From Fructobacillus broussonetiae (lineage in GTDB: Bacteria; Bacillota; Bacilli; Lactobacillales; Lactobacillaceae): 64,000 bases of DNA. The stretch's first letter is position 1, and every line of letters begins with the position of its first letter. Positions 1-64,000 of this stretch are shown here, piece after piece. The translations under genes were made by a program, and so were the position numbers. Below the pieces are notes generated by a model. That model was not told the DNA's origin. It ran no database searches and worked only from the letters and a program-made list of their open reading frames with translations. The DNA is taken from assembly GCF_018437275.1 (NCBI RefSeq), contig NZ_JAAMFK010000006.1, positions 1 to 64,000 of the forward strand. The letters run 5' to 3'.

Positions 1-75
1 CCGTTCCTCGTAAGGAACAATAATTAGTATACGGATTTGCCCAGGTTTCGTCAATGCTTTTTTACAGGAAAATTA

Positions 76-648
76 TTAAGAAAACCTTGCGTTTGCCTTT
101 GACTGATTAATAAGCCCATCAACTTGCGCCTTCAGGCTTTTCCAATCATCGTTAAGAAGCACTTCTGCGTTTCCTTCGAGCTCCTCCGGGAGTTTCAAAT
201 CCCGTTTGAACTCTGCGGAGTTGATTCGCTTTTCCACCGCGACATCCCCATCCCCGCGTTCGTGCAACCGTTCAACCAACTCCTTTTGATCTGAAACCGT
301 CACATACCAAAGCCAGGCCTGGTCACCTAATTCTTCTTTATAAGTGATCCCACCCTTTGTATCCAAAACGGTCACTGCAAGGTCAGATTTTGCCCATGCC
401 TTTTTTAAACCTTCCATTGAAGAACCGTATGAGTTACCCGCGTAGCTAACAGATTCCAAGAAGTGCTTTTCCTTAAAGGAAGCAGGTGTTTCAAAGTAGT
501 AGTCAACGCCATCCGCTTCACCATCCCGCATGGGGCGTGTTGTATGGGTGATTACCTGAGGAATGTTGTACTTTTCTCCTATATAAGAACAAATGGATGT
601 TTTACCAACTCCAGTTGCTCCCATAATGACGATGACTCTTTTTTGCAT
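76..648 (-). CDS. guanylate kinase-like P-loop kinase
   Basis: This 190-residue protein has the guanylate kinase fold signature. A P-loop GATGVGKT lies at residues 10-17, followed by the THTTRPMRDGE segment that in guanylate kinases contacts GMP, then D-x-VDYYF. The expected activity is ATP-dependent phosphorylation of a nucleoside monophosphate in the cytoplasm. It is slightly shorter than the housekeeping Gmk and its C-terminal half is divergent, so it may be a paralogue; I give no symbol for that reason. A GGAGG sits 7 nt before the ATG. It is transcribed alone and diverges from the permease gene. About 75 bases downstream to the window edge contain only a short GTTCCT/AGGAAC inverted repeat. 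Confidence 0.75.
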   Translation of the reverse strand: MQKRVIVIMGATGVGKTSICSYIGEKYNIPQVITHTTRPMRDGEADGVDYYFETPASFKEKHFLESVSYAGNSYGSSMEGLKKAWAKSDLAVTVLDTKGGITYKEELGDQAWLWYVTVSDQKELVERLHERGDGDVAVEKRINSAEFKRDLKLPEELEGNAEVLLNDDWKSLKAQVDGLINQSKANARFS

Positions 649-764
649 GGTCCTACCTCCGATGATTTTTATTTTATCACTTATATAGAAGAAAACGACT
701 TTATTGCATCGATTTATTCGTTATTCCAATTTTTGAAAGGACTTTAAAAGAGCCAAGTTCGTCT

Positions 765-793
765 TTGACTTTTCCCTACAATGTTGCTAAGAT
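765..793 (+). promoter_or_regulatory. sigma-A promoter of the APC permease
   Basis: TTGACT (765-770) and TAAGAT (788-793) are separated by 17 bp, with a TG extended -10 at 785-786. Transcription would start near 800, about 28 nt before the permease ATG. Confidence 0.6.
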
Positions 794-827
794 TATTGAA
801 TATATTAAAGAAAAATGAGGAAATGTT

Positions 828-2234
828 ATGAACGTATTGAAACGAGCTTTTGCAAAAGAGTCCGTTTCGGGTTACTTGGAAAAAGACGGGCGCATGTCCC
901 GTGTGCTTTCCACCAAGGACTTGATCGGATTGGGTGTCGGAACTGTGATCGGTTCCGGTATCTTTATACTCCCTGGACACGAAGCCGCAAACCACGCCGG
1001 CCCAGCGGTTGCAATCTCGTTTTTCCTCGCCGCACTTTTTTCTGGCGTCTGCGGAATGGCCTTTGCTGAATTCTCTTCCGCCATGCCCGTTGCCGGTTCC
1101 GCTTATTCTTATGGTTCCGTCATATACGGCGAAATCATCGGTTGGATCTTGGGTTGGTCATTGATTCTGGAATACTTCTTGGCAGTGTCTGCCATCTCAA
1201 CCGGATTTTCCGCTTACTTGAATTCCTTACTTCACGTCATCGGCCTAGGCTTGCCAAGTTACTTAACTGCCGGTCCAGGTGAAGGTGGTATCGTTAACCT
1301 CTTGGCCGTCTTAGTCATCTTAGTGGCAACCTTCATCTTGTTTGCTGGTTTGTCTCAAAGTAAAAAAGTCGAAAACGCGGGTGTCGTTTTGAAGATCGCC
1401 ATCATCTTGGCCTTTGTCATCGGTGGTCTCTTCTTCATCAAGCCCGAAAACTACGCGGACTTCTATCCAAAGCAGTTCCACTCTGGTGCCTTTGGCCTTG
1501 GCGGTATCACCGCCGCAACGGCTGCCATTATCTTCTCCTTCTTAGGATTCGATACAATCGCCGCTCACGCCGCCGAAGTCAAGAACCCAACCAAGACGAT
1601 GTCGCGCGGTATCTTGGGAACGGTTGTTATCTCATCCACCCTGTACACGCTTTTCGCCATCGTTTTGACGGGAATCGTCAACTACAAGCAGTTGGGTGTT
1701 GATGACCCCGCCGCCTTTGCCCTTCAAGCGATTAAGCAAACGCAATTCTCCGTTGTCATTACCATCGGTGCTTTGATTGGGATGTTCACGGCCATTCTGG
1801 CCTTGATCTTCGCCTCATCTCGCCTGGCCTACTCATTTGGTCGTGACGGTTTGATGCCAAAAAGACTCGGCAAGGTAAACGAGAAGCACCTGCCAAAGAA
1901 CGCCATTATCTTGGCCGTTACCGTTGAAGCTTTCTTGGCTGGATTGGTTCCCCTTTCCACGTTAACGAACTTGATTAACATCGGAACGTTAACCACCTTC
2001 TTCTTCATCACGTTGGGTGTCCTTTTCTTGCGGAAGCGCAAGGACTTGAAGCACGATGGCTTCAAGATGCCACTCTACCCAGTACTCCCTGCTTTGATTG
2101 CCTTGATCTCACTCTTCTTGATTTCACAGCTCTCACTTGAAACATTCAAGCTTTACAGCATCTGGGTCATCATCGGATTGATTTGGTACTTCACTTACGG
2201 TATCAAGCACTCCGCTTTGAAAGCAAAAGATTAA
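828..2234 (+). CDS. APC-family amino acid permease (YfnA-like)
   Basis: A 468-residue polytopic membrane protein with about 12 hydrophobic segments. The first one carries the GVGTVIGSGIFILPG motif that forms the broken helix 1 and substrate site of APC transporters. The overall length and the segment FSFLGFDTIAAHAAEVKNP match the cationic amino acid/YfnA subfamily of amino acid-proton symporters. Substrate cannot be read from sequence. The ATG at 828 is preceded by GAGGAAATGTT, a modest ribosome site. It is monocistronic: its own promoter lies 35 bp upstream and a strong terminator follows the stop. Confidence 0.85.
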   Translation: MNVLKRAFAKESVSGYLEKDGRMSRVLSTKDLIGLGVGTVIGSGIFILPGHEAANHAGPAVAISFFLAALFSGVCGMAFAEFSSAMPVAGSAYSYGSVIYGEIIGWILGWSLILEYFLAVSAISTGFSAYLNSLLHVIGLGLPSYLTAGPGEGGIVNLLAVLVILVATFILFAGLSQSKKVENAGVVLKIAIILAFVIGGLFFIKPENYADFYPKQFHSGAFGLGGITAATAAIIFSFLGFDTIAAHAAEVKNPTKTMSRGILGTVVISSTLYTLFAIVLTGIVNYKQLGVDDPAAFALQAIKQTQFSVVITIGALIGMFTAILALIFASSRLAYSFGRDGLMPKRLGKVNEKHLPKNAIILAVTVEAFLAGLVPLSTLTNLINIGTLTTFFFITLGVLFLRKRKDLKHDGFKMPLYPVLPALIALISLFLISQLSLETFKLYSIWVIIGLIWYFTYGIKHSALKAKD

Positions 2235-2245
2235 TCGATAAGAAA

Positions 2246-2275
2246 AGCGCCACCAAACGGGGTGGCGCTTTTTGT
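2246..2275 (+). terminator. terminator of the APC permease
   Basis: AGCGCCACC pairs with GGTGGCGCT across a short loop and is followed by a T run. Confidence 0.85.
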
Positions 2276-2298
2276 GTGTCCTTAAGTCGGGTGACGTT

Positions 2299-2409
2299 GT
2301 GAAAGCGTCGTTAGCAGAGAGGACGTAGTGGAAACGTCGTTAGCAGAGAGGAAGGTACTGGCAGCGCTTCATTCGTTTGGAGGACGTAGCGAAAGCATCT
2401 CTTGAGGGA
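2299..2409. repeat. imperfect ~30-bp tandem repeat, about 3.7 units
   Basis: Units begin near 2299, 2328, 2358 and 2389. The first two share CGTCGTTAGCAGAGAGGA. Units 1, 3 and 4 share GGACGTAG or GCGAAAGC-like segments. The array lies in the gap between two convergent terminators and has no obvious reading frame. Its function is unknown. Confidence 0.6.
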
Positions 2410-2442
2410 TGGCGTTTTCCCTACTCTTCTTAATTCAGGCCG

Positions 2443-2480
2443 TAAAAAAACGCCCTGGCGTTGTAAGCCGAAGGCGTTTT
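2443..2480 (-). terminator. terminator of ezrA
   Basis: On the minus strand AAAACGCC pairs with GGCGTTTT across an 18-19 nt loop, followed by seven T. Confidence 0.75.
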
Positions 2481-2489
2481 CACATGATG

Positions 2490-4190
2490 TTATAAATCAA
2501 CCGGATCTTGGTTAGCCACCAAACGCGCGTATGCGTCCGGCTCGACCTCGTTCAAGGCCGTCTTCACCTTTTCAACCACCGCCGCGTAATCGAAGTCCTT
2601 TTCATACAAGTCCTTCGCCTCGCTCAAGGCCTGTGCCATCTTCGCATTATCCTCACGGTAGCGTGAAGCGTACTGCACGAGCGTCACAGACAACTCCGCC
2701 TGCTCCGCCACAATCTTCGCTTCATCCTTCAACGTATCCAAGTCCGATGACACAATGTTCACCTGGCGCTGCACGTCGTCCAAGTCCACCTGTGACGCCT
2801 CCAATGACGTCTCCAAGCGTTCCATCTCGTCCGACAAGGCAAAGAAGTGGTCCAAGAACACCTTTGGCAATCCCGGCAAATCACGTCGCTCCAACGTTCG
2901 CTTCAAATCCTTCAACGAAGCCACATCGTCTTGTGCGCGCTGCTTAGCTGACTTCAACGCCGGCTGGAAAGTCTGAATCTGCTTATACAAAGCAATCTGA
3001 TCCCTGTCCAACTCCTTCAACAAGAGCACCCAGTGACTCTGGCGTTCCAAGGCCTTACTATAGGTCATCGTCTTATCTGCCAACGCATCGGCGACTTCCT
3101 TTTGACCCTCAACCATTCCCTGGATCTCATTTTCATACGTCTGTTGTTGCTCTTCTTCTTCATGAGACAACGTAAAGCGGCTCTTCAAGTAAGCCAACTC
3201 GATCATCAAGGAGTGGTTTTGCTCCTTCACGCGGTCAAAGCCCTTCTGGATAAATTCCTGTTGCTTGAAGTAACGGTGGTAAGCGGCCAATTCCGCTTCC
3301 ATCATGTCGTACAAAGACTGAATCTTTTCTTCGATGGCAGAAGCCGTTTCGCTTGCTTCCTTCACCTTCAACTCTTCGATGGCGGACAATTCCTTGTTCT
3401 TTTCCTCTTCAACAAAGGCCAAACCATCTTTTACAACGTCTTCGTCCAAAACCACGCCGCGCTGACGCAATTCTTCCGCACCGTTTTGAATCTCTTCGAC
3501 TTGTTCAGCAAACTTGCCGTTCAACTGAGACAAAAGCATTGGAATCGCCTGCATGAAGTGCGTCACCTGACCCGCTTCCATTCCGAGCGCTTCAAATGCC
3601 TCGGCCGCTTCCACAGCCTTTTCAGCTTCCACAAGGCCTAAGTATTCTTGGTATGATTCTTCACCTTGTTGGACGAAATCAAGCAACTTGTCCGTTGCCG
3701 GACCGAATGATTCCGGTTCGCTCTTGATGCGTTCCACAATGGCAGGACGTTCTTCGTGGAATTGACGAATTGCCGCGTGGTGACGATCATTTTGCTGGTA
3801 CAAGTTATCCAAACCATCCTTGATGCTTGCCTGCACTTGGGATGCTTCCTTTGAAAGGGACAACAACGTACGCAAGGCCTTCTTTGTTCCCCAGACGTTC
3901 AATCCGCCGGTTAACTTCTGCGCCTTGTATTGTTCTTGATCAATCTTGTTAAAGCGGTCCTTTAAGTACTGGTATTGCCCTTGAATCGTTTGGTATTCAC
4001 GCAAGGCTTGTCCAGTTAAGGAGATCTTCTTCGCTTTTTTAATTTCGTCTTGAACGCGTTCGTCCAAAAGTGCCTTCTTGGCGAGTTCGAAATCGGCTAC
4101 TTGGCCGGCTGCTTTTCGTTGCGTTAAGATGGCCCAAGCCACCAGTGCAAACACGAGCAGTACGATGATTAATCCTACGATGATTACCAT
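2490..4190 (-). CDS. ezrA: septation ring formation regulator EzrA
   Basis: A 566-residue protein with one N-terminal membrane helix (MVIIVGLIIVLLVFALVAW) and then almost entirely charged coiled coil, which is the EzrA architecture. EzrA is a membrane-anchored negative regulator of FtsZ ring assembly that also links division to wall synthesis. I chose the ATG at 4190, which places the membrane helix at the very N-terminus. An in-frame GTG at 4229 would add 13 residues but has no ribosome site. The gene is monocistronic and ends at a hairpin. Confidence 0.9.
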   Translation of the reverse strand: MVIIVGLIIVLLVFALVAWAILTQRKAAGQVADFELAKKALLDERVQDEIKKAKKISLTGQALREYQTIQGQYQYLKDRFNKIDQEQYKAQKLTGGLNVWGTKKALRTLLSLSKEASQVQASIKDGLDNLYQQNDRHHAAIRQFHEERPAIVERIKSEPESFGPATDKLLDFVQQGEESYQEYLGLVEAEKAVEAAEAFEALGMEAGQVTHFMQAIPMLLSQLNGKFAEQVEEIQNGAEELRQRGVVLDEDVVKDGLAFVEEEKNKELSAIEELKVKEASETASAIEEKIQSLYDMMEAELAAYHRYFKQQEFIQKGFDRVKEQNHSLMIELAYLKSRFTLSHEEEEQQQTYENEIQGMVEGQKEVADALADKTMTYSKALERQSHWVLLLKELDRDQIALYKQIQTFQPALKSAKQRAQDDVASLKDLKRTLERRDLPGLPKVFLDHFFALSDEMERLETSLEASQVDLDDVQRQVNIVSSDLDTLKDEAKIVAEQAELSVTLVQYASRYREDNAKMAQALSEAKDLYEKDFDYAAVVEKVKTALNEVEPDAYARLVANQDPVDL

Positions 4191-4340
4191 AGTCTTGTTT
4201 CCGTCTCTTCCATATAATCTACTGTCCACTTTACACCAAGATTGTTTAACAAAAGGCTTTCGGGCGCTTTTTTAGTATATTCTTAACTTTTCTTCTATAT
4301 CTTATCTTGGTACGGTTTTGACTTTGGCATGGATGACTGA

Positions 4341-4363
4341 AAAGTCGGGCCCGAGGGCCCGGC
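4341..4363. repeat. GC-rich palindromic repeat, copy 1 (upstream of rpsD)
   Basis: The segment contains CGGGCCC-GA-GGGCCCG and is identical over 23 bp to 5326-5348, so two copies bracket rpsD. It lies just upstream of the rpsD -35 box and has no T run. Confidence 0.7.
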
Positions 4364-4370
4364 GCCATGC

Positions 4371-4399
4371 TTGTATTGCATAGCAAACCCTGTTATAAT
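4371..4399 (+). promoter_or_regulatory. rpsD promoter
   Basis: TTGTAT (4371-4376) and TATAAT (4394-4399) are 17 bp apart, with a TG at 4391-4392 making an extended -10. Confidence 0.75.
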
Positions 4400-4405
4400 G
4401 ATTGA

Positions 4406-4565
4406 AGTTGTATTGAGTAGCAGTCTGCAAAGAAGCGCGTCAACAACGTCCCTACTCGTTAGTAAGAGCTGAGCTACGGCTTCTGAGAAACGAAACTTTT
4501 GACGTTGCACGCATCTGGTGCAGGCCCTCAAATGTACAGCAAAATACATTTTGGAGGACATATAT
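4406..4565 (+). promoter_or_regulatory. rpsD 5' leader, likely S4 autoregulatory region
   Basis: About 160 nt separate the predicted transcription start from the rpsD ATG and hold no gene. S4 commonly represses its own synthesis in Firmicutes by binding a structured leader. The length and inverted segments (for example GACGTTG/CAACGTC) fit that role. The assignment is by position and family knowledge; I did not fold the leader. Confidence 0.5.
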
Positions 4566-5177
4566 ATGTCACGTTATACTGGACCAAAATGGCGTGTTTC
4601 ACGTCGTTTGGGTGTTTCACTTTCTGGAACTGGTAAGGAATTGGCACGTCGTGCCTACGCCCCTGGAGACCACGGACAAGGACGTCGCGGTAAGGTTTCT
4701 GAATATGGATTGCAATTGGCTGAAAAGCAAAAGTTGCGTTTCACTTACGGTTTGACTGAACGTCAATTCCACGGTTTGTTCAACAAGGCTGGTAAGATCC
4801 GTCAAGGTACTCACGGTACCAACTTCATGATCTTGCTCGAACGTCGTTTGGACTCAATCGTTTACCGTTTAGGTTTGGCCACTACGCGTCAACAAGCTCG
4901 TCAATTGGTTAACCACGGTCACATCATGGTTGACAACAAGCGCGTTGATATCCCTTCATACGAAGTTACGCCTGGTCAAGTGATCTCTGTTCGCGAAAAG
5001 TCAAAGAACATTGTTCCTATCCAAATCGCTGTTGAATCAGTGGTTTCACGTCCTGCGTTCGTTGAGTTCAACGCTGACAAGTTGGAAGGTACTTTGGTAC
5101 GTTTGCCACAACGTGAAGAACTCGATGCAGACCTCAACGAAGCTCTTATCGTTGAATACTACAACCGTCTTGGATAA
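4566..5177 (+). CDS. rpsD: 30S ribosomal protein S4
   Basis: The 203-residue product starts [16 protein letters not shown] and contains the S4 RNA-binding core [21 protein letters not shown] near residue 95. S4 is a primary 16S rRNA-binding protein that starts 30S assembly. The ATG at 4566 has TTGGAGGA 8 nt upstream and matches the conserved N-terminus; an in-frame ATG at 4518 would add a non-conserved extension. The gene is monocistronic. It lacks the four zinc cysteines of the C+ type S4. Confidence 0.97.
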
Positions 5178-5203
5178 TTTCATTACCCAACCGGTTACGG
5201 TAC

Positions 5204-5235
5204 AAAAAGCACTCGCTTATGCGGGTGCTTTTTTG
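5204..5235 (+). terminator. terminator of rpsD
   Basis: AGCACTCGC pairs with GCGGGTGCT and is followed by six T. Confidence 0.85.
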
Positions 5236-5325
5236 TGTGCACTTTTAGTTGCTTTTGCTGGCACTCAAGTTAATTCCTTTATAGGTCATTTCTTGGCCGA
5301 CCATTTATGCGTTTTTAAAGCGGGC

Positions 5326-5348
5326 AAAGTCGGGCCCGAGGGCCCGGC
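5326..5348. repeat. GC-rich palindromic repeat, copy 2 (downstream of rpsD)
   Basis: Identical over 23 bp to 4341-4363 and lies about 985 bp from it in direct orientation. The surrounding 5236-5420 holds no gene that I can support. Confidence 0.7.
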
Positions 5349-5420
5349 CGCCATCCTTTTGTATCCGATCTCTTTTAAAGGAATCAAATCAGCTCCTTTA
5401 AGAACCATCCACCATCTCTT

Positions 5421-5449
5421 TTGAAACCCCCTGCTTTTTTCCGTATAAT
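5421..5449 (+). promoter_or_regulatory. promoter of the YueI-family gene
   Basis: TTGAAA (5421-5426) and TATAAT (5444-5449) are spaced 17 bp apart. Confidence 0.7.
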
Positions 5450-5479
5450 TAGTATCAGTAACAAACGGAGGTCAACAGC

Positions 5480-5848
5480 ATGGATGTAAACGATCGTCTC
5501 GAACAGAATCAAAACGGTTCAGGTCCTAACCTGAAGCCAGATGAAAAGCGTCTCTACCTTGGCACCTACCGAGAACGCGTCATCTTGGCGATTAAGACGT
5601 CACAGATTAACGACGAGAACGCCAAAACCACTTTGGCCGACCGTCTGCAGGCAAACCCTGACGCCAATCTCATCATTGATCAGAATCAGGCAGGTGGCGC
5701 TTACATCGACTACTTGCAGCTGGCCATTAAGTCCGGTAACAACTACTCCCTATTATCAAACAACGAAGTATCAAAGGCGGTCTCTGACCCCTACGCCATC
5801 GTGTTGGCGGCTAAGAAAGCCGTCAACATCGACAATATTGAGCTATAA
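5480..5848 (+). CDS. YueI family protein (DUF1694)
   Basis: A 122-residue cytoplasmic protein with the family core RLEQ...PDEKRLYLGTYRERVILAIKTSQI and a second half of alternating strands and helices. The family is widespread in Firmicutes and has no established function. CGGAGG precedes the ATG by 9 nt. A hairpin separates it from rarA about 60 nt downstream, but read-through into rarA is possible because I see no separate strong promoter. Confidence 0.8.
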   Translation: MDVNDRLEQNQNGSGPNLKPDEKRLYLGTYRERVILAIKTSQINDENAKTTLADRLQANPDANLIIDQNQAGGAYIDYLQLAIKSGNNYSLLSNNEVSKAVSDPYAIVLAAKKAVNIDNIEL

Positions 5849-5860
5849 GCAGTAAGGTAA

Positions 5861-5884
5861 GGCCGGGTTCCCCGGCCGTTTTTA
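5861..5884 (+). terminator. terminator between yueI-family gene and rarA
   Basis: GGCCGGG-TTC-CCCGGCC followed by GTTTTT. It lies only about 25 nt before the rarA start, so it may attenuate rather than fully stop transcription. Confidence 0.7.
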
Positions 5885-5909
5885 TACAAAAAACTTGAAA
5901 GGATTCCTC

Positions 5910-7205
5910 ATGGCAGGACAACAACCGCTCGCCTTTCGGATGCGGCCCGAAAAAATTGAAGAAATCGTCGGCCAGCAAGACCTCGTCGGCAAGAACAAAA
6001 TCATCTGGCGCATGGTTGCAGCCAAGCGACTATCGTCCATGATTTTGTACGGGCCACCCGGCACCGGTAAGACCTCCATCGCCTCCGCCATCGCCGGCTC
6101 CACCAACTTCGCCTTCCGCGCCCTGAACGCGGCGACGGATTCGCAAAAGGACTTGCAGGCGGTTGCAGCCGAGGCCAAGATGTCCGGAACGGTCGTCTTG
6201 CTGCTGGATGAAATCCACCGCCTGAACAAGGTCAAGCAGGACTTCTTGCTTCCCCACCTCGAATCCGGCTCCATCATCTTGATCGGTGCCACCACCGAGA
6301 ATCCCTACCTGAACGTCACGCCAGCCATTCGCTCACGTACGCAGATCTTCCAGGTTCATCCGCTCTCGACCGACGATATCAAAGTCGCCATCGACCGTGC
6401 TTTGAATGACAAGGAAAAGGGCTTGGGTAATTACCCCGTTCTGATGGACGACGCAGCCAAGGAACACTTGGCCCAGGCCACGAACGGTGACCTGCGAGCC
6501 GCCTTGAATTCTTTGGAGCTCGCGGTGCTTTCAACGGCCAAGGACGGAGACGGCAACATCCCAATCACCTTGGAAGTCGTTGAGGAAACCTCCCAGAAGC
6601 AGGCGTTGTCTGCGGACAAAGACGGGGACGCCCACTACGACGTGATTTCCGCCCTGCAGAAGTCCATCCGTGGATCGGACGTTGACGCCGCGCTTCACTA
6701 CACGGCCCGCTTGATTGCTGCCGGCGACCTGCCCATCCTGGTTCGTCGCTTGACGGTCATCGCCTACGAAGACATCGGCTTGGCCAACCCCAACGCCGCC
6801 TTCCGCGCGGTCACGGCCATTCAAACGGCTGAGAAACTCGGCTTGCCAGAAGCACGCATTCCGTTGGCCAACGCGGTTATCGAACTGGCGCTGTCGCCCA
6901 AGTCCAACTCGGCCTACACGGCCATGGATGCCGCGCTTGCTCAGGCTTCGCGTTCCAAGGCGCAGGCCATTCCAGCACACTTGAAGGACGCCCACTACTC
7001 AGGCGCTTCAAAGCTTGGGCACGGAAACGACTACATCTACCCCCACGACTTCGAAAACGACTGGGTGGCCCAGCAGTACCTGCCGGATGCCATCAAAGAT
7101 GATCACTACTTCAAACCGAAGGGTAACTCGCCTTTCGAGCAGCAGTTGAAGGACGTGAACAAGACGTTGAAGGATAAACAACATCGGGGATTAACCGGTA
7201 AATAA
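5910..7205 (+). CDS. rarA: replication-associated recombination protein RarA (MgsA)
   Basis: A 431-residue AAA+ ATPase related to clamp loaders. Walker A GPPGTGKT is at residues 48-55 and Walker B LLLDEIHR near 97-104, followed by the TTENPYLNV sensor segment and the C-terminal MgsA domain (YEDIGLANPNA, HLKDAHY). RarA acts at stalled forks and single-strand gaps with SSB. The ATG at 5910 is used because GAAAGGA sits 6 nt upstream; a TTG at 5895 would swallow that site. It is followed by a terminator and then the 6S-type RNA, an order also found in other lactobacilli. Confidence 0.93.
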   Translation: MAGQQPLAFRMRPEKIEEIVGQQDLVGKNKIIWRMVAAKRLSSMILYGPPGTGKTSIASAIAGSTNFAFRALNAATDSQKDLQAVAAEAKMSGTVVLLLDEIHRLNKVKQDFLLPHLESGSIILIGATTENPYLNVTPAIRSRTQIFQVHPLSTDDIKVAIDRALNDKEKGLGNYPVLMDDAAKEHLAQATNGDLRAALNSLELAVLSTAKDGDGNIPITLEVVEETSQKQALSADKDGDAHYDVISALQKSIRGSDVDAALHYTARLIAAGDLPILVRRLTVIAYEDIGLANPNAAFRAVTAIQTAEKLGLPEARIPLANAVIELALSPKSNSAYTAMDAALAQASRSKAQAIPAHLKDAHYSGASKLGHGNDYIYPHDFENDWVAQQYLPDAIKDDHYFKPKGNSPFEQQLKDVNKTLKDKQHRGLTGK

Positions 7206-7212
7206 GCTTCTG

Positions 7213-7242
7213 AAAAAGACGGCTGTGATGCCGTCTTTTTTG
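7213..7242 (+). terminator. terminator of rarA
   Basis: AGACGGC-TGTGAT-GCCGTCT with flanking A and T runs. The TGTGAT loop recurs in other terminators of this window. Confidence 0.88.
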
Positions 7243-7343
7243 TGTGCGGGTTGGACTTTTACAGGAGCAAAAGGAGATAAAAAGAGGCGAACTGTCTTCT
7301 ATCAAAGCCCGCCATTTTAAACAGAAATCCATCCATGTCAAGA

Positions 7344-7373
7344 CTGACATTTCGCCCCGCGATTCGTTATACT
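7344..7373 (+). promoter_or_regulatory. promoter of the 6S-type RNA
   Basis: CTGACA (7344-7349) and TATACT (7368-7373) are separated by 18 bp. Confidence 0.55.
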
Positions 7374-7379
7374 ATAGGT

Positions 7380-7602
7380 GAACTCTGGTATACGCGTTGC
7401 TGCATTTACAGCTTTTTCCTTACAACCTTTTAATAGGGCGGGGAGCGAGCTAGTAATGGTTAGGCCTTCTCATTTGGTAAACCAGCGCTAGCTCCGAACC
7501 ACCCACCTCGACAATTTCGAGGAAAATCTGAGCGGCGATTAACGGTGCCAACAGAGTGTCATGGTAAAACCATGGAAGTCCACTTCGAGTGGGCTTTTTT
7601 TA
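7380..7602 (+). ncRNA. ssrS: 6S RNA (lacto-usp type)
   Basis: This roughly 220-nt non-coding segment lies between rarA and usp, where the 6S-like 'lacto-usp' RNA is known in Lactobacillales. It has its own promoter, a 5'/3' closing helix (ACTCTG near 7382 with CAGAGT near 7553), an inner helix built from GGAGC..GCTAG and CTAGCTCC around a terminal loop, and a 3' terminator (GTCCACTTCGAGTGGGC plus seven T at 7579-7602). 6S RNA sequesters the sigma-70-type RNA polymerase holoenzyme by mimicking an open promoter. The call rests mainly on synteny and a rod-like fold by eye. Downstream to 7801 I see no gene. Confidence 0.7.
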
Positions 7603-7751
7603 TGGCCTTTTATGACTTTTTTATGGGCTTTTTACCGGGAGATAAAAGTCCAACTCGAATTCAAATAAGATACATAGACAGACTTTTTGTTTAATGCTGG
7701 ACAGTTACGGCGATTCGGTCACACAAGAAATCGATTCTGATTTTGCATAAA

Positions 7752-7781
7752 TTCCACTTTTTTAGAAATTAGTACTATACT
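7752..7781 (+). promoter_or_regulatory. possible usp promoter
   Basis: TATACT at 7776-7781 is a good -10. The paired -35 (TTCCAC, 7752-7757, 18 bp away) is weak. Confidence 0.4.
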
Positions 7782-7801
7782 AAAGAAAAGGAGGACAATT
7801 C

Positions 7802-8254
7802 ATGTCTACGTTCTACCGAAACATTTTAGTGCCAGTGGATGGCTCAAAAGAAGCAAAGGCGGCCTTGAATCGTGCCATTTCGATGGCAAAGGAAGCGGGC
7901 GCCGATGCCAGACTAGTGATTGCCAACGTGATTGATCCACGCGCAATCCGCAACGTGACGGCCTTTGATAACTCGATGGTCGATACGGTGACGGAAGAAG
8001 CGAAGAAACTGCTCACGGCTTACAAGGAACAGGCAGAAAACGAGGGCGTCGAAGTGGTCGACTACCGAATTGATTACGGTTCGCCAAAGTCATTAATTGC
8101 AAATGATATTCCAAAGGAAATCAACGCGGATTTGATTGTGATTGGTGCGACGGGCCTGAACACGGTCGAGCGAATCGTGGTGGGCTCCGTGACATCCTAC
8201 GTGACGCGTGTGGCGCCGGTCGATGTCCTGGTCGTTAAGGGTAAAGAAGATTAG
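7802..8254 (+). CDS. universal stress protein, UspA family
   Basis: A 150-residue single Usp domain. It starts YRNILVPVDGSKEAKAALNRA and ends with the ATP-binding motif G-2x-G-9x-G-S, seen as GATGLNTVERIVVGS, then PVDVLVVKG. Usp proteins of this type bind ATP and support survival under stress; the exact role here is not predictable. AAGGAGG lies 7 nt before the ATG. It is monocistronic. Confidence 0.9.
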   Translation: MSTFYRNILVPVDGSKEAKAALNRAISMAKEAGADARLVIANVIDPRAIRNVTAFDNSMVDTVTEEAKKLLTAYKEQAENEGVEVVDYRIDYGSPKSLIANDIPKEINADLIVIGATGLNTVERIVVGSVTSYVTRVAPVDVLVVKGKED

Positions 8255-8297
8255 TCTCATATAAAAACGCGCCCCTTTCAGGGCGCTTCAAGCAAAA

Positions 8298-8331
8298 TAA
8301 AAAGCTGACCATCACAGGTCAGCTTTTTTAT
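8298..8331. terminator. bidirectional terminator, usp / ddl
   Basis: AAAAAGCTGACC-ATCACA-GGTCAGCTTTTTT serves the convergent usp and ddl genes. A second GC hairpin (GCGCCC/GGGCGC, near 8267-8287) precedes it. Confidence 0.85.
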
Positions 8332-8335
8332 ATGA

Positions 8336-9529
<1,194 letters not shown>

Positions 9530-10525
9530 TTATGATAAATAATTTTTAGTTGCTTGGGCGTATTCCCAAACTTCTTTTGGACTACCATTCTCACCGAAGG
9601 CCAAAATCTGTTGGAAGAAGTCCACCCGATTGTAAAGCTTTTGCCAACGGGAGCGGCTCTGGACGAAGGGCTCATTGACCAAGTCCTGACGCCAAAGCTT
9701 CAACGTCAAAAGAAGGTATTCTGCATAGAGCGCGTGTCGCTTTGCAAGGCTCAAAATCGTTCCGACAAGCCGTCCCATTTCGCCCATGGTTAACGGCGTG
9801 TCCAATGTCCGCAAGTTCGTCATCAAGCAGGCCAGCAAGAAGAGCTTATCGGCTCGTGCTAACTTCGGATCTTCAAAGAGTGCTCCCAAGACATTGGCTA
9901 GGTGACTGTAGATATGCACCCATCCGCTTTCTTCAGTATACCCGCGCGTGTCCTTTTCTGCCAACATTAATACTGACAATTTCAAAACGATGTTTTCTTT
10001 CATCTCGTCATCGATGAAGGAGACCGAACCGTTTTGGTCCTCGTTAATCAAAATAGCCAGTAATGCTAGACAGTATGAGCGGTAGAAAGCCCCATCATTC
10101 TTTTCTTCCAAGACGTGAGACAAAAGGCGCGACTCATCCGTCAATTCCGCAACTACCGTGCGCAACTGCTCATTGCTTAAATGATGACCCGTTACCGCGT
10201 TTCCAAGAAAGAAAAAGGCGCCCGTGTCGCGAATCGTTGAATCCGTGGCTGACAGGAGTAAAAGAAAGCGGCGCAAATCATCGGAATCCATCGTTGATGG
10301 TGCAATTTCACCGTTTTCTTCTTTTTTCCAAAGATCTTGGTAAGCCGCCATTTGATCGAGCGATTCATAGGCAGAAAGCAAAGGGGGCATCGGCGTTTCT
10401 TTGCCATACTTGATATCCTGTCGGATTGCAAAAAGCATATCGGGCAGTGATTTCAGAAGCTTTCCTTGCTTCACACCATCCAGCATGAAGTGCAGTTGAG
10501 CGTATACACTGTCTAATTCTTCCAT
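9530..10525 (-). CDS. DUF2785 domain-containing protein
   Basis: A 331-residue predicted cytoplasmic, mostly helical protein. The run of short helical repeats and the segments LSATDSTIRDTGAFFFLG and TEESGWVHIYSHLANVLGALFEDP match DUF2785, whose function is unknown. TAAGGAGGAATC precedes the ATG and contains the rodA stop, so it is the last gene of the mreB-DUF2969-rodA operon, with a 9-nt gap. The position suggests a role near cell elongation, but this is inference only. Confidence 0.75.
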   Translation of the reverse strand: MEELDSVYAQLHFMLDGVKQGKLLKSLPDMLFAIRQDIKYGKETPMPPLLSAYESLDQMAAYQDLWKKEENGEIAPSTMDSDDLRRFLLLLSATDSTIRDTGAFFFLGNAVTGHHLSNEQLRTVVAELTDESRLLSHVLEEKNDGAFYRSYCLALLAILINEDQNGSVSFIDDEMKENIVLKLSVLMLAEKDTRGYTEESGWVHIYSHLANVLGALFEDPKLARADKLFLLACLMTNLRTLDTPLTMGEMGRLVGTILSLAKRHALYAEYLLLTLKLWRQDLVNEPFVQSRSRWQKLYNRVDFFQQILAFGENGSPKEVWEYAQATKNYLS

Positions 10526-10534
10526 GATTCCTCC

Positions 10535-11746
10535 TTAGAGTGAGAAGTCATTTGATTCGTTAAAGACACGACTCTTCTGCTGGTAAGACATCGACATAAT
10601 TAAGCCGACTCCTATCATGTTCGAAAGAAGAGACGATCCTCCCTGCGAAATGAATGGCAATGGAATTCCTGTCAATGGCAAGAGGGCGATGTTCATTCCA
10701 ATGTTTTCGAAAACGTGGAAGAGAACCATCACGACCACACCAGTGGCGATGTATGCGTAGAAAGTGTTACGAGCCTTGAAGGTTGCCTTAATCATCAAGT
10801 ACAACAAGACGAAGTAGACTGCAATCAAGAAGGCTCCACCAACGAATCCAAAGGTCTCCCCCATTACGGAGAAAATCATATCGGACTCACGAACCGGAAC
10901 GAAAACCTTGAGGTTTCCAAAACCTGAGCCCCAAAGTTGTCCCGATCCAATGGCCTTCAAGTTCTGGTAGGTCTGATAACCGGAATCAGAAGTATCTTGT
11001 CCCGGGTGTAACCAAGCATCGATTCGTGCAAATTGGTAGGCTTGGAACCCAAAGGCCCCAAGAATTGAACGACCAATTGCAGATGTCACGAAGAAGAGCA
11101 TCGTGGAAGCTACGGCTCCAATTGAAATCAAAACCGGGCCAAGAATGCGCCAGGTAATTCCTGACACGATGGTAATTCCACCAAGCATAGCGATGAAAAC
11201 AAGCAACGTTCCCAAATCGTTTTGCAAGGCAATCAAGAAGGCAACGGGCAAGAACACGCCTGCCATCTTGAAAATCAAGACCCAGTCGGATTCAACCGTG
11301 TGTTCTGGGTAAAGACGGTTGTGATTGGCCACGACCTTCGCCAACATCAAGATGAAGGCCGGCTTCACAATTTCTGATGGTTGAAGGGAGACGGGGCCAA
11401 AGGCAATCCAGGACTTCGCACCAGCCTGCAAAGCAAGCGCCCGGTTATAAAAGAAGAGAACGGCAATCAATAACGCAATTCCTAAACCGTATGCCACTGG
11501 TGCCAAACGCCAAAGCTGAAAGGCGTCAAAGCGCATAATGAAGGCAATCATCACAGCACCGATAACCCAGTAAAGTAACTGCATGATGATGGCACGTATT
11601 GGTGATGCCCCCTTTCCACCATCAAGAATGGCAAAGTACAAGGAGTACAAACCGATTAACATGAGTAAGATCAAGACGAGGATCATTCCCCAGTCGAGCT
11701 CGGATGCCGAAGTACGACTCGTTTTGTGGGCGTTGAAACGTTGCAT
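10535..11746 (-). CDS. rodA: rod-shape SEDS protein RodA
   Basis: A 403-residue polytopic membrane protein of the FtsW/RodA/SpoVE (SEDS) family with about ten helices. Motifs include QNDLGTLLVFIAMLGG and the C-terminal PLTGIPLPFISQGGSSLLSNM. SEDS proteins polymerise lipid II. Linkage to mreB points to RodA and lateral wall growth rather than FtsW. GGGAG is 6 nt before the ATG at 11746; a TTG codon immediately before it is not needed. Confidence 0.9.
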   Translation of the reverse strand: MQRFNAHKTSRTSASELDWGMILVLILLMLIGLYSLYFAILDGGKGASPIRAIIMQLLYWVIGAVMIAFIMRFDAFQLWRLAPVAYGLGIALLIAVLFFYNRALALQAGAKSWIAFGPVSLQPSEIVKPAFILMLAKVVANHNRLYPEHTVESDWVLIFKMAGVFLPVAFLIALQNDLGTLLVFIAMLGGITIVSGITWRILGPVLISIGAVASTMLFFVTSAIGRSILGAFGFQAYQFARIDAWLHPGQDTSDSGYQTYQNLKAIGSGQLWGSGFGNLKVFVPVRESDMIFSVMGETFGFVGGAFLIAVYFVLLYLMIKATFKARNTFYAYIATGVVVMVLFHVFENIGMNIALLPLTGIPLPFISQGGSSLLSNMIGVGLIMSMSYQQKSRVFNESNDFSL

Positions 11747-11781
11747 CAAATTCTCCCTTAGAGATAAAGCTTTTTATGTAC

Positions 11782-11806
11782 AAAAACCCCTTGCCGAGGC
11801 AAAGGA
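11782..11806 (-). terminator. attenuator between DUF2969 gene and rodA
   Basis: On the minus strand CCTTTGCC-TC-GGCAAGGGG is followed by TTTTT, about 35 nt before the rodA start. It probably reduces rodA transcription relative to mreB. Confidence 0.65.
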
Positions 11807-11818
11807 TTCTTTTAAGAG

Positions 11819-12028
11819 TTAGTAATAAAGGTTGTATGAAGAAAGCAAAGCTTGCAAAGCTTCGTCTTCTGACTGTGCAGAAGCAATCACAACTTGCTTA
11901 CCCAAGGTTGCCTTGTAGGCACCTTGACTCTCTTCAATTAGACCGATTTCCTGATCGTCAACAAAGACCTGAACTTGGTCGTTTGCCTTTTTTAGTGAAA
12001 CAGCAAAGCTCTGATTTTTCTTAGACAT
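11819..12028 (-). CDS. DUF2969 family protein
   Basis: A 69-residue lactobacillar protein of unknown function (MSKKNQSFAVSLKKANDQVQVFVDDQEIGLIEE...). It is predicted to be mainly beta. It sits between mreB and rodA, the usual place for this family. CTAAGGAG precedes the ATG at 12028 and includes the mreB stop codon, which suggests translational coupling. A TTG codon one position upstream is not required. Confidence 0.75.
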   Translation of the reverse strand: MSKKNQSFAVSLKKANDQVQVFVDDQEIGLIEESQGAYKATLGKQVVIASAQSEDEALQALLSSYNLYY

Positions 12029-12039
12029 CAAAAAACTCC

Positions 12040-13023
12040 TTAGTCCTTAGCCATCATGTGTTCCAGCAAAGCACCGGTACCCTTGGCTACGTTATCCAAT
12101 GGTGATTCAGCGATGAAGACAGGAACACCCAAGCGGTCTGACAAGAACTTGTCAATTCCGTTAAGCAATGCACCACCACCGGTCAACATGATTCCACGAT
12201 CGATGATGTCAGCTGCCAATTCAGGTGGCAACTTTGACAATGCCAAGTGTGCTGCGTCAGCGATTTGAGCCAACGTTTCGTGCAAGGCAGATTCGATTTC
12301 GTTTGAGTTAACCGTAATCGTTTGTGGCATTCCTTGGAAGTTATCACGTCCGCGGACAGCCATTGTCTTAGGGTTATCTGAAGGCAATGCTGAACCAATT
12401 TCAATCTTGATTGTTTCGGCTGAACGCTCTCCAACAACCAGGTTGTGTTCGCGCTTCAAGTAGTTCACGATGTCCACGTTCATGCGGTCACCGGCAACAC
12501 GGATTGATTCTGCGACAACGATGTCACCAAGTGACAAAATGGCGATGTCAGAAGTTCCACCACCCATATCGATAACCATTGATCCGACAGGCTTGAAGAT
12601 GTCCAAACCAGCACCAATAGCGGCAACCTTTGGTTCGTAATCCAAGTAAACCTTGGCACCACCAGCCTTTTCAGCCGCCTGAATGATTGCCTTACGTTCA
12701 ATTTCAGAAATGTTCGTTGGGGCACAGATCATGATGTTTGGCTTTGACATGAAGCCCTTCACGTTCAACTTGTTAACAAAGTAAGTCAACATTGCTTCCG
12801 TGATATCAAAGTCGGAGATAACTCCATCCTTCAAAGGACGTACGGCCCGGATGTTACCAGGTGTACGACCCACCATGCGGTAGGCTTCTGAACCAACAGC
12901 CAATACACGGTCAGTCTTGTCATCAACGGCGACAACGGATGGTTCGTTCAAAACCACTCCTTCACCTTCGACGTAGATCAACACGTTGGCTGTTCCCAAA
13001 TCAATTCCAATATCTCTTGCCAT
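12040..13023 (-). CDS. mreB: rod shape-determining protein MreB
   Basis: A 327-residue actin-family ATPase. Phosphate loop 1 is DIGIDLGTANVLIYV (residues 4-18), phosphate 2 VIDMGGGTSDIAI, and the C-terminal adenosine motif is GIMLTGGGALLNGID. MreB filaments position the elongation machinery (RodA, PBP2, MreC/D) beneath the membrane. It is the first gene of the mreB-DUF2969-rodA-DUF2785 operon. GGAG lies about 10 nt before the ATG. Confidence 0.95.
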   Translation of the reverse strand: MARDIGIDLGTANVLIYVEGEGVVLNEPSVVAVDDKTDRVLAVGSEAYRMVGRTPGNIRAVRPLKDGVISDFDITEAMLTYFVNKLNVKGFMSKPNIMICAPTNISEIERKAIIQAAEKAGGAKVYLDYEPKVAAIGAGLDIFKPVGSMVIDMGGGTSDIAILSLGDIVVAESIRVAGDRMNVDIVNYLKREHNLVVGERSAETIKIEIGSALPSDNPKTMAVRGRDNFQGMPQTITVNSNEIESALHETLAQIADAAHLALSKLPPELAADIIDRGIMLTGGGALLNGIDKFLSDRLGVPVFIAESPLDNVAKGTGALLEHMMAKD

Positions 13024-13087
13024 CGTTCATTTTCTCCAAAATATAGGTTACTGAGGGAAGTGTAAATCCTCCCCTACAATCCTTTCG

Positions 13088-13096
13088 ATTATACCA
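13088..13096 (-). promoter_or_regulatory. extended -10 promoter of mreB
   Basis: On the minus strand the sequence reads TGGTATAAT. No good -35 is evident at 17 bp. It lies about 65 bp upstream of the mreB start. Confidence 0.55.
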
Positions 13097-13194
13097 TATT
13101 TAGCCAGTAGAAAAGGCTAATTCCGGTTAATCTTCGCCCTTATTTCTAATCAAATGAAAAATCTTTCCTTAATTTAAAAACAGTTACGAAAACT

Positions 13195-13896
13195 TCACCT
13201 TGCTAATGAGCAGGAAGTGACAAAAGTCGCGCCCGCTTCAAGCAAGCGGGCTTGTGCGTGATAGAGTGTTCGTTCCGTTGTATAGACGTCATCAACGAGC
13301 AAGACGCGCTTTCCTTTCAACCTTTTTACTTTCTCTTGATCAAGTATAAAGGGCTGTTTGGCATGCAGGCGGGCCTGACGACTCTTTTCGGATTGGTCCT
13401 TTCCTTTGTTTTTTCGAACTTTCAGTGCTTCAATCACTTTCGGTGTTGGTGGCAGATAAGGCACCACCTGGTTAAATCCCCGCGTGCCATAGCGCGTCTT
13501 GCTAACCGGGATTGGCACCACGTAATCGATTTTTTCTTTCTTAATAATTTGCCGAATCATCTCATGCATCCGTTTTTGAAAAAGGCGCGCCATTCGATAA
13601 TCCCCAATGAACTTATATTTGGCCATGTAAGCTTTCATCTGTTCGTTATAAACATAGAGCGCCTGGTGCTTTAACAAGGTCACTTGTTTTTTCTTCCAAT
13701 AGCCGCAGTCCCCACATACTTTTCCTTCTTCTTTTACCTTTCGCCCACACCCGAGACAGTTCGGGCCAATTAAGGGTTCAAAGGCCATTAAGCAGTCAAG
13801 ACAGTAATCGCTTTCTGCCAGATCAATGCCCCAGAGTGTGTGTATCATCGTTGGTTCTTCGTATAATTTTTTGTCACATATTAGGCATTTTTTCAT
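13195..13896 (-). CDS. comFC: ComFC-family phosphoribosyltransferase-like protein
   Basis: A 233-residue protein. The N-terminus has paired cysteines (CLICDKK, CLDC, CLGCGR, CGDCG) forming zinc ribbons, and the C-terminus has a type I phosphoribosyltransferase fold with the PRPP motif RVLLVDDVYTTERTL. ComFC works with ComFA in internalising single-stranded DNA during competence. It follows comFA on the same strand with a gap of about 75 nt. GAGGAAG precedes the ATG. Confidence 0.88.
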   Translation of the reverse strand: MKKCLICDKKLYEEPTMIHTLWGIDLAESDYCLDCLMAFEPLIGPNCLGCGRKVKEEGKVCGDCGYWKKKQVTLLKHQALYVYNEQMKAYMAKYKFIGDYRMARLFQKRMHEMIRQIIKKEKIDYVVPIPVSKTRYGTRGFNQVVPYLPPTPKVIEALKVRKNKGKDQSEKSRQARLHAKQPFILDQEKVKRLKGKRVLLVDDVYTTERTLYHAQARLLEAGATFVTSCSLAR

Positions 13897-13971
13897 GTTG
13901 GTTTCTTCCTCACTTTTCGTGATGGACTCCCTTTGGCACTGCCTCTTTTTATTAATTGTTGTTATCTTGCA

Positions 13972-15279
13972 TTACTTTTTAGATGTGCGACGTTTTTGAG
14001 CGAGTCGATTTCGTTTCTTAATGGCTCTTTTCGCCTGGAAAATTGCCCACGTTGGGCTTTTCGCCAAAAAAATAACGTCCCCTTCCGCACTCTCCTGACT
14101 ACGACCAACACGCCCGGCGATTTGCACGAGTGCACTGGCGGAAAAGACCGGTGAGTCTGCTCCCAAAACAGCGACCTGGAGACCGGGTAGCGTGACGCCA
14201 CGCTCAAGAATCGTGGTGGTGATGAGATATTGGTAGTTGTGGCCGCGTAAGCGGCTGACTTTGGAGAGGCGGTCTTTATCGCGAGCATGCACGGTTGTTC
14301 CTGAATACTTGGTCAGTTTTTGAACGTAGTCGAAGACCCCCTCCAAATCATCGACGTGTGGCACGAACAGCAGGAAAGGCAATCCGGCCTGTTCCCAACG
14401 CAAAATGGCTTCAGCCAACGCTTTAGGCGGTCCCAGTTGCCAGTTTGACCCCTCATAAAACACCTGAATCTCTGGTAGCAGATGACCGTGAAAACGAGCG
14501 GGCAACTCATGAACGATAAGTTTCCCTCGGCGTTCTTGTCGCAACAGTTTCTTTGACGGAGTCGCCGATAGATAGACGGTGCTCCCCGTTTCTTTCTTAG
14601 CCTGTTTCAACGCACGTTCTAAAATTGGGTTGTTTCGAAACGGAAAAGCATCCACTTCGTCGACAGCAATGAGGTCAAACGCCCGGTAGAACCGAAGGGC
14701 CTGGTGCGTTGTGCCAATGACGAACTGTGAATATTGGTAGGGTGCTTCTTGCGCGCCGTAAAGCACCTGCGTGAAAACAGGAAAGGCCGCCTTCAACCTA
14801 GGGGCAAGTTCCAAGACAACGTCTACCCGCGGCGACAAAAGAGCCACCCGGTCTCCGTTTCTCAAGGCGTCATTAATCAGCAAAAAAAGCATTTCTGTCT
14901 TACCGGCACCGGTCACCGCCCAGACCAACTGGTCTTTTTTCTTCCGATAATAGTTGACCAAAGCTTGGCCAACCTCACCCTGATCTGTTGTTAAATGGCC
15001 CTTCCATGACATCCCCGGAAAACTTTCAAAAACATTTGGCTCCGGCAAAGTCAAAAGCAGATCATGAGTCGAAATCCTTCCCAAATTCAAACAAGCTAAG
15101 CAAAAATAGTGCCCGTTTGGCAATGGACTGTGTTCGTTTTGACCACAGCGAAAACACCGACCGTTTTTGAAGGGCTCAATCACCGTCACTCCTTTTGGAA
15201 CTGGCCAAACTTTTGGCCACGTCAGCAAGCGTCCGTATAGAATGCCGTCGTTCATCCGCTCTCTTTTAATCCCTTCCAT
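13972..15279 (-). CDS. comFA: competence DNA-import helicase ComFA
   Basis: A 435-residue DEAD-box-like ATPase. A four-cysteine zinc site (Cys42, 45, 60, 63) precedes the helicase core. Walker A VTGAGKTEM is at 122-130, the DExD-like motif is VDEVD, then motif III LSATPS and motif VI QIAGRVGRS. ComFA is the ATP-driven motor that pulls transforming ssDNA through ComEC. The ATG at 15279 has AAAGGAGCC upstream; an in-frame extension to 15369 would overlap the divergent yvyE promoter and start and is rejected. Confidence 0.9.
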   Translation of the reverse strand: MEGIKRERMNDGILYGRLLTWPKVWPVPKGVTVIEPFKNGRCFRCGQNEHSPLPNGHYFCLACLNLGRISTHDLLLTLPEPNVFESFPGMSWKGHLTTDQGEVGQALVNYYRKKKDQLVWAVTGAGKTEMLFLLINDALRNGDRVALLSPRVDVVLELAPRLKAAFPVFTQVLYGAQEAPYQYSQFVIGTTHQALRFYRAFDLIAVDEVDAFPFRNNPILERALKQAKKETGSTVYLSATPSKKLLRQERRGKLIVHELPARFHGHLLPEIQVFYEGSNWQLGPPKALAEAILRWEQAGLPFLLFVPHVDDLEGVFDYVQKLTKYSGTTVHARDKDRLSKVSRLRGHNYQYLITTTILERGVTLPGLQVAVLGADSPVFSASALVQIAGRVGRSQESAEGDVIFLAKSPTWAIFQAKRAIKKRNRLAQKRRTSKK

Positions 15280-15344
15280 TTTGGCTCCTTTCTTATAGCA
15301 CCTAAAAATCAACCTTTCCTTTCTTCTCTCCTCTCTTTCCCCCG

Positions 15345-15353
15345 TGATATAAT
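15345..15353 (+). promoter_or_regulatory. extended -10 promoter of yvyE
   Basis: The sequence TGATATAAT ends 7 nt before the yvyE ATG, so transcription should begin at or within a base of the start codon. Confidence 0.65.
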
Positions 15354-15360
15354 ACGAAAC

Positions 15361-15996
15361 ATGGAACACTTTTACTTATTAAAACCTCAAGAAGGCACCT
15401 GGGAACAAACAATCAAGAAATCTGATTTCATCGTTTACTTGGTTCGCGTTAATAGCGAAGACGAAGCCAAAGAAAAAATCGAGATGATCAACAAGAAACA
15501 CTACAAGGCAACCCATAACGTTCATGCCTATGTCATCGGTGACAACGACGAAATCAAGCGCTACACCGACGATGGTGAACCTTCAGGTACGGCTGGCGTG
15601 CCAATGCTTGAAGTCTTGCAGAAACAGGGCGTGCACAACTGTTTAGCCATCGTCACCCGTTACTTTGGGGGAATCAAGCTTGGTGCAGGTGGTTTGATCC
15701 GCGCATATGCTGGAACAACCGCGGGCGGTTTGGATGATCTTGGTTTAGTTGAACGTTTAAACCGGGCCGTTCTAAAACTAACCGTTGATTATTCCAATAA
15801 CGACGAGCTCACTTACTGGCTAAAGGAAAACGAATATTTGGTTCATGACACGTCTTATGACACGGCTGTGCACCATGAAGTGGCTGTTGCTCCAGAAGAC
15901 GTTCATGCCTTCGAAGAAGAACTCACAAACCGCTTTGCGGGGCGGATTACCTTCGATAAGATAGGTGAAACCTACTTGGAAATCGATAAAAAATAG
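15361..15996 (+). CDS. yvyE: YigZ/IMPACT family protein (YvyE)
   Basis: A 211-residue protein with an N-terminal UPF0029/IMPACT domain (KKSDFIVYLVRV, THNVHAYVIGD, DDGEPSGTAGVPMLEVL, TRYFGGIKLGAGGLIRAY) and a C-terminal DUF1949 ferredoxin-like domain. In eukaryotes the IMPACT domain regulates GCN2; the bacterial role is unclear. The gene diverges from comFA, the usual yvyE arrangement. No Shine-Dalgarno precedes the conserved ATG and the -10 box abuts it, so the mRNA is probably leaderless. Confidence 0.88.
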   Translation: MEHFYLLKPQEGTWEQTIKKSDFIVYLVRVNSEDEAKEKIEMINKKHYKATHNVHAYVIGDNDEIKRYTDDGEPSGTAGVPMLEVLQKQGVHNCLAIVTRYFGGIKLGAGGLIRAYAGTTAGGLDDLGLVERLNRAVLKLTVDYSNNDELTYWLKENEYLVHDTSYDTAVHHEVAVAPEDVHAFEEELTNRFAGRITFDKIGETYLEIDKK

Positions 15997-16004
15997 GTTA
16001 TAAT
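15976..16004 (+). promoter_or_regulatory. tRNA-Arg promoter overlapping the yvyE 3' end
   Basis: TTGGAA (15976-15981) and TATAAT (15999-16004) are 17 bp apart. The -35 lies inside yvyE. Confidence 0.65.
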
Positions 16005-16014
16005 TACATAGTTC

Positions 16015-16086
16015 GCGCGGTTGGTGTAATGGATAGCACTCAAGATTCCGGTTCTTGCAATCCGGGTTCGACTCCCGGATCGCGCA
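16015..16086 (+). tRNA. tRNA-Arg(CCG)
   Basis: A full cloverleaf. The acceptor GCGCGGT pairs with ATCGCGC, the anticodon stem CAAGA/TCTTG encloses loop TTCCGGT (anticodon CCG), and the T-arm is CCGGG-TTCGACT-CCCGG. CCA is not encoded. Confidence 0.93.
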
Positions 16087-16091
16087 CTATG

Positions 16092-16128
16092 AAAAAAAGG
16101 ACGAGCATTCGCTCGTCCTTTTTCTTTT
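16092..16128. terminator. terminator after tRNA-Arg
   Basis: AAAAAAAGGACGAGC-ATTC-GCTCGTCCTTTTT. It can also serve tag from the other strand. Confidence 0.85.
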
Positions 16129-16158
16129 GCTCTTTTTTTGCAATGAAACGAAACAACT

Positions 16159-16728
16159 TTACAGCACATCATGCCAATCACAATCCTGGTTATGTCCGTT
16201 GTGAATGCCTATTGCTTGTAAGAACGACTCAATCACCACCGGGCCCGTAAAAGAAAAGCCAGAAGCTTTTAGTTCTCGACTAATCTTTTGGGATAAGGGG
16301 GTGGTTGGCGCTAGTTTTTCCCCAGGTTGGGCACCAACATCTTGACGCTCGCCTTCGGCTTCATCCCAACAGTATCCGTTAAGTGTTAATCCTCGCTCGT
16401 GCCAGTCAGCAATTTCCTTAGCGTTTTGTATAACCGCCTCAATTTTTGATCGATTTCGGATGATGTTTGGGTCTTCTAGTAGTCTTTTGACATCATCTTC
16501 CGTGAATGTGGCAATTTGATCGACGTTAAAATAGGCAAACGCCCGCTGCAATGCCGCCCTTTTTGAAAGCACGACACGCCAGTTTAATCCTGACTGAAAT
16601 AATTCGAGCGAAAGCCACTCAAAGGTCAAACGCTCATCGCGAACGATTCGACTGTATTCGTCATCATGATAACGCAGTAAGATATCGGTTGCTTTCTCTG
16701 ATTCAACCCATAAGCATCGTTTTGGCAT
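16159..16728 (-). CDS. tag: DNA-3-methyladenine glycosylase I
   Basis: A 189-residue helix-hairpin-helix glycosylase that removes 3-methyladenine from DNA. The family zinc ligands can be read as Cys5 (KRCLWVE), His21, His179 and Cys183 (HNQDC). The conserved block LFQSGLNWRVVLSKRAALQRAF, in which family members usually have E/Q at the pocket, is present. Length matches E. coli Tag (187 residues). GGAGC precedes the ATG. It is monocistronic. Confidence 0.9.
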   Translation of the reverse strand: MPKRCLWVESEKATDILLRYHDDEYSRIVRDERLTFEWLSLELFQSGLNWRVVLSKRAALQRAFAYFNVDQIATFTEDDVKRLLEDPNIIRNRSKIEAVIQNAKEIADWHERGLTLNGYCWDEAEGERQDVGAQPGEKLAPTTPLSQKISRELKASGFSFTGPVVIESFLQAIGIHNGHNQDCDWHDVL

Positions 16729-16783
16729 AGTTGCTCCTTTCAGTTCTTATGCAACTCCCTAACTAATACTACGAATGAGAGCA

Positions 16784-16811
16784 CAAAAAAACGCTCCGAA
16801 GAGCGTTTTTC
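16784..16811 (-). terminator. terminator of eno
   Basis: On the minus strand AAAAACGCTC-TTCG-GAGCGTTTTTTT. Confidence 0.85.
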
Positions 16812-16822
16812 TTTATAAAGAA

Positions 16823-18148
<1,326 letters not shown>

Positions 18149-18199
18149 CTATCTGTTCTCCTTTTGTATGTGGGTTATTGTTTATACAATTCCAATTAA

Positions 18200-18228
18200 A
18201 GTATAACACCCTTAAAACTCAAATTGAA
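18200..18228 (-). promoter_or_regulatory. eno promoter
   Basis: On the minus strand TTCAAT (18228-18223) and TATACT (18205-18200) are spaced 17 bp, with a TG extended -10 (TGTTATACT). Confidence 0.6.
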
Positions 18229-18285
18229 CAGGAATTTGTGCAAGAATGCCCAATTTTCGACTTTTCTTCTAAGATTAAAGCAAAT

Positions 18286-18313
18286 AAAAAAGTCAGCCAC
18301 GAGGGTGGCTGGC
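18286..18313 (-). terminator. terminator of tpiA
   Basis: On the minus strand AGCCAGCCACC-CTC-GTGGCTGACT is followed by TTTTTT. Confidence 0.75.
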
Positions 18314-18337
18314 TCCGTCATTCTTATTTAGCGTTTT

Positions 18338-19108
18338 TTATCCTTGTTGAGCAATGTCAATCAAATCCAAGAAAGTCTGTGGATTCAAGGCCGCCTTACC
18401 AACCAAGATTCCGTCAATGTCTTCTTGCTTAAAGAAAGAAGCGGCGTTATCCGTGTTAACCGATCCACCGTACAGAATTCGAGTCTGATCAGCTAAGTCT
18501 TGGTTGTACAAGTTGGCGAGGGAGGCGCGAATCAAAGCTGCGGACTGCTCAGCCTGCTCAGCCGATGCCGCTTCACCTGACCCAATGGCCCAGGTTGGCT
18601 CGTAGGCGATGGCAACGTTTTGCATCTCTTCTTCAGAGATACCATCCAAAGCCTTTTTCAGCTGGCCCAGTTCAACCTGGTCAAGTGCTTGTCCATCGTA
18701 AGCAGACAAGTCTTCGTCCAAATCAACGATTGGCTTCAAGCCGTTCTTCAAAGCGGCCTTGGTCTTCAAGTTCACGCGTTCGTCCGTTTCGTTAAAGAGC
18801 TTTCGACGCTCAAAGTGTCCGATCATCACGTATGACACGCCAATTGCTTTTAGCGCCTTCGGTGACGTTTCGCCGGTGAAGGCTCCCTTGTCTTCCCAGT
18901 GAGCGTCTTGAGCAGCGATGGCAAGTCGGGACCCCTTTGATTGTTGGACCATTTGGGCAAGGTAGAGGTTTTGACCTGCAACAGCAACGTCAGCGTCTTC
19001 ATCCTTTTCAACTTCTGGTAAAATCACGTCCAAGTATGGTGCAACATCTTCAGGCTGCATATTCATTTTCCAGTTGGCTAAAACAAGTGGTCGACGATTC
19101 TTTTTCAT
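18338..19108 (-). CDS. tpiA: triosephosphate isomerase (divergent)
   Basis: A 256-residue TIM barrel interconverting DHAP and glyceraldehyde 3-phosphate. Catalytic residues are visible: Lys14 in ANWKMN, His98 in MIGHFERR, Glu170 in AYEPTWAIGSG, and the phosphate loop YGGSV. Two family positions are unusual: HSER is HFER (Phe99), and the normally conserved C-x-GE-type segment after KPI reads VDLDED. The ATG at 19108 shares its A with the TGA of the upstream gene, so translation is coupled. A GTG immediately upstream is less likely. Confidence 0.92.
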   Translation of the reverse strand: MKKNRRPLVLANWKMNMQPEDVAPYLDVILPEVEKDEDADVAVAGQNLYLAQMVQQSKGSRLAIAAQDAHWEDKGAFTGETSPKALKAIGVSYVMIGHFERRKLFNETDERVNLKTKAALKNGLKPIVDLDEDLSAYDGQALDQVELGQLKKALDGISEEEMQNVAIAYEPTWAIGSGEAASAEQAEQSAALIRASLANLYNQDLADQTRILYGGSVNTDNAASFFKQEDIDGILVGKAALNPQTFLDLIDIAQQG

Positions 19109-19443
19109 CACTTATCGTCCCCTCTTCCCATAAAGAAGATGAAGGCTGCTTCAATGAGCAATAACCACGGAAGGTTCGTTGAACGTTCACCAACCAACAC
19201 AAGTCCTGCATAGGTTACGACCAAGACGAGCAATCCTAAGCCGATACGGATGATGCGCTTCTTGTATCCGGAACGTGACAACACGTCTTCCAAGTGAGCC
19301 TTTTCAACTTCTAATTCTGTAACGTCGAGCTTTAAGGACTCGATCTGACCTAAGAGTTCATCGTTTTCTGCTTGCAGCAATTCGAGTTGGCTCTGGTCTT
19401 CTTTTACTTGTTGGTCTTGTTTGGACCACTTAAATAATTTCAT
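19108..19443 (-). CDS. hypothetical membrane protein with coiled coil
   Basis: A 111-residue protein I cannot assign. It has a charged N-terminal coiled coil (about residues 15-60, heptad-like LELLQAENDELLGQIESLKL), then two hydrophobic segments (IGLGLLVLVVTYAGLVLV and LPWLLLIEAAFIFFMG) and a short charged tail. It is the first gene of a two-gene operon with tpiA and overlaps it by one base. The ATG at 19443 is best spaced from GGAG (7 nt); an ATG at 19449 is too close. Confidence 0.65.
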   Translation of the reverse strand: MKLFKWSKQDQQVKEDQSQLELLQAENDELLGQIESLKLDVTELEVEKAHLEDVLSRSGYKKRIIRIGLGLLVLVVTYAGLVLVGERSTNLPWLLLIEAAFIFFMGRGDDK

Positions 19444-19521
19444 CGGCATTCTCCAATCCTGTATTAGTTTAACAAATATTTGAGGCTTCGACGAAAAGAT
19501 TAGTAAATTTTATTTGTCTGC

Positions 19522-19550
19522 TTGACAAAAAGCGTAAACCTCTGTAAACT
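19522..19550 (+). promoter_or_regulatory. tRNA-Leu promoter
   Basis: TTGACA (19522-19527) and TAAACT (19545-19550) with 17 bp spacing. Confidence 0.75.
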
Positions 19551-19565
19551 TTGATGAGTTAAGTT

Positions 19566-19651
19566 GCGGATGTGGCGGAATTGGCAGACGCGCAGGATTA
19601 AGGATCCTGTGTCCGCTTTAGGACGTGCGGGTTCGACTCCCGCCATCCGCA
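19566..19651 (+). tRNA. tRNA-Leu(AAG)
   Basis: A class II tRNA with a long variable arm. The acceptor GCGGATG pairs with CATCCGC, and the anticodon stem CAGGA/TCCTG encloses TTAAGGA (anticodon AAG). CCA is not encoded. Confidence 0.93.
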
Positions 19652-19654
19652 TAA

Positions 19655-19687
19655 GAAAAAAGCAGACCTTCGGGTCTGCTTTTTTTG
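19655..19687. terminator. terminator after tRNA-Leu
   Basis: AAAAAAGCAGACC-TTCG-GGTCTGCTTTTTTT. It probably also ends the leftward Panacea operon. Confidence 0.85.
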
Positions 19688-19688
19688 C

Positions 19689-20072
19689 CTAATTTTTCTT
19701 TCGAGCCATTGTAAACCACGTTGTTACAACTGCACACAAGACTCCGAATATCGAAAAGACTCCACCAGTGTACTGGACTTTATAAATCATGAAGAAAGCT
19801 GCTATTAAGGCAAAATTCAATAGTAAGCAACCACAAACGATTCCCAACTTAGCTAGCGCTAATTCTTGTTCACGAATATCCAGCGCTCTTGATGATTGTT
19901 CCATTCGATGATCACTTTGTCTTTCAGACATCCTCATAATTTTCTTCGGAAGAGAAGCATCTATTTGACGATAATAGTCCAACTCATTTGCAGGGGGAAT
20001 TGGGCCAAGATACAAATTTTTCGATACTGCATAATCAGAAAAAGACTTATTCTTTTCTTCCAATCTCTTCAT
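19689..20072 (-). CDS. DUF2335-like membrane protein
   Basis: A 127-residue protein with the DUF2335 layout. The conserved stretch LYLGPIPPANELDYYRQIDASLPKKIMRMSERQSDHRMEQ is followed by two C-terminal membrane helices. The function is unknown; the family often accompanies accessory or phage-related genes. It is the last gene of a four-gene leftward operon headed by a Panacea protein. The start is uncertain: ATG 20072 has AAAGG only 3 nt away, while ATG 20102 has GGAAAG about 9 nt away and would add 10 residues. Either overlaps the preceding gene. Confidence 0.65.
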   Translation of the reverse strand: MKRLEEKNKSFSDYAVSKNLYLGPIPPANELDYYRQIDASLPKKIMRMSERQSDHRMEQSSRALDIREQELALAKLGIVCGCLLLNFALIAAFFMIYKVQYTGGVFSIFGVLCAVVTTWFTMARKKN

Positions 20073-20268
20073 CCACCTTTCGCATCGCCCATCGCATATC
20101 ATCACCTACCGCTTTCCAATCTGAATAAATTGCCCAGTAGTCTTCTTCCTCGGGACTCATCGTTTCTCCTTGATAAGTATGAATCGGGATGCTTCCGACA
20201 AAATTCAGATAACCAATTCCAGAAAAAAAGGCGGTGATTTTATCTTTTAGTTTTAATTTGACGTCCAT
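20047..20268 (-). CDS. hypothetical protein, 73 aa
   Basis: A small protein I do not recognise (MDVKLKLKDKITAFFSGIGY...), with a hydrophobic stretch around residues 12-24 and an acidic/basic helical C-terminus. GGAGG lies 6 nt before the ATG at 20268. It sits between the candidate toxin and the DUF2335 gene and overlaps the latter, so it belongs to the same operon. Confidence 0.6.
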   Translation of the reverse strand: MDVKLKLKDKITAFFSGIGYLNFVGSIPIHTYQGETMSPEEEDYWAIYSDWKAVGDDMRWAMRKVDEEIGRKE

Positions 20269-20279
20269 CAAACACCTCC

Positions 20280-20687
20280 TTAGTGACTATATAAGTCAAA
20301 ATGCGTGTCCACGGCAATGACGTAAAAGACCTCATGGCGACGTTTTAACAGCAGACGTCCGGACTTACCAAGACGTAATACAAAGAGCCCATTAAAGCAC
20401 TCTTCATAACGACCACTTTCAGAAAATACGTTTGGAATCACATCTCGCTTCACTTGATTCTCAGAGATAACTTCTAATCCGCTTTCCCTTCTTAAAGCAA
20501 TTAACTTATCGATTGGCAACTGAGACAGCATCATCAGTTTCTTCAATAGAATTTTTGAAACGCTATCATTTTCCTGACGATTCAAGTCATAACGTTTCAT
20601 GCTTGTTAGAAAAGTGAAATTAAACAAGGGAAATTCTAATTCATAACTACGAAAGCTTGATTCCTTAATCTTCTTAGTATTTTTCAT
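20280..20687 (-). CDS. candidate toxin paired with Panacea antitoxin
   Basis: A 135-residue basic protein, no family recognised. The second half (FVLRLGKSGRLLLKRRHEVF, then YVIAVDTHFDLYSH) looks like a compact alpha/beta fold with conserved-looking Arg, Lys and His near the end. Its ATG directly follows the TAA of the Panacea gene (adjacent codons) with AAGGA upstream. Panacea-domain antitoxins are typically encoded next to unrelated toxins, so a toxin role is a reasonable inference from position, not a homology call. Confidence 0.6.
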   Translation of the reverse strand: MKNTKKIKESSFRSYELEFPLFNFTFLTSMKRYDLNRQENDSVSKILLKKLMMLSQLPIDKLIALRRESGLEVISENQVKRDVIPNVFSESGRYEECFNGLFVLRLGKSGRLLLKRRHEVFYVIAVDTHFDLYSH

Positions 20688-21203
20688 TTACACGTCCTTT
20701 TCTACAACTTCGTCAGTGAAATACTGCTTAATTAGTTCCAGGTCAATAACACCACTCTGCTCTGTTTCTTTCCATGGACGCTCCTCATGTGTCCGTTCCA
20801 TCAATTCAGTGGCTGATTCTTCCCCATACAACTTCATTACATTCCGCAAAACGCTATTGCTTTCGGGATCTTCAAAAATCGCTGTATAGTTTTCCAGAGC
20901 GTCAGGATCTATTCCGTTTTCTTCGTTTACCACAAAGCCATCAGGCATAGTGATATGTACAATACCCCGATAGTGCTTGTAGCGTTCATGAACAGTTTCA
21001 ACCACGGGGCCATAACGATAGGCTAGTAAATTTTCTTTGAACAAAGGTTCACCGAATACCGCAAGAGCCAGACCTTGAGCATAGTAAAGCAGCTTCATGG
21101 CTTTCATTTGTGTGAGTTCTTCCGCATTTGGGTTGCATTTCAGTTCAGCAAAACTATGAAGACGCATCCAATCCACGACTTGTAAAGCAGACCATGTTTT
21201 CAT
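20688..21203 (-). CDS. Panacea domain (SocA/GepA-like) antitoxin
   Basis: A 171-residue protein. The N-terminal block LTQMKAMKLLYYAQGLALAVFGEPLFKENLLAYRYGPVVETVHERYK is the hallmark of the Panacea/DUF4065 (SocA-like) domain, known as a broadly used toxin-neutralising domain. It is the first gene of the accessory operon 21203-19689 and lies between two tRNA loci. GGGAGG is 7 nt upstream of the ATG. Base composition is AT-richer than its housekeeping neighbours. Confidence 0.85.
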   Translation of the reverse strand: MKTWSALQVVDWMRLHSFAELKCNPNAEELTQMKAMKLLYYAQGLALAVFGEPLFKENLLAYRYGPVVETVHERYKHYRGIVHITMPDGFVVNEENGIDPDALENYTAIFEDPESNSVLRNVMKLYGEESATELMERTHEERPWKETEQSGVIDLELIKQYFTDEVVEKDV

Positions 21204-21325
21204 TTTGTACCTCCCATAATAGGTTTAAAAAAGTGACTTGTAACACCTTTAGAATAACAGGTAAAAAAGCTTTATCAAGGGTTTTTGGCGATGTTATACA
21301 AAGAAATTTTTACTGTTTAATAACG

Positions 21326-21356
21326 CAAAAAAGACGGGTTTGCACCCGCCTTTTTC
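21326..21356. terminator. possible terminator hairpin
   Basis: AAAAAAGACGGG-TTTGCA-CCCGCCTTTTT with one mismatch. It may back up the tRNA terminator to its right. Confidence 0.45.
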
Positions 21357-21417
21357 AGTCGAATAATTGGCCTAATTAACCATAAGATTTTGTCTCTCTT
21401 TCCGTTCAAAAAGGACA

Positions 21418-21448
21418 CAAAAAAAGCACTCAGAAAACTGAGTGCTTT
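21418..21448 (-). terminator. terminator of the tRNA-Asn/tRNA-Thr operon
   Basis: On the minus strand AAAAGCACTCAG-TTTT-CTGAGTGCTTTTTTT. Confidence 0.85.
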
Positions 21449-21455
21449 TGCTTAG

Positions 21456-21528
21456 TGCCGACGAAAGGATTCGAACCTTCGACCCCAGGTTTACGATACC
21501 CGTGCTCTACCAACTGAGCTACATCGGC
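21456..21528 (-). tRNA. tRNA-Thr(CGT)
   Basis: The acceptor GCCGATG pairs with CGTCGGC (one G-T pair). The anticodon stem CGGGT/ACCTG encloses ATCGTAA, giving anticodon CGT. The T-arm GGTTCGAATCC is intact. It lies 3 nt downstream of tRNA-Asn in the same transcript. Confidence 0.92.
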
Positions 21529-21531
21529 ATA

Positions 21532-21604
21532 CTCCGAATGTCGGGCTCGAACCGACGACAACACGATTAACAGTCGTGTGCTCTACCAACTGAGCTAATT
21601 CGGA
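21532..21604 (-). tRNA. tRNA-Asn(GTT), copy 1
   Basis: The acceptor TCCGAAT pairs with ATTCGGA, and the anticodon stem CACGA/TCGTG encloses CTGTTAA (GTT). It is identical to the copy at 24783-24855. Confidence 0.94.
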
Positions 21605-21637
21605 ATAATGCTTTTGCTGTATCAAAACAACTATTTA

Positions 21638-21666
21638 ATTATGCCATCTGAGCTTATAACTGTCAA
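21638..21666 (-). promoter_or_regulatory. promoter of tRNA-Asn/tRNA-Thr
   Basis: On the minus strand TTGACA (21666-21661) and CATAAT (21643-21638) with 17 bp spacing. The remaining 21667-21887 holds no gene I can support. Confidence 0.7.
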
Positions 21667-21887
21667 CGTTTTTCTCCTTATTTTTTACCTTTTTTGGGTG
21701 AATTTTAGCGACAAATGAAAAAGTCAAAACCGGTCTTAATTCAGATTTGGATCATTGGCGCCTGGTAAGCCTGAGTACGAGCTGTTTTAGCTAAAAAAGA
21801 GCATCATAAATCCTCACACCTCCCTTCTTTTTTGGGTGGAGAATACGGATAAAGCGGCCTGGTTTGCCTTTGACTTTACAATGGCAA

Positions 21888-21915
21888 TAAAAAAAGCCAC
21901 TCGAAACGAGTGGCT
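21888..21915 (-). terminator. terminator of MFS transporter 1
   Basis: On the minus strand AGCCACTCG-TTT-CGAGTGGCTTTTTTT. Confidence 0.85.
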
Positions 21916-21932
21916 AGATATTAATTATTTAA

Positions 21933-23183
21933 TTAGAATTTCGTGTTCTTGCTACGCAATGCTGGAATTGAGAGCATCACAGCAAGTGAGAACAAGTAGC
22001 TCAACGTGAAGAACATCAAAACGTGGTTCACCGTCAACTTGTCCATCAAAGAACCAACGATGAATGGGAAGAATCCACCAAGGAACTTTCCACCGGATGA
22101 CACCACTGAGTTAGCCGTCACACGAGCTTCAGCTGGGTACAAACGTGAAACAATCACACCGAATCCGGCGTACATACCGTTTGAGAAGAACCCAACCACC
22201 AACATGATGGCCAAGAGTGACCATGCGTTGTGTGCAAGCGTTGGCAAGTACAAAGCCAAGGCTGAGAATCCAAGGAAGAATCCGAAGGCCTTACGAGGGC
22301 CAAAGCGGTCCAAGAATGAACCGAAGAAGTACATTCCAAGTGACATCCCGATGACCATGGCAACGGTCCACATCGTGGACTTACCAACCGGCAAGCCCAA
22401 GTGGGCCTGCATCGTCTTTGGCAACCAAGTCAAGATACCGTAGTACCCACCAATTTGAACCATCATCATCAAGACCAAGGCAATGGTTTGATAAGCCAAA
22501 GCTGGCGTCTTGAAGACTTCGATCAACGGCATCTTCTGCTTCTTCTTTTCATCTTCGCGCTTTTGACGTGCTTCTTCGAATTCAGCTGAATCCGTCAAGT
22601 TACGACGAACGAAGAAGGCAAAGGCGATTGGCAACAAACCAAAGAGGCAGAGTGCGTTCCAACCGTATCGAGGCAGGATAAGCGCAGAGGCTATGGCTGC
22701 CAAAATCGTTCCCGTCTGTCCACCAATGTGTGCAAGGGAAGTCAAACGACCAATCTTCTTACCAGCAAAACTTTCGGCAATCAACGTCACCCCAGCACCG
22801 TATTCGGCTGCGGTTCCGAAACCGGCCAAGAACTTCAAGGCGTAGATTTCGTAGATGTTGTCTGCGAAGTAAAGGGCTGCGGTTGCAAAGGCAACCACGA
22901 AAATCGTCCAGTTGAAGATCTTAGCGCGACCAATTTTGTCAGCCAAGATTCCAAAGAACAGTCCTCCCAAAAGCGTACCCGTCATGGCAAAGGTTGTAAT
23001 CAACCCAGCCGCGGCTTGGGTTACGCCCAAAGAAGAGACGATGGCAGTCGTTGCAATTGGAATCAACGAGTGGTCCATGTGTTCTAGAGAGAAGCCGGCC
23101 GTCGTTGAGACCATTGTTACTTTTTGATGCTTCGTAAAGTCCTTAAAGTGGACTTGGTCTGCATCAGTAGCAGCGTTTGTCAT
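21933..23183 (-). CDS. MFS transporter, AAHS/organic acid type
   Basis: A 416-residue, 12-helix major facilitator. The first loop carries GGLFFGILADKIGRAKIF (the MFS motif A, G-x-LaD-x-x-GR), and helix 4 has GFGTAAEYGAGVTLIAES as in aromatic acid/sialate-type proton symporters. The substrate is not predictable. It is about 70% similar by eye to the broken paralogue just upstream, and both share the same 5'-UTR hairpin, so they arose by tandem duplication. GAAAGGA is about 10 nt before the ATG. Confidence 0.83.
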   Translation of the reverse strand: MTNAATDADQVHFKDFTKHQKVTMVSTTAGFSLEHMDHSLIPIATTAIVSSLGVTQAAAGLITTFAMTGTLLGGLFFGILADKIGRAKIFNWTIFVVAFATAALYFADNIYEIYALKFLAGFGTAAEYGAGVTLIAESFAGKKIGRLTSLAHIGGQTGTILAAIASALILPRYGWNALCLFGLLPIAFAFFVRRNLTDSAEFEEARQKREDEKKKQKMPLIEVFKTPALAYQTIALVLMMMVQIGGYYGILTWLPKTMQAHLGLPVGKSTMWTVAMVIGMSLGMYFFGSFLDRFGPRKAFGFFLGFSALALYLPTLAHNAWSLLAIMLVVGFFSNGMYAGFGVIVSRLYPAEARVTANSVVSSGGKFLGGFFPFIVGSLMDKLTVNHVLMFFTLSYLFSLAVMLSIPALRSKNTKF

Positions 23184-23206
23184 TATTTGAATGTCCTTTC
23201 AAAACC

Positions 23207-23222
23207 GACGCTCACAGGCGTC
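23207..23222 (-). promoter_or_regulatory. 5'-UTR hairpin conserved in both MFS genes
   Basis: GACGC-TCACAG-GCGTC lies immediately upstream of the GAAAGGA ribosome site. A related hairpin is at 24647-24662 before the second MFS gene. Confidence 0.5.
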
Positions 23223-23308
23223 AATTATTTCGTGAATGATGCGTTTTTATAAAATTTAAACACATGTTACTATACCTAAAATCACGCCCCCTCGCAAGCA
23301 TTATTTCA

Positions 23309-23338
23309 ACAAAAAAAGAGCCGCCAAAAGCGACTCTT
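23309..23338 (-). terminator. terminator of MFS pseudogene 2
   Basis: On the minus strand AGAGTCGC-TTTTG-GCGGCTCT followed by TTTTTTT. Confidence 0.7.
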
Positions 23339-23360
23339 AAACTGTTTTAAATAACTTGTA

Positions 23361-24623
23361 TTAGAACTTGATATCCTTGCGACGGAAGGCTGGAATCGTC
23401 AACATCACGCAGAGTGAGAAGAGATACATCGCCGTGAAGAACATCATCACGTGTCCCAACGTGTACTTGTCCATCAACCAACCGATAACTGGTGGGAAGA
23501 ATCCTCCCAGGAACTTTCCACATGAAGAAACCACTGAGTTCGCCGTTACACGGGCGTACGTTGGGTACAAACGTGAAACAACTACTCCGTAACCACCATA
23601 CATACCGTTGGAGAAGAATCCAACGACCATCATGATGATGAGTAGTGACCATGCACTGTGGGCAATCAAGAGCAAGTATACTGAAATTCCGGCCAAAGCC
23701 AAGAATACGCCGAAGGCCATTCGTGGGCCAAAGTTGTCTAAGAAGAACCCGAACATGTACATTCCAAGTGACATCCCAACGATCGTTACGATCATCCAGA
23801 GTGATGAACCTGAAACGGACAAGTGCAATTGCTTTTGCATGATCTTTGGCAACCAGTTCATCAAACCGTAGTAACCACCGATTTGAATCATCATCATCAA
23901 AATCAAAGCAATCGTTTGGTAAGCCATGGCTGGCGTGCGGAAGACTTCAAGGATTGGTGCCTTTTCAACAACCGTTTCCTTTGATTCAGCACGGTGCTTC
24001 TTTTCAGCTTCAAATTCGTCTGATTCCTTCACGTGAAGGCGGAAGACAAAGGCCAAAAGCACCGGTACCAAACCGACCAAGAACAAGGCGTTCCATCCGA
24101 AGGTTGGGATGATGATGGCTGAGGCGATGGCTGACAAAACAGCACCAACCTGCCCACCAATCTGCGTGAGTGACGTCAACTTACCGATCTTCTTACCAGC
24201 GAAGTTTTCGGCAATCAACGTTACGCCGGCACCGTATTCGGCTCCGGTTCCAACTCCCGCAATGAAGCGGAACAAGTAAACCAACCAAATGTTGTGGGCA
24301 AAGTAAATCATACCAGTGGCGAAGGCCACGATAATAAGCGTTCAAGTAAAGACGCGAACACGACCGATGCGGTCGGCCAACATTCCGAAGAAAAGTCCAC
24401 CAATCAATGATCCAAACATTGAGATCGTTGAAATGAATCCTCCGGCAAAGTTCGAGATGTGCAATGAGGCAATGATTGATGACATCGCGAATGAGATAAA
24501 GAGCTGATCCATGTGCTCCAAACCAAATCCCGTCGTCGTTGACCAGAGGGTTAACTTCTGGTTCTTCGTAAAGTCGCGGTAGCGGAGGTGTTCCGGCTTC
24601 TGCGTAGTTGCTGCTTCTTGCAT
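23361..24623 (-). pseudogene. MFS transporter with in-frame stop codon
   Basis: This is a paralogue of the 21933-23183 transporter. The reading frame is intact for 420 positions except for a TGA at codon 94 (24344-24342). There the paralogue has the Trp of FNWTIFVVAFAT, and this copy reads VFT-stop-TLIIVAFAT. A single TGG to TGA change explains it. No frameshift accompanies the change and the rest looks undamaged, so the loss is recent or a sequencing error. A shorter protein could only restart at the GTG at 24329, lacking helices 1-2. TTTCAAAAG-type leader and hairpin match copy 1. Confidence 0.88.
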
Positions 24624-24730
24624 GGTTTTTTATTCCTTTCAAAAGTGACGCTCACAGACGCCAATTATTTTGTGCGGACAACTGTCTTAACACTATCGAA
24701 TATGATAGCTTGTTTTTCTTTAAAAAGCAA

Positions 24731-24758
24731 CAAAAAAAGCCAGCGTTTGCTGACTTTT
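24731..24758 (-). terminator. terminator of tRNA-Asn copy 2
   Basis: On the minus strand AAAAAGTCAGC-AAAC-GCTGGCTTTTTTTG. Confidence 0.75.
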
Positions 24759-24782
24759 TAAATATATGAACTTTTTTGAAAA

Positions 24783-24855
24783 CTCCGAATGTCGGGCTCG
24801 AACCGACGACAACACGATTAACAGTCGTGTGCTCTACCAACTGAGCTAATTCGGA
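24783..24855 (-). tRNA. tRNA-Asn(GTT), copy 2
   Basis: Identical cloverleaf and flanks (GGAATAATG on the plus strand) to 21532-21604. It has its own promoter and terminator. The two copies flank the duplicated MFS genes. Confidence 0.94.
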
Positions 24856-24882
24856 ATAATGAGTACTTAACTCAACTTGATT

Positions 24883-24911
24883 AGTATACAAGCAAAAACT
24901 AAGTACGTCAA
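24883..24911 (-). promoter_or_regulatory. promoter of tRNA-Asn copy 2
   Basis: On the minus strand TTGACG (24911-24906) and TATACT (24888-24883), 17 bp spacing. Confidence 0.75.
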
Positions 24912-24927
24912 TTGTTTAACTTATTTT

Positions 24928-26412
24928 TTATGGACGCATCGTTGGGAACAAGATGGCATCGCGGATGGTTGTCGTATCCGTTAACAACATGACCAAACGG
25001 TCGATTCCAATTCCCAAACCACCTGTTGGTGGCATACCGTATTCCAAGGCCTCGATGAAGTCTTCATCGATTCCTTCAGCTTCGTCGTTTCCGTTTTCAC
25101 GTTCTGCGACTTGGGCTTCAAAACGGGCACGTTGATCGATTGGATCGTTCAATTCCGTAAAGGCGTTTCCGTATTCAGAACCCATGATGAAGATTTCGAA
25201 ACGGTCCGTGAAACGTGGGTCTTCGGCGTTCTTCTTAGCCAAAGGTGACACTTCCACTGGGTGTCCGTAAACAATCGTTGGTTGTACCAACGTATCTTCA
25301 ACGAATTCATCGAAGAAGGCGTTAATGATGTGACCAACGCCCCAGAACTTTTCGTACTTCACACCCTTGTCGTCAGCAAGCTTTTGCGCTTCTTCCACTG
25401 ACATTTCAGGCCAGAAGTCCACACCGGACTTCTCCTTAATCAAGTCAACCATGTGCTTACGTGCAAATGGCTTGTTCAAGTCGATTTCAACACCTTGGTA
25501 CGTTACCTTCAAGTCGTCTGACACAACGGCTGCGGCAGCCTTGAAGATTCCTTCGGTTTGGTCCATCACGTCGTGGAAATCAAAGTATGCGGCGTATGAT
25601 TCCATCGTCGTAAACTCTGGGTTGTGCTTGGCATCCATTCCTTCGTTACGGAAGATACGACCGATTTCGTAGACACGTTCCATTCCACCAACAATCAAAC
25701 GCTTCAAGTAAAGCTCAGTGGCGATACGCATGTACATGTCGATGTTCAATGCGTTGTGGTGCGTGATGAATGGCTTGGCAGCGGCACCACCAGCTTGCGT
25801 CTGCAAGATTGGCGTTTCCACTTCCATGAACTGGTGTTCGTCCATGTACTTACGGATGGCTGCGATAATTTTTGAACGTTGTTGGAAACGAACCAATGAG
25901 TCGTTGTTGGCAATGAGGTCCAAGTAACGCTTACGGTACTTCGTTTCAACGTCAGAAATGCCGTGGTACTTATCAGGCATTGGACGCAAAGCCTTTGACA
26001 AGTGCGTCAAGTGAGTTGCCAAGACCGTCAATTCACCAGCTTCCGTCTTCATCATCGTACCGGCGATACCGATGAAGTCACCCAAGTCTGAACGCTTGAT
26101 GATTGGGTAGTTGTCACCCAAGTCATCACGACGTGCGTAAACCTGGATTTGTCCTGAACGGTCACGGAAGTCAGCGAAGATGACCTTACCGGCCCCACGC
26201 TTGGCTACCATTCGACCTGCAATGATAACGTGAACTGGATTTGCTTCCAATTCTTCCTGTGTTTTGTTGTCGTACTTTTCGTGGAGATCAGCCGCTAGGG
26301 AATCGCGGTCAAAGCGATGTCCGAAGGGATCGATTTGAAGATCATCTTGGAGCGCCTTCATCTTCTGACGGCGGGCACGCATCTGATCATTAAGGGCTTT
26401 TTCTTCAGCCAT
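24928..26412 (-). CDS. lysS: lysyl-tRNA synthetase, class II
   Basis: A 494-residue class IIb synthetase charging tRNA-Lys. An N-terminal OB fold ([25 protein letters not shown]) is followed by motif 2 ([26 protein letters not shown]) and motif 3 ([12 protein letters not shown]). AAGGAAGG precedes the ATG by about 9 nt. It is the last gene of the leftward block that includes hslO and ftsH, separated from hslO by a terminator, so it is at least partly transcribed on its own. Confidence 0.97.
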
Positions 26413-26477
26413 GAATGGTTACCTTCCTTGGTTATCTCGGATTTATCTAATGTTTAGTATAGCAAAACACGTCCCAT

Positions 26478-26504
26478 TTAAAAAGTCGGCCACAGCCGAC
26501 TTTA
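26478..26504 (-). terminator. terminator of hslO
   Basis: On the minus strand AAAGTCGGC-TGT-GGCCGACTTTTT. Confidence 0.75.
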
Positions 26505-26511
26505 GGACTTT

Positions 26512-27459
26512 TTAATCCTTCTTTGTATCGTTTTCTTGTTCGTCTTGCTCTTTTTGCTTTTCGTCATCAGCTTCACGCTTCAAGACTTCCTGCAAAATCG
26601 TGTCTAATTCCGCGGCGGTAAAGTAGTGCTTTTTACCTGAGAACTTACCGCGAATTTCTGCCCCACCATCTTCATCAATCATGGCTTGAATCTCATGTGA
26701 TGGCAAAGTGGCCAATTGTGCGGCGTAAGCTTCCTTAGCTGGTTCAGCGGCCAATCCAATTTGCATGGCTTGGAGCTCATCGTAGTTTTGATCACCAAAG
26801 ATGGCATCCAAAATGGCCAATGGTCCTTCTTTTCGTCCCAGCAAGGTTGCCAGGGCTGGCATATCTTGAAGCTTTTGGTTCAAATCAGCCAATTGGGCAT
26901 CCGTGGCACCAGGCAATGCCTGTACCATGAACCCACCAGCGGCCTTAACCGTGTCGTCAGGATTCATCGTTACCCCAACACCGATAACAGACGGAATCTG
27001 CTCGGAGTGCGTCAGGTAGTAGGTGAAGTCGTCACCGATTTCACCGGACACCATGATGGATTGCCCAATGTATGGATTTGAATATGGCGCAAACTTCGTC
27101 ACCGTAAAGGCCCCGTTGTTACCAACGGCACCCGCGACGTTCAACTGGTTATGGTCGTTTACGATGTTTTCAATTTCAGGATTTGAAACGTAGCCACGCA
27201 CGGCACCCTTCGTGTCGGCTTCGGTCACGATTTGACCGATTGGTCCGCGGCCCGCCATCTTCACGTTCAAGCGTTCTTCACCCTTCAATGAAGCCTGGGC
27301 AAGAATTTCAGTGGCGAGTAGAGCACGGCCTAAAACAACGGTCGCCAAACGGCTCGTTTCGTGTGATTCAGCGGCTTCTTCCACTAACTTTGTTCCATCC
27401 AAGGCAAAGGCACGAAACGCTTCGTCCTTGGTAATGACTTTGATTAATTGATCGGCCAT
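26512..27459 (-). CDS. hslO: Hsp33-family chaperone HslO lacking all cysteines
   Basis: A 315-residue Hsp33 homologue. The N-terminal domain is well conserved (TSRLATVVLGRALLATEILAQ, VKMAGRGPIGQIVTEAD, GAFTVTKFAPYSNPYIGQSIMVSGEIGDDFTYYL). Normal Hsp33 holds zinc with a C-x-C...C-x-x-C cluster near the C-terminus and is activated when those cysteines are oxidised. Here that region reads MQIGLAAEPAKEAY...EIRGKFSGKKHYF, and the protein has no cysteine anywhere. The redox switch is therefore lost; the chaperone may be constitutively active or differently controlled. The C-terminal tail is charged and rich in Glu and Lys. Confidence 0.9.
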   Translation of the reverse strand: MADQLIKVITKDEAFRAFALDGTKLVEEAAESHETSRLATVVLGRALLATEILAQASLKGEERLNVKMAGRGPIGQIVTEADTKGAVRGYVSNPEIENIVNDHNQLNVAGAVGNNGAFTVTKFAPYSNPYIGQSIMVSGEIGDDFTYYLTHSEQIPSVIGVGVTMNPDDTVKAAGGFMVQALPGATDAQLADLNQKLQDMPALATLLGRKEGPLAILDAIFGDQNYDELQAMQIGLAAEPAKEAYAAQLATLPSHEIQAMIDEDGGAEIRGKFSGKKHYFTAAELDTILQEVLKREADDEKQKEQDEQENDTKKD

Positions 27460-27477
27460 ACGGCCCTCCTTTCAAGC

Positions 27478-27505
27478 AAAAAAGCTGGCGCTAGGGCCAA
27501 CTTTT
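27478..27505 (-). terminator. terminator/attenuator between ftsH and hslO
   Basis: On the minus strand AAAAGTTGGC-CCTAG-CGCCAGCTTTTTT, about 20 nt before the hslO start. Confidence 0.7.
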
Positions 27506-27513
27506 CATTCTGC

Positions 27514-29607
27514 TTATGACTTTGAATCGTCGTCTGCTGGGGCATCGTCAGGCGTTTCTGCTTCGGCCTTATCGGCGTCTTCAGCTTCCTTTGGATCTTC
27601 TCCCTTTGCTTCCGCGTCTTCCACTTCGTCTTCCTTGTGGTTCAAGGCAGCCTTCGTTTCATCATAAGACTTGGCATCACCGTCATCTTCTTCACCCTTC
27701 TTGGTAAAGGTTCCGGTTTCATAGATGTCTTTAATTTGCTTTTCATCAAGTGATTCAACTTCAAGCAAGGCGTTGGCGATTTGTTCCAACTTGTCCTTGT
27801 GTTCCGTCAAAATCTTCTTGGCTTCGTCGAATGCTTCTTGCGTCAAACGACGAACTTCAGAATCGATGGTTGCGGCAGTTTCATCTGAGTAAGACTTCGC
27901 ACCACCCGCTTCGTCGTATCCGACAGAAGCGTTACCTTCGAGTTGAACCATTCCCAACTTGTCAGACATACCGTAAGCAGTTACCATCTGACGGGCCAAG
28001 TTCGTAGCCTGTTGGAAATCGTTTGAAGCACCAGATGATGCTTCGTTAAAAGTCGTCATTTCGGCGGCACGTCCACCCATCAATCCAGCCAAGCGTTCCT
28101 TGGCTTCTGAGAATCGGATGTTGTAACGGTCCGTCTTTGGCGTCATCAAGGCGTAACCACCAATGCGGCCACGAGGAACGATGGTAACCTTACGAACAAC
28201 TGAAGCGTCGGACTTAACCAATCCAACCAAGGCGTGTCCAGCTTCGTGGAAGGCCGTTGTCTTCCGTTCGAGCTCGGACATCGTCTTGTTAGCCTTTGCA
28301 GGACCTTGGAAGATTCGATCTTCGGCTTCGTCCAAGTCGGCCGTGTCGATTTCCTTCTTGTTGCGACGAGCAGCAAGCAAGGCCGCTTCGTTCAGCAAGT
28401 TTTCCAAATCGGCTCCGACGTATCCAGGCGTCTGGTGAGCGATGGCCTTCAAGTCCACGGAAGGAGCCAAAGGCTTGTTCTTTGCGTGGACTTTCAAGAT
28501 GGCTTCACGTCCCTTAACATCGGGGGCACCAACCATGATCTTACGGTCGAAACGACCAGAACGGAGCAAGGCGGGATCCAAGACGTCAGAACGGTTCGTT
28601 GATGCCAAAACAATGACACCTTCAGAGTTATCGAAACCATCCATTTCAATCAAGATTTGGTTCAGCGTTTGTTCACGTTCGTCGTTTCCACCACCGACAC
28701 CAGAACCACGACGGCGACCAACGGCATCAATTTCATCAATGAAAATGATGGCTGGGGCAGTCTTTTTGGCCTGTTCGAAGAGGTCACGGACACGTGAAGC
28801 ACCAACTCCGACGAACATTTCGACGAAGTCAGAACCAGACATTGAGAAGAATGGGACGGATGCTTCACCGGCAACCGCCTTGGCGAGCATCGTCTTACCA
28901 GTTCCCGGAGGTCCCTCGAGCAAGACACCCTTTGGAATACGGGCACCCATTTCAGTAAAGCGCTTTGGTGACTTCAAGAATTCAACAACTTCGACAAGTT
29001 CTTCCTTCTCTTCGTCGGCACCGGCCACGTTTTCAAAGCGGGTTTTGTTATCTTCTGGGTTTGATGGCTTAGCCTTTGACTTACCAAACTGACCCATCAT
29101 GCCGCCTTGGCCGCCCTTACCTGATTGAGACATCATCATGTAGGCGATTCCCAAAATCAGAAGCATTGGCACAACGGAGATGACCAAGTTCAACCAGAAA
29201 CCAGATGAAGCGGCGGGCTTCGTCGTCATTTCCGTCTTCGTCTTCTTAGCCAAGTCCGTCACGTTCTTAACGGAAGAGTCGTTTTCCAAAACAGACGTTT
29301 GGAACTTCGTCGTCGTTGATTGCTGTGAGATCAACGCGTTCAAACCGGAGTTATTGCCGTTTTGCTTTTCCTTCTTTGATTGCTTGTACGTACCGGTCAC
29401 GTTGTAAACGTCTTGACCCGGTTGCATGCTGAAGGAATCAATTTCTTTATCAGACAGTGCTTGGACGAATTCGCTTTGAGAAAGCGTCTTTGTCTTCGTG
29501 TTTGAACCACCCATGAAGGAGTAGATTCCGGCGATCACTGCCAAAAAGATGATCACATAGAGGAAGGAGCTTTTGAAAAAGCCTCCGTTACCGTTTTCGT
29601 TTTTCAT
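27514..29607 (-). CDS. ftsH: ATP-dependent zinc metalloprotease FtsH
   Basis: A 697-residue membrane AAA+ protease. Membrane helices lie at about residues 13-32 and 138-160, with an extracytoplasmic loop between them. Walker A GPPGTGKT is at 232-239, Walker B IIFIDEID near 287-294, and the zinc site HEAGH at 454-458. The C-terminal tail is long and acidic. FtsH degrades unassembled membrane proteins and some regulators. It follows hpt on the same strand with a gap of about 87 nt. The order tilS-hpt-ftsH is the common Firmicute arrangement. Confidence 0.97.
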
Positions 29608-29694
29608 CTAAAAATCCTCAATCCTGTTTCGTAATGATATAAGTCGAAATCGGCCAAGGCCGATTCGGCGAATCCTTAAAAGTTAGAAGAACTT

Positions 29695-30231
29695 TTATGA
29701 GTAAATCTCTTGTTTCAAAATACCAACGTATGGCAAGTTTCGGTAGAGACCCTTGTAGTCCAAGCCGTAACCAACAACGAATTCGTTGCGGACGTCAAAG
29801 CCGACATAGTCCGCCTTGATATCGACCTTGCGTCCTTCCTTCTTATCCAAAAGGGTGGCCACTCGAACGGAGTTTGCTCCGCGTGACAACAAGAGGTCTT
29901 CCAAGAACTGGAGTGACTGACCGGTGTCCACGATGTCTTCAAGAATCAAGATGTCGCGACCCTTTACGTCAGATTGGACGTCTGTCACCAACGCGATTTC
30001 GTTGGATGATGACACACCACCGTGGTAAGAAGAAATCTTGATGAATTCCAAGTCCACGTACAAGTCAATCTTGCGGATGACGTCAGCAGTCCAGAGGTAA
30101 GCCCCCTTCAACACGGACAAGACCAAGGGCTTTTGCCCTTCGTAGTCCTTTGTAATCTGCTTACCCAAACGGTTTGCGGCCTCTTCAATCTGGGCCTCGT
30201 TAAATAGTACTTCAGAAATATCGTTATTCAC
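29695..30231 (-). CDS. hpt: hypoxanthine phosphoribosyltransferase
   Basis: A 178-residue type I phosphoribosyltransferase of purine salvage, making IMP/GMP from hypoxanthine/guanine and PRPP. The PRPP motif is ILILEDIVDTGQSL and the family segment VLKGAYLWTADVIRKID is present. Translation begins at GTG 30231, which overlaps the TAG of tilS by one base and has GAGGG 6 nt upstream, so the two genes are coupled. Confidence 0.95.
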   Translation of the reverse strand: MNNDISEVLFNEAQIEEAANRLGKQITKDYEGQKPLVLSVLKGAYLWTADVIRKIDLYVDLEFIKISSYHGGVSSSNEIALVTDVQSDVKGRDILILEDIVDTGQSLQFLEDLLLSRGANSVRVATLLDKKEGRKVDIKADYVGFDVRNEFVVGYGLDYKGLYRNLPYVGILKQEIYS

Positions 30232-31568
30232 TAGTTTCCCTCAATTCGCCATACTAAGCATTGCTTGCCACTTGGACGGTCAGCCGGCCAATTTGCGCTC
30301 TTATACCAGCGCTCCTTGCCCAGCCAAACGGCCAAAACATTTTCTGTTCTGTCTAACAAGAGGTAGGTCTCTGACCTGACTTCTTGGGAAATCTTCTGGT
30401 CGATGAGCAAGCGTCGAACACTCTTGTGGCCACCCTTGATGGGCACCTCTGAGTTTTCATCCGCCTGTTCGATCGTCAGTGGTCCGTTTAAATCAGCTGG
30501 CAAAGTCAAAACCGAACCGGATTGCTTTACCTGCTCCTTATTTTGAACCGCTAACATTAAATCAGCCAAAAAATACCATTGGTCTAATTCTAACACAAGA
30601 CGGCGTTTCTTTTGCCCTGCTTTTAGCAAATTTTTACCGCTTTTTTCGGGATTAGACGGGCTTTTCCGGACCGAAACCCGGTCGTATGATTTGAAAAAGG
30701 AATATCCCTGGCTCAAAGCCACAGCCCCGTTCGGCTTACGATCGTTTTCTAACAGGTGGCAAAAGGCGTCCACTTGATCTTCCTTTAGTTGGTAAAGACC
30801 AGCGTCTTTTGCAAGTTCCTTTAAGAAGAAGGGCCACCAGTCCACCTTAATCTGACGGTAGTCGGTCTTAAACATCGCCAAATCCGCCTTCACGGATTCA
30901 GACAAAAAGGCCTGCTCTTTTTGAGCCCCCTTCGCCCACTGCACCAGGTGGTCGACGGCGTGCCCGTTAATTTCTTCGAGGGCTGGCAGCACTTCGTTTC
31001 GAATCTTGTTTCTTGGCGTGTAGTCCGGGTCCAAGTTCGTGATGTCTTCATGCCAGTCGAGCTTATTTTTTTTAGCATATGCAAGAAGTTCCGCCTTGGA
31101 TAAGTCCAAGAAGGGACGGTAGTATTCCCCAGAACGAGCATGCATCCCCGCCTTTTGCTGGTTGGCACCACCACGAATGATTTGAAGGAGGATTGTCTCC
31201 GCCTGGTCGTTTTTGTGCTGGGCTAATACAATTCCTTCGGCGTTGCTCTTTTGCGCCACCTCCTGGAAGAAGGCGTAGCGAATATCGCGCGCCTTTTCTT
31301 CCACGCCGTTCCTTTCATTTGAAAGGTCAACGATCTTCTCGTAAAAGTCCAGCCCGTGATCGGCTGCCGTTGCGCGAACAAAGTCGGCATCGGCGTCCGC
31401 GTCGGTGCGCAAATGGTAATTCACGTGAGCCACGCTAATGTTCAAATCCGGTCGGAAACGAACCAGGCTTTCTAGAAGAACCGTCGAATCAAGACCGCCG
31501 GAGCAAGCAACAACGACCTTACTCGGAAGGTCAAATTTTTCAATTGTTTGTTGGATGGTTTTTGTCAT
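30231..31568 (-). CDS. tilS: tRNA(Ile)-lysidine synthetase TilS
   Basis: A 445-residue N-type ATP pyrophosphatase that modifies C34 of tRNA-Ile(CAU). The PP-loop SGGLDSTVL is near residue 25, and the N-terminal domain continues with HVNYHLR and LAQHKNDQAETILLQ. The C-terminal domain keeps PIKGGHKSVRRLLIDQKI. The ATG at 31568 is chosen; a GTG at 31586 would lie in a terminator hairpin. Neither has a good Shine-Dalgarno, and the hairpin ends just before the ATG, so expression may depend on that structure. Confidence 0.93.
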   Translation of the reverse strand: MTKTIQQTIEKFDLPSKVVVACSGGLDSTVLLESLVRFRPDLNISVAHVNYHLRTDADADADFVRATAADHGLDFYEKIVDLSNERNGVEEKARDIRYAFFQEVAQKSNAEGIVLAQHKNDQAETILLQIIRGGANQQKAGMHARSGEYYRPFLDLSKAELLAYAKKNKLDWHEDITNLDPDYTPRNKIRNEVLPALEEINGHAVDHLVQWAKGAQKEQAFLSESVKADLAMFKTDYRQIKVDWWPFFLKELAKDAGLYQLKEDQVDAFCHLLENDRKPNGAVALSQGYSFFKSYDRVSVRKSPSNPEKSGKNLLKAGQKKRRLVLELDQWYFLADLMLAVQNKEQVKQSGSVLTLPADLNGPLTIEQADENSEVPIKGGHKSVRRLLIDQKISQEVRSETYLLLDRTENVLAVWLGKERWYKSANWPADRPSGKQCLVWRIEGN

Positions 31569-31577
31569 AGATGTTAG

Positions 31578-31604
31578 AAAAGCCACCCAAAAAGGGTGGC
31601 TTTT
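31578..31604 (-). terminator. terminator/attenuator between divIC and tilS
   Basis: On the minus strand AAAAGCCACCC-TTTTT-GGGTGGCTTTT. It begins at the divIC stop and ends about 10 nt before the tilS ATG. Confidence 0.7.
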
Positions 31605-31606
31605 AA

Positions 31607-32005
31607 TTAGGCCTGCTTATCAGGCAGATTGTAAATAATTTCGTCTTTTTTGGAGTAACCGTACTTATCCCGGAGGATTTGCTTCAAGTACTTTTCGTCT
31701 TGAAGTTGCTTGGCCTCCTTTTTCAGTGAGCTGTTCGTCTTTTGAACGGACGCCAACTGGTTTTCGGACTTCGTCAGCGTTTGGTTGGCGGCGTGGAGAC
31801 GCACTTGCCCAAAGACAAGTTGCATCATGAAGACCGACGCAATCGCCATTCCAACGAAGATGATCTGCTTTCGACGACGGGCGTGGGCCTTCTTGTAGTG
31901 CCGACGCGCCGCTTCGCGCTTTTCATCAGACGCTGCGATTTGCTGGGCAATGCGGGCGTTCAATGGTCGAATATTTGGTTGTAGTCGACTGTTATCGCCT
32001 GGCAT
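31607..32005 (-). CDS. divIC: septum formation initiator DivIC/FtsB family
   Basis: A 132-residue bitopic membrane protein. A basic N-terminal tail (KKAHARRRK) precedes one membrane helix (IIFVGMAIASVFMMQLVFGQ, about 55-74), then an extracellular leucine-zipper coiled coil and the conserved end YLKQILRDKYGYSKKDEIIYNLPD. DivIC acts with FtsL and DivIB at the septum. The ATG at 32005 has AAGGAG 9 nt upstream; an upstream in-frame start at 32038 is rejected. Confidence 0.88.
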   Translation of the reverse strand: MPGDNSRLQPNIRPLNARIAQQIAASDEKREAARRHYKKAHARRRKQIIFVGMAIASVFMMQLVFGQVRLHAANQTLTKSENQLASVQKTNSSLKKEAKQLQDEKYLKQILRDKYGYSKKDEIIYNLPDKQA

Positions 32006-32083
32006 GTCCAATTTCTCCTTACGATTATTCTTACACAATTATGTCATAGTTACAAGCAAGTTTCGCCGAAGATTAAGCTTTTT

Positions 32084-32359
32084 TTAAACTTCTTCGTTGT
32101 AATCGCGCTCGTAAGTCTCAGAAACGACTTCGTACATGTCTTGTGCTTCGTCTTTTTTCACGATGTCTTGAAGCTTCAAAACCTTGAAGGTTGACGTCTT
32201 GTTTCCAAAACGAATCTCGACGATGTTGTTTGTCCCAACGTTGGCTGATGACTTCACCACCTTACCATCGATTGAGATACGGCCTTGGTCAGCCAATTCC
32301 TTGGCAACCGTCCGGCGCTTAATAATACGTGACAACTTTAAAAACTTATCAATCCGCAT
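32084..32359 (-). CDS. rqcP: S4-domain RNA-binding protein RqcP (YabO/Hsp15-like)
   Basis: A 91-residue S4 domain protein (MRIDKFLKLSRIIKRRTVAKELADQGRISIDGKVVKSS). In Bacillus RqcP binds stalled 50S subunits and helps RqcH make C-terminal alanine tails. The mfd-rqcP-divIC-tilS order is conserved in Firmicutes. It begins 18 nt after mfd on the same strand. Confidence 0.88.
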   Translation of the reverse strand: MRIDKFLKLSRIIKRRTVAKELADQGRISIDGKVVKSSANVGTNNIVEIRFGNKTSTFKVLKLQDIVKKDEAQDMYEVVSETYERDYNEEV

Positions 32360-32377
32360 CGTTTGTCTCTTTTCTAT

Positions 32378-35300
32378 TTATTCTTCTGTGCTGTTGGCAT
32401 CATCTCCGGTGCCGGGTTCGGCACCGACTTTGTCATTTTCTTCGTCCGTTTCTTCCAACACCACTTCCAAGAAGTCCTTCAAAGCGTTCATCCAGTAAGC
32501 GGACTCCTGCTTCAAATCTACGGTCAGCGTCACGGCCAACTGCTCTGTCTTACCGTCCACAACCGCCTTGTAAGGCACGTCCTTCAGGCAGGCAAAGATG
32601 GTCTCGCCGGCCAACTTCTTCGAAATGGCCTCGTTGAAGCGCACCGTAATCTGGTTCTTCTGGCGGCGAATCTGCGTCACCTGAGCCAGGTCGGCCACGT
32701 TCTTAATCCGGGATACGAGAATCAAGCGGGCAGCCTCGTCCGGCAGCTCACCGAAACGGTCCGTCAAATCGTCTTCCACGGTGTCAAAGTCATCGTCGGT
32801 CCGGGCCGATCGGATCTGCTGGTACAGGCTAACCTTCTGCGCGTTGTCTTCGACGTAATCGTCAGGCAGGTAGGCCAAAACGCCCAGGACCAACTCCGCG
32901 TCGGTCTTTTGCTGGTCTTCAGCAGGCACGTCTTCGCCCTGTTTCTTGGCAACGGCGTCCTTTAGCATCTGCGTGTACAGGTCGTATCCGACGGAATCGA
33001 TGAAGCCGTGCTGCTGTTTTCCGAGTAGGTCACCCGCACCACGAATGGACAGGTCGCGCATGGCAATCTTGAACCCTGAACCAAGCTCCGTGAAATCGCG
33101 GATGGCTTCCAGGCGCTTCTCCCCTTCTTCGGACGGCGTCCTGGTGAATGGGTAGGTGAAGTAGGCATAGGCCAGACGGGCCGAACGGCCGACACGACCG
33201 CGCAGCTGGTAGAGCTGGGAGAGACCCATGTGGTCGGCGTTATCGACAATCAACGTATTGGCGTTTGGAATGTCGACACCGGTTTCGATGATGGTCGTCG
33301 TGACCAAAACATCGAACTCGCCGTTCAAGAAGTCGTACAGAATCGATTCCAGTTGCACCTCGGACATCTGACCGTGAATGACGGCCACCCGGGCGTCGGG
33401 CACGACGTCTTCAATCTGGGAGCGAATCTGCTCGAGGTCAGCCACCCGGTTATGCAGGTAGAAGACCTGACCGTTTCGGGCCATTTCCTTTTGGATGACG
33501 TCTCGAACCAGGGTCCAATCCAGTTCAACCACGTAGGTCTGGATAGGGAAACGGTTCAACGGTGGCGTCTCGATAACGGAGAGGTCACGGGCACCCACCA
33601 TCGCCATGTTCAGCGTTCGTGGGATTGGCGTGGCCGTCAGCGTCAAAACGTCAACGTTGGTCCGCAACTGCTTCAAGCGCTCCTTGTGCTTGACACCAAA
33701 GCGCTGCTCTTCGTCAATGATGAGCAGGCCGAGGTCAGCAAAATGAACATCCTTTGAAAGTAGGCGGTGGGTGCCGACCACGATGTCTAGCTCGTGGTCC
33801 TCCAAGGCCTGGATGGTCTTCTTGTTCTCCGCCGCCGTTTGGAAGCGGGACAGGTGGCCGATTCGAATCTCAGGGAAGTCTGAGAAACGTTCGACCAGGG
33901 TTTCGTAGTGCTGCTGCACCAGAATCGTGGTTGGCGCGAGCATGGCGACTTGCTTTCCCGCGTGGGCCGCCTTGAAGACGGCACGGAGGGCAACTTCGGT
34001 CTTACCGAAACCAACGTCTCCGACCAAGAGGCGGTCCATTGGCCGCTTCTTTTGCATGTCGACCTTGATTTCTTCAATCGAGCGCACCTGGTCGGGCGTT
34101 TCTGGGTAAGGGAAGCCGGTATCAAATTTAATCTGGGCTTCGTCGTCTGTTGGATAGGCAAAGCCCTGCTTGGCTTCACGCTCGGCGTAGAGGGCCAAGA
34201 GGTCGTCGGCGATGTCGTCGATCTTTTCTTGGACCTGCTTCTTCGTCTTTTGCCACTCGGTTCCCCCGAGCTTGTTAATCTTTGGTGACTTCCCAGCGTC
34301 CGATCCCCCGATGTACTTTTGAATCAGATTCAACTGGGTGACGGGCAGGAAGATTTTGGCGTTCTTTTGGTAGGCAATGACCAGGTAGTCTTGCTTTCCA
34401 CCGTTTGCTTCGATGGATTCAAGTCCCTGGTACTGACCGATTCCGTGGTTCAGGTGAACGACGTAGTCCCCCACTTCAAGCTCGTTGTAGTTCTTCAAGC
34501 GTTCGGCGTTTTGCAGCTTCTTTTGCTTGCGGGCCACGACCTTCTTCGCCTTGGCAAAGAGTTCGCGCTCCGTCAGAACCGTGAGGTGGGCCATCGGCCA
34601 CTCGAATCCGGATGACAGGCCTTCAACAACGACCTGCACCTGGTTTTCTTGGATTTCTTGGTTAATGGCCACGTGGAGGTCACGGGCGGCCAGTGATTCG
34701 ACCAGTCGGTCGGCCTTCTCCTGGCTTTCAACCATGAGCACCCAGGTTAAGCCTCGGTCCCGTGCAAAAGTCAGATCCGGTACGAGGGCGTCCATTTGGC
34801 CGAAGTATTGCTTGGCTGGGCGAGACGTCCATTCCGTGAGATGGCTGAACGTGAGTTGGTTCAAGCCACGCTTTAAGTTGGCGAGGTAGGTCTCGGCCAC
34901 CTTCACTTCAGGCAGACGGTCGGCTAATTCAGCACGGAGGGCCAAAGGTGGAACCAACTGGCGATTTTCCACCTGCTGCTCGAACCAGTCGGAATCGAGT
35001 CCGGTCTGGGTGAGCAGTGATTCTTGGAGACGGGCGTACTCGTCAATGACTAAGACGGCGTCATCCGGCAGGTAGTCTTGCACCGTGTTCTTTTCTGGGT
35101 AGAAGTAACTCAGGTAAGGCAGGATGGCTTCATCTCGGCGACCTTCTTCGAGGGCCCGGGCTGTTGGCGCAAAACCTTCCGTAATGTGCTTCTTGTCCAC
35201 ACCGTCCGCTTCTTTTCGATAGGCAGTGAAGGCTGCCTCGACAGCTTCCTTTCCAGCTTGGTAAGCCTGGTCGTTTAAAATCAAATCCGTGGCAGGCATA

Positions 35301-35962
35301 ATGTGCGCGGATTCGAGCGATTCGGTCGACTTCTGCGTCACGGGGTCAAAGTGTTTCATTTGATCCAGTTCATCATCGAAGAAGTCGAGGCGAATCGGCT
35401 CGTCCTGGTCAGCCGGGTACACGTCGATAATCGAACCGCGTTTTGCAAACTGTCCGATTTGTTCGACCTGTGGGGCGTGGACATAACCAAGGGTGACCAG
35501 TTGTCCAGTCAATGCCCCAAAGTCGTAGGTCTCCCCCACCTTAAAGCTCAACTGCGCCTCCACCAGCGTCTTTTTCTCCGGTTCGTAACGGCAAAAAGCA
35601 GCCGAATTCGTCAAATAGAATCCCGCTGTACCATTTGCCAGTGCCGTCAAGGCTTCCACCCGATCCGCCACGTTACTATTGGAAGAAATCGCAAGCTCCG
35701 TCGCCACGGCTTCCTCTGCCACAAAACGGTGCACGGCCTTTTCGCCCACCAAGTCCGTCAGCTCCTGCGCCAACTCCTCGACGTGCGCCACCGTATCCGT
35801 CAGCACCATCACCGCGCGCGGCCTCTCCTCGTAGCTTGCCGCGAGCGCCGCCGTCTTCGCCGATCCGTTCAGACCGATTACCAGCTGCCGCTCTCCCGGC
35901 TTCTCCTGCTCAGCAAGTTGCCGCCATTCCTTCAAATTTTTCAGGTAATTTGTCAGTTTCAT
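32378..35962 (-). CDS. mfd: transcription-repair coupling factor Mfd
   Basis: A 1194-residue multidomain translocase. The N-terminal UvrB-like region is followed by the RNA polymerase-interacting domain ([16 protein letters not shown]), then an SF2 motor with Walker [15 protein letters not shown], motif [22 protein letters not shown] and QLRGRVGRS, and a C-terminal TRCF domain. Mfd removes stalled RNA polymerase and recruits UvrA. The ATG at 35962 lies just after the pth stop. Its codon use is rich in G/C at third positions, like its neighbours. Confidence 0.97.
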
Positions 35963-35965
35963 CAA

Positions 35966-36532
35966 TTAGCCGTTGTAACGGTTACTCAACGTAGCCGCGT
36001 CCGCTCCTTTAATCCAATCCATCAAGGCGTCATCCGTCTTTTTAAAGACGTCGTCCCAGACCTTCAAATCGTCCTTTGAAAACTTTCCAAGCACATACTT
36101 AATCACCGCTTCATGCGTGTGTTCCGGATGCGCGATTCCAAACTTCAAGCGCAAGAAGTTCTGCCCGTTCACGTGGGCAATAATGGACTTCAAGCCATTG
36201 TGTCCACCCGCAGACCCCTTCGCACGGAAGCGAATCTTTCCAAAATCGGAGTCCAAATCGTCGTTTAAGATCAAAATGTCTGATACATCCCCGCCGTAAA
36301 AGTCCAAAAAGGCCCGGACAGATTGACCAGAATCGTTCATGTAAGTCGTGGGCTTCACCAACCACACAACCTCGCCGTCGACCATCAACTTCGCGGCGTT
36401 TGCAAAGAGCTTCGTTGGCCCGAATGTTACACCCTGTGTCTCAGCGAAGTGGTCCAGGGCCATAAAACCAATGTTATGGCGCGTCTGGTCGTATTCCTTT
36501 CCAATGTTTCCTAAACCAAAGATGAATTTCAT
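35966..36532 (-). CDS. pth: peptidyl-tRNA hydrolase
   Basis: A 188-residue enzyme releasing tRNA from prematurely dropped peptidyl-tRNA. Catalytic His20 is in GLGNIGKEYDQTRHNIGF, and the motifs KPTTYMNDSGQSV and GSAGGHNGLKSI are intact. It is the first gene of the pth-mfd-rqcP-divIC-tilS-hpt-ftsH block. AAAGGGGAAATGCC precedes the ATG. Confidence 0.96.
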   Translation of the reverse strand: MKFIFGLGNIGKEYDQTRHNIGFMALDHFAETQGVTFGPTKLFANAAKLMVDGEVVWLVKPTTYMNDSGQSVRAFLDFYGGDVSDILILNDDLDSDFGKIRFRAKGSAGGHNGLKSIIAHVNGQNFLRLKFGIAHPEHTHEAVIKYVLGKFSKDDLKVWDDVFKKTDDALMDWIKGADAATLSNRYNG

Positions 36533-36571
36533 GGCATTTCCCCTTTAACGTGTCTCTTCTATAATCTTAAC

Positions 36572-36580
36572 ATTATAGCA
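36572..36580 (-). promoter_or_regulatory. extended -10 promoter of the pth operon
   Basis: On the minus strand TGCTATAAT, about 40 bp upstream of the pth ATG. The -35 is poor. Confidence 0.6.
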
Positions 36581-36643
36581 CGGTGATTTTGGGCAAAACT
36601 GTGCTAGGATATAGGAAAGCACTCGTTTTGAAAGGGAAGATTT

Positions 36644-37291
36644 ATGTTTCCACAATCACTCATCATCAAAAAAGCCGACCTCCTCACCGTCTCTGAGGAC
36701 TCAACCATCGAAGAAGTCTTTGAACTCTTCGAATCCACCAAAGGCCAACACGTCCGCACCATCCCCATCCTAGACAAGACCGGCCACCTCTTCCGCGGAA
36801 ACATCTACCGTCAGCATGTCTACGAATACGTGGCCGAACAAGGCGACTTAACCAAGCGTGCAACCGCCATCATGCGCAACTCCACCAAGTTCATCAAGAC
36901 GACGGCCAACTTCTACGAATTGTTCTTCGCCATCCGCGACCTGCCTTACATCGCGGTCGTTGATGACGGCCACCACTTCGTCGGTGTGTTGACCCACGGC
37001 ACGTTGATGAACGTACTCGCCAAGTCCTGGTCACTGGCCAAGGGTGGCGTGGCCATCGCCGTCAAGGAAAAGGGTGGCCGCGGTGACTTGCAGAAGATGG
37101 CCAAGGTCATCACCAAGTACACCAACATCGAATCTGTCTTATCCCTTCAAATGGAAACAAACGAACCACTCTCCGTTCTCTTCACTTTGCCATTGACCGC
37201 TGATTCACCGGTCTTGCGCAAGATCATCACGCAGCTCGAAAAGAAGCGCTACTTCGTGGTGGCACAAGAAGATTTGTCACAATTTATGTAA
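36644..37291 (+). CDS. CBS-domain protein, CbpA-like
   Basis: A 215-residue cytoplasmic protein. Two CBS motifs fill the first ~140 residues (LLTVSEDSTIEEVFELFESTKGQHVRTIPILDKTGHLFRG and LPYIAVVDDGHHFVGVLTHGTLM), and an ACT-like tail follows (about 140-215). This CBS-ACT layout resembles c-di-AMP-binding CbpA proteins of Firmicutes, but ligand binding is inferred only. It is monocistronic; GAAAGGGAAG precedes the ATG. Confidence 0.78.
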   Translation: MFPQSLIIKKADLLTVSEDSTIEEVFELFESTKGQHVRTIPILDKTGHLFRGNIYRQHVYEYVAEQGDLTKRATAIMRNSTKFIKTTANFYELFFAIRDLPYIAVVDDGHHFVGVLTHGTLMNVLAKSWSLAKGGVAIAVKEKGGRGDLQKMAKVITKYTNIESVLSLQMETNEPLSVLFTLPLTADSPVLRKIITQLEKKRYFVVAQEDLSQFM

Positions 37292-37295
37292 AAGT

Positions 37296-37330
37296 CAAAA
37301 CCGAAGGCAACGCATTGCCGGCGGTTTTTT
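37296..37330 (+). terminator. terminator of the CBS-domain gene
   Basis: AAAACCG..GGCAA-CGCA-TTGCC..CGGTTTTTT. Confidence 0.8.
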
Positions 37331-37404
37331 ATTCGATTTTGGAATAAATCGCGATGTTATACAAAAGTCTATAGCTATGCCCGCGATAAGCTGTTATATT
37401 AACG

Positions 37405-37596
37405 TTGAGGTTTGCGGAAAGCCTAGGAGATTTCTAGTTGGACTTCGGGTGCCAACCCAGCTAACTCATGGCTATATTAGTGAGATTGTTTGCCAAGCTT
37501 TATGCTGGCAAAAAGCGCTCTCCTAGCTTTAAAGTTTCCGCGTACATATTTCAATAACAAAAAGCCAACCATTCCATGGTCGGCTTTTTTCTTTTG
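37405..37596 (+). ncRNA. unidentified structured small RNA
   Basis: This gene-free stretch can fold into one compact molecule. A long closing helix pairs GCGGAAA-GC-CTAGGAGA (37414-37430) with TCTCCTAG (37519-37526) and TTTCCGC (37535-37541). It encloses a hairpin GTTGG..TTCG..CCAAC (37436-37456) and a hairpin TTTGCCAAGC..GCTGGCAAA (37489-37512). A terminator follows (AGCCaACCA..TGGTcGGCT plus TTTTTT, 37562-37591), which also serves nupC from the other strand. A -10-like TATATT lies near 37395. It matches no riboswitch or 6S, 4.5S or tmRNA signature that I know. Because no plus-strand gene follows, it is probably a trans-acting RNA. Confidence 0.6.
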
Positions 37597-37615
37597 GCTA
37601 AAACTTGCTGAACGC

Positions 37616-38839
37616 TTACCAAACAAACAGTCCGGCAGTGGCTGCTGAAAGCAAGGAAACCAGCACACCGGCTAGGAGCAGGTACCCAATTCGACTCGAG
37701 ATATACTCGTTCTTTTCCTTGTTCACCAAACCCTTGAAGCAGGCCAGAATCATTCCGATGGTTCCGAAGTTCGCAAAGCTCGTCAGGAACACCGTCATCA
37801 CGATTCGGGCGTGCTCATTTGAGAAGAGTCCCTTACCAGCCATGATGAACTTCGAAATCTGTCCCATCACAACGAACTCGTTGGTCACCAACTTCGTTCC
37901 CATGTACTGGGCAAGGTGGAAGGCATCCTGGACTGAGAATCCCAAAAGGAAGGCGAATGGGAACATGAGGATACCGAAGATGTTTTCAAGCGTCAGCCAG
38001 TGCATACCGGTTAAAGAGAAAACCTGATCGATCAAAGCCGCCAGGGAAACAAAGGAAATCACTGTCGCCGCGATAATCAAAATCAGGCGACCGGCGTTCA
38101 GGATGGAATCCCCTAAGAAGGAGAAGAACGGCTCGCGCTTTTCAGGCTTTTGACTTGTTGATACTAAAACGTCATCACGTGCAGACACCTTCGTTGGGTT
38201 GAAAATGGAGGCCACCAAGATGGCACAAAGCACGTTCAACGGAATGGCCGTCAACACGTACTTTCCGGGCACCATCTGCGTGTAGGAACCGATAATGGCA
38301 GCCGACACACAGGACATGGACATCATGGCCAAGGTGAAGTTCCGCCGGGCCGACATCTTTTCAAGCTGTGGCTTGGAAACAGCCAACACCTCGGTGTTTC
38401 CAAGGAACATCATCTCGATGGAGAAGAAGGCCTCGAAGTTTGGCTGTCCGGTCACCTTGGAAAGTCCGCGTCCAATCCACTTGATGACCCAGGGCAAAAA
38501 GCCAATGTAGGTCAGAATGTCAAAGAAGGGCACCACCAAGAGGATTGGCAAGAGCGCCGCCGTCACGAAGTTCGGTCCCCCGTGGTTTGACGTCAGCCAC
38601 TCCGGCACCGCAAAACAGATTCCCTTTTCAGACACCGAAACAAGCCAGTTAAAGCCGTCGGCCGCAGCCTTCACTGCGATTTGACCAGCCTTGAACTGGG
38701 TAAAGAACCAAGCCAAGACCAACTCCATGGCCAGAAGTCCTGAGATGGACTTCCACTGGATGTTCTTCTTATCGTTTGAGAAAAGATAGGCCACGATCAG
38801 AAAAACAAAAATACTCAAAAAATTAACAACAATTAACAT
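37616..38839 (-). CDS. nupC: concentrative nucleoside transporter NupC
   Basis: A 407-residue CNT-family protein importing nucleosides with protons or sodium. It has an N-terminal helix trio, then the core with PFFDILTYIGFLPWVIKWIGRGLSKVTGQPNFEAFFSIEMMFLGNTEVL and the C-terminal NEFVVMGQISKFIMAGKGLFSNEHARIVMTVFLTSFANFGTIGM. It is divergent from rbsK/rpiA, so imported ribonucleosides could feed ribose into the pentose phosphate route. The intergenic region carries repeated half-sites. Confidence 0.93.
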   Translation of the reverse strand: MLIVVNFLSIFVFLIVAYLFSNDKKNIQWKSISGLLAMELVLAWFFTQFKAGQIAVKAAADGFNWLVSVSEKGICFAVPEWLTSNHGGPNFVTAALLPILLVVPFFDILTYIGFLPWVIKWIGRGLSKVTGQPNFEAFFSIEMMFLGNTEVLAVSKPQLEKMSARRNFTLAMMSMSCVSAAIIGSYTQMVPGKYVLTAIPLNVLCAILVASIFNPTKVSARDDVLVSTSQKPEKREPFFSFLGDSILNAGRLILIIAATVISFVSLAALIDQVFSLTGMHWLTLENIFGILMFPFAFLLGFSVQDAFHLAQYMGTKLVTNEFVVMGQISKFIMAGKGLFSNEHARIVMTVFLTSFANFGTIGMILACFKGLVNKEKNEYISSRIGYLLLAGVLVSLLSAATAGLFVW

Positions 38840-38862
38840 GTTTTTACCTCGTTTTACATTGA

Positions 38863-39042
38863 ATGGCAGGACGACGATTTCGCCCTATTCCAACTGAACG
38901 CGAAAAACCGGGCCCTTTAAGTGGCATCTTCTACCTGGCCCGCCTGTTAATCCATGGATTCCTGATTGTTTATTCTTCAATCGCATTGCTGTCCCCACAT
39001 CGGATTTTTAAGACGCAGTTGAATCGTTCACTTCATGTTTAA
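38863..39042 (+). CDS. possible small membrane protein, 59 aa
   Basis: An open frame MAGRRFRPIPTEREKPGPLS then GIFYLARLLIHGFLIVYSSI, ending ALLSPHRIFKTQLNRSLHV. The basic N-terminus and a ~22-residue hydrophobic segment would make a one-helix membrane protein. No Shine-Dalgarno precedes the ATG and no homologue is recognised, so it could be a chance frame in the 428-bp nupC/rbsK gap. Confidence 0.3.
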   Translation: MAGRRFRPIPTEREKPGPLSGIFYLARLLIHGFLIVYSSIALLSPHRIFKTQLNRSLHV

Positions 39043-39077
39043 CACCAGCCGACAAATTCGCCAAGCACTTTTGCAAA

Positions 39078-39123
39078 AGTCGACCATTTAGGGCGCAAAC
39101 CTGTCGACTTAGGGCACAGGCCT
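39078..39123. promoter_or_regulatory. repeated operator-like half-sites, nupC/rbsK intergenic
   Basis: Two direct repeats 24 bp apart: GTCGACCATTTAGGGCGCA (39079-39097) and TGTCGACTTAGGGCACAGG (39102-39120). The core TGTCGA(c)TTAGGRCRCA matches palindromes upstream of fic (43012) and rloA (62764). It is a likely transcription factor site for nupC and/or rbsK. Confidence 0.5.
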
Positions 39124-39178
39124 ATCTTTTTTTGCGTATTCCTTTCTATGCTAAAAGAAAAAACGGAGGACTTATTGG

Positions 39179-39223
39179 ATGGTGTTTTCCATCGAGAAAA
39201 ACAAGAGAAACAAACGAAAATAA
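39179..39223 (+). CDS. possible leader peptide, 14 aa, before rbsK
   Basis: MVFSIEKNKRNKRK follows GGAGG with 9-nt spacing and ends 44 nt before the rbsK GTG. The ribosome site is better than that of many real genes here, but the peptide is short and could be accidental. Confidence 0.25.
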   Translation: MVFSIEKNKRNKRK

Positions 39224-39267
39224 CAGCAGAACAACCGACGTAGAGATAACGAAATTGAGGTAGAAAA

Positions 39268-40206
39268 GTGAACAAAATTCTGGTTATTGGAAGTTTAAAC
39301 GTGGACGTGCTTCAGCAAATTGAACGCCTTCCTAAGGAGGGCGAGACGCTTGCCATCCACAACAAGTCAACGAACTTTGGCGGCAAGGGTGCGAACCAGG
39401 CCGTCGCCGCCGCTCGGCAAGGCGCGGACCTGACTTTTGTGGGGGCCGTCGGAGCGGATTCGGAGGGTAAATCCTACCGCGAACTATTGGAACAAGAAGG
39501 TATCAACACCAGCCACTTACTGGAAAAGGACCAGCCGACCGGAACCGCCTTCATCATGTTAGAAGACAACGGGCACAACACGATCCTGGTGCACGGCGGG
39601 GCCAACATGGCGCTCACCGCAAAAGACGTCGAGGATGCCGACGAGTACTTCCGGGACGCCGACGTCGTCATCGCCCAGCTCGAAGTTCCTGGCGCGGCCA
39701 TCAAGCGGGGCTTCGAGCTCGCAAAGATTTACGGCGCGCTCACCATCTTGAACCCGGCGCCGGTGACCGAAAACATCGACCCGTCCATCCTGGCAAACAC
39801 CGACCTGCTCGTACCAAACGAGACGGAAGGGGCCGCCCTGATCGGCTTGAAGCCCACAACCAACCAAAAGGAATTGGAGCGACGGGTGTCGCTTTACCAA
39901 GCAAAGCTCAGCCTAACAAACATCATCATCACGCTCGGTGAGGACGGTTGTTTCTACTCGGTAAACGGCAAGGTCGGCCGCTTAAACAACGCCATCGTAA
40001 ACGCCATCGACACGACGGGTGCCGGCGACACCTTCATCGGCACGATTGCCGCCCACCTCGACCCGAAGTTCGAAAACGTTCGTGAAACGCTGGAACGGGC
40101 AACGCTCGCTGCTGGCCTCGTGGTGTCACGGCAAGGTGCCATCCCCGCCATCCCGACCGCCGAAGAAATCGACGAACTCGCCCTGGAAACCGAATCATTT
40201 GTATAG
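39268..40206 (+). CDS. rbsK: ribokinase
   Basis: A 312-residue PfkB-family kinase phosphorylating ribose to ribose 5-phosphate. N-terminal signature GSLNVDVLQQIERLP, GGKGANQAVAAARQGA and the C-terminal catalytic motif NAIDTTGAGDTFIGTIAAHL (base Asp) are present. It starts at GTG with GAGGT 7 nt upstream. It is followed after 10 nt by rpiA and then a transporter, giving a ribose-use operon divergent from nupC. Third positions are very GC-rich. Confidence 0.95.
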   Translation: MNKILVIGSLNVDVLQQIERLPKEGETLAIHNKSTNFGGKGANQAVAAARQGADLTFVGAVGADSEGKSYRELLEQEGINTSHLLEKDQPTGTAFIMLEDNGHNTILVHGGANMALTAKDVEDADEYFRDADVVIAQLEVPGAAIKRGFELAKIYGALTILNPAPVTENIDPSILANTDLLVPNETEGAALIGLKPTTNQKELERRVSLYQAKLSLTNIIITLGEDGCFYSVNGKVGRLNNAIVNAIDTTGAGDTFIGTIAAHLDPKFENVRETLERATLAAGLVVSRQGAIPAIPTAEEIDELALETESFV

Positions 40207-40216
40207 GAGGTTAGCC

Positions 40217-40852
40217 ATGCTATCAGTAGAAGAAAAAAACGAACAGAAAAAAGTCGCCGCAAAGGAGGCGTTAACCTACATCGAAGACGGCATGGTCGTC
40301 GGGCTTGGAACCGGATCCACCGCCGCCTACTTCATCGAAGGACTCGCCAACCTCGTGCGGAAGAAGGGCTGGCAGCTCACCTGCGTTAGCACGTCCATTG
40401 ATGCCGAAAAGATGGCCAAAACAGCCGGCCTTCACACCGTTCCAATCGACAAGGTTGAACAGATTGACGTGACCGTCGATGGTGCGGACGAGTTCGACGG
40501 CCGCCTGAATGGCATCAAGGGTGGCGGAGCCGCTTTGCTCTTTGAAAAAATCGTGGCACTCAAATCCAAGCAAAACATCTGGATCGTCGACGAAGAAAAA
40601 AAGAGTGTTCACCTCGGGACCAACTTCAAACTCCCGGTTGAAGTCGTTCGTTTCGGGGCCCCACTCCTCATCCCCGCCTTCACACAAATGGGGCTGAAAC
40701 CGGCGTTTCGAAAACAGGCAAACGGCGAGCTCTTCTTAACCGACTCACTCCACTACATCATTGACCTCGACATCAGCGGCATCTATGATTTGAAGTCGCT
40801 TGCCACCCAGCTCAAAAGCATCACGGGTGTTGTTGAGCACGGCTCTTCTTAG
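40217..40852 (+). CDS. rpiA: ribose 5-phosphate isomerase A, C-terminus frameshifted
   Basis: A 211-residue product interconverting ribose 5-phosphate and ribulose 5-phosphate. Visible motifs are VVGLGTGSTAAYFIE, DVTVDGADEFDGRLNGIKGGGAALLFEKIVA and KLPVEVV. The frame ends early at VVEHGSS-stop. Reading the next frame from 40843 gives LFLGICDVVIIGGKTVQTIKG then TGA at 40906-40908, exactly the missing family C-terminus. One base is therefore lost near 40841-40843. AGGAGG is 8 nt before the ATG. Whether the truncated enzyme works is unknown; a sequencing error is possible. Confidence 0.9.
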   Translation: MLSVEEKNEQKKVAAKEALTYIEDGMVVGLGTGSTAAYFIEGLANLVRKKGWQLTCVSTSIDAEKMAKTAGLHTVPIDKVEQIDVTVDGADEFDGRLNGIKGGGAALLFEKIVALKSKQNIWIVDEEKKSVHLGTNFKLPVEVVRFGAPLLIPAFTQMGLKPAFRKQANGELFLTDSLHYIIDLDISGIYDLKSLATQLKSITGVVEHGSS

Positions 40853-40911
40853 GCATCTGTGACGTCGTCATCATCGGAGGAAAAACCGTCCAAACCATTA
40901 AGGGGTGATCG

Positions 40912-41871
40912 ATGTACTACTTACTTGCCATTTTCTCCGGACTGCTCTTAGCGGTTCAAAACCCCTTCAACGTGAACCTCGGAAAGAAAGTCCGCTCACC
41001 CATTCAGGCAACCTTTCTGATTTACCTGATTGGTTCTTTTGAATTTGCGCTTGCGCTCGTTATTTTAGGTCAAAGTCCGCTCGTTATTCTCATCGACGCC
41101 AGCATTCTCGGCTCGCCCTGGATTCTCGGCGGACTTCTCGGACTGTTTTACGTTCTCTCCATCATCGTTCTTTTTCCAATCATCGGTCCCATCAAAGCCG
41201 TCACTTACCCAACCCTTGGCCAAATCGTTTCCGGCGTTTTCATCGATACGATGGGTACGTTCGATGTCAAGCAGAGCCCGCTCACTGGCCTACGTGTCGC
41301 CGGCGTCGCCCTCATTTTGTTCGCGGTCTTTTTAGCAACGAAGAAAGAGGCCCCAACAAAGGCTAAAGCAGATTTTCAGGTCGAACCCACACCATGGTCG
41401 GACTTGTTACTCCTATGGGCATTTCTTGCAGGTGTAGCCGCCACTCTTCAGGGTCTCTTTAACGGTAAGTTAGGTGCCGTTCTTTACACGCAGTCGGTTC
41501 CAAAGTCATCCTTTGAAGCCGCACTTTCGGCCACCTTCTTCGCCTTCTTCATCGGTCTCATTGCGATGTCTTTTATTCTTATCGCCACCGAAAAACTCTC
41601 CGCGACAAGGACGGCCATTGCGCTAAGAAAGCCACTCTCCTGGGTGACGGCTAGCATGGGTTCTGCCTTCGTCTTTTTGATGACCATCCTGACTCCTGCT
41701 ATTGGACCCGGTCTCACCGCTTCTCTTTCCATCATTGGATTAATGGGCGGGACGATGTTCATCGAGCACAAGGGGCTTTTTAAAGTGAAAAGATCAGCGC
41801 TAACAGCACGCAAGGCGTTGGCGCTCATCCTCTTCATCCTGGGCATCATCTTCGTCAAGGTGTTAAGCTAA
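40912..41871 (+). CDS. YdcZ/DUF606-type DMT transporter
   Basis: A 319-residue membrane protein of two homologous five-helix halves (MYYLLAIFSGLLLAVQNPFN and LLLLWAFLAGVAATLQGLFN open each half). This is the fused form of the DUF606 drug/metabolite superfamily. The substrate is unknown; its place after rbsK-rpiA suggests a sugar or nucleoside-related solute. AAGGGG is 7 nt before the ATG and lies within the restored rpiA reading frame. Confidence 0.8.
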   Translation: MYYLLAIFSGLLLAVQNPFNVNLGKKVRSPIQATFLIYLIGSFEFALALVILGQSPLVILIDASILGSPWILGGLLGLFYVLSIIVLFPIIGPIKAVTYPTLGQIVSGVFIDTMGTFDVKQSPLTGLRVAGVALILFAVFLATKKEAPTKAKADFQVEPTPWSDLLLLWAFLAGVAATLQGLFNGKLGAVLYTQSVPKSSFEAALSATFFAFFIGLIAMSFILIATEKLSATRTAIALRKPLSWVTASMGSAFVFLMTILTPAIGPGLTASLSIIGLMGGTMFIEHKGLFKVKRSALTARKALALILFILGIIFVKVLS

Positions 41872-41883
41872 TTTCAGGTACAC

Positions 41884-41916
41884 AAAAAGGGCTTCTCTTT
41901 CGAGAGGCCCTTTTTT
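41884..41916. terminator. bidirectional terminator, transporter / fic
   Basis: AAAAAGGGCTTCTC-TTTC-GAGAGGCCCTTTTTT. Confidence 0.83.
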
Positions 41917-41923
41917 GTTTCAA

Positions 41924-42922
41924 CTATCCAACCTGCCAGTCGGTGAAATAACGGAGTTCTTCGTGCTTTTGCTTTAGCGCTTCAATGAGTTCATCCTGCC
42001 AGTCCTCGATGATGTGTAGCAGTTTCAATACGAAGAAGGTGGCCTCACCCCGGTTTTCAACGTCACCGGTCACAGCAAAGGCATTGTAGTAAGTGGATCG
42101 GTTTTTGAGAATGGCCTGTGATAGGCTCACCGCCGTGACCACGTCAAGTTCCTTGGCTAAGGCCACCGACAGTAAGTAGCGCCCTAGCCGCCCGTTTCCG
42201 TCATAAAAAGGGTGGATGTTTTCGAACATGAAGTGGCCGATGATGACCCGAAAAAGACTCGGAATCTTTTCATCCTTCATAAAACGAAGCCAATTGTTTA
42301 GGCGTTTTTGAATCCGCTCTTCACCTGCTGGCGCATAGTGAACAACTTTATTACTGTGATGGGAAACGATGTGCACGGCTCCGCTTCGGAATAATTTTCC
42401 ATCCACGTCATCTTCTCTTTGCACCTCCCCCTTCAGCAAGTGATCGTAGAGAAAGCGGATGTCCTCAAGGGATTCAACCACCGGATAGTCCTGATTCAAA
42501 ATATCCATGTAAAGCTGCACCGTCGAGGCCAGGCGTACGTCACTTTTCCAGTCGCTGTGTAGCGCGTGGCCAATGTCTTCCCGGGTTGAACGAACGCCTT
42601 CAATGTCATTCGTGCTCTTAATTTCTTCGACGATTTGATCATGGAAAAATTCGAGCTGTGCCATTTCCGGCAGATCCGTCGTCAACTCGAAAATGCGTTT
42701 TGAGTTCTGGCGAAGGCGTTCACCAGAGAGCATCATCTTCTTCGTCACCTTGAAGAAAAGCGGGTAGTTCTTACTCGACGGCGTGTTTTTCTTCATCAGG
42801 TAAGGCTTAAAAGAAGTTAGAAAAGTCGTTTCCGACCACAGCCGATTTTCGTACTCCTCTTGCACGGTTTTCGGATCGGCATGGGTCTTCATCTTAAAAA
42901 CATGTAGGGATTGATAGGTCAT
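41924..42922 (-). CDS. Fic-family protein (AMPylase-type), class II inhibited
   Basis: A 332-residue Fic protein. The catalytic loop HPFYDGNGRLGRYL is at residues 237-250 with all key residues (His237, Asn243, Arg248). An N-terminal inhibitory helix motif STNDIEG (103-109) fits (S/T)xxxE(G/N), so the enzyme should be autoinhibited by Glu108. Fic enzymes transfer AMP from ATP to Ser/Thr/Tyr hydroxyls of target proteins. The ATG at 42922 has AAAGGAG 5 nt upstream. The gene stands alone next to an accessory cassette, with an unusual palindrome upstream of its promoter. Confidence 0.92.
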   Translation of the reverse strand: MTYQSLHVFKMKTHADPKTVQEEYENRLWSETTFLTSFKPYLMKKNTPSSKNYPLFFKVTKKMMLSGERLRQNSKRIFELTTDLPEMAQLEFFHDQIVEEIKSTNDIEGVRSTREDIGHALHSDWKSDVRLASTVQLYMDILNQDYPVVESLEDIRFLYDHLLKGEVQREDDVDGKLFRSGAVHIVSHHSNKVVHYAPAGEERIQKRLNNWLRFMKDEKIPSLFRVIIGHFMFENIHPFYDGNGRLGRYLLSVALAKELDVVTAVSLSQAILKNRSTYYNAFAVTGDVENRGEATFFVLKLLHIIEDWQDELIEALKQKHEELRYFTDWQVG

Positions 42923-42965
42923 ATTGACTCCTTTCAATAAGTCATTGCACTGTTGTTCTGCTTAA

Positions 42966-42994
42966 AAGATACGACCAAACTTTTTGCTTGCCAA
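42966..42994 (-). promoter_or_regulatory. fic promoter
   Basis: On the minus strand TTGGCA (42994-42989) and TATCTT (42971-42966), 17 bp spacing. Confidence 0.6.
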
Positions 42995-43011
42995 AAGAAA
43001 TTTGTGTTCAA

Positions 43012-43045
43012 TGTCGATTAGGACAAATTGGCGCCCTAACTGACA
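43012..43045. promoter_or_regulatory. palindromic operator-like site upstream of fic
   Basis: TGTCGATTAGGACA..GCCCTAACTGACA forms an imperfect 34-bp inverted repeat about 18 bp upstream of the fic -35. It shares an 18-bp identical core (AATGTCGATTAGGACAAA) with 62762-62779. Confidence 0.6.
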
Positions 43046-43170
43046 TTTTTGAAGAAAAAGCCCTACGCCAAAAATCCGTTTCTGAAAAAGAGGATTAACC
43101 TTGATAATACGCATTCTATAGGCTTTTTTCTTATTCCATATCAGCATTAAAAAAGGGCTTATCCTGGGCG

Positions 43171-43176
43171 TATACT
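43171..43176 (+). promoter_or_regulatory. promoter of the STAS/Panacea cassette
   Basis: TATACT is a good -10 about 44 nt before the first start codon. A weak -35 (TTAAAA) lies 18 bp upstream. Confidence 0.45.
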
Positions 43177-43219
43177 AAGGCCAGAACAAACCGAAAAAAT
43201 GAAAAGAAAGGAGGTCTAT

Positions 43220-43735
43220 ATGACCTTGAACAGTATTCCAGATTTCTTAATAGCTGGGGTTATTTCGATTATCGGCATGGGTTTTTTATGGATTATCTGT
43301 AAATGGACGGCTGATAAATGTGCAGACTACGCAAACAGGAAACGCAATAACAAAATTTATCACTACTACCTAGATTTGCTCCATAACTTTGTTGATGTAG
43401 AGAGCTTACTCAACGACAAAATGCCCAACGTAATTGAACTTGATCTGCCGAATTGCATAGTTTTAGGTGGATTGAAAAAAGGACGAGCGCTTTACAAAAA
43501 ACAACTGAAAAAGCGTCTAACTACCGAAATTCTGGAACAAGGAGTGACGATTAAGTTTCCCGATTCCGTAATTTATATCGGTTCCTTCTTCATCGATGGC
43601 CTCCTCGCGCCAATCATTAAGTCCATTGGACGTGAGGGTCTGCTAAAAAAGGTGCGTTTTGAAACAGCATCCGAAAAGTTAACGAAAGAAATTTACTCCC
43701 ACAGCCATCAACACTCACCCTATCCTTACAATTAA
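43220..43735 (+). CDS. membrane-anchored STAS-like (DUF4325-type) protein
   Basis: A 171-residue protein. A membrane helix (residues ~8-28, FLIAGVISIIGMGFLWIICKW) and a basic linker precede a C-terminal domain of ~95 residues that is closely related to the protein at 44212-44508. The core TIKFPDSVIYIGSFFIDGLLAPII resembles the strand-helix of STAS-like DUF4325 domains; this is a by-eye call. AAAGGAGG is 5 nt before the ATG at 43220; an ATG at 43199 has no site. First gene of a four-gene cassette. Confidence 0.6.
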   Translation: MTLNSIPDFLIAGVISIIGMGFLWIICKWTADKCADYANRKRNNKIYHYYLDLLHNFVDVESLLNDKMPNVIELDLPNCIVLGGLKKGRALYKKQLKKRLTTEILEQGVTIKFPDSVIYIGSFFIDGLLAPIIKSIGREGLLKKVRFETASEKLTKEIYSHSHQHSPYPYN

Positions 43736-43758
43736 AATTCGAAAGGAGATTTTTCACT

Positions 43759-44178
43759 ATGAAGCAACTCGCAAAGCATATTATTGCGGTAGCCAATAAA
43801 CACTATCTACCAATCACTAATCTTCAACTCCAAAAAATCATGTATTTTTCTGTGAAGAAATCCTTGAAGGAAAAGCTCATACCGTTCGGAAAAATCGAAG
43901 AGCTAAATCAAGAGCCGTTCTTTGTTTGGCGTTACGGACCAGTTTCAAAAGCTGTTTACAACCACTATCATGTATACGGTGCTGCAGCAATCGTTGAACT
44001 AAATGACGAAGTTGCAGAATTTAACTGCCTTAATTCCTATATTCTCGAACTGCTCAGAACTAACGTCTTCACCTTAATTAAGCAGACTCATAAGGAAAAG
44101 TTTTGGTTGGAAAACCAAGTTAACATTGACGGTTGGCGAAGTAATGTCATTTACCCATTGGAAGTAATTACTAAATAA
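43759..44178 (+). CDS. Panacea domain (SocA-like) protein 2
   Basis: A 139-residue protein opening with AKHIIAVANKHYLPITNLQLQKIMYFSVK and continuing FFVWRYGPVSKAVYNHYHVYG, the Panacea/SocA layout (helical domain, 'TNLQLQKIMYF' and 'WRYGPV' motifs). In characterised pairs this domain neutralises a neighbouring toxin. The neighbours here are STAS-like and membrane proteins rather than a known toxin. AAAGGAG is 9 nt before the ATG. AT-rich codon use. Confidence 0.8.
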   Translation: MKQLAKHIIAVANKHYLPITNLQLQKIMYFSVKKSLKEKLIPFGKIEELNQEPFFVWRYGPVSKAVYNHYHVYGAAAIVELNDEVAEFNCLNSYILELLRTNVFTLIKQTHKEKFWLENQVNIDGWRSNVIYPLEVITK

Positions 44179-44211
44179 CACACCTACTCTAATTAGAAAA
44201 AGGAGAACAAC

Positions 44212-44508
44212 ATGCCAAATACAATTGAACTTAAATTTGATAATCCAAACCAGTTAACTTTAAGTGGTAGTAAAAATGGCTACAAGGTCTATCAGGAACA
44301 ACTTAAAAAGCATCTAACTCCCGATGCTCTAAAAGAAGGAATCACTATAAAGTTTCCAGATTCCATTATTATGATTGGATCGTTTTTCATCGACGGCCTC
44401 ATTGCCCCACTGATTGAATTAATCGGGAGCGATGGGGTTCATTCAAAAGTTAATTTCAAAACTTCTTCTGAGGAATTAACTAAGGAGGTATATAGTGATA
44501 TCTTATAA
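44212..44508 (+). CDS. free-standing STAS-like (DUF4325-type) protein
   Basis: A 98-residue soluble protein homologous along its whole length to the C-terminal domain of the 43220 gene. Both begin MPN-x-IEL, and both have (G)ITIKFPDSIIMIGSFFIDGL and end EELTKE-x-YS. STAS-like folds usually bind partner proteins or nucleotides. AAAGGAGAA precedes the ATG. It overlaps the next gene by 14 bases. Confidence 0.6.
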   Translation: MPNTIELKFDNPNQLTLSGSKNGYKVYQEQLKKHLTPDALKEGITIKFPDSIIMIGSFFIDGLIAPLIELIGSDGVHSKVNFKTSSEELTKEVYSDIL

Positions 44509-44938
44509 CGACTTATTCACTTTTCTTGCCTTAGCAATATCACTTTATAATCCATGGCAATATGAAAGAAAGCTCAAGATTAGAAGTGAAAATCAGCAAT
44601 CCTCACCGCTTTATTTAAAGCATCTGCAAACTACTATTCCTCAACTTATTCATAAGTATCAGACTTCACACAATCCAAGACACGCGGCTAAAATGTTCTT
44701 AATCGAACTAAGGCTATTTAAGTTTGATATTTTATACTTTAAGTATACGCACTCTAAAATATTCGACTCAGTCATGAAGGCCATAGAGGATATGGAGACA
44801 ATAATGCTTGATTCCATTGAACTTAAAAAATCACCCAAATCTTCAATAACGGAACTTTCCTCCTCACTAGAGTCAATCTACAAATCATTCTTTCATGACC
44901 TCCCAAATGATCAAATCAAAAAATACTTCAAAGTATAA
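44495..44938 (+). CDS. hypothetical membrane-associated protein, 147 aa
   Basis: Not recognised. One N-terminal hydrophobic helix (LFTFLALAISLYNPW, residues 6-20) is followed by a basic and helical cytoplasmic part (LKHLQTTIPQLIHKYQTSHN). It starts at GTG 44495 with AAGGAGG 7 nt upstream, inside the end of the STAS-like gene, so the two are translationally coupled. Last gene of the cassette; a membrane-acting effector is one possibility, untested. Confidence 0.6.
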   Translation: MISYNDLFTFLALAISLYNPWQYERKLKIRSENQQSSPLYLKHLQTTIPQLIHKYQTSHNPRHAAKMFLIELRLFKFDILYFKYTHSKIFDSVMKAIEDMETIMLDSIELKKSPKSSITELSSSLESIYKSFFHDLPNDQIKKYFKV

Positions 44939-44986
44939 GGCCAACTGCACCATAAGCCCTCTTCCCGAGGCCACGCTTAAACAAAG

Positions 44987-45019
44987 AAAAAAAGCACCCC
45001 AAATCCGGGTGCTTTTTTA
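44987..45019. terminator. bidirectional terminator, cassette / DUF421
   Basis: AAAAAAAGCACCC-CAAATC-CGGGTGCTTTTTTA. Confidence 0.83.
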
Positions 45020-45029
45020 ATATCGTCAA

Positions 45030-45728
45030 TTATTCGGCAGTGTCGTCTTGGTCTGTCTTTCGTTCTGCTTCTTCCTTTGGCACGATGGGTTCAACCCCTT
45101 CGTAAGGCGTGAGGCGAACCTGACCGTTGATGTATTCACCCAAGAAGATGTCGGCGAAGTACTGGTAACCTTGACGCTTAATCTCTTCTTCGAGCCAGTC
45201 TTCATCCTTATCAATGGCAAGCAAGACGTCTTCGTTGGTCTGACCATCGTAAATCAACGGATACTTTGGTGACTGGTCACCGTATTCGATGACGGTCAAC
45301 TGTCCGTTTTGTTCAAGCACGGCACGCTTAACCTTTGAGATGTCGTAAACTTCTTGTTCACGCAACTTGAACATCAAATCGGCAGCGGACTGTCCGGCTC
45401 CGATGACGGCATTGACTTTTACCTTTCCTCGTTCGATCAAAACAGTTGGCATCCCGTCAATAATGCGCTTGGCATAACGGTTGTGCTCCTTAGCAAACTT
45501 CAGCACCATGACCAGCCACGTCCAGATGATCATGACCATCATGAACTGGAAGACCGTGATGGTTGGCGTGTAAATCGTTCCACCGATAATTCCACCAAGC
45601 ACGTAGTTCTGCACTTGATCCAAGGCGTTTGTCGGCGCGAGGTTCCCCTTACCGAAGATGTTAATCTGGACGATGATCACTAAGAGACCAATCCCCAGCT
45701 TTAAGAATATGGGCATGTAAACTTGCAT
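45030..45728 (-). CDS. DUF421 membrane protein (YetF-like)
   Basis: A 232-residue protein with three N-terminal membrane helices and a cytoplasmic DUF421 domain (GMPTVLIERGKVKVNAVIGAGQSAADLMFKLREQEVYDISKVKRAVLEQNGQLTV). The function is unknown. Its ATG overlaps the TAA of the DUF3290 gene by one base (TAATG), so the pair is co-translated. The C-terminal tail is acidic and variable. Confidence 0.85.
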   Translation of the reverse strand: MQVYMPIFLKLGIGLLVIIVQINIFGKGNLAPTNALDQVQNYVLGGIIGGTIYTPTITVFQFMMVMIIWTWLVMVLKFAKEHNRYAKRIIDGMPTVLIERGKVKVNAVIGAGQSAADLMFKLREQEVYDISKVKRAVLEQNGQLTVIEYGDQSPKYPLIYDGQTNEDVLLAIDKDEDWLEEEIKRQGYQYFADIFLGEYINGQVRLTPYEGVEPIVPKEEAERKTDQDDTAE

Positions 45729-46171
45729 TATTTAACAACCTCCACCTTATCGTTCGTCAGAAATACTTCCGTGCGGCTGTAGGACTTCTGGTCCTTTGAC
45801 AGGTTAATCTGGTAGTACTTCTTACCTTCCTTCGCAATCATGCCGTCCTGCAAGACCGTCGAGTTAAAGGCGATGTCGGAACGCTTGATCTTCTGGTCGT
45901 AGGCGTAGTTCTTCGCAAAGGCCGTCATTTCGGACTGTTGTGTGTTTTGCGCAGCGGAGTTTTGCATGTTGGTGTACGTTAATCCTCCAAAGAAGAGGAA
46001 GAACAAAAAGGCGATAATCGTCAGATCTCGGTAGCGCATGTTGAAGCGGTGGCGAATACTTGCCACGAATCCAAAGGCAACCGCGACGAAAGCGATAATC
46101 AAGACAATAAACAGAACTTTACTGTTCAAATTGTTCTGATTCGTTAAATAATCGAGTGAGTAAAATGACAT
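45728..46171 (-). CDS. DUF3290 membrane protein
   Basis: A 147-residue protein with two membrane helices (residues ~18-38 and ~49-66) and an extracytoplasmic C-terminal domain ending YYQINLSKDQKSYSRTEVFLTNDKVEVVK. DUF3290 nearly always pairs with DUF421 in lactobacilli. It is the first gene of the two-gene operon; GGAGG precedes the ATG. Confidence 0.83.
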   Translation of the reverse strand: MSFYSLDYLTNQNNLNSKVLFIVLIIAFVAVAFGFVASIRHRFNMRYRDLTIIAFLFFLFFGGLTYTNMQNSAAQNTQQSEMTAFAKNYAYDQKIKRSDIAFNSTVLQDGMIAKEGKKYYQINLSKDQKSYSRTEVFLTNDKVEVVK

Positions 46172-46192
46172 TCTAATGCCTCCAATGCCTTT

Positions 46193-46201
46193 ATTCTAGC
46201 A
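46193..46201 (-). promoter_or_regulatory. extended -10 promoter of DUF3290-DUF421
   Basis: On the minus strand TGCTAGAAT about 25 bp before the start codon; the -35 (TTATCT at 17 bp) is weak. The rest of 46202-46342 holds no gene I can support. Confidence 0.5.
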
Positions 46202-46342
46202 CAGTCAGCGCCCGCAGATAAGAACGAAAATCCTCAATCTGTTTAAAAATTTCCAAGGTTTCACCAAGCAGAATCAACAGGCTTCTTCCTTTGCCAAAGT
46301 CCGACCCGTACCAGGCTCCAATCCCCCGCCACTCAATCAAGC

Positions 46343-46383
46343 AAAAAGAAAAAGCAGCAGGCCATCCGGCCCACTGCTTTTTC
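46343..46383 (-). terminator. terminator downstream of groL
   Basis: On the minus strand AAAAAGCAGTGGGCC-GGAT-GGCCTGCTGCTTTTT. Confidence 0.75.
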
Positions 46384-46448
46384 GAGTAGTTAATATCAGT
46401 TAAGAGCTGAATCCAATCAGGTCAACTCCATTATGTTCTCAAAGAGTG

Positions 46449-46471
46449 CTGGGCCCAGTCAAGGGCCCGGC
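46449..46471. repeat. GC-rich hairpin GGGCCC-N6-GGGCCC after groL
   Basis: CTGGGCCCAGTCAAGGGCCCGG lies just after the groL stop and recalls the rpsD-flanking GGGCCC palindromes, though it is not identical. Confidence 0.45.
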
Positions 46472-46483
46472 CCCCAAAACCTT

Positions 46484-48139
<1,656 letters not shown>

Positions 48140-48424
48140 TTAATCCAAAACCCCGATAACGTCAGTTTCGTGGAGAGCCGTGAAAGATTCCCCGTCGATT
48201 TCGATTTCCTGTCCGGCAAAGTGGTCGAACACGACCTGGTCGCCAACCTTCACAGTCATCGCTAACTTGGCCCCATCTGGCAAAGTCCGGCCCGGCCCGG
48301 CCGCCACAACCTTGCCTTGGGCCGTCTTCTTTTCGGAAGGGGCAGCGAGCACGATACCGCCGACCGTCTGTTCACCTTGTTCAGGCACCGATACAATGAT
48401 TCGATCTTCTAAGGGTTTCAACAT
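48140..48424 (-). CDS. groS: co-chaperonin GroES
   Basis: A 94-residue 10-kDa chaperonin (LKPLEDRIIVSVPEQGEQTVGGIVLA...) with the mobile loop near residues 16-30 and a C-terminal beta barrel. The ATG at 48424 has GGAGG 7 nt upstream and matches the conserved N-terminus; upstream in-frame starts run through the operator and are rejected. First gene of groSL. Confidence 0.97.
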   Translation of the reverse strand: MLKPLEDRIIVSVPEQGEQTVGGIVLAAPSEKKTAQGKVVAAGPGRTLPDGAKLAMTVKVGDQVVFDHFAGQEIEIDGESFTALHETDVIGVLD

Positions 48425-48444
48425 GGTTTTACCTCCAAAGTTAA

Positions 48445-48471
48445 CTAGCAGAGCGCAATGTTCTCTGCCAA
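48445..48471 (-). promoter_or_regulatory. CIRCE-like operator of groSL with unusual arms
   Basis: CTAGCAGAG-N9-CTCTGCCAA is an inverted repeat with exactly the 9-bp spacer of CIRCE and lies at the predicted transcription start. Canonical CIRCE is TTAGCACTC-N9-GAGTGCTAA; here the inner triplets are CTC to GAG swapped while TAGCA/TGC is kept. An HrcA-type repressor site is inferred. Confidence 0.65.
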
Positions 48472-48482
48472 TAATTGTCTTT

Positions 48483-48510
48483 AGTATAGCAGAGGTAAAA
48501 CCGTTGTCAA
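48483..48510 (-). promoter_or_regulatory. groSL promoter
   Basis: On the minus strand TTGACA (48510-48505) and TATACT (48488-48483), 16 bp spacing, 12 bp upstream of the palindrome. Confidence 0.75.
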
Positions 48511-48524
48511 AGGCTAGAAGACAG

Positions 48525-48560
48525 TAAAAAAGCCCCATCGAACGAGGTTCGACGGAGCGA
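48525..48560 (-). terminator. terminator of the nitroreductase gene
   Basis: On the minus strand GCTCCGTCGAAC-CTC-GTTCGATGGGGC then TTTTTT, immediately before the groSL promoter. Confidence 0.7.
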
Positions 48561-48609
48561 TTTCTAAGTGAGCAAAAGCAGATGATAATCTGAGCTCTAA
48601 CTTATCTTG

Positions 48610-49356
48610 TTACTTTAAATTGAGGCCCTTGTCCATTGGGTACTTTGACAAACGTGGGTCGGCTAAAATCATCTTGAACAACTTGGCGTTGTGCTTCGTC
48701 CAGTTCGTGTCCATGTCGCGGGCTGCGTAGTAGTCGGCCATCGTTTGGTCGTATTCGTTAACGGCAGCTTCGACCTTCTTTTCGTCATACTTGTCAGCCA
48801 TCACAGAACCTGACAAAGGCAACTTTGGCTTTACGCCAGGTTCTTGATCAGGGTATCCGACGGAGAAGCCCATGATTGGCTTGACATACTTTGGCAAGTC
48901 CAATTCCTGTTCGTACAATTCGAAGGCGCCCATGACACCGGCCATGGTAACCGTACCAAGACCGAGTGACTCGGCAGCGACCTGGGCACGTCCCAAGGTG
49001 ATGGAAGCGGAAACGATGCCACCTTCCAAGAATTGGTAGTGTTGGATGCGGTCTTCGATAACGGCCTTTGCTTCGTCGTCTTGGCCGATCAAGTCGCGGT
49101 TCCAGTCAACGCAGACCACGTAAAAACGTGGCGCAGAGGCGATGTAGCCCATGTGAACCGTGTCGGTAATCTTTTGCTTCAAGGTCTGGTCAGTAATCTC
49201 GATGAAGGTTACTGGTTGGTAGTTTTGCATGTTAGGACCTGCAAAAGCAGCGGAAAAGATTTCGTTCATCACGTCATCAGAAACCGGCTTATCTTGGAAA
49301 GCACGGATGGATGCGTGACTGTGTAACTGCTTCAAAACGTCGTTTTGTTCAACCAT
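48610..49356 (-). CDS. NfsA-type nitroreductase / NADPH oxidoreductase
   Basis: A 248-residue FMN-dependent oxidoreductase. HASIRAFQDKPVSDDVMNEIFSAAFAGPNMQNYQP is the FMN-binding N-terminus of the nitroreductase fold, and LGLGTVTMAGV plus VKPIMGFSVGYPDQEPGVKPKLPL follow as in NfsA/YcnD proteins. It reduces nitro, quinone or flavin substrates with NAD(P)H; the natural substrate is unknown. The ATG at 49356 has GGAGG 9 nt upstream; a TTG at 49365 is less likely. Divergent from the next gene. Confidence 0.88.
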   Translation of the reverse strand: MVEQNDVLKQLHSHASIRAFQDKPVSDDVMNEIFSAAFAGPNMQNYQPVTFIEITDQTLKQKITDTVHMGYIASAPRFYVVCVDWNRDLIGQDDEAKAVIEDRIQHYQFLEGGIVSASITLGRAQVAAESLGLGTVTMAGVMGAFELYEQELDLPKYVKPIMGFSVGYPDQEPGVKPKLPLSGSVMADKYDEKKVEAAVNEYDQTMADYYAARDMDTNWTKHNAKLFKMILADPRLSKYPMDKGLNLK

Positions 49357-49448
49357 AAATGACAACCTCCTAAAATCGTTGTATACTATTATATCGTTGG
49401 CGTTAAGTCAATGTTACTGCAAAAAAAATTTATTATCTAGGAGCATTC

Positions 49449-50030
49449 ATGAATTTCTTCCATATACATATCGGATTACGAACAGCCAAGACGGGTTTTG
49501 CCGTCATGGTGATCATGATTGCCTACCAATTTGTTGACCGTCCGGCCTTCGTGCCGGCGTTGGCCGCGGTGTTCGCATTGCGCGACACCTGGGACAACAC
49601 GATGACATTCGGTAAGATTCGACTCGTATCAAACGCGGTCGGAGGTGCCCTTGCGGTCGTCTACTACTTGATTCGCGAATACACCCACAACGCGACCTGG
49701 TTGGAAATCTTCGTGATTCCCCTCCTGGTGATTCTTGGAATCGTCATCCACGACAAGATCAACTATAACGTAGGAATCGTTGGTGGAATGGCGGCCTTCT
49801 TGATGATTGCCCTCACGATTCCGCTCGACGCAACCATCACCTACGTGATCTTGCGAGTGCTGGACGTGTTCATCGGAGTCGTTGTGGCCTTAATCATTAA
49901 CTGCTTCTTCATGCCAAAGGAACTCGAAAAGATAGAAGAGGGCATGATAAAGGTCGAAAAGAAAACCGTCGACGTGGTCCACCACATCGAGGGTAAGGAC
50001 AAAGATAAAGATAAGCACCAGCACGAATAA
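49449..50030 (+). CDS. aromatic acid exporter family (FUSC/DUF939-like) protein
   Basis: A 193-residue membrane protein with about five or six helices, starting HIHIGLRTAKTGFAVMVIMIAYQFV and containing RLVSNAVGGALAVVYYLI, the ArAE_1/YgaE-like module. It ends in a His/Lys/Asp-rich tail (GKDKDKDKHQHE) that may bind metal. The substrate is unknown. The 92-bp gap to the divergent nitroreductase holds TATA-like promoter elements for both. CTAGGAG precedes the ATG. Confidence 0.78.
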   Translation: MNFFHIHIGLRTAKTGFAVMVIMIAYQFVDRPAFVPALAAVFALRDTWDNTMTFGKIRLVSNAVGGALAVVYYLIREYTHNATWLEIFVIPLLVILGIVIHDKINYNVGIVGGMAAFLMIALTIPLDATITYVILRVLDVFIGVVVALIINCFFMPKELEKIEEGMIKVEKKTVDVVHHIEGKDKDKDKHQHE

Positions 50031-50059
50031 TCAATTGATATAAAAGTCAAACCCGAACC

Positions 50060-50089
50060 AAAAAAGCACCCATCACAGGGGTGCTTTTT
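50060..50089. terminator. bidirectional terminator
   Basis: AAAAAAGCACCC-ATCACA-GGGGTGCTTTTT between convergent genes. Confidence 0.82.
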
Positions 50090-50097
50090 GTATGGAT

Positions 50098-51138
50098 TTA
50101 ATAGTCGGCCAGTTTAGGCAACCCAGGTTCAACTAGATGAACGTTAATATCTCCTATTAACATCCCTAGTTGCGTTAAATGAAATCCCGGGGACAAATTT
50201 TTATCCCACCAATTTCTTATTTCTTCTAATTTAGGATAATCTTCCATTTTCTTATTTAAGAACTCGACCGAATCTGTTTCAGAAGAGTACAAATCAGAAA
50301 TACGGAGTAATGCCTTTTTTTCAGTTTCTGTTAACGCATTGTCCTCTTTTATTTTTGAATTCGATAATCGTAAATGCAAATACCCTGGATGATTTTTATT
50401 AACTACTAAGAAGTAATGGCTCAGTTCATTTCTATCTAAGATTTTTAATGCTTCCGTATGTGTTTCTGACCCGATTAAAATTCCATAACGTAAAATTTCA
50501 GAATATTGATTATGAAATATCTCCTCAAATTTAGATGCAGACGTCACAGAATTTACCCGAATAGTCTTTAATAAATCAAGATGATCTAGCCAAGAATTAG
50601 TTTCCGGCAATTCTTGATCGCACACCTTTGTAAAAAGGTTATCCATTATTGATAAAGCTGAATCAATATCCGCTGAGTTGGCTGAAAGGCCAAAAATACA
50701 ACTAACCAGAGTAAGAACTATGAGTCCTTCATCAGATAAATCTTTTATAGTTTTTATAGCATATTCAATATTCGTCGTCTTTAACTTATCGCCGTTGTTC
50801 TTAACTCTATGTTCTAACAACTCGGACAAAAGTTTATAATCACTTTCCTTGTCTGTACCCACAACCTGCTGTCCTACAAGTTTTAATGTAGCTTGATTTT
50901 CCGGAAGCTCAAACTGTTTCAAGAAATCTACATTTTCAAACCGAGGTGCCATTATTTGAAATAATTTTTCCGCCCTCTTTTCTGCAGCTTTTTCTGCTTC
51001 ACCAACTACGTAAGGAATCTTGTCTTCAAGAAGACTTTTAACATCTTGCAGTGATAGCCCTGTATTAATGACTTGCTTTTCAACCTGTACATTAGTCGAG
51101 TAATCTCCTCCGCGCTGATTTTGTTTATTTCCGTTCAT
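50098..51138 (-). CDS. LPO_1073/Vpar_1526-like protein
   Basis: A 346-residue soluble, mostly helical protein. The N-terminus has a short Gly/Asn/Gln strand motif (RGGDYSTNVQVEKQVINTGLS), then GEAEKAAEKRAEKLFQIMAPRF, a layout I associate with the LPO_1073/Vpar_1526 family of unknown function; the assignment is tentative. The C-terminus ends FHLTQLGMLIGDINV. It overlaps a 50-residue gene by 14 bases. AT-rich, so probably acquired; it opens the defence island. Confidence 0.5.
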   Translation of the reverse strand: MNGNKQNQRGGDYSTNVQVEKQVINTGLSLQDVKSLLEDKIPYVVGEAEKAAEKRAEKLFQIMAPRFENVDFLKQFELPENQATLKLVGQQVVGTDKESDYKLLSELLEHRVKNNGDKLKTTNIEYAIKTIKDLSDEGLIVLTLVSCIFGLSANSADIDSALSIMDNLFTKVCDQELPETNSWLDHLDLLKTIRVNSVTSASKFEEIFHNQYSEILRYGILIGSETHTEALKILDRNELSHYFLVVNKNHPGYLHLRLSNSKIKEDNALTETEKKALLRISDLYSSETDSVEFLNKKMEDYPKLEEIRNWWDKNLSPGFHLTQLGMLIGDINVHLVEPGLPKLADY

Positions 51139-51277
51139 TCACTTCTCCAATTTGAATGTTAAAAGCTCCATTGCTTTTTTGTTTTTGTTTAATCGTTTTT
51201 TTATTTATTTTAGCTGTCTTACCTTTCTTAGAAAATTGGTTCACTATAAAATTAAAAATTTCACTAATAATATTCAT
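51125..51277 (-). CDS. hypothetical protein, 50 aa
   Basis: A small basic protein (MNIISEIFNFIVNQFSKKGK...) with an amphipathic N-terminus and the ending GAFNIQIGEVNERK. The FNIQIG strand resembles the STNVQVEK motif of the following gene. GGGAG is 9 nt before the ATG at 51277; an upstream start at 51376 would add an N-terminal hydrophobic stretch but has no site. Its stop lies inside the 50098-51138 gene. Confidence 0.5.
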   Translation of the reverse strand: MNIISEIFNFIVNQFSKKGKTAKINKKTIKQKQKSNGAFNIQIGEVNERK

Positions 51278-51431
51278 TAAAAAGAACTCCCAAATACTCT
51301 CGATTATTATATTAAAATAAAAATTTAATCCCTTTATAGTATAAACCAAATAATTTAATTTTCTAAACAAAGACATAATATGTAAAACTTCAAACTCTTA
51401 AGAAAAAAATAATTAAAGTCTACACCACAAG

Positions 51432-51462
51432 AAAAGCACCCCATCACAGGGGTGCTTTTTTA
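51432..51462 (-). terminator. terminator of the restriction endonuclease gene
   Basis: AAAAGCACCCC-ATCACA-GGGGTGCTTTTTTA. It can act on both strands. Confidence 0.82.
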
Positions 51463-51500
51463 TATTTGCTTAACTTCTATTCAAACAAGAATTGATGAAA

Positions 51501-53102
51501 TCATTCCCAATAATCAAATGGTGGATTATCAGGGTCAACATAAGTGAACTCCAACGTCATCGGATCCCCATTGTTATATTTAGTGAACGTCATGGCATTA
51601 ATTCCAAGTTCATCAAGTTTCTCTTCTGTTAACAGCTCCCAGTCATCTAACTGAAAAACATTTTTCAAAACCCATTCTCCAAAAAGGTATTGAGAATCTA
51701 CACTTTGTATAGCTTTACCATCACTTTGCGTTAAAATCATATCCAACTCTTCACCAGAAGGAATAAATTTAATGGGAAAACTCCTGTCTTCAGGTTTGGC
51801 AACAAGTTTCGTATCTAAAAGCTCACCCGCACCCTTTTTAAAGAAATCAGGATTTTCATGATTAAATTTCTTCGAGTTTGGAACAGGAATATAAACCTCG
51901 TAAGGACTCACTCCTCTCCATAAAGCTTTACGAATCATTTCATAGAGATTTTCATCAATCTTTGATTGGTTCGTCAGATCATCACGAATTGATTCTCGCT
52001 TCTCTTTTTCTACTTCCTTACCAAAATAAGTAAACAGCACATACTTCAGATTCTTTTCGAATTCAGAGTTCTCACCAAAAACCTCTCTAACTTTAGAAAT
52101 CAATTTCAGGTAAGCAGTCTCGCCTTCTTTAGGCGTACTTTTAGATTTTGAGAACCATTCATTAAATCCTGAGCGCTTTTCAGTTTTAATTTTAAAAGTA
52201 AAACTATTTTCAATGATGTTATTTTTTGGATGCGTTTCAAGCGTCGAATTCTGCGACTCTTGGAGAAAAGTTTTTACATCATTTTCAGAATCATGTAGGT
52301 TTGCGAAAAAATCGAAAGCATCAGAAACATATGAAAGAGGCCATTCTGCTACACTAATTGATTCATTATTCTTTGCCTTTTCATCGCTCTTAAATGACAT
52401 TAACAGTTGACTATCCGCACTGTTATATTGATAAAAATGTTGGCCATCATTAAACCTAAAATTCTGTAAATGATTTTTATCTGTAGGCCCCTCGATTTTT
52501 ATCTTGTTCTCGTCAATCGGAAGGTAAGAAGTCTCTCCAACTGCTATATAAGGTTTATCGTTTTCACCTGGGTTCTTAATAGCCTTGGACGGCATCAGCA
52601 CATGGTACACTGCTTCCACATCGCTCTTGTATTTAAAACCCCGCAACTGGCTTTTAGATGACTCAATTCTTTTATTTCGTAGCTCAGCAATTCTGATAGC
52701 GAGGGTTTTATAGTCGTCTTTGTCTTCCTTACTTTTACCGTCCTTCCCGCGCTGTTTAATGTTATTAATATATTCTCCCCAATTTTCCAACTGGCTCGAC
52801 TGTTTAAATTGCGCGATCTTTTGATAACCGCTTGTTACTCCAAATGATTTGATACCAACTAAATATTTTTTGTCTGGACCATTATTAATTGATGCATCAA
52901 AAGAAGAATTGCCAATATCCTCGATGGTTGCGTTAAACGCACGTTTGAAGGCAGTTTCTTGAAATTTTGAAACAATAATTGGAGCAATAATAGTATCTGA
53001 ACTATCATTTTCTTTTTGGGCAAATGCCTCGCTCAATGAAGCAAAGTTTGTCATTAATTTTTTGTAAGTTGCTTTCTGTGTTGAATCAAGTTCTTTCCAC
53101 AT
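51501..53102 (-). CDS. candidate type II restriction endonuclease
   Basis: A 533-residue protein with no close family that I recognise, directly downstream of a C5-cytosine methyltransferase on the same strand. Residues ~40-100 hold IIVSKFQETAFKRAF, SSFDASINN and KYLVGIKSFGVTSGYQKIAQFK, a possible PD-(D/E)xK nuclease core (Glu49, Asp69, Lys85), although the D/E-x-K is G-I-K. Context makes it the likely partner nuclease. GAGG is 6 nt before the ATG at 53102; a GTG at 53126 has no site. Strongly AT-rich. Confidence 0.6.
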   Translation of the reverse strand: MWKELDSTQKATYKKLMTNFASLSEAFAQKENDSSDTIIAPIIVSKFQETAFKRAFNATIEDIGNSSFDASINNGPDKKYLVGIKSFGVTSGYQKIAQFKQSSQLENWGEYINNIKQRGKDGKSKEDKDDYKTLAIRIAELRNKRIESSKSQLRGFKYKSDVEAVYHVLMPSKAIKNPGENDKPYIAVGETSYLPIDENKIKIEGPTDKNHLQNFRFNDGQHFYQYNSADSQLLMSFKSDEKAKNNESISVAEWPLSYVSDAFDFFANLHDSENDVKTFLQESQNSTLETHPKNNIIENSFTFKIKTEKRSGFNEWFSKSKSTPKEGETAYLKLISKVREVFGENSEFEKNLKYVLFTYFGKEVEKEKRESIRDDLTNQSKIDENLYEMIRKALWRGVSPYEVYIPVPNSKKFNHENPDFFKKGAGELLDTKLVAKPEDRSFPIKFIPSGEELDMILTQSDGKAIQSVDSQYLFGEWVLKNVFQLDDWELLTEEKLDELGINAMTFTKYNNGDPMTLEFTYVDPDNPPFDYWE

Positions 53103-53172
53103 AATTTGCCTCGATAATGTTTTCACGTTTATTGTGTTTCAACGTTATTATACATTATTGGCCTATTCATAT

Positions 53173-53202
53173 AAAAAAGCCACTCTTTCGAGTGACTTTT
53201 TT
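53173..53202 (-). terminator. terminator of the methyltransferase gene
   Basis: On the minus strand AAAAAAGTCACTCG-AAA-GAGTGGCTTTTTTA, overlapping the stop codon by a few bases. Confidence 0.75.
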
Positions 53203-54445
53203 AACCTGCAACAGAATAAAATTCGTAGTTTCCACCACGCTTAATGGCGTTAAAGACATCTTGATCTTCAAAGAGTGGTAAGTCGTCTGCAACACTGCGA
53301 TTTTTAATTTCAGAATCTGCAAGTTCCTTGCTTTCATACCACTTTACTGGATATGATTCCCCGGCCATACGGCCAAGCATCTTTGTATAAATGATAGAGA
53401 ATTTATTATCTACTTCTGGCAACGATAAATCAGAGTTACCGTGTTCTAACGCTCCAGTAATTTTCTGAGCAATTCTTGAAATAACAGGAACAACAACTGA
53501 ATTCCCAGCTTGCTTATACAGAGCGCTCAACGAAGAATCCGTCGGTAATTCATAATCCTGAGGATATCCTTGCGCATTAAATGCTTCTCGTGGAGTCAAC
53601 TTACGGATTTCTCCATTGTTTGTAAGAATAAGCGGAACGTTATGTCCTCCCATTCCCATGTTAGCGGTCAAAGTTGGCACAACGCCAGACTTATTTTCTC
53701 GAACATACTGTCGACGCCACTGATAAACAGTATCAGAACTAGTCATTTCCTCAACTAGCTTAGGATAAAAAGTTTGCTTGTTTTCCCGGTAGAAGAAACG
53801 TTCATCAAGCTTGTCACCAAACTTTGTTGTTTCATCAAGTGTTGCATCAAAGTCGATGATATCAGTTAACTTTGTTGTTAGGTCAATCTTGTCTGGGAAT
53901 TCAAAGTTATTGAAGGCTTCAACATCCTTAAATCCTACCACATAGATACGTTCACGGTTTTGAGGAATGTTTCCATATTCCTTAGCATTCAAAACCTTCC
54001 ACTTTATGTAATATCCTGAGTGAACTAAAAACTCGCGGATAACTTTAAAAGTATTTCCATGGTCGTGCGTAACCAAGTTTTTTACGTTCTCTAAGAACAC
54101 AACCTTTGGTTGAATCGATGTAATAATGCGTTGCGTCTCAAAGAAGAGATCTCCTCTTTTATCCTGAAACCCCTTTCGGAATCCTGCAACACTAAACGGC
54201 TGGCAAGGGAAACCAGCGAGCAAAACGTTCGCATCAGTCGTTTGCTCACGAATATCTTCCGGTGTCACTTCTTTAATATCTCGACGATCTAAATAAGTTC
54301 CACGTTTTTCAAAATTCAATTCAAACGTGTGCTGAGCGTTCTTATCAAACTCGTTTGCATACTTTGTTTGATACTCACCTGCATCTTCAAACCCTAAGTC
54401 AATTCCACCGACACCGGCGAAAAAACTAATGATGTCATTTTTCAT
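53201..54445 (-). CDS. DNA (cytosine-5) methyltransferase
   Basis: A 414-residue m5C methyltransferase. Motif I ISFFAGVGGIDLGFEDAG, motif IV GFPCQPFSVAGFRKG (catalytic Cys), motif VI FLENVKNLV, motif VIII QNRERIYVVGF and motif X YKQAGNSVVVPV are all present, with the target-recognition region around residues 210-290. It protects DNA in a type II restriction-modification system with the neighbouring candidate nuclease. The ATG at 54445 follows AGGAGG by 7 nt; a longer frame to 54595 is rejected. The recognition sequence cannot be read. Confidence 0.93.
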   Translation of the reverse strand: MKNDIISFFAGVGGIDLGFEDAGEYQTKYANEFDKNAQHTFELNFEKRGTYLDRRDIKEVTPEDIREQTTDANVLLAGFPCQPFSVAGFRKGFQDKRGDLFFETQRIITSIQPKVVFLENVKNLVTHDHGNTFKVIREFLVHSGYYIKWKVLNAKEYGNIPQNRERIYVVGFKDVEAFNNFEFPDKIDLTTKLTDIIDFDATLDETTKFGDKLDERFFYRENKQTFYPKLVEEMTSSDTVYQWRRQYVRENKSGVVPTLTANMGMGGHNVPLILTNNGEIRKLTPREAFNAQGYPQDYELPTDSSLSALYKQAGNSVVVPVISRIAQKITGALEHGNSDLSLPEVDNKFSIIYTKMLGRMAGESYPVKWYESKELADSEIKNRSVADDLPLFEDQDVFNAIKRGGNYEFYSVAG

Positions 54446-54596
54446 GCCAAATCCTCCTTTTCTGTTTTTATACGAATTAAATACTATTTTACTATAAGTA
54501 GTATGAAATAGCTGCCACAATATATCTATTTTTATTTTTCTCATTGTTAGAAAAATTATCACAATTAAGTTAGCAGGATCTCTAGTAGGAATCAAA

Positions 54597-54624
54597 ATAA
54601 AAAAGCACTCATATGAGCGCTTTT
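54597..54624 (-). terminator. terminator of the GIY-YIG helicase gene
   Basis: On the minus strand AAAAGCGCTC-ATAT-GAGTGCTTTTTT. Confidence 0.72.
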
Positions 54625-54629
54625 AGATA

Positions 54630-56336
54630 TTAATAGTTTCTTTTGCTGTAAGCTTCCATTAATTTTTGTTGAAGTGCTTCATCAACTGCATAAATATAAA
54701 GCCCATTAACACCACGACTCAACAACACATTAAGCTCATTATTTAAATTCTTTATAGGGGCTTGTTCTTTTTCTTCTTCTGGAGCATCTGCCTTATTTGG
54801 CTTCTGCTTCCCCTTTTTTGAAAAAGAAGCATCCGGATCAAAAATCACTTTACCATCTCGATACTTTACACTTTTCCCCAAAATAACACCTGCGTAATGC
54901 AAGTCAAAACCTTGAATGGTAAAAGTGGAACCCACTTCCTTTATCGATTCGGGATTTTCAGCCCAAGAAACAGCACTACTTTGTTTTGTGTAATGATAAT
55001 TCCATGGTTGTTTAAAATCACCTGCTTGAACCATGTCACGATTTTCATTTAGATTCCACTCCCAATCATACGAAGCGAGCATACGCGACAATCGGCTATT
55101 AGATTTCTTCGCCTTCCTCTGAATCTCCTCATACATACTTTGCGGATCATCAAAAATTCGCAAATCGTAGGTTTCGTCAGATGGAATAGGATTCACTTGG
55201 TGTCCATAGACAAAATCATTCAACCAATCAAGGGTTTGCGGTTCTGCAGCAATCCGCATCTGGTTTTTCAATATCAACAAATTTCCATCTTGCTCTACAT
55301 GTGCACGCATGTCCTGGAACTTCTTAATTGGAAAATATTGTTCTGAAGTCAGCGCTTGTTTCATGTCATATACAAGAACTGTAACCTTGGCCATCTTTTG
55401 AATTGCTTCCAAATGAGTTTTTCCGTAACTTTTTGGAAAGGCCTGCCCATTTCGGGTAGCTAATAGGTGTCCCTCGTCAACAATAACAGCATCAAAAACC
55501 TCGCCTTTTTCAATGTATTTTTTAAAGAAGGAATTAGGTTTTTCAATGACAGCATCTTTTATGTTCAACTTCTTAGCGATGCTTTTATAGACTTTTAATT
55601 GTTCGTTGTGATTAACGAGTAATGCAATTTTTTTGGAGTTCATGCCTGAATTCGAATCAGCTAATGCTAACAAGTCGAAAAAGAACGAGCTTAACAAAAC
55701 CGTTTTACCAGTTCCTGCAGCACCTTCGACCATGATTAGCTGATGAGGAATTTCCCTTCTCATCACATCAAACATCTTATCCAGCAAAATCTCTTTATTT
55801 GCTAATTGTTCATCCGTCAATTGATGGAAAGGAGAAGACTTAAATAAGGCGGATTTTTCAACATCTTCTCGACTAGGAAATAATTTAGCGTTTTCTGTAT
55901 GCAGTTCGTCCCAAACAGCTTCAAAAATTTCATCTGCCTCTTCGCTTGTATAATACACACCTTGGGGATTCCCTCGTCTATTATTTAAGCGAAAGACACT
56001 ATCCACCGCAGAAAGATAAAGTCGCATTCTGTTTTCAATATCCAGCGTTAGTGACTTATTGAAATGATGATGCCCAATAATAGTTAACTTAGCAGTTTTA
56101 GAAGATCCTAACCGTTCCCAATCCTCTCTTCTCTCTTGAAGATGTTGAGCAGTACGATTACGAATATTATTCGTCTCTCCAACGTAAACGTCAAAGCCAT
56201 GTTTCTTTTCATCATTAACAATATATACAGTGGGGTATTTTAAAATAACGTCTGATTCCCCGTTTGGCAGTTCTAAATTTTCGATTCCATCTTTTCGATA
56301 ATTGGTTTCTAGAACGATTGGATTCTTTAATGTCAT
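54630..56336 (-). CDS. GIY-YIG nuclease fused to DUF2075 SF1 helicase
   Basis: A 568-residue fusion. Residues ~34-110 form a GIY-YIG-like nuclease (TVYIVNDEKKHGFDVYVGETNNIRNRTAQHL). The remainder is a DUF2075/Schlafen-like ATPase with Walker A VEGAAGTGKTVLLS near 204-217, Walker B AVIVDEGHLLATR and the C-terminal GSTFTIQGFDLHYAGVILGKS and LNVLLSRGVNGLYIY motifs. Proteins of this layout travel with restriction or other defence genes and may process foreign DNA ends. It lies immediately upstream of the methyltransferase and reads in the same direction. Confidence 0.85.
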   Translation of the reverse strand: MTLKNPIVLETNYRKDGIENLELPNGESDVILKYPTVYIVNDEKKHGFDVYVGETNNIRNRTAQHLQERREDWERLGSSKTAKLTIIGHHHFNKSLTLDIENRMRLYLSAVDSVFRLNNRRGNPQGVYYTSEEADEIFEAVWDELHTENAKLFPSREDVEKSALFKSSPFHQLTDEQLANKEILLDKMFDVMRREIPHQLIMVEGAAGTGKTVLLSSFFFDLLALADSNSGMNSKKIALLVNHNEQLKVYKSIAKKLNIKDAVIEKPNSFFKKYIEKGEVFDAVIVDEGHLLATRNGQAFPKSYGKTHLEAIQKMAKVTVLVYDMKQALTSEQYFPIKKFQDMRAHVEQDGNLLILKNQMRIAAEPQTLDWLNDFVYGHQVNPIPSDETYDLRIFDDPQSMYEEIQRKAKKSNSRLSRMLASYDWEWNLNENRDMVQAGDFKQPWNYHYTKQSSAVSWAENPESIKEVGSTFTIQGFDLHYAGVILGKSVKYRDGKVIFDPDASFSKKGKQKPNKADAPEEEKEQAPIKNLNNELNVLLSRGVNGLYIYAVDEALQQKLMEAYSKRNY

Positions 56337-56470
56337 GGCGCCCCCAAAGGAATACTAATTATCTAAAATTGTATTATAAAATGATCTGATCTGCACAAAC
56401 TTTTGAATTAAAGGACGATACGATAGCATTTCTTATTAATGGTTAGATGAATAAACATGGAGGGAACAAT

Positions 56471-57045
56471 ATGACTGTAAAAACCAAAGAAGAACGACTT
56501 AGCTATTACTATGAATTATTAGATATGACCTATGCTGATGCTGTGAAGGCACTGCTTGTTGATCACGGTGAAGTGGCTGAAGATTTCTTTATTAAAGATA
56601 GGTACAACAAGTGGGAAGCAGGCGATGTTGAAACACCTGAAGTGAACTCTGCAAACTCACGCACTGATGAAGGTTTGGAAATTCACCACATTGCTGAAGA
56701 CAAGTACGAAGACATGGGTAACCCAGTTGCCATTCAAGAGCAAGTCATTCCTTACTCCTTCAAGAAGCCAAGACCCTTTGCTACGTCGATAAGTGGGAAC
56801 ACACGATTTTGCATGCGTTGATTGCGATTGAAACGAAGGGACAACACGGATTGCCAGGTTTCAACGCTTACCTCAAGCCAACCATTAAAGAATGGTACAT
56901 CGATGAGAAAGCTCCTGCCACTGATGCACCACAATGGATCAAGAACTGCTATAAAACATCGTACTTGAACAAGGAAGATGCAACGACATTGTTGACGAAG
57001 ATTGTGAATAAGAAGGATGAGGCGTTGAAAGATAGTCGATTTTGA
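56471..57045 (+). pseudogene. HNH-like domain gene, frameshifted
   Basis: The frame opened at 56471 (GGAGGG 6 nt upstream of the ATG) reads to IPYSFKKPRP near 56772. The continuation LCYVDKWEHTILHALIAIETKG lies in another frame and ends at 57045. The join matches the C-terminal domain of the protein at 57154-58839 residue by residue (YVDKWEHTIL against YVDEWEKAIL). One base appears lost in the CCC near 56773. The domain holds EGLEIHHIAEDK, which looks like the H-H of an HNH nuclease. Confidence 0.78.
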
Positions 57046-57072
57046 GTTTTAATCATAAAATTAAATTTATTG

Positions 57073-57111
57073 AAAAAACGGCAATTAGCTTAAGCTAATT
57101 GCCGTTTTTAT
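57073..57111. terminator. bidirectional terminator, near-perfect palindrome
   Basis: AAAAACGGCAATTAGCTTAA and its complement form a long perfect palindrome with A and T flanks between convergent genes. Confidence 0.85.
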
Positions 57112-57153
57112 ATTATCTATTTTATATACTATAGAATCAAGTTAATAGCTCGC

Positions 57154-58839
57154 TCACGAATCTGCAATACAATCTGTCATTGCTTTTATCAAATTTTGGG
57201 CCAGATTACTATCAACATATGCATACTCGTAACATTTATAATTCCAACCATTTTTATCCATTGGATTTTTCCCCTGCACGTACCAACGTTTAATCTTAGA
57301 AGTTATTGTTTTCATAAATTGTAAGTTTGGTTCAGTATCTATTTTTTCTTTCTGAATAAGCACTTTTAAGATTGCCTTTTCCCACTCATCTACATAAATT
57401 AAATTATTACTTTCATGCACAGAGAATGGAAGCTTTTGTTTCAATATCTCCGCCTTCTTACCAATATTTACAAATTGATTTTCTAAAACATGATAAATCA
57501 TTAGCCCTTCGTTTAACCGACTTATTTTTTTATTTTTGTGCAAACTACTAATGCTTCCCTCGATAAATTTTTCATAGGTTTTTTTGCTATATAAATGATC
57601 CGGAACCCTTCCATGAAGTTCGCGCAGTTTTAATACGGCTGCATCATAATTCATCTCTAATAGTTCCATATAATTTCTTGACCGCTCTTCAGGGGCACCG
57701 TTATTACTAATTATGTTATCCAGAACAATAGTATAACTATCATGTAACTCGGATTGTATGTTGCTTATTTTGGGAAGTTGATTAAGGTTCTCAAGATGCT
57801 TTTGATAATTACTAAATATATTCTCCCCCTCAAATTTTACTTTAAAACTTGTAGCCATTTTTGAAAACTGCGCTGACTTCTTAAATAACTCACGTTGAGA
57901 CACTGTCAACTTAGCTAACGAACTAGTAATCTGTGAAGTGCCATTTATTGTATTGCTAAAATCTTTAAGTAAAGATCGCAAGCCTTTCATTTGGTCATCA
58001 ACAATCCGAGCAAAAGCCGTACTGTCATACTTAAATTGATTAGTTATAATTTGACTGTGTATTTTAATCAGTTTTAAATTAGCTTTAGTTATGACATCCC
58101 GACTAAAAGTATAATCATTAATATCCATAGCTTTATGATGAGCTATCTTTGTACGAATATCATCAATTCTATGAATATCAATACTATCCATTAGCTGATA
58201 ACGATCTTCTACAGCATTCAGTTCCCAAGTGCTGTATAGTTTTGGCAGTTCATCCAACTTTAAAATCCAATCACTCATATCTGAAACTGTTGAATGCGGA
58301 AGTTGTGAGTACTCATCATTTTCAGGAACATAGTACCATCTTTTGTAAAATAATAATTTCTGCAGGTTCCCTAGTGAAAGGTTTTCAATGTACTTATTAA
58401 TTTTTCCCTGTTGCTTCTTTCCAATAGCATTCTTTAATTGATTATTTTCTTCAATGCCTAATAAAAGAAAAACTAATTTTCTAAGATTTGTTTCGTATTT
58501 GTATAAGATTTCTCTGCATTTCTTTTCATAGAAATAACTTATAGGATCTTCTAGCCGTACTACAGTAAATTTTCTTTTCAATAAGTCTTGAATTGTTATA
58601 TCAAACTGTTTTTGTTGTCGAGCATTCTCATCATTAATCTCTGGTGCATTAATACGAATTACTCTACATTTTCCATTCCACAGAACACTCACAGAATATT
58701 CACATGATTGTGAATCATTTTTTAACTTTAGTTTGTCATCTTCATATATAAATGGACTTTTTCTTGATTTCAGTAAATCAAAAACATCTTTTTTTAAAAA
58801 TGTACTTTTACCCGATACCAATAAATATTCTAAGCGCAT
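57154..58839 (-). CDS. HEPN-motif protein with degenerate HNH-like C-terminus
   Basis: A 561-residue protein of no recognised family. Residues ~100-245 are helical and contain IRTKIAHHKA, in which Arg229-x4-His234 fits the R-x4-6-H catalytic motif of HEPN RNases. A long helical linker follows. Residues ~385-561 are homologous to the frameshifted gene at 56471-57045, but the HH of EGLEIHHI is YH here (EGLMIYHV) and the H of WEHTILH is K, so nuclease activity is unlikely in this copy. HEPN proteins in such islands are commonly abortive-infection effectors. Very AT-rich; a weak GGA precedes the ATG. Confidence 0.6.
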   Translation of the reverse strand: MRLEYLLVSGKSTFLKKDVFDLLKSRKSPFIYEDDKLKLKNDSQSCEYSVSVLWNGKCRVIRINAPEINDENARQQKQFDITIQDLLKRKFTVVRLEDPISYFYEKKCREILYKYETNLRKLVFLLLGIEENNQLKNAIGKKQQGKINKYIENLSLGNLQKLLFYKRWYYVPENDEYSQLPHSTVSDMSDWILKLDELPKLYSTWELNAVEDRYQLMDSIDIHRIDDIRTKIAHHKAMDINDYTFSRDVITKANLKLIKIHSQIITNQFKYDSTAFARIVDDQMKGLRSLLKDFSNTINGTSQITSSLAKLTVSQRELFKKSAQFSKMATSFKVKFEGENIFSNYQKHLENLNQLPKISNIQSELHDSYTIVLDNIISNNGAPEERSRNYMELLEMNYDAAVLKLRELHGRVPDHLYSKKTYEKFIEGSISSLHKNKKISRLNEGLMIYHVLENQFVNIGKKAEILKQKLPFSVHESNNLIYVDEWEKAILKVLIQKEKIDTEPNLQFMKTITSKIKRWYVQGKNPMDKNGWNYKCYEYAYVDSNLAQNLIKAMTDCIADS

Positions 58840-59100
58840 GGTTCCTATTTATTATTCCTTTTTTCAAATATATGTTCCAGTATATCAATTACAAACTTAA
58901 AAATCGCAATAGTACGCTATATATATTGCCCGGGAGATGGATAAGTTTGGTTTGCCACACATTCTCGCGGGTCCGGGGTGTGGGTGTTGGATGCGCATGG
59001 TGGATGGTAGTTGGTGAGTGGGATTCAGTTGGCATCACGTTTGGAAAAAGCAGGCGGGCCGGGAGGTCTGGCTGCTTTTGTTTTTATAGATTCTAAAGAG
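58840..59100. other. gene-free boundary of the AT-rich island
   Basis: Composition changes sharply near 58930. 58950-59040 is G/T-rich on the plus strand (for example GGGTCCGGGGTGTGGGTGTT) and has no supportable gene. A hairpin AAAAGCAG..CTGCTTTT followed by GTTTTTA at 59046-59085 looks like a terminator without an upstream plus-strand gene. This suggests a remnant. Confidence 0.4.
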
Positions 59101-59109
59101 TGCTATACT
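59101..59109 (+). promoter_or_regulatory. extended -10 promoter of DUF6287 gene 1
   Basis: TGCTATACT, about 92 nt upstream of the ATG, with no clear -35. The long leader between holds no gene. Confidence 0.5.
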
Positions 59110-59201
59110 TGACCATGACAGATAAACCAGCCAATTGTGCTGAACACGTTCAACATGAATGACCGATTTTAATCAGCTACCACAGATTGAAGGAGGATAA
59201 C

Positions 59202-60185
59202 ATGTTTACCAAAAACAGCAAGATTGCAGCCGTTATTGCTGCTCTTGTGGTCGTTGGTGGTGGGAGCTCCTATGCTGCCCTTTCGCTCCACGGAAACGGT
59301 GGTGCCAAGCCACAGAAATCCGTGAAGGCCGCGACCAACAAACCGAAAAGTAACGGCCTGGATTTGGAAGCCATCAAATCCGGTGACTTCTCTTGCGTTG
59401 CCGGTACCTGGAAGAACCCGGGCGGTGACACCTACGTCTTCGACGATCACGGCCTAAAGGAAGCCATCTTCGACGGTCGTAAAATCACCGACGCCGAAAT
59501 TCTTTTGAAGGGCGAAGGCACCGTTGGCGCTGCTTCCATTAAAGAAGGCATGCTTCAAGCAAGCCTCGGCAACAAAAATCACTCCGCCAACAAGGCAGAG
59601 ACCGTTGCGCCCTTCTACTTCATCCCCAAGGGCGTGAACCTACCGGGCACGTCCAATCCAAACGTTGACCGTCTATACTGTGGACAAGCCCTTGGCGACG
59701 ACAACGTTTTCACCAAGACGATTGAGTCCAAGCAAACCAAGGAGATGGAGAACCTACCTCTGAAGACCAAGCAGGCACTCGCCCTTCTCGGCCTACCTGA
59801 GCACTTCCAGTCGGACTACGGTGAAACCACACCCGACATGCTCTTGAAGGGGCAGGCCAAGCCCGTCCGCAAGGTGAACGGCCAAGACCAGACCTACGAC
59901 GTCAAGTTCCGCGGCATGCGCCTCTTCCCTGAACGCGAGAAGTACGTCTTGGAGCTCCAAAACCTACCCGACGACGTTTACAACCAAACCTCTCAGCGCG
60001 GTGTGATCTACTTGGACGGTGACACCATCGTTTACAAGAACGAAACCGTGCTCGGCCAGGGCAAAGGTAAGGACGAATCCGTCCAAGATCAAACCACTGG
60101 TAAGAAGAGCCTGTACGATTTGTACAAGCAGTACAAAGGTACAAAGCGCTTGAAAGAAATGGAAAAGCTCATCATAGAGGACTAA
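59202..60185 (+). CDS. exported DUF6287 domain protein 1
   Basis: A 327-residue protein with an N-terminal signal or anchor (KIAAVIAALVVVGGGSSYAAL) and no lipobox Cys, so it is probably membrane-anchored outside the cell. Residues ~50-100 contain LDLEAIKSGDFSCVAGTWKNPGGDTYVFDDHG, the DUF6287 core. A C-terminal extension of ~150 residues is absent from the second copy. The function is unknown. AAGGAGG is 6 nt before the ATG at 59202. High GC at third positions, unlike the island to its left. Confidence 0.75.
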   Translation: MFTKNSKIAAVIAALVVVGGGSSYAALSLHGNGGAKPQKSVKAATNKPKSNGLDLEAIKSGDFSCVAGTWKNPGGDTYVFDDHGLKEAIFDGRKITDAEILLKGEGTVGAASIKEGMLQASLGNKNHSANKAETVAPFYFIPKGVNLPGTSNPNVDRLYCGQALGDDNVFTKTIESKQTKEMENLPLKTKQALALLGLPEHFQSDYGETTPDMLLKGQAKPVRKVNGQDQTYDVKFRGMRLFPEREKYVLELQNLPDDVYNQTSQRGVIYLDGDTIVYKNETVLGQGKGKDESVQDQTTGKKSLYDLYKQYKGTKRLKEMEKLIIED

Positions 60186-60193
60186 CATTCTGT

Positions 60194-60232
60194 ACAAAAA
60201 GGCCACCCTGTGATGGGTGGCCTTTTATGGCG
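60194..60232. repeat. 39-bp direct repeat, copy 1 (contains a terminator)
   Basis: ACAAAAAGGCCACCC-TGTGAT-GGGTGGCCTTTTATGGCG differs at one base from 62795-62833. The hairpin terminates the first DUF6287 gene. Confidence 0.8.
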
Positions 60233-60301
60233 TTTTGAAGAAAGGCGCCGTAGGCTGCCTTTCGTTTTTCCAGTAAAATCAGCACAACAAAGGAGAACAT
60301 C

Positions 60302-60820
60302 ATGCATTCCAAAACCATCCGCTATCTCATCATCGCCGTCGTCGCCTGCCTCGCCGTTTTCGCCGGCTACCACTACATCCACACCGCAAGCAGCCACGAC
60401 CAAGTCAAGAAAACGCAACCCGCCAAAAAGTCCACCCCCCAACGCAAAGGCATGGACCTCAACGCCATCAAGTCCGGTGATTTCAGCTCCGTTTCCGGCA
60501 CCTGGAAGAATCCCGCCGGTGACACCTACGTCTTCACCAAGTCCGGCCTAAAAGCCGCCACCTTCAACGGCGAAACCCGCTCCGACTCCGAAGTCTACCT
60601 AACCGGCGTAAACAACATCCCCGCCGCCACCATCGACCACGGCATGTTGAAGACCTTCATCGGTCCCAAGAACCACGACAACATCGATTTTTCTTCCGCC
60701 ATGTCGACCTACTTCATTCCTAAGACTGCCAAGCTCGACGGCACTTCGAATCCAAGCATTGACCGCATCTACACCGGTCAACAACAAGACGACAAGAACG
60801 TATTCACGAAGGTGGATTAA
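60302..60820 (+). CDS. exported DUF6287 domain protein 2
   Basis: A 172-residue paralogue of the preceding protein. It has an N-terminal membrane segment (IRYLIIAVVACLAVFAGYHYI), a Lys/Pro/Gln linker, and the same MDLNAIKSGDFSSVSGTWKNPAGDTYVF core, then TSNPSIDRIYTGQQQDDKNVFTKVD ending early. AAAGGAG precedes the ATG at 60302. A TAAAAT -10 lies near 60274. The tandem pair probably acts at the cell surface; the function is unknown. Confidence 0.73.
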   Translation: MHSKTIRYLIIAVVACLAVFAGYHYIHTASSHDQVKKTQPAKKSTPQRKGMDLNAIKSGDFSSVSGTWKNPAGDTYVFTKSGLKAATFNGETRSDSEVYLTGVNNIPAATIDHGMLKTFIGPKNHDNIDFSSAMSTYFIPKTAKLDGTSNPSIDRIYTGQQQDDKNVFTKVD

Positions 60821-60886
60821 GCGTTTGCTTGATGTTGCTGGCGTGAGAGCAGCTGTTTGACGCTGTGATTTAAATTGAATTGAGAT

Positions 60887-60918
60887 AAAAAGCACCTCCC
60901 ATTCGGAGGTGCTTTTTT
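60887..60918. terminator. bidirectional terminator, DUF6287 gene 2 / rloB
   Basis: AAAAAGCACCTCC-CATT-CGGAGGTGCTTTTTT. Its T run overlaps the rloB stop codon. Confidence 0.83.
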
Positions 60919-61504
60919 AGGCTCTTTTTCTGTGTACTGTAATTTCTTCGATCATGTCACCAACATTGGTGCAGTTGTATTCATAGGATGACGTACGAAC
61001 TTTCTGCGTATTCTTTAGTGCCAATTCATGTTTCTGTGCGAGTTGAGCCATCAGAATAGCGTCCGCTTTACTGTATGATCCTTTAATATACTCGGACAAT
61101 TTCTGTTTCACCATATCGTTATCATACTGAGTTTTAAAGATTTCCTGATAGTGAGCGAGTAGCCAAATTTCAAAAGAGACATTTGAGAAAACCACCTTAA
61201 AGCTTTCCTTTTGCGCACTTGCTAGCAGCATTTCGTACTGATCACGCTTCATTCCGTCATGGTCGAATAGTACGTAGACCGCTTCTTGTTGAACTTGAGC
61301 TAAACGTTGGCTGTTCAAAAGTCTTTTCGCTTTCTGTACCCAGTCTTTTCCCCTTCCTAAACTCTGCAAACTATGCACATCAACGTTGTGCCAACGCAGC
61401 TTTTTCTTCAAGACTTTCAAATAATTGGGTTCCGTCTCGCTTCCCTCCACAAAAATCAGAATCTTTTCCGTAACCCTATTCTTTTTCTTACCTAATCGAG
61501 CCAT
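60917..61504 (-). CDS. RloB-family Toprim-like protein
   Basis: A 195-residue protein. KILIFVEGSETEPNYLKVLKK gives the Toprim-type E-G-x-x-TE glutamate, and YVLFDHDGMKRDQYEM gives the D-x-D metal site; FSNVSFEIWLLAHYQ is typical of RloB. RloB pairs with the ATPase RloA in anti-phage systems, and the related Lactococcus AbiL pair is known to abort phage infection. It begins 6 nt after rloA. The catalytic activity is inferred from the motif. Confidence 0.87.
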   Translation of the reverse strand: MARLGKKKNRVTEKILIFVEGSETEPNYLKVLKKKLRWHNVDVHSLQSLGRGKDWVQKAKRLLNSQRLAQVQQEAVYVLFDHDGMKRDQYEMLLASAQKESFKVVFSNVSFEIWLLAHYQEIFKTQYDNDMVKQKLSEYIKGSYSKADAILMAQLAQKHELALKNTQKVRTSSYEYNCTNVGDMIEEITVHRKRA

Positions 61505-61510
61505 GTATGA

Positions 61511-62683
61511 TCACCCAAACGCTTCCTTTATGACTGCTGTATTGATGATTGGTGTTGCGCCGAGTTGTCCTTCCAGATAACGTTTGCGAATGCCAGCGTC
61601 CTTTCGACGGAGCCTTGGATCGTCAAAATCGTCGAGTGAGAATAATTTTGAATACCCGTCACCATCATTTTCAGTGAACCAAATTTTATCTTGGCTCAGG
61701 TTGTTATCCAGTAGGGACAAGTCATGTGTCGTCAGGAGCAACTGATTGTTCTGGTTCCTTTCATCCAATATGGAAAGGAACACCTTGGCCAGTTCGAAGT
61801 GGAAGGAAGAATCGAATTCATCAATCAGAATCAGTTTATTTTGCTTGGATTCATTTGCGGACAAAATCGCCATGATGGCAAACATCCAGGCCTTTGTGCC
61901 TCGACTCTCGTCTTCAAAATCCAAGTTAAAACACTTTTTATCCTTATCTTCATGTTGCAGCGTCACGTCAATTTGTCCTTGCTCCAAATGATGGTCATGT
62001 TCGCCCTTGACTTTGACAAACACATCTAAAATATTAAAATCCGCCGCCTGCAGAATTTGAACGAACTTGTTTTTAATCATCGGTTTCTTAAGCAGTTTGA
62101 AATCTGCCTTGTTGATACCCGTCTCCGGGGTGATGAAATCGATATCTTCCAGGAACCAAGCAGTTGCCACACTCGCGAGTTCGACATTGTTGGCCTGAGC
62201 GACAAAGAGTAACAGCTGGTTCTTTCGAATGTTTGGCTCAATCACCTGTAACTGATCAGGCATGACTGGATAGCTTTGCCCTTTTCGAGAAAAGACAAGC
62301 TGCCCATCCGCCTTCAACCACTCTTCAACTACTTCCTGTTCGTTGTATTCAATATGATACTCAAAGGCTACTTTATCCTTCATGAAGCCAAACTCAAACA
62401 TGGTATTTTCCTTGTTGTTCCCAAAAGCGGCAGTGGGCAGTGGGGTCCCAGCTAATTCAGTTGGCTGATTGAGCAACTTCACCATTTCGGCAAAGGCGTA
62501 AATGACGTTTGTCTTACCACTGGCATTGGCGCCAAATAACAAAGCGGACTTAATGAAACGCTCTTTTTTAAATTGAAGTGTCGCATCCTTGGGCCGACCG
62601 CGAATCTTTTTACTCGCGACCATCGTCAATTGGTTTTCATCGTAATAGGATCTAAAATTTCGGAACTTGATGTAATCAAACAT
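61511..62683 (-). CDS. RloA/AbiL-like AAA15 ATPase
   Basis: A 390-residue ABC/SMC-like ATPase. Walker A LFGANASGKTNVIYAF is near residue 49, Walker B LILIDEFDSSFH near 285, and the switch His in LLLTTHDLSLLDNN follows. It resembles the ATPase subunit of RloAB/AbiL and, more distantly, PARIS AriA. GGAG precedes the ATG. It is the first gene of the rloA-rloB pair, which lies between two 39-bp direct repeats. A TATAAT -10 on the minus strand at 62722-62717 is about 35 bp upstream. Confidence 0.87.
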   Translation of the reverse strand: MFDYIKFRNFRSYYDENQLTMVASKKIRGRPKDATLQFKKERFIKSALLFGANASGKTNVIYAFAEMVKLLNQPTELAGTPLPTAAFGNNKENTMFEFGFMKDKVAFEYHIEYNEQEVVEEWLKADGQLVFSRKGQSYPVMPDQLQVIEPNIRKNQLLLFVAQANNVELASVATAWFLEDIDFITPETGINKADFKLLKKPMIKNKFVQILQAADFNILDVFVKVKGEHDHHLEQGQIDVTLQHEDKDKKCFNLDFEDESRGTKAWMFAIMAILSANESKQNKLILIDEFDSSFHFELAKVFLSILDERNQNNQLLLTTHDLSLLDNNLSQDKIWFTENDGDGYSKLFSLDDFDDPRLRRKDAGIRKRYLEGQLGATPIINTAVIKEAFG

Positions 62684-62763
62684 GGTTGCTCTCCTTTGAT
62701 TGGTATTTTTCGACCATATTATAACGAGATTTTGTTATAAGAACGCTTAATTGGGGGAAGGAA

Positions 62764-62797
62764 TGTCGATTAGGACAAAATAGTGTCCTAACTAACA
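62764..62797. promoter_or_regulatory. palindromic operator-like site upstream of rloA
   Basis: TGTCGATTAGGACA-AAATAG-TGTCCTAACTAACA: TTAGGACA and TGTCCTAA are exact inverted arms. It lies about 45-75 bp upstream of the -10 and shares 18 bp with the fic site at 43012. Confidence 0.6.
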
Positions 62798-62833
62798 AAA
62801 AGGCCGCCCTGTGATGGGTGGCCTTTTATGGCG
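62795..62833. repeat. 39-bp direct repeat, copy 2 (contains a terminator)
   Basis: Matches 60194-60232 at 38 of 39 positions. On the minus strand the hairpin is a second terminator for the adhesin gene. Confidence 0.8.
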
Positions 62834-62838
62834 GTAGT

Positions 62839-62870
62839 AAAAAAGCAGTCACCTACGGGTGGCTGCTTTT
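62839..62870 (-). terminator. first terminator of the adhesin gene
   Basis: On the minus strand AAAAGCAGCCACC-CGTA-GGTGACTGCTTTTTT, just after the stop codon. Confidence 0.78.
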
Positions 62871-62878
62871 GTTTTTAC

Positions 62879-64000
62879 CTAACGATTTTTCTTTGAGAAA
62901 TAAATGGCGAGTGTCATTGACGCTACCGTCGCAAATACCAGCGTTCCGTCGAGCTTCCAGCCCGCCTTCTTCGCCGTTTCCGGCATTGGGCCCTGGCCCA
63001 CCTGGATGTTTTGCCCCGTATGCGATGGCTTTCCATCGTTATGCGGCTTTACCTCCGGCAATCCATGCCTTGGCATTGGCCGTGGGTTTGGCCGCGGCTT
63101 CACCGGGTTCACCGGCGTTGGCTTTGGCTCAGGCTTTGGTTGTGGCTTAGGCTGTGGATTTGGCGTTGGCTTAGGCTCAGGCTTAGGCTCTGGGTTTGGC
63201 TGCGGAGGCACCGGCTGATCGTGGTGCTTCTTATTCCCATCATCCGCCGTTCCTGACCCCTGCGTCAGCGCCTGGTACACCGTAATATCACTCTCTGGTA
63301 CATTTTGACTATCCACCTTCGCCGTATTGGCATAAGACTTCTGCTGGCGGCCATCCGTAATCCGGCTTTCCACGTTGAACAGGTAGGACTGATCAATCGT
63401 ATTCAAGTTCACTGAGAAGTTGTTTCCTGGCCCCTCGTGAATATCACTTTGTGGCACCGGCGTTCCAGCCGAGAAGGTGTTATTTTCAGCGTTATAGACC
63501 GTCTTACCACCATTCACTGACCCAGGCACCATCTCTTGATTAGGCCCAAAGTTATCCGTCACCACGGCGTTATCAATCACTTTATCCGCCGCGTCCACAC
63601 GAATTTGCCAGTGAATCAAGTTCTTATCATCTGGATCAAACCACGACCACTTGAATATCAGCTTGTTTGCTGGTGGGGTGTTTCCCGGATCAACCACAAC
63701 GTCCGTCGCGTTACTTCCAAATCCCCAGTTAATGTGATTTGACTGGTGGTACTTAATGCCATTCGGTCCAAAGGTTAAACCAAGCTTCAGCTCACCGTGA
63801 ACCGTGTGGTCCTTAACCGCCTCTTCGGCGTACTTGTTAAACGTAACCGTGATTGTCTTCTGGTTCTTATTCACGTGCACGCCTGCAAAGACGTTGCCCT
63901 TCGTTGACAAGACATTAAAGTCATCGTCGGTCAGGGCTTCCAACTGCTCTGGAATGTGAATCGTCAGCGTATCACCCGCTTTTAACTCTGCGTCATCAGG
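62879..64000 (-). CDS. wall-anchored adhesin, C-terminal part (runs off the window)
   Basis: At least 373 residues; the frame stays open to the window edge (ELKAGDTLTIHIPEQ precedes TTG 63943), so the start is outside. The visible part has an immunoglobulin-like adhesin domain of the SdrG/Cna type (VHVNKNQKTITVTFNKYAEEAV, DKVIDNAVVTDNFGPNQEMV). A Pro-Lys/Glu-Pro-x repeat wall-spanning stretch follows, then a sorting signal. That signal reads MPETA, not LPxTG, with a hydrophobic helix (LVFATVASMTLAIYF) and a SKKNR tail. It is expected to be sortase-anchored and to mediate adhesion. Confidence 0.85.
   Translation of the reverse strand, partial: PDDAELKAGDTLTIHIPEQLEALTDDDFNVLSTKGNVFAGVHVNKNQKTITVTFNKYAEEAVKDHTVHGELKLGLTFGPNGIKYHQSNHINWGFGSNATDVVVDPGNTPPANKLIFKWSWFDPDDKNLIHWQIRVDAADKVIDNAVVTDNFGPNQEMVPGSVNGGKTVYNAENNTFSAGTPVPQSDIHEGPGNNFSVNLNTIDQSYLFNVESRITDGRQQKSYANTAKVDSQNVPESDITVYQALTQGSGTADDGNKKHHDQPVPPQPNPEPKPEPKPTPNPQPKPQPKPEPKPTPVNPVKPRPNPRPMPRHGLPEVKPHNDGKPSHTGQNIQVGQGPMPETAKKAGWKLDGTLVFATVASMTLAIYFSKKNR

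Follow-up and report, generated by a model that had tools for sequence, protein, structure and literature searches.

A candidate orphan antitoxin RNA in Fructobacillus broussonetiae and its probable relation to RNAs preceding PBECR4 genes

Location and predicted structure of the RNA gene

The window analysed in this study, a stretch of 64,000 nucleotides from the genome of Fructobacillus broussonetiae, contains a predicted RNA gene on the plus strand (approximately 37407-37591), located between a gene for a CBS-domain protein and nupC. The features of the locus are listed below.

36644-37291 (+), CBS-domain gene (PF00571)
37392-37400 (+), candidate extended -10 promoter TGtTATATT with a weak -35, inferred from the letters
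37407-37591 (+), predicted antitoxin-like, orphan RNA gene; start inferred from the -10 element, end placed at the T tract; based on fold and homologue
37414-37420 / 37535-37541 (+), outer closing helix, GCGGAAA/TTTCCGC
37423-37430 / 37519-37526 (+), inner closing helix, CTAGGAGA/TCTCCTAG
37437-37456 (+), first hairpin, GTTGG-ACTTCGGGTG-CCAAC, with a loop conserved in relatives
37459-37461 / 37471-37473 (+), P1 (AGC/GCT) of a possible H-type pseudoknot, by analogy with related cores and a permutation test
37465-37469 / 37480-37484 (+), P2 (CTCAT/GTGAG) of the same possible pseudoknot, on the same basis
37489-37495 / 37506-37512 (+), second hairpin, TTTGCCA/TGGCAAA, from the fold; in F. ficulneus a second GACTTCGGGTG hairpin takes its place
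37543-37548 (+), TACATA tag (UACAUA in the RNA), directly 3' of the closing helix and 5' of the terminator
approximately 37559-37591 (+), intrinsic terminator AAAAAGCCAACCAT-TCC-ATGGTCGGCTTTTTT, read off the letters and formed in the fold
37616-38839 (-), nupC, nucleoside transporter gene (PF07662/PF01773), whose end lies at 37616

A first-pass annotation of the letters had described a 15-bp closing helix that encloses two hairpins and is followed by a terminator. Its letters and all 15 pairs are correct, but the helix is not continuous, being split by an internal loop into runs of 7 and 8 bp. Both hairpins (approximately 37436-37466 and 37489-37512) and the terminator were recovered in the predicted fold. 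The region of the first hairpin can adopt two alternative pairings, and the possible pseudoknot competes with the minimum-energy hairpin of the same region. Consensus scans of the locus for promoters and terminators listed neither TGtTATATT at 37392-37400 nor the 37559-37591 terminator. The latter is nearly symmetric and may also serve nupC from the opposite side; in relatives that lack the RNA, terminator-like hairpins are found at the same junction behind the CBS gene. As had been noted, no plus-strand gene lies downstream: minus-strand nupC comes next, and no RNase toxin gene directly follows the RNA. The GACTTCGGGTG motif is present as a single copy without tandem repeats, while the hexamer TACATA by itself is common, occurring at 13 places on the two strands of the window.

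Folded with its terminator, the RNA had a z-score of -3.32, and none of 200 shuffled sequences was equally stable. Folding energy alone is modest evidence, because the z-score drops to -1.96 without the terminator (34 of 1000 shuffles equally stable); conservation at a second, non-syntenic locus, described below, is the stronger evidence for the RNA. A protein-coding reading, based on a 49-aa frame at 37377-37526, was rejected, since this frame has no Pfam match and is broken by 1- and 2-base indels relative to the homologue.

The first-pass opinion that this is an unassigned structured RNA, unlike known riboswitches, agrees with a covariance scan against Rfam, in which no family reached its gathering score at the locus; the 11 rows listed at E <= 10 were all far below their gathering scores. 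The drum RNA family (RF02958) had no match in window positions 37250-37700 at E up to 10. 6S RNA and the RNA described here are alike in size, and both have a long closing helix. The separation of the two made in the annotation is upheld by the 6S RNA model (RF00013), which found no match at this locus and instead matched the window at 7379-7561. That 6S RNA candidate scored 42.2 bits, just below the gathering score of 46.4.

Homologues and their distribution

Among 100 genomes searched by blastn, four had matches besides the source genome, one of these matches being a relative of the RNA and three covering its terminator end only; a blastn search of plasmids and phages gave no match. The relative is the only full homologue found (G004:C28; 82% identity over query positions 33-169) and is not syntenic with the window locus. 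Scanning of genome contigs with GTYRGACTTCGGGTGCYRACC showed that its genome is that of Fructobacillus ficulneus JCM 12225, and gave a partial match in F. fructosus; another match, in Geomesophilobacter, was judged on its taxon to be due to chance. The pattern GACTTCGGGTGNNNACCCAG, with one mismatch allowed, was found at four sites in 3 of 397 genomes of the family, all of them Fructobacillus, the reversed pattern having two sites. Three viral contigs matched the GACTTCGGGTG motif in GC-rich sequence, and these matches were likewise attributed to chance.

The core of the RNA contains 41 consecutive bases identical to those of F. ficulneus, and the CTCAT/GTGAG pairing shows no covariation, being identical in the only full homologue. 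The F. ficulneus RNA carries two copies of the GACTTCGGGTG motif with a period of 52; in the second of these, and in a prophage array of genome G011, the stem of the GTTGG-ACTTCGGGTG-CCAAC hairpin is exchanged for GTCAG/CTGAC. The first-pass annotation had named mutation of the helices without compensation as a sign against the structure. Disruption of this kind is not apparent as far as the one full homologue can show: 7 of 7 pairs of the outer helix and 6 of 8 of the inner one are kept, the latter with one A-U replaced by G-U and two end pairs lost; there is no two-sided change, and neither helix contains a covarying pair. The fold energy of the homologue is not significant (z -0.92; 34 of 200 shuffles equally stable), and a 109-aa frame running into it looks like a chance occurrence.

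A covariance model built from the two sequences detected full copies only in the source genome and F. ficulneus among 60 genomes. It also gave a partial match, at E 0.0051, in an F. fructosus prophage and a single row from a different family with E 0.078; the F. ficulneus homologue, itself part of the training set, scored 161.5 bits. None of the 12 other Fructobacillus genomes has the RNA motif in the 330 nt that follow the CBS gene; a nupC-like gene lies there in six of them.

PBECR4 genes in Fructobacillus

In F. ficulneus a gene for a PBECR4 protein (L002:1676-2275; 199 aa; PF18813, E 1.5e-19) starts 42 nt past the aligned part of the RNA. An excerpt of PMC5512222 describes PBECR domains as predicted RNases with a BECR fold. 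The window contains no PBECR4 frame (best profile E 1.8), so the link between this RNA and a toxin rests on one full homologue.

Altogether, 4 of 13 Fructobacillus genomes carry five PBECR4 genes. All five are preceded by a foldable RNA and then by TACATA, 48-58 nt upstream of the start codon, and at four of these loci a terminator lies between the RNA and the gene, none being recognisable in F. ficulneus (G004a). One complete RNA-terminator-PBECR4 pair belongs to the genome of the window itself (G000:C1:64731-65360; L048:1330-2010), arranged in the order promoter (TTGACA/TAAAAT), folded RNA, AATACATATTT, terminator and 170-aa PBECR4 gene. This pair scored E 0.0094 with a covariance model, R1, trained without it. 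Weak R1 matches appeared in 13 genomes; seven lie in coding genes and are regarded as chance, and two of these seven outscore the own-genome pair. The pair is situated about 300 nt past a tRNA gene and about 190 nt before a gene for a pyruvoyl-type histidine decarboxylase (PF02329). At two further loci (L059, L074) stop codons interrupt the PBECR4 frames, and an RNA-like stretch with a terminator remains in front; orphan RNAs may originate from such interrupted frames.

The explanation that we favour, as a fairly probable one, is that the window RNA belongs to a new PBECR4-linked family of type III-like toxin-antitoxin systems, as an orphan present here without its toxin gene, and that it probably acts as a stand-alone, trans-acting antidote RNA. 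Alternatively, the locus could be the dead remnant of a PBECR4 pair that has lost its toxin, with a decaying RNA of no present function. The missing toxin, the two differing pairs of the inner helix, the mere two full copies in 60 genomes and the absence of the RNA behind the CBS gene in the 12 other Fructobacillus genomes all fit decay. Against decay, the locus still has an intact promoter-like site, closing helix, UACAUA and terminator, and the core is identical to that of F. ficulneus over 41 bases; we consider a dead remnant unlikely.

PBECR4 loci across Lactobacillales

Of 251 Lactobacillaceae genomes 27 carry PF18813, as do 53 of 395 Lactobacillales genomes, either in long proteins (at least 1000 aa) or in solo proteins of about 180-250 aa. 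In Lactobacillales other than Lactobacillaceae, the domain also lies inside open frames of 1000-1900 aa (L095-L098, L100-L102, L107, L109, L111). An alignment of 22 PBECR4 proteins, from which L054 was dropped, has only H58, L59 and G61 as invariant residues. The predicted structure (pLDDT 84.4, pTM 0.79) did not clearly match any solved structure in Foldseek (best E 0.25) or VIA-align (best Z 3.2), and all similarities were weak, including those to RelE-like folds (Z 2.1-2.5); ToxN is not among the matches listed, which excludes nothing. Five solo proteins had no NCBIfam match near a cut-off, and PADLOC returned a single weak row, which was PDC-M38B for that of F. ficulneus (E 0.0023), the other four having no row.

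The type III layout, as given in excerpts of reviews (PMC5086642; PMC12373285), consists of RNA repeats, a terminator and an RNase gene. The upstream regions of PBECR4 genes were compared with this layout, using 17 hand-picked solo loci outside Lactobacillaceae; by sequence similarity these form 10 clusters and thus are not 17 independent cases. A PBECR4 domain in a long protein (G186) and two start-less loci (G237, G253b) were left out of the upstream counts, and G106, with its short upstream region, was left out of the repeat and terminator counts and of the count of TACATA at -110..-28 that was compared with controls. A terminator-like site lies within 140 nt before the start at 39 of 45 Lactobacillales loci (23/28 in Lactobacillaceae and 16/17 in the others), the two control sets, window genes and other genes, giving 11 of 45 and 3 of 46 respectively. 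Direct repeats with a period of 50-56 nt, unmatched in 100 shuffles per locus, precede 22 of the 45 genes; they occur at 8 of 28 loci in Lactobacillaceae and 14 of 17 elsewhere, the latter corresponding to 8 of the 10 clusters.

Among the hexamers at -110..-28 of PBECR4 genes in Lactobacillaceae, TACATA ranks first (13/29, the next reaching 8). It was present in this interval at 13 of 28 Lactobacillaceae loci, versus 0/45 and 0/46 in the controls. As a universal tag it was rejected, since none of the 17 loci outside Lactobacillaceae has it there.

In many PBECR4-linked RNAs a short helix can be recognised by eye, whose loop pairs with the adjacent downstream stretch, as in an H-type pseudoknot. 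Among 20 cores that had been picked out visually for this pattern, the pairing of each loop with its own downstream stretch was better than permuted pairings, a result equalled in 0 of 5000 permutations and 0 of 2000 loop shuffles. In an alignment of eight class B sequences, the pseudoknot helix has two-sided changes in 5 of 7 pairs and 96% of cells pair, while slid controls fail; for the third helix 81% of cells pair, two sequences being shifted.

A known RNA family was found in the same position. Upstream of PBECR4 in G714 lies the Rfam drum RNA (RF02958; 46.4 bits), and stricter filters applied to 295 + 299 genomes gave three further matches. Three of the four matches (L099:1352-1447, L124, L159) adjoin a PBECR4 frame on its upstream side, with none beside L158. 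The numbers are small, but the adjacency gives a clear prediction. One of the matches, in G146, falls short of the gathering score and has a short PBECR4 frame.

RNA and terminator immediately preceding a coding region would also be expected if the RNA controlled the toxin gene in cis, as leader or attenuator, and were not an antitoxin, the window copy then being a stray leader. This is quite improbable in our opinion: tandem repeats are more in keeping with an antitoxin than with a leader, and RNAs of the family occur without such a gene behind them, both as the prophage arrays described below and in the window, where no plus-strand gene follows and hence no cis leader is present.

Related modules in prophage arrays

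The F. fructosus match is part of a non-coding prophage stretch of about 700 bases. Of 13 Fructobacillus genomes searched by blastn with this stretch, 11 gave matches, and of 28 others none did; six genomes have matches longer than 100 nt and the other five have pieces of about 28-55 nt, often from the 3' end. Ten prophage stretches from nine genomes (L029, L030, L031, L032, L033, L034, L036, L037, L039, L040; the partial L038 was dropped) contain TACATA 21 times, compared with a mean of 1.4 and a maximum of 5 in shuffles. Seven stretches have two or three copies and three have one, among them that of the source genome (L032). In strength, the helices closing just 5' of TACATA exceed those at random positions (n = 265; Mann-Whitney p 8e-5); the fold z-scores of the stretches range from -1.65 to -5.39.

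Most arrays hold several different modules, and one (L033) contains a tRNA. The gene ahead of the array encodes a phage transcription activator (phrog_36, phrog_2198, phrog_248) in all five stretches tested, adjoining the array in four of them and separated from it by two small frames in L039. Further downstream in L034 there is an HNH endonuclease gene, and in L032 the next gene encodes a DUF308 protein without a PHROG match. Neither ROOL nor GOLLD of Rfam was matched in L021 (E up to 5) or, at the gathering score, in L030, L033 and L034.

Class B modules from five arrays align closely with three RNAs preceding PBECR4 genes. The class B hairpin was found in 33 viral contigs, of which only 2 strongly match the whole model; in IMG/VR, two contigs have a class B RNA adjoining a PBECR4 gene. 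These similarities suggest that the UACAUA-ending arrays are phage antitoxin mimics, which would neutralise PBECR4 toxins.

The same arrays, with modules of one kind ending in UACAUA and mostly placed right after a late activator gene, could instead point to a small RNA of other function, for example structural or in packaging, for which PBECR4 neighbours are secondary. We hold this to be the least likely of the readings considered, since an RNA-like layout upstream of PBECR4 genes spans many genera and class B array modules are so similar to PBECR4-linked RNAs.

Proposed function

Under the favoured explanation of an orphan antitoxin RNA, the terminator between RNA and toxin gene in complete loci would keep the RNA in excess over the toxin mRNA; the RNA would fold, bind and block the predicted PBECR4 RNase in the way that ToxI blocks ToxN, and UACAUA could be a site of precursor cutting or of recognition. 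The window copy could be a trans-acting antidote left from a lost toxin-antitoxin pair, or could have been retained to protect against incoming elements bearing a matching toxin.

A broader proposal is offered tentatively, and we would sooner doubt than accept it as a whole. A widespread and as yet undescribed family of type III-like systems would have PBECR4 proteins as its toxins and drum RNA as one of its antitoxins; Fructobacillus prophage arrays near the head of the late operon, made of different antitoxin modules that each end in UACAUA, would disarm a range of host PBECR4 toxins, and the window RNA would represent a single such module on the chromosome. If true, this would explain what solo PBECR4 proteins and Rfam's drum RNA do, add one more toxin family to the RNA-antitoxin systems, provide a testable case of prophages with arrays of antitoxin-like RNA modules, and make the window RNA an example of a chromosomal stand-alone RNA antitoxin.

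Comparison with known systems

In the open-access library searched (subscription papers being outside its scope), no paper mentions PBECR4 or PF18813. Titles and opening parts of abstracts of open-access papers on type III systems include ToxIN, CptIN, AvcID and AbiF, and none of them names PBECR4. An RNA-controlled PBECR4 toxin family is apparently undescribed so far.

PBECR4 loci share with type III systems (ToxIN, CptIN and TenpIN, as well as AbiF-RCd22 and AvcID) an upstream RNA gene, repeats in many cases, a terminator and a gene for a known or predicted RNase. ToxI forms a pseudoknot, and the PBECR4-linked RNAs probably do so as well. They differ in that the toxin is a PBECR4 domain, that many of the Lactobacillaceae RNAs are single-copy, and that the window locus has no toxin; of the type III layout it retains the intrinsic terminator after the RNA. 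We class the window RNA as an orphan of a type III-like family and not as a complete type III locus. Drum RNA resembles the family of the window RNA in having, in three of its four matches, a PBECR4 frame directly downstream, whereas the window RNA itself does not match the drum model.

The prophage arrays have a parallel in phage PhiTE, which, according to an excerpt of PMC3475682, carries copies of a host antitoxin RNA; its pseudo-ToxI represents phage-borne RNA copies of a host antitoxin, as the arrays may do. Unlike PhiTE, the arrays mostly consist of several different modules, in one case with a tRNA, and are mostly located behind a late activator gene.
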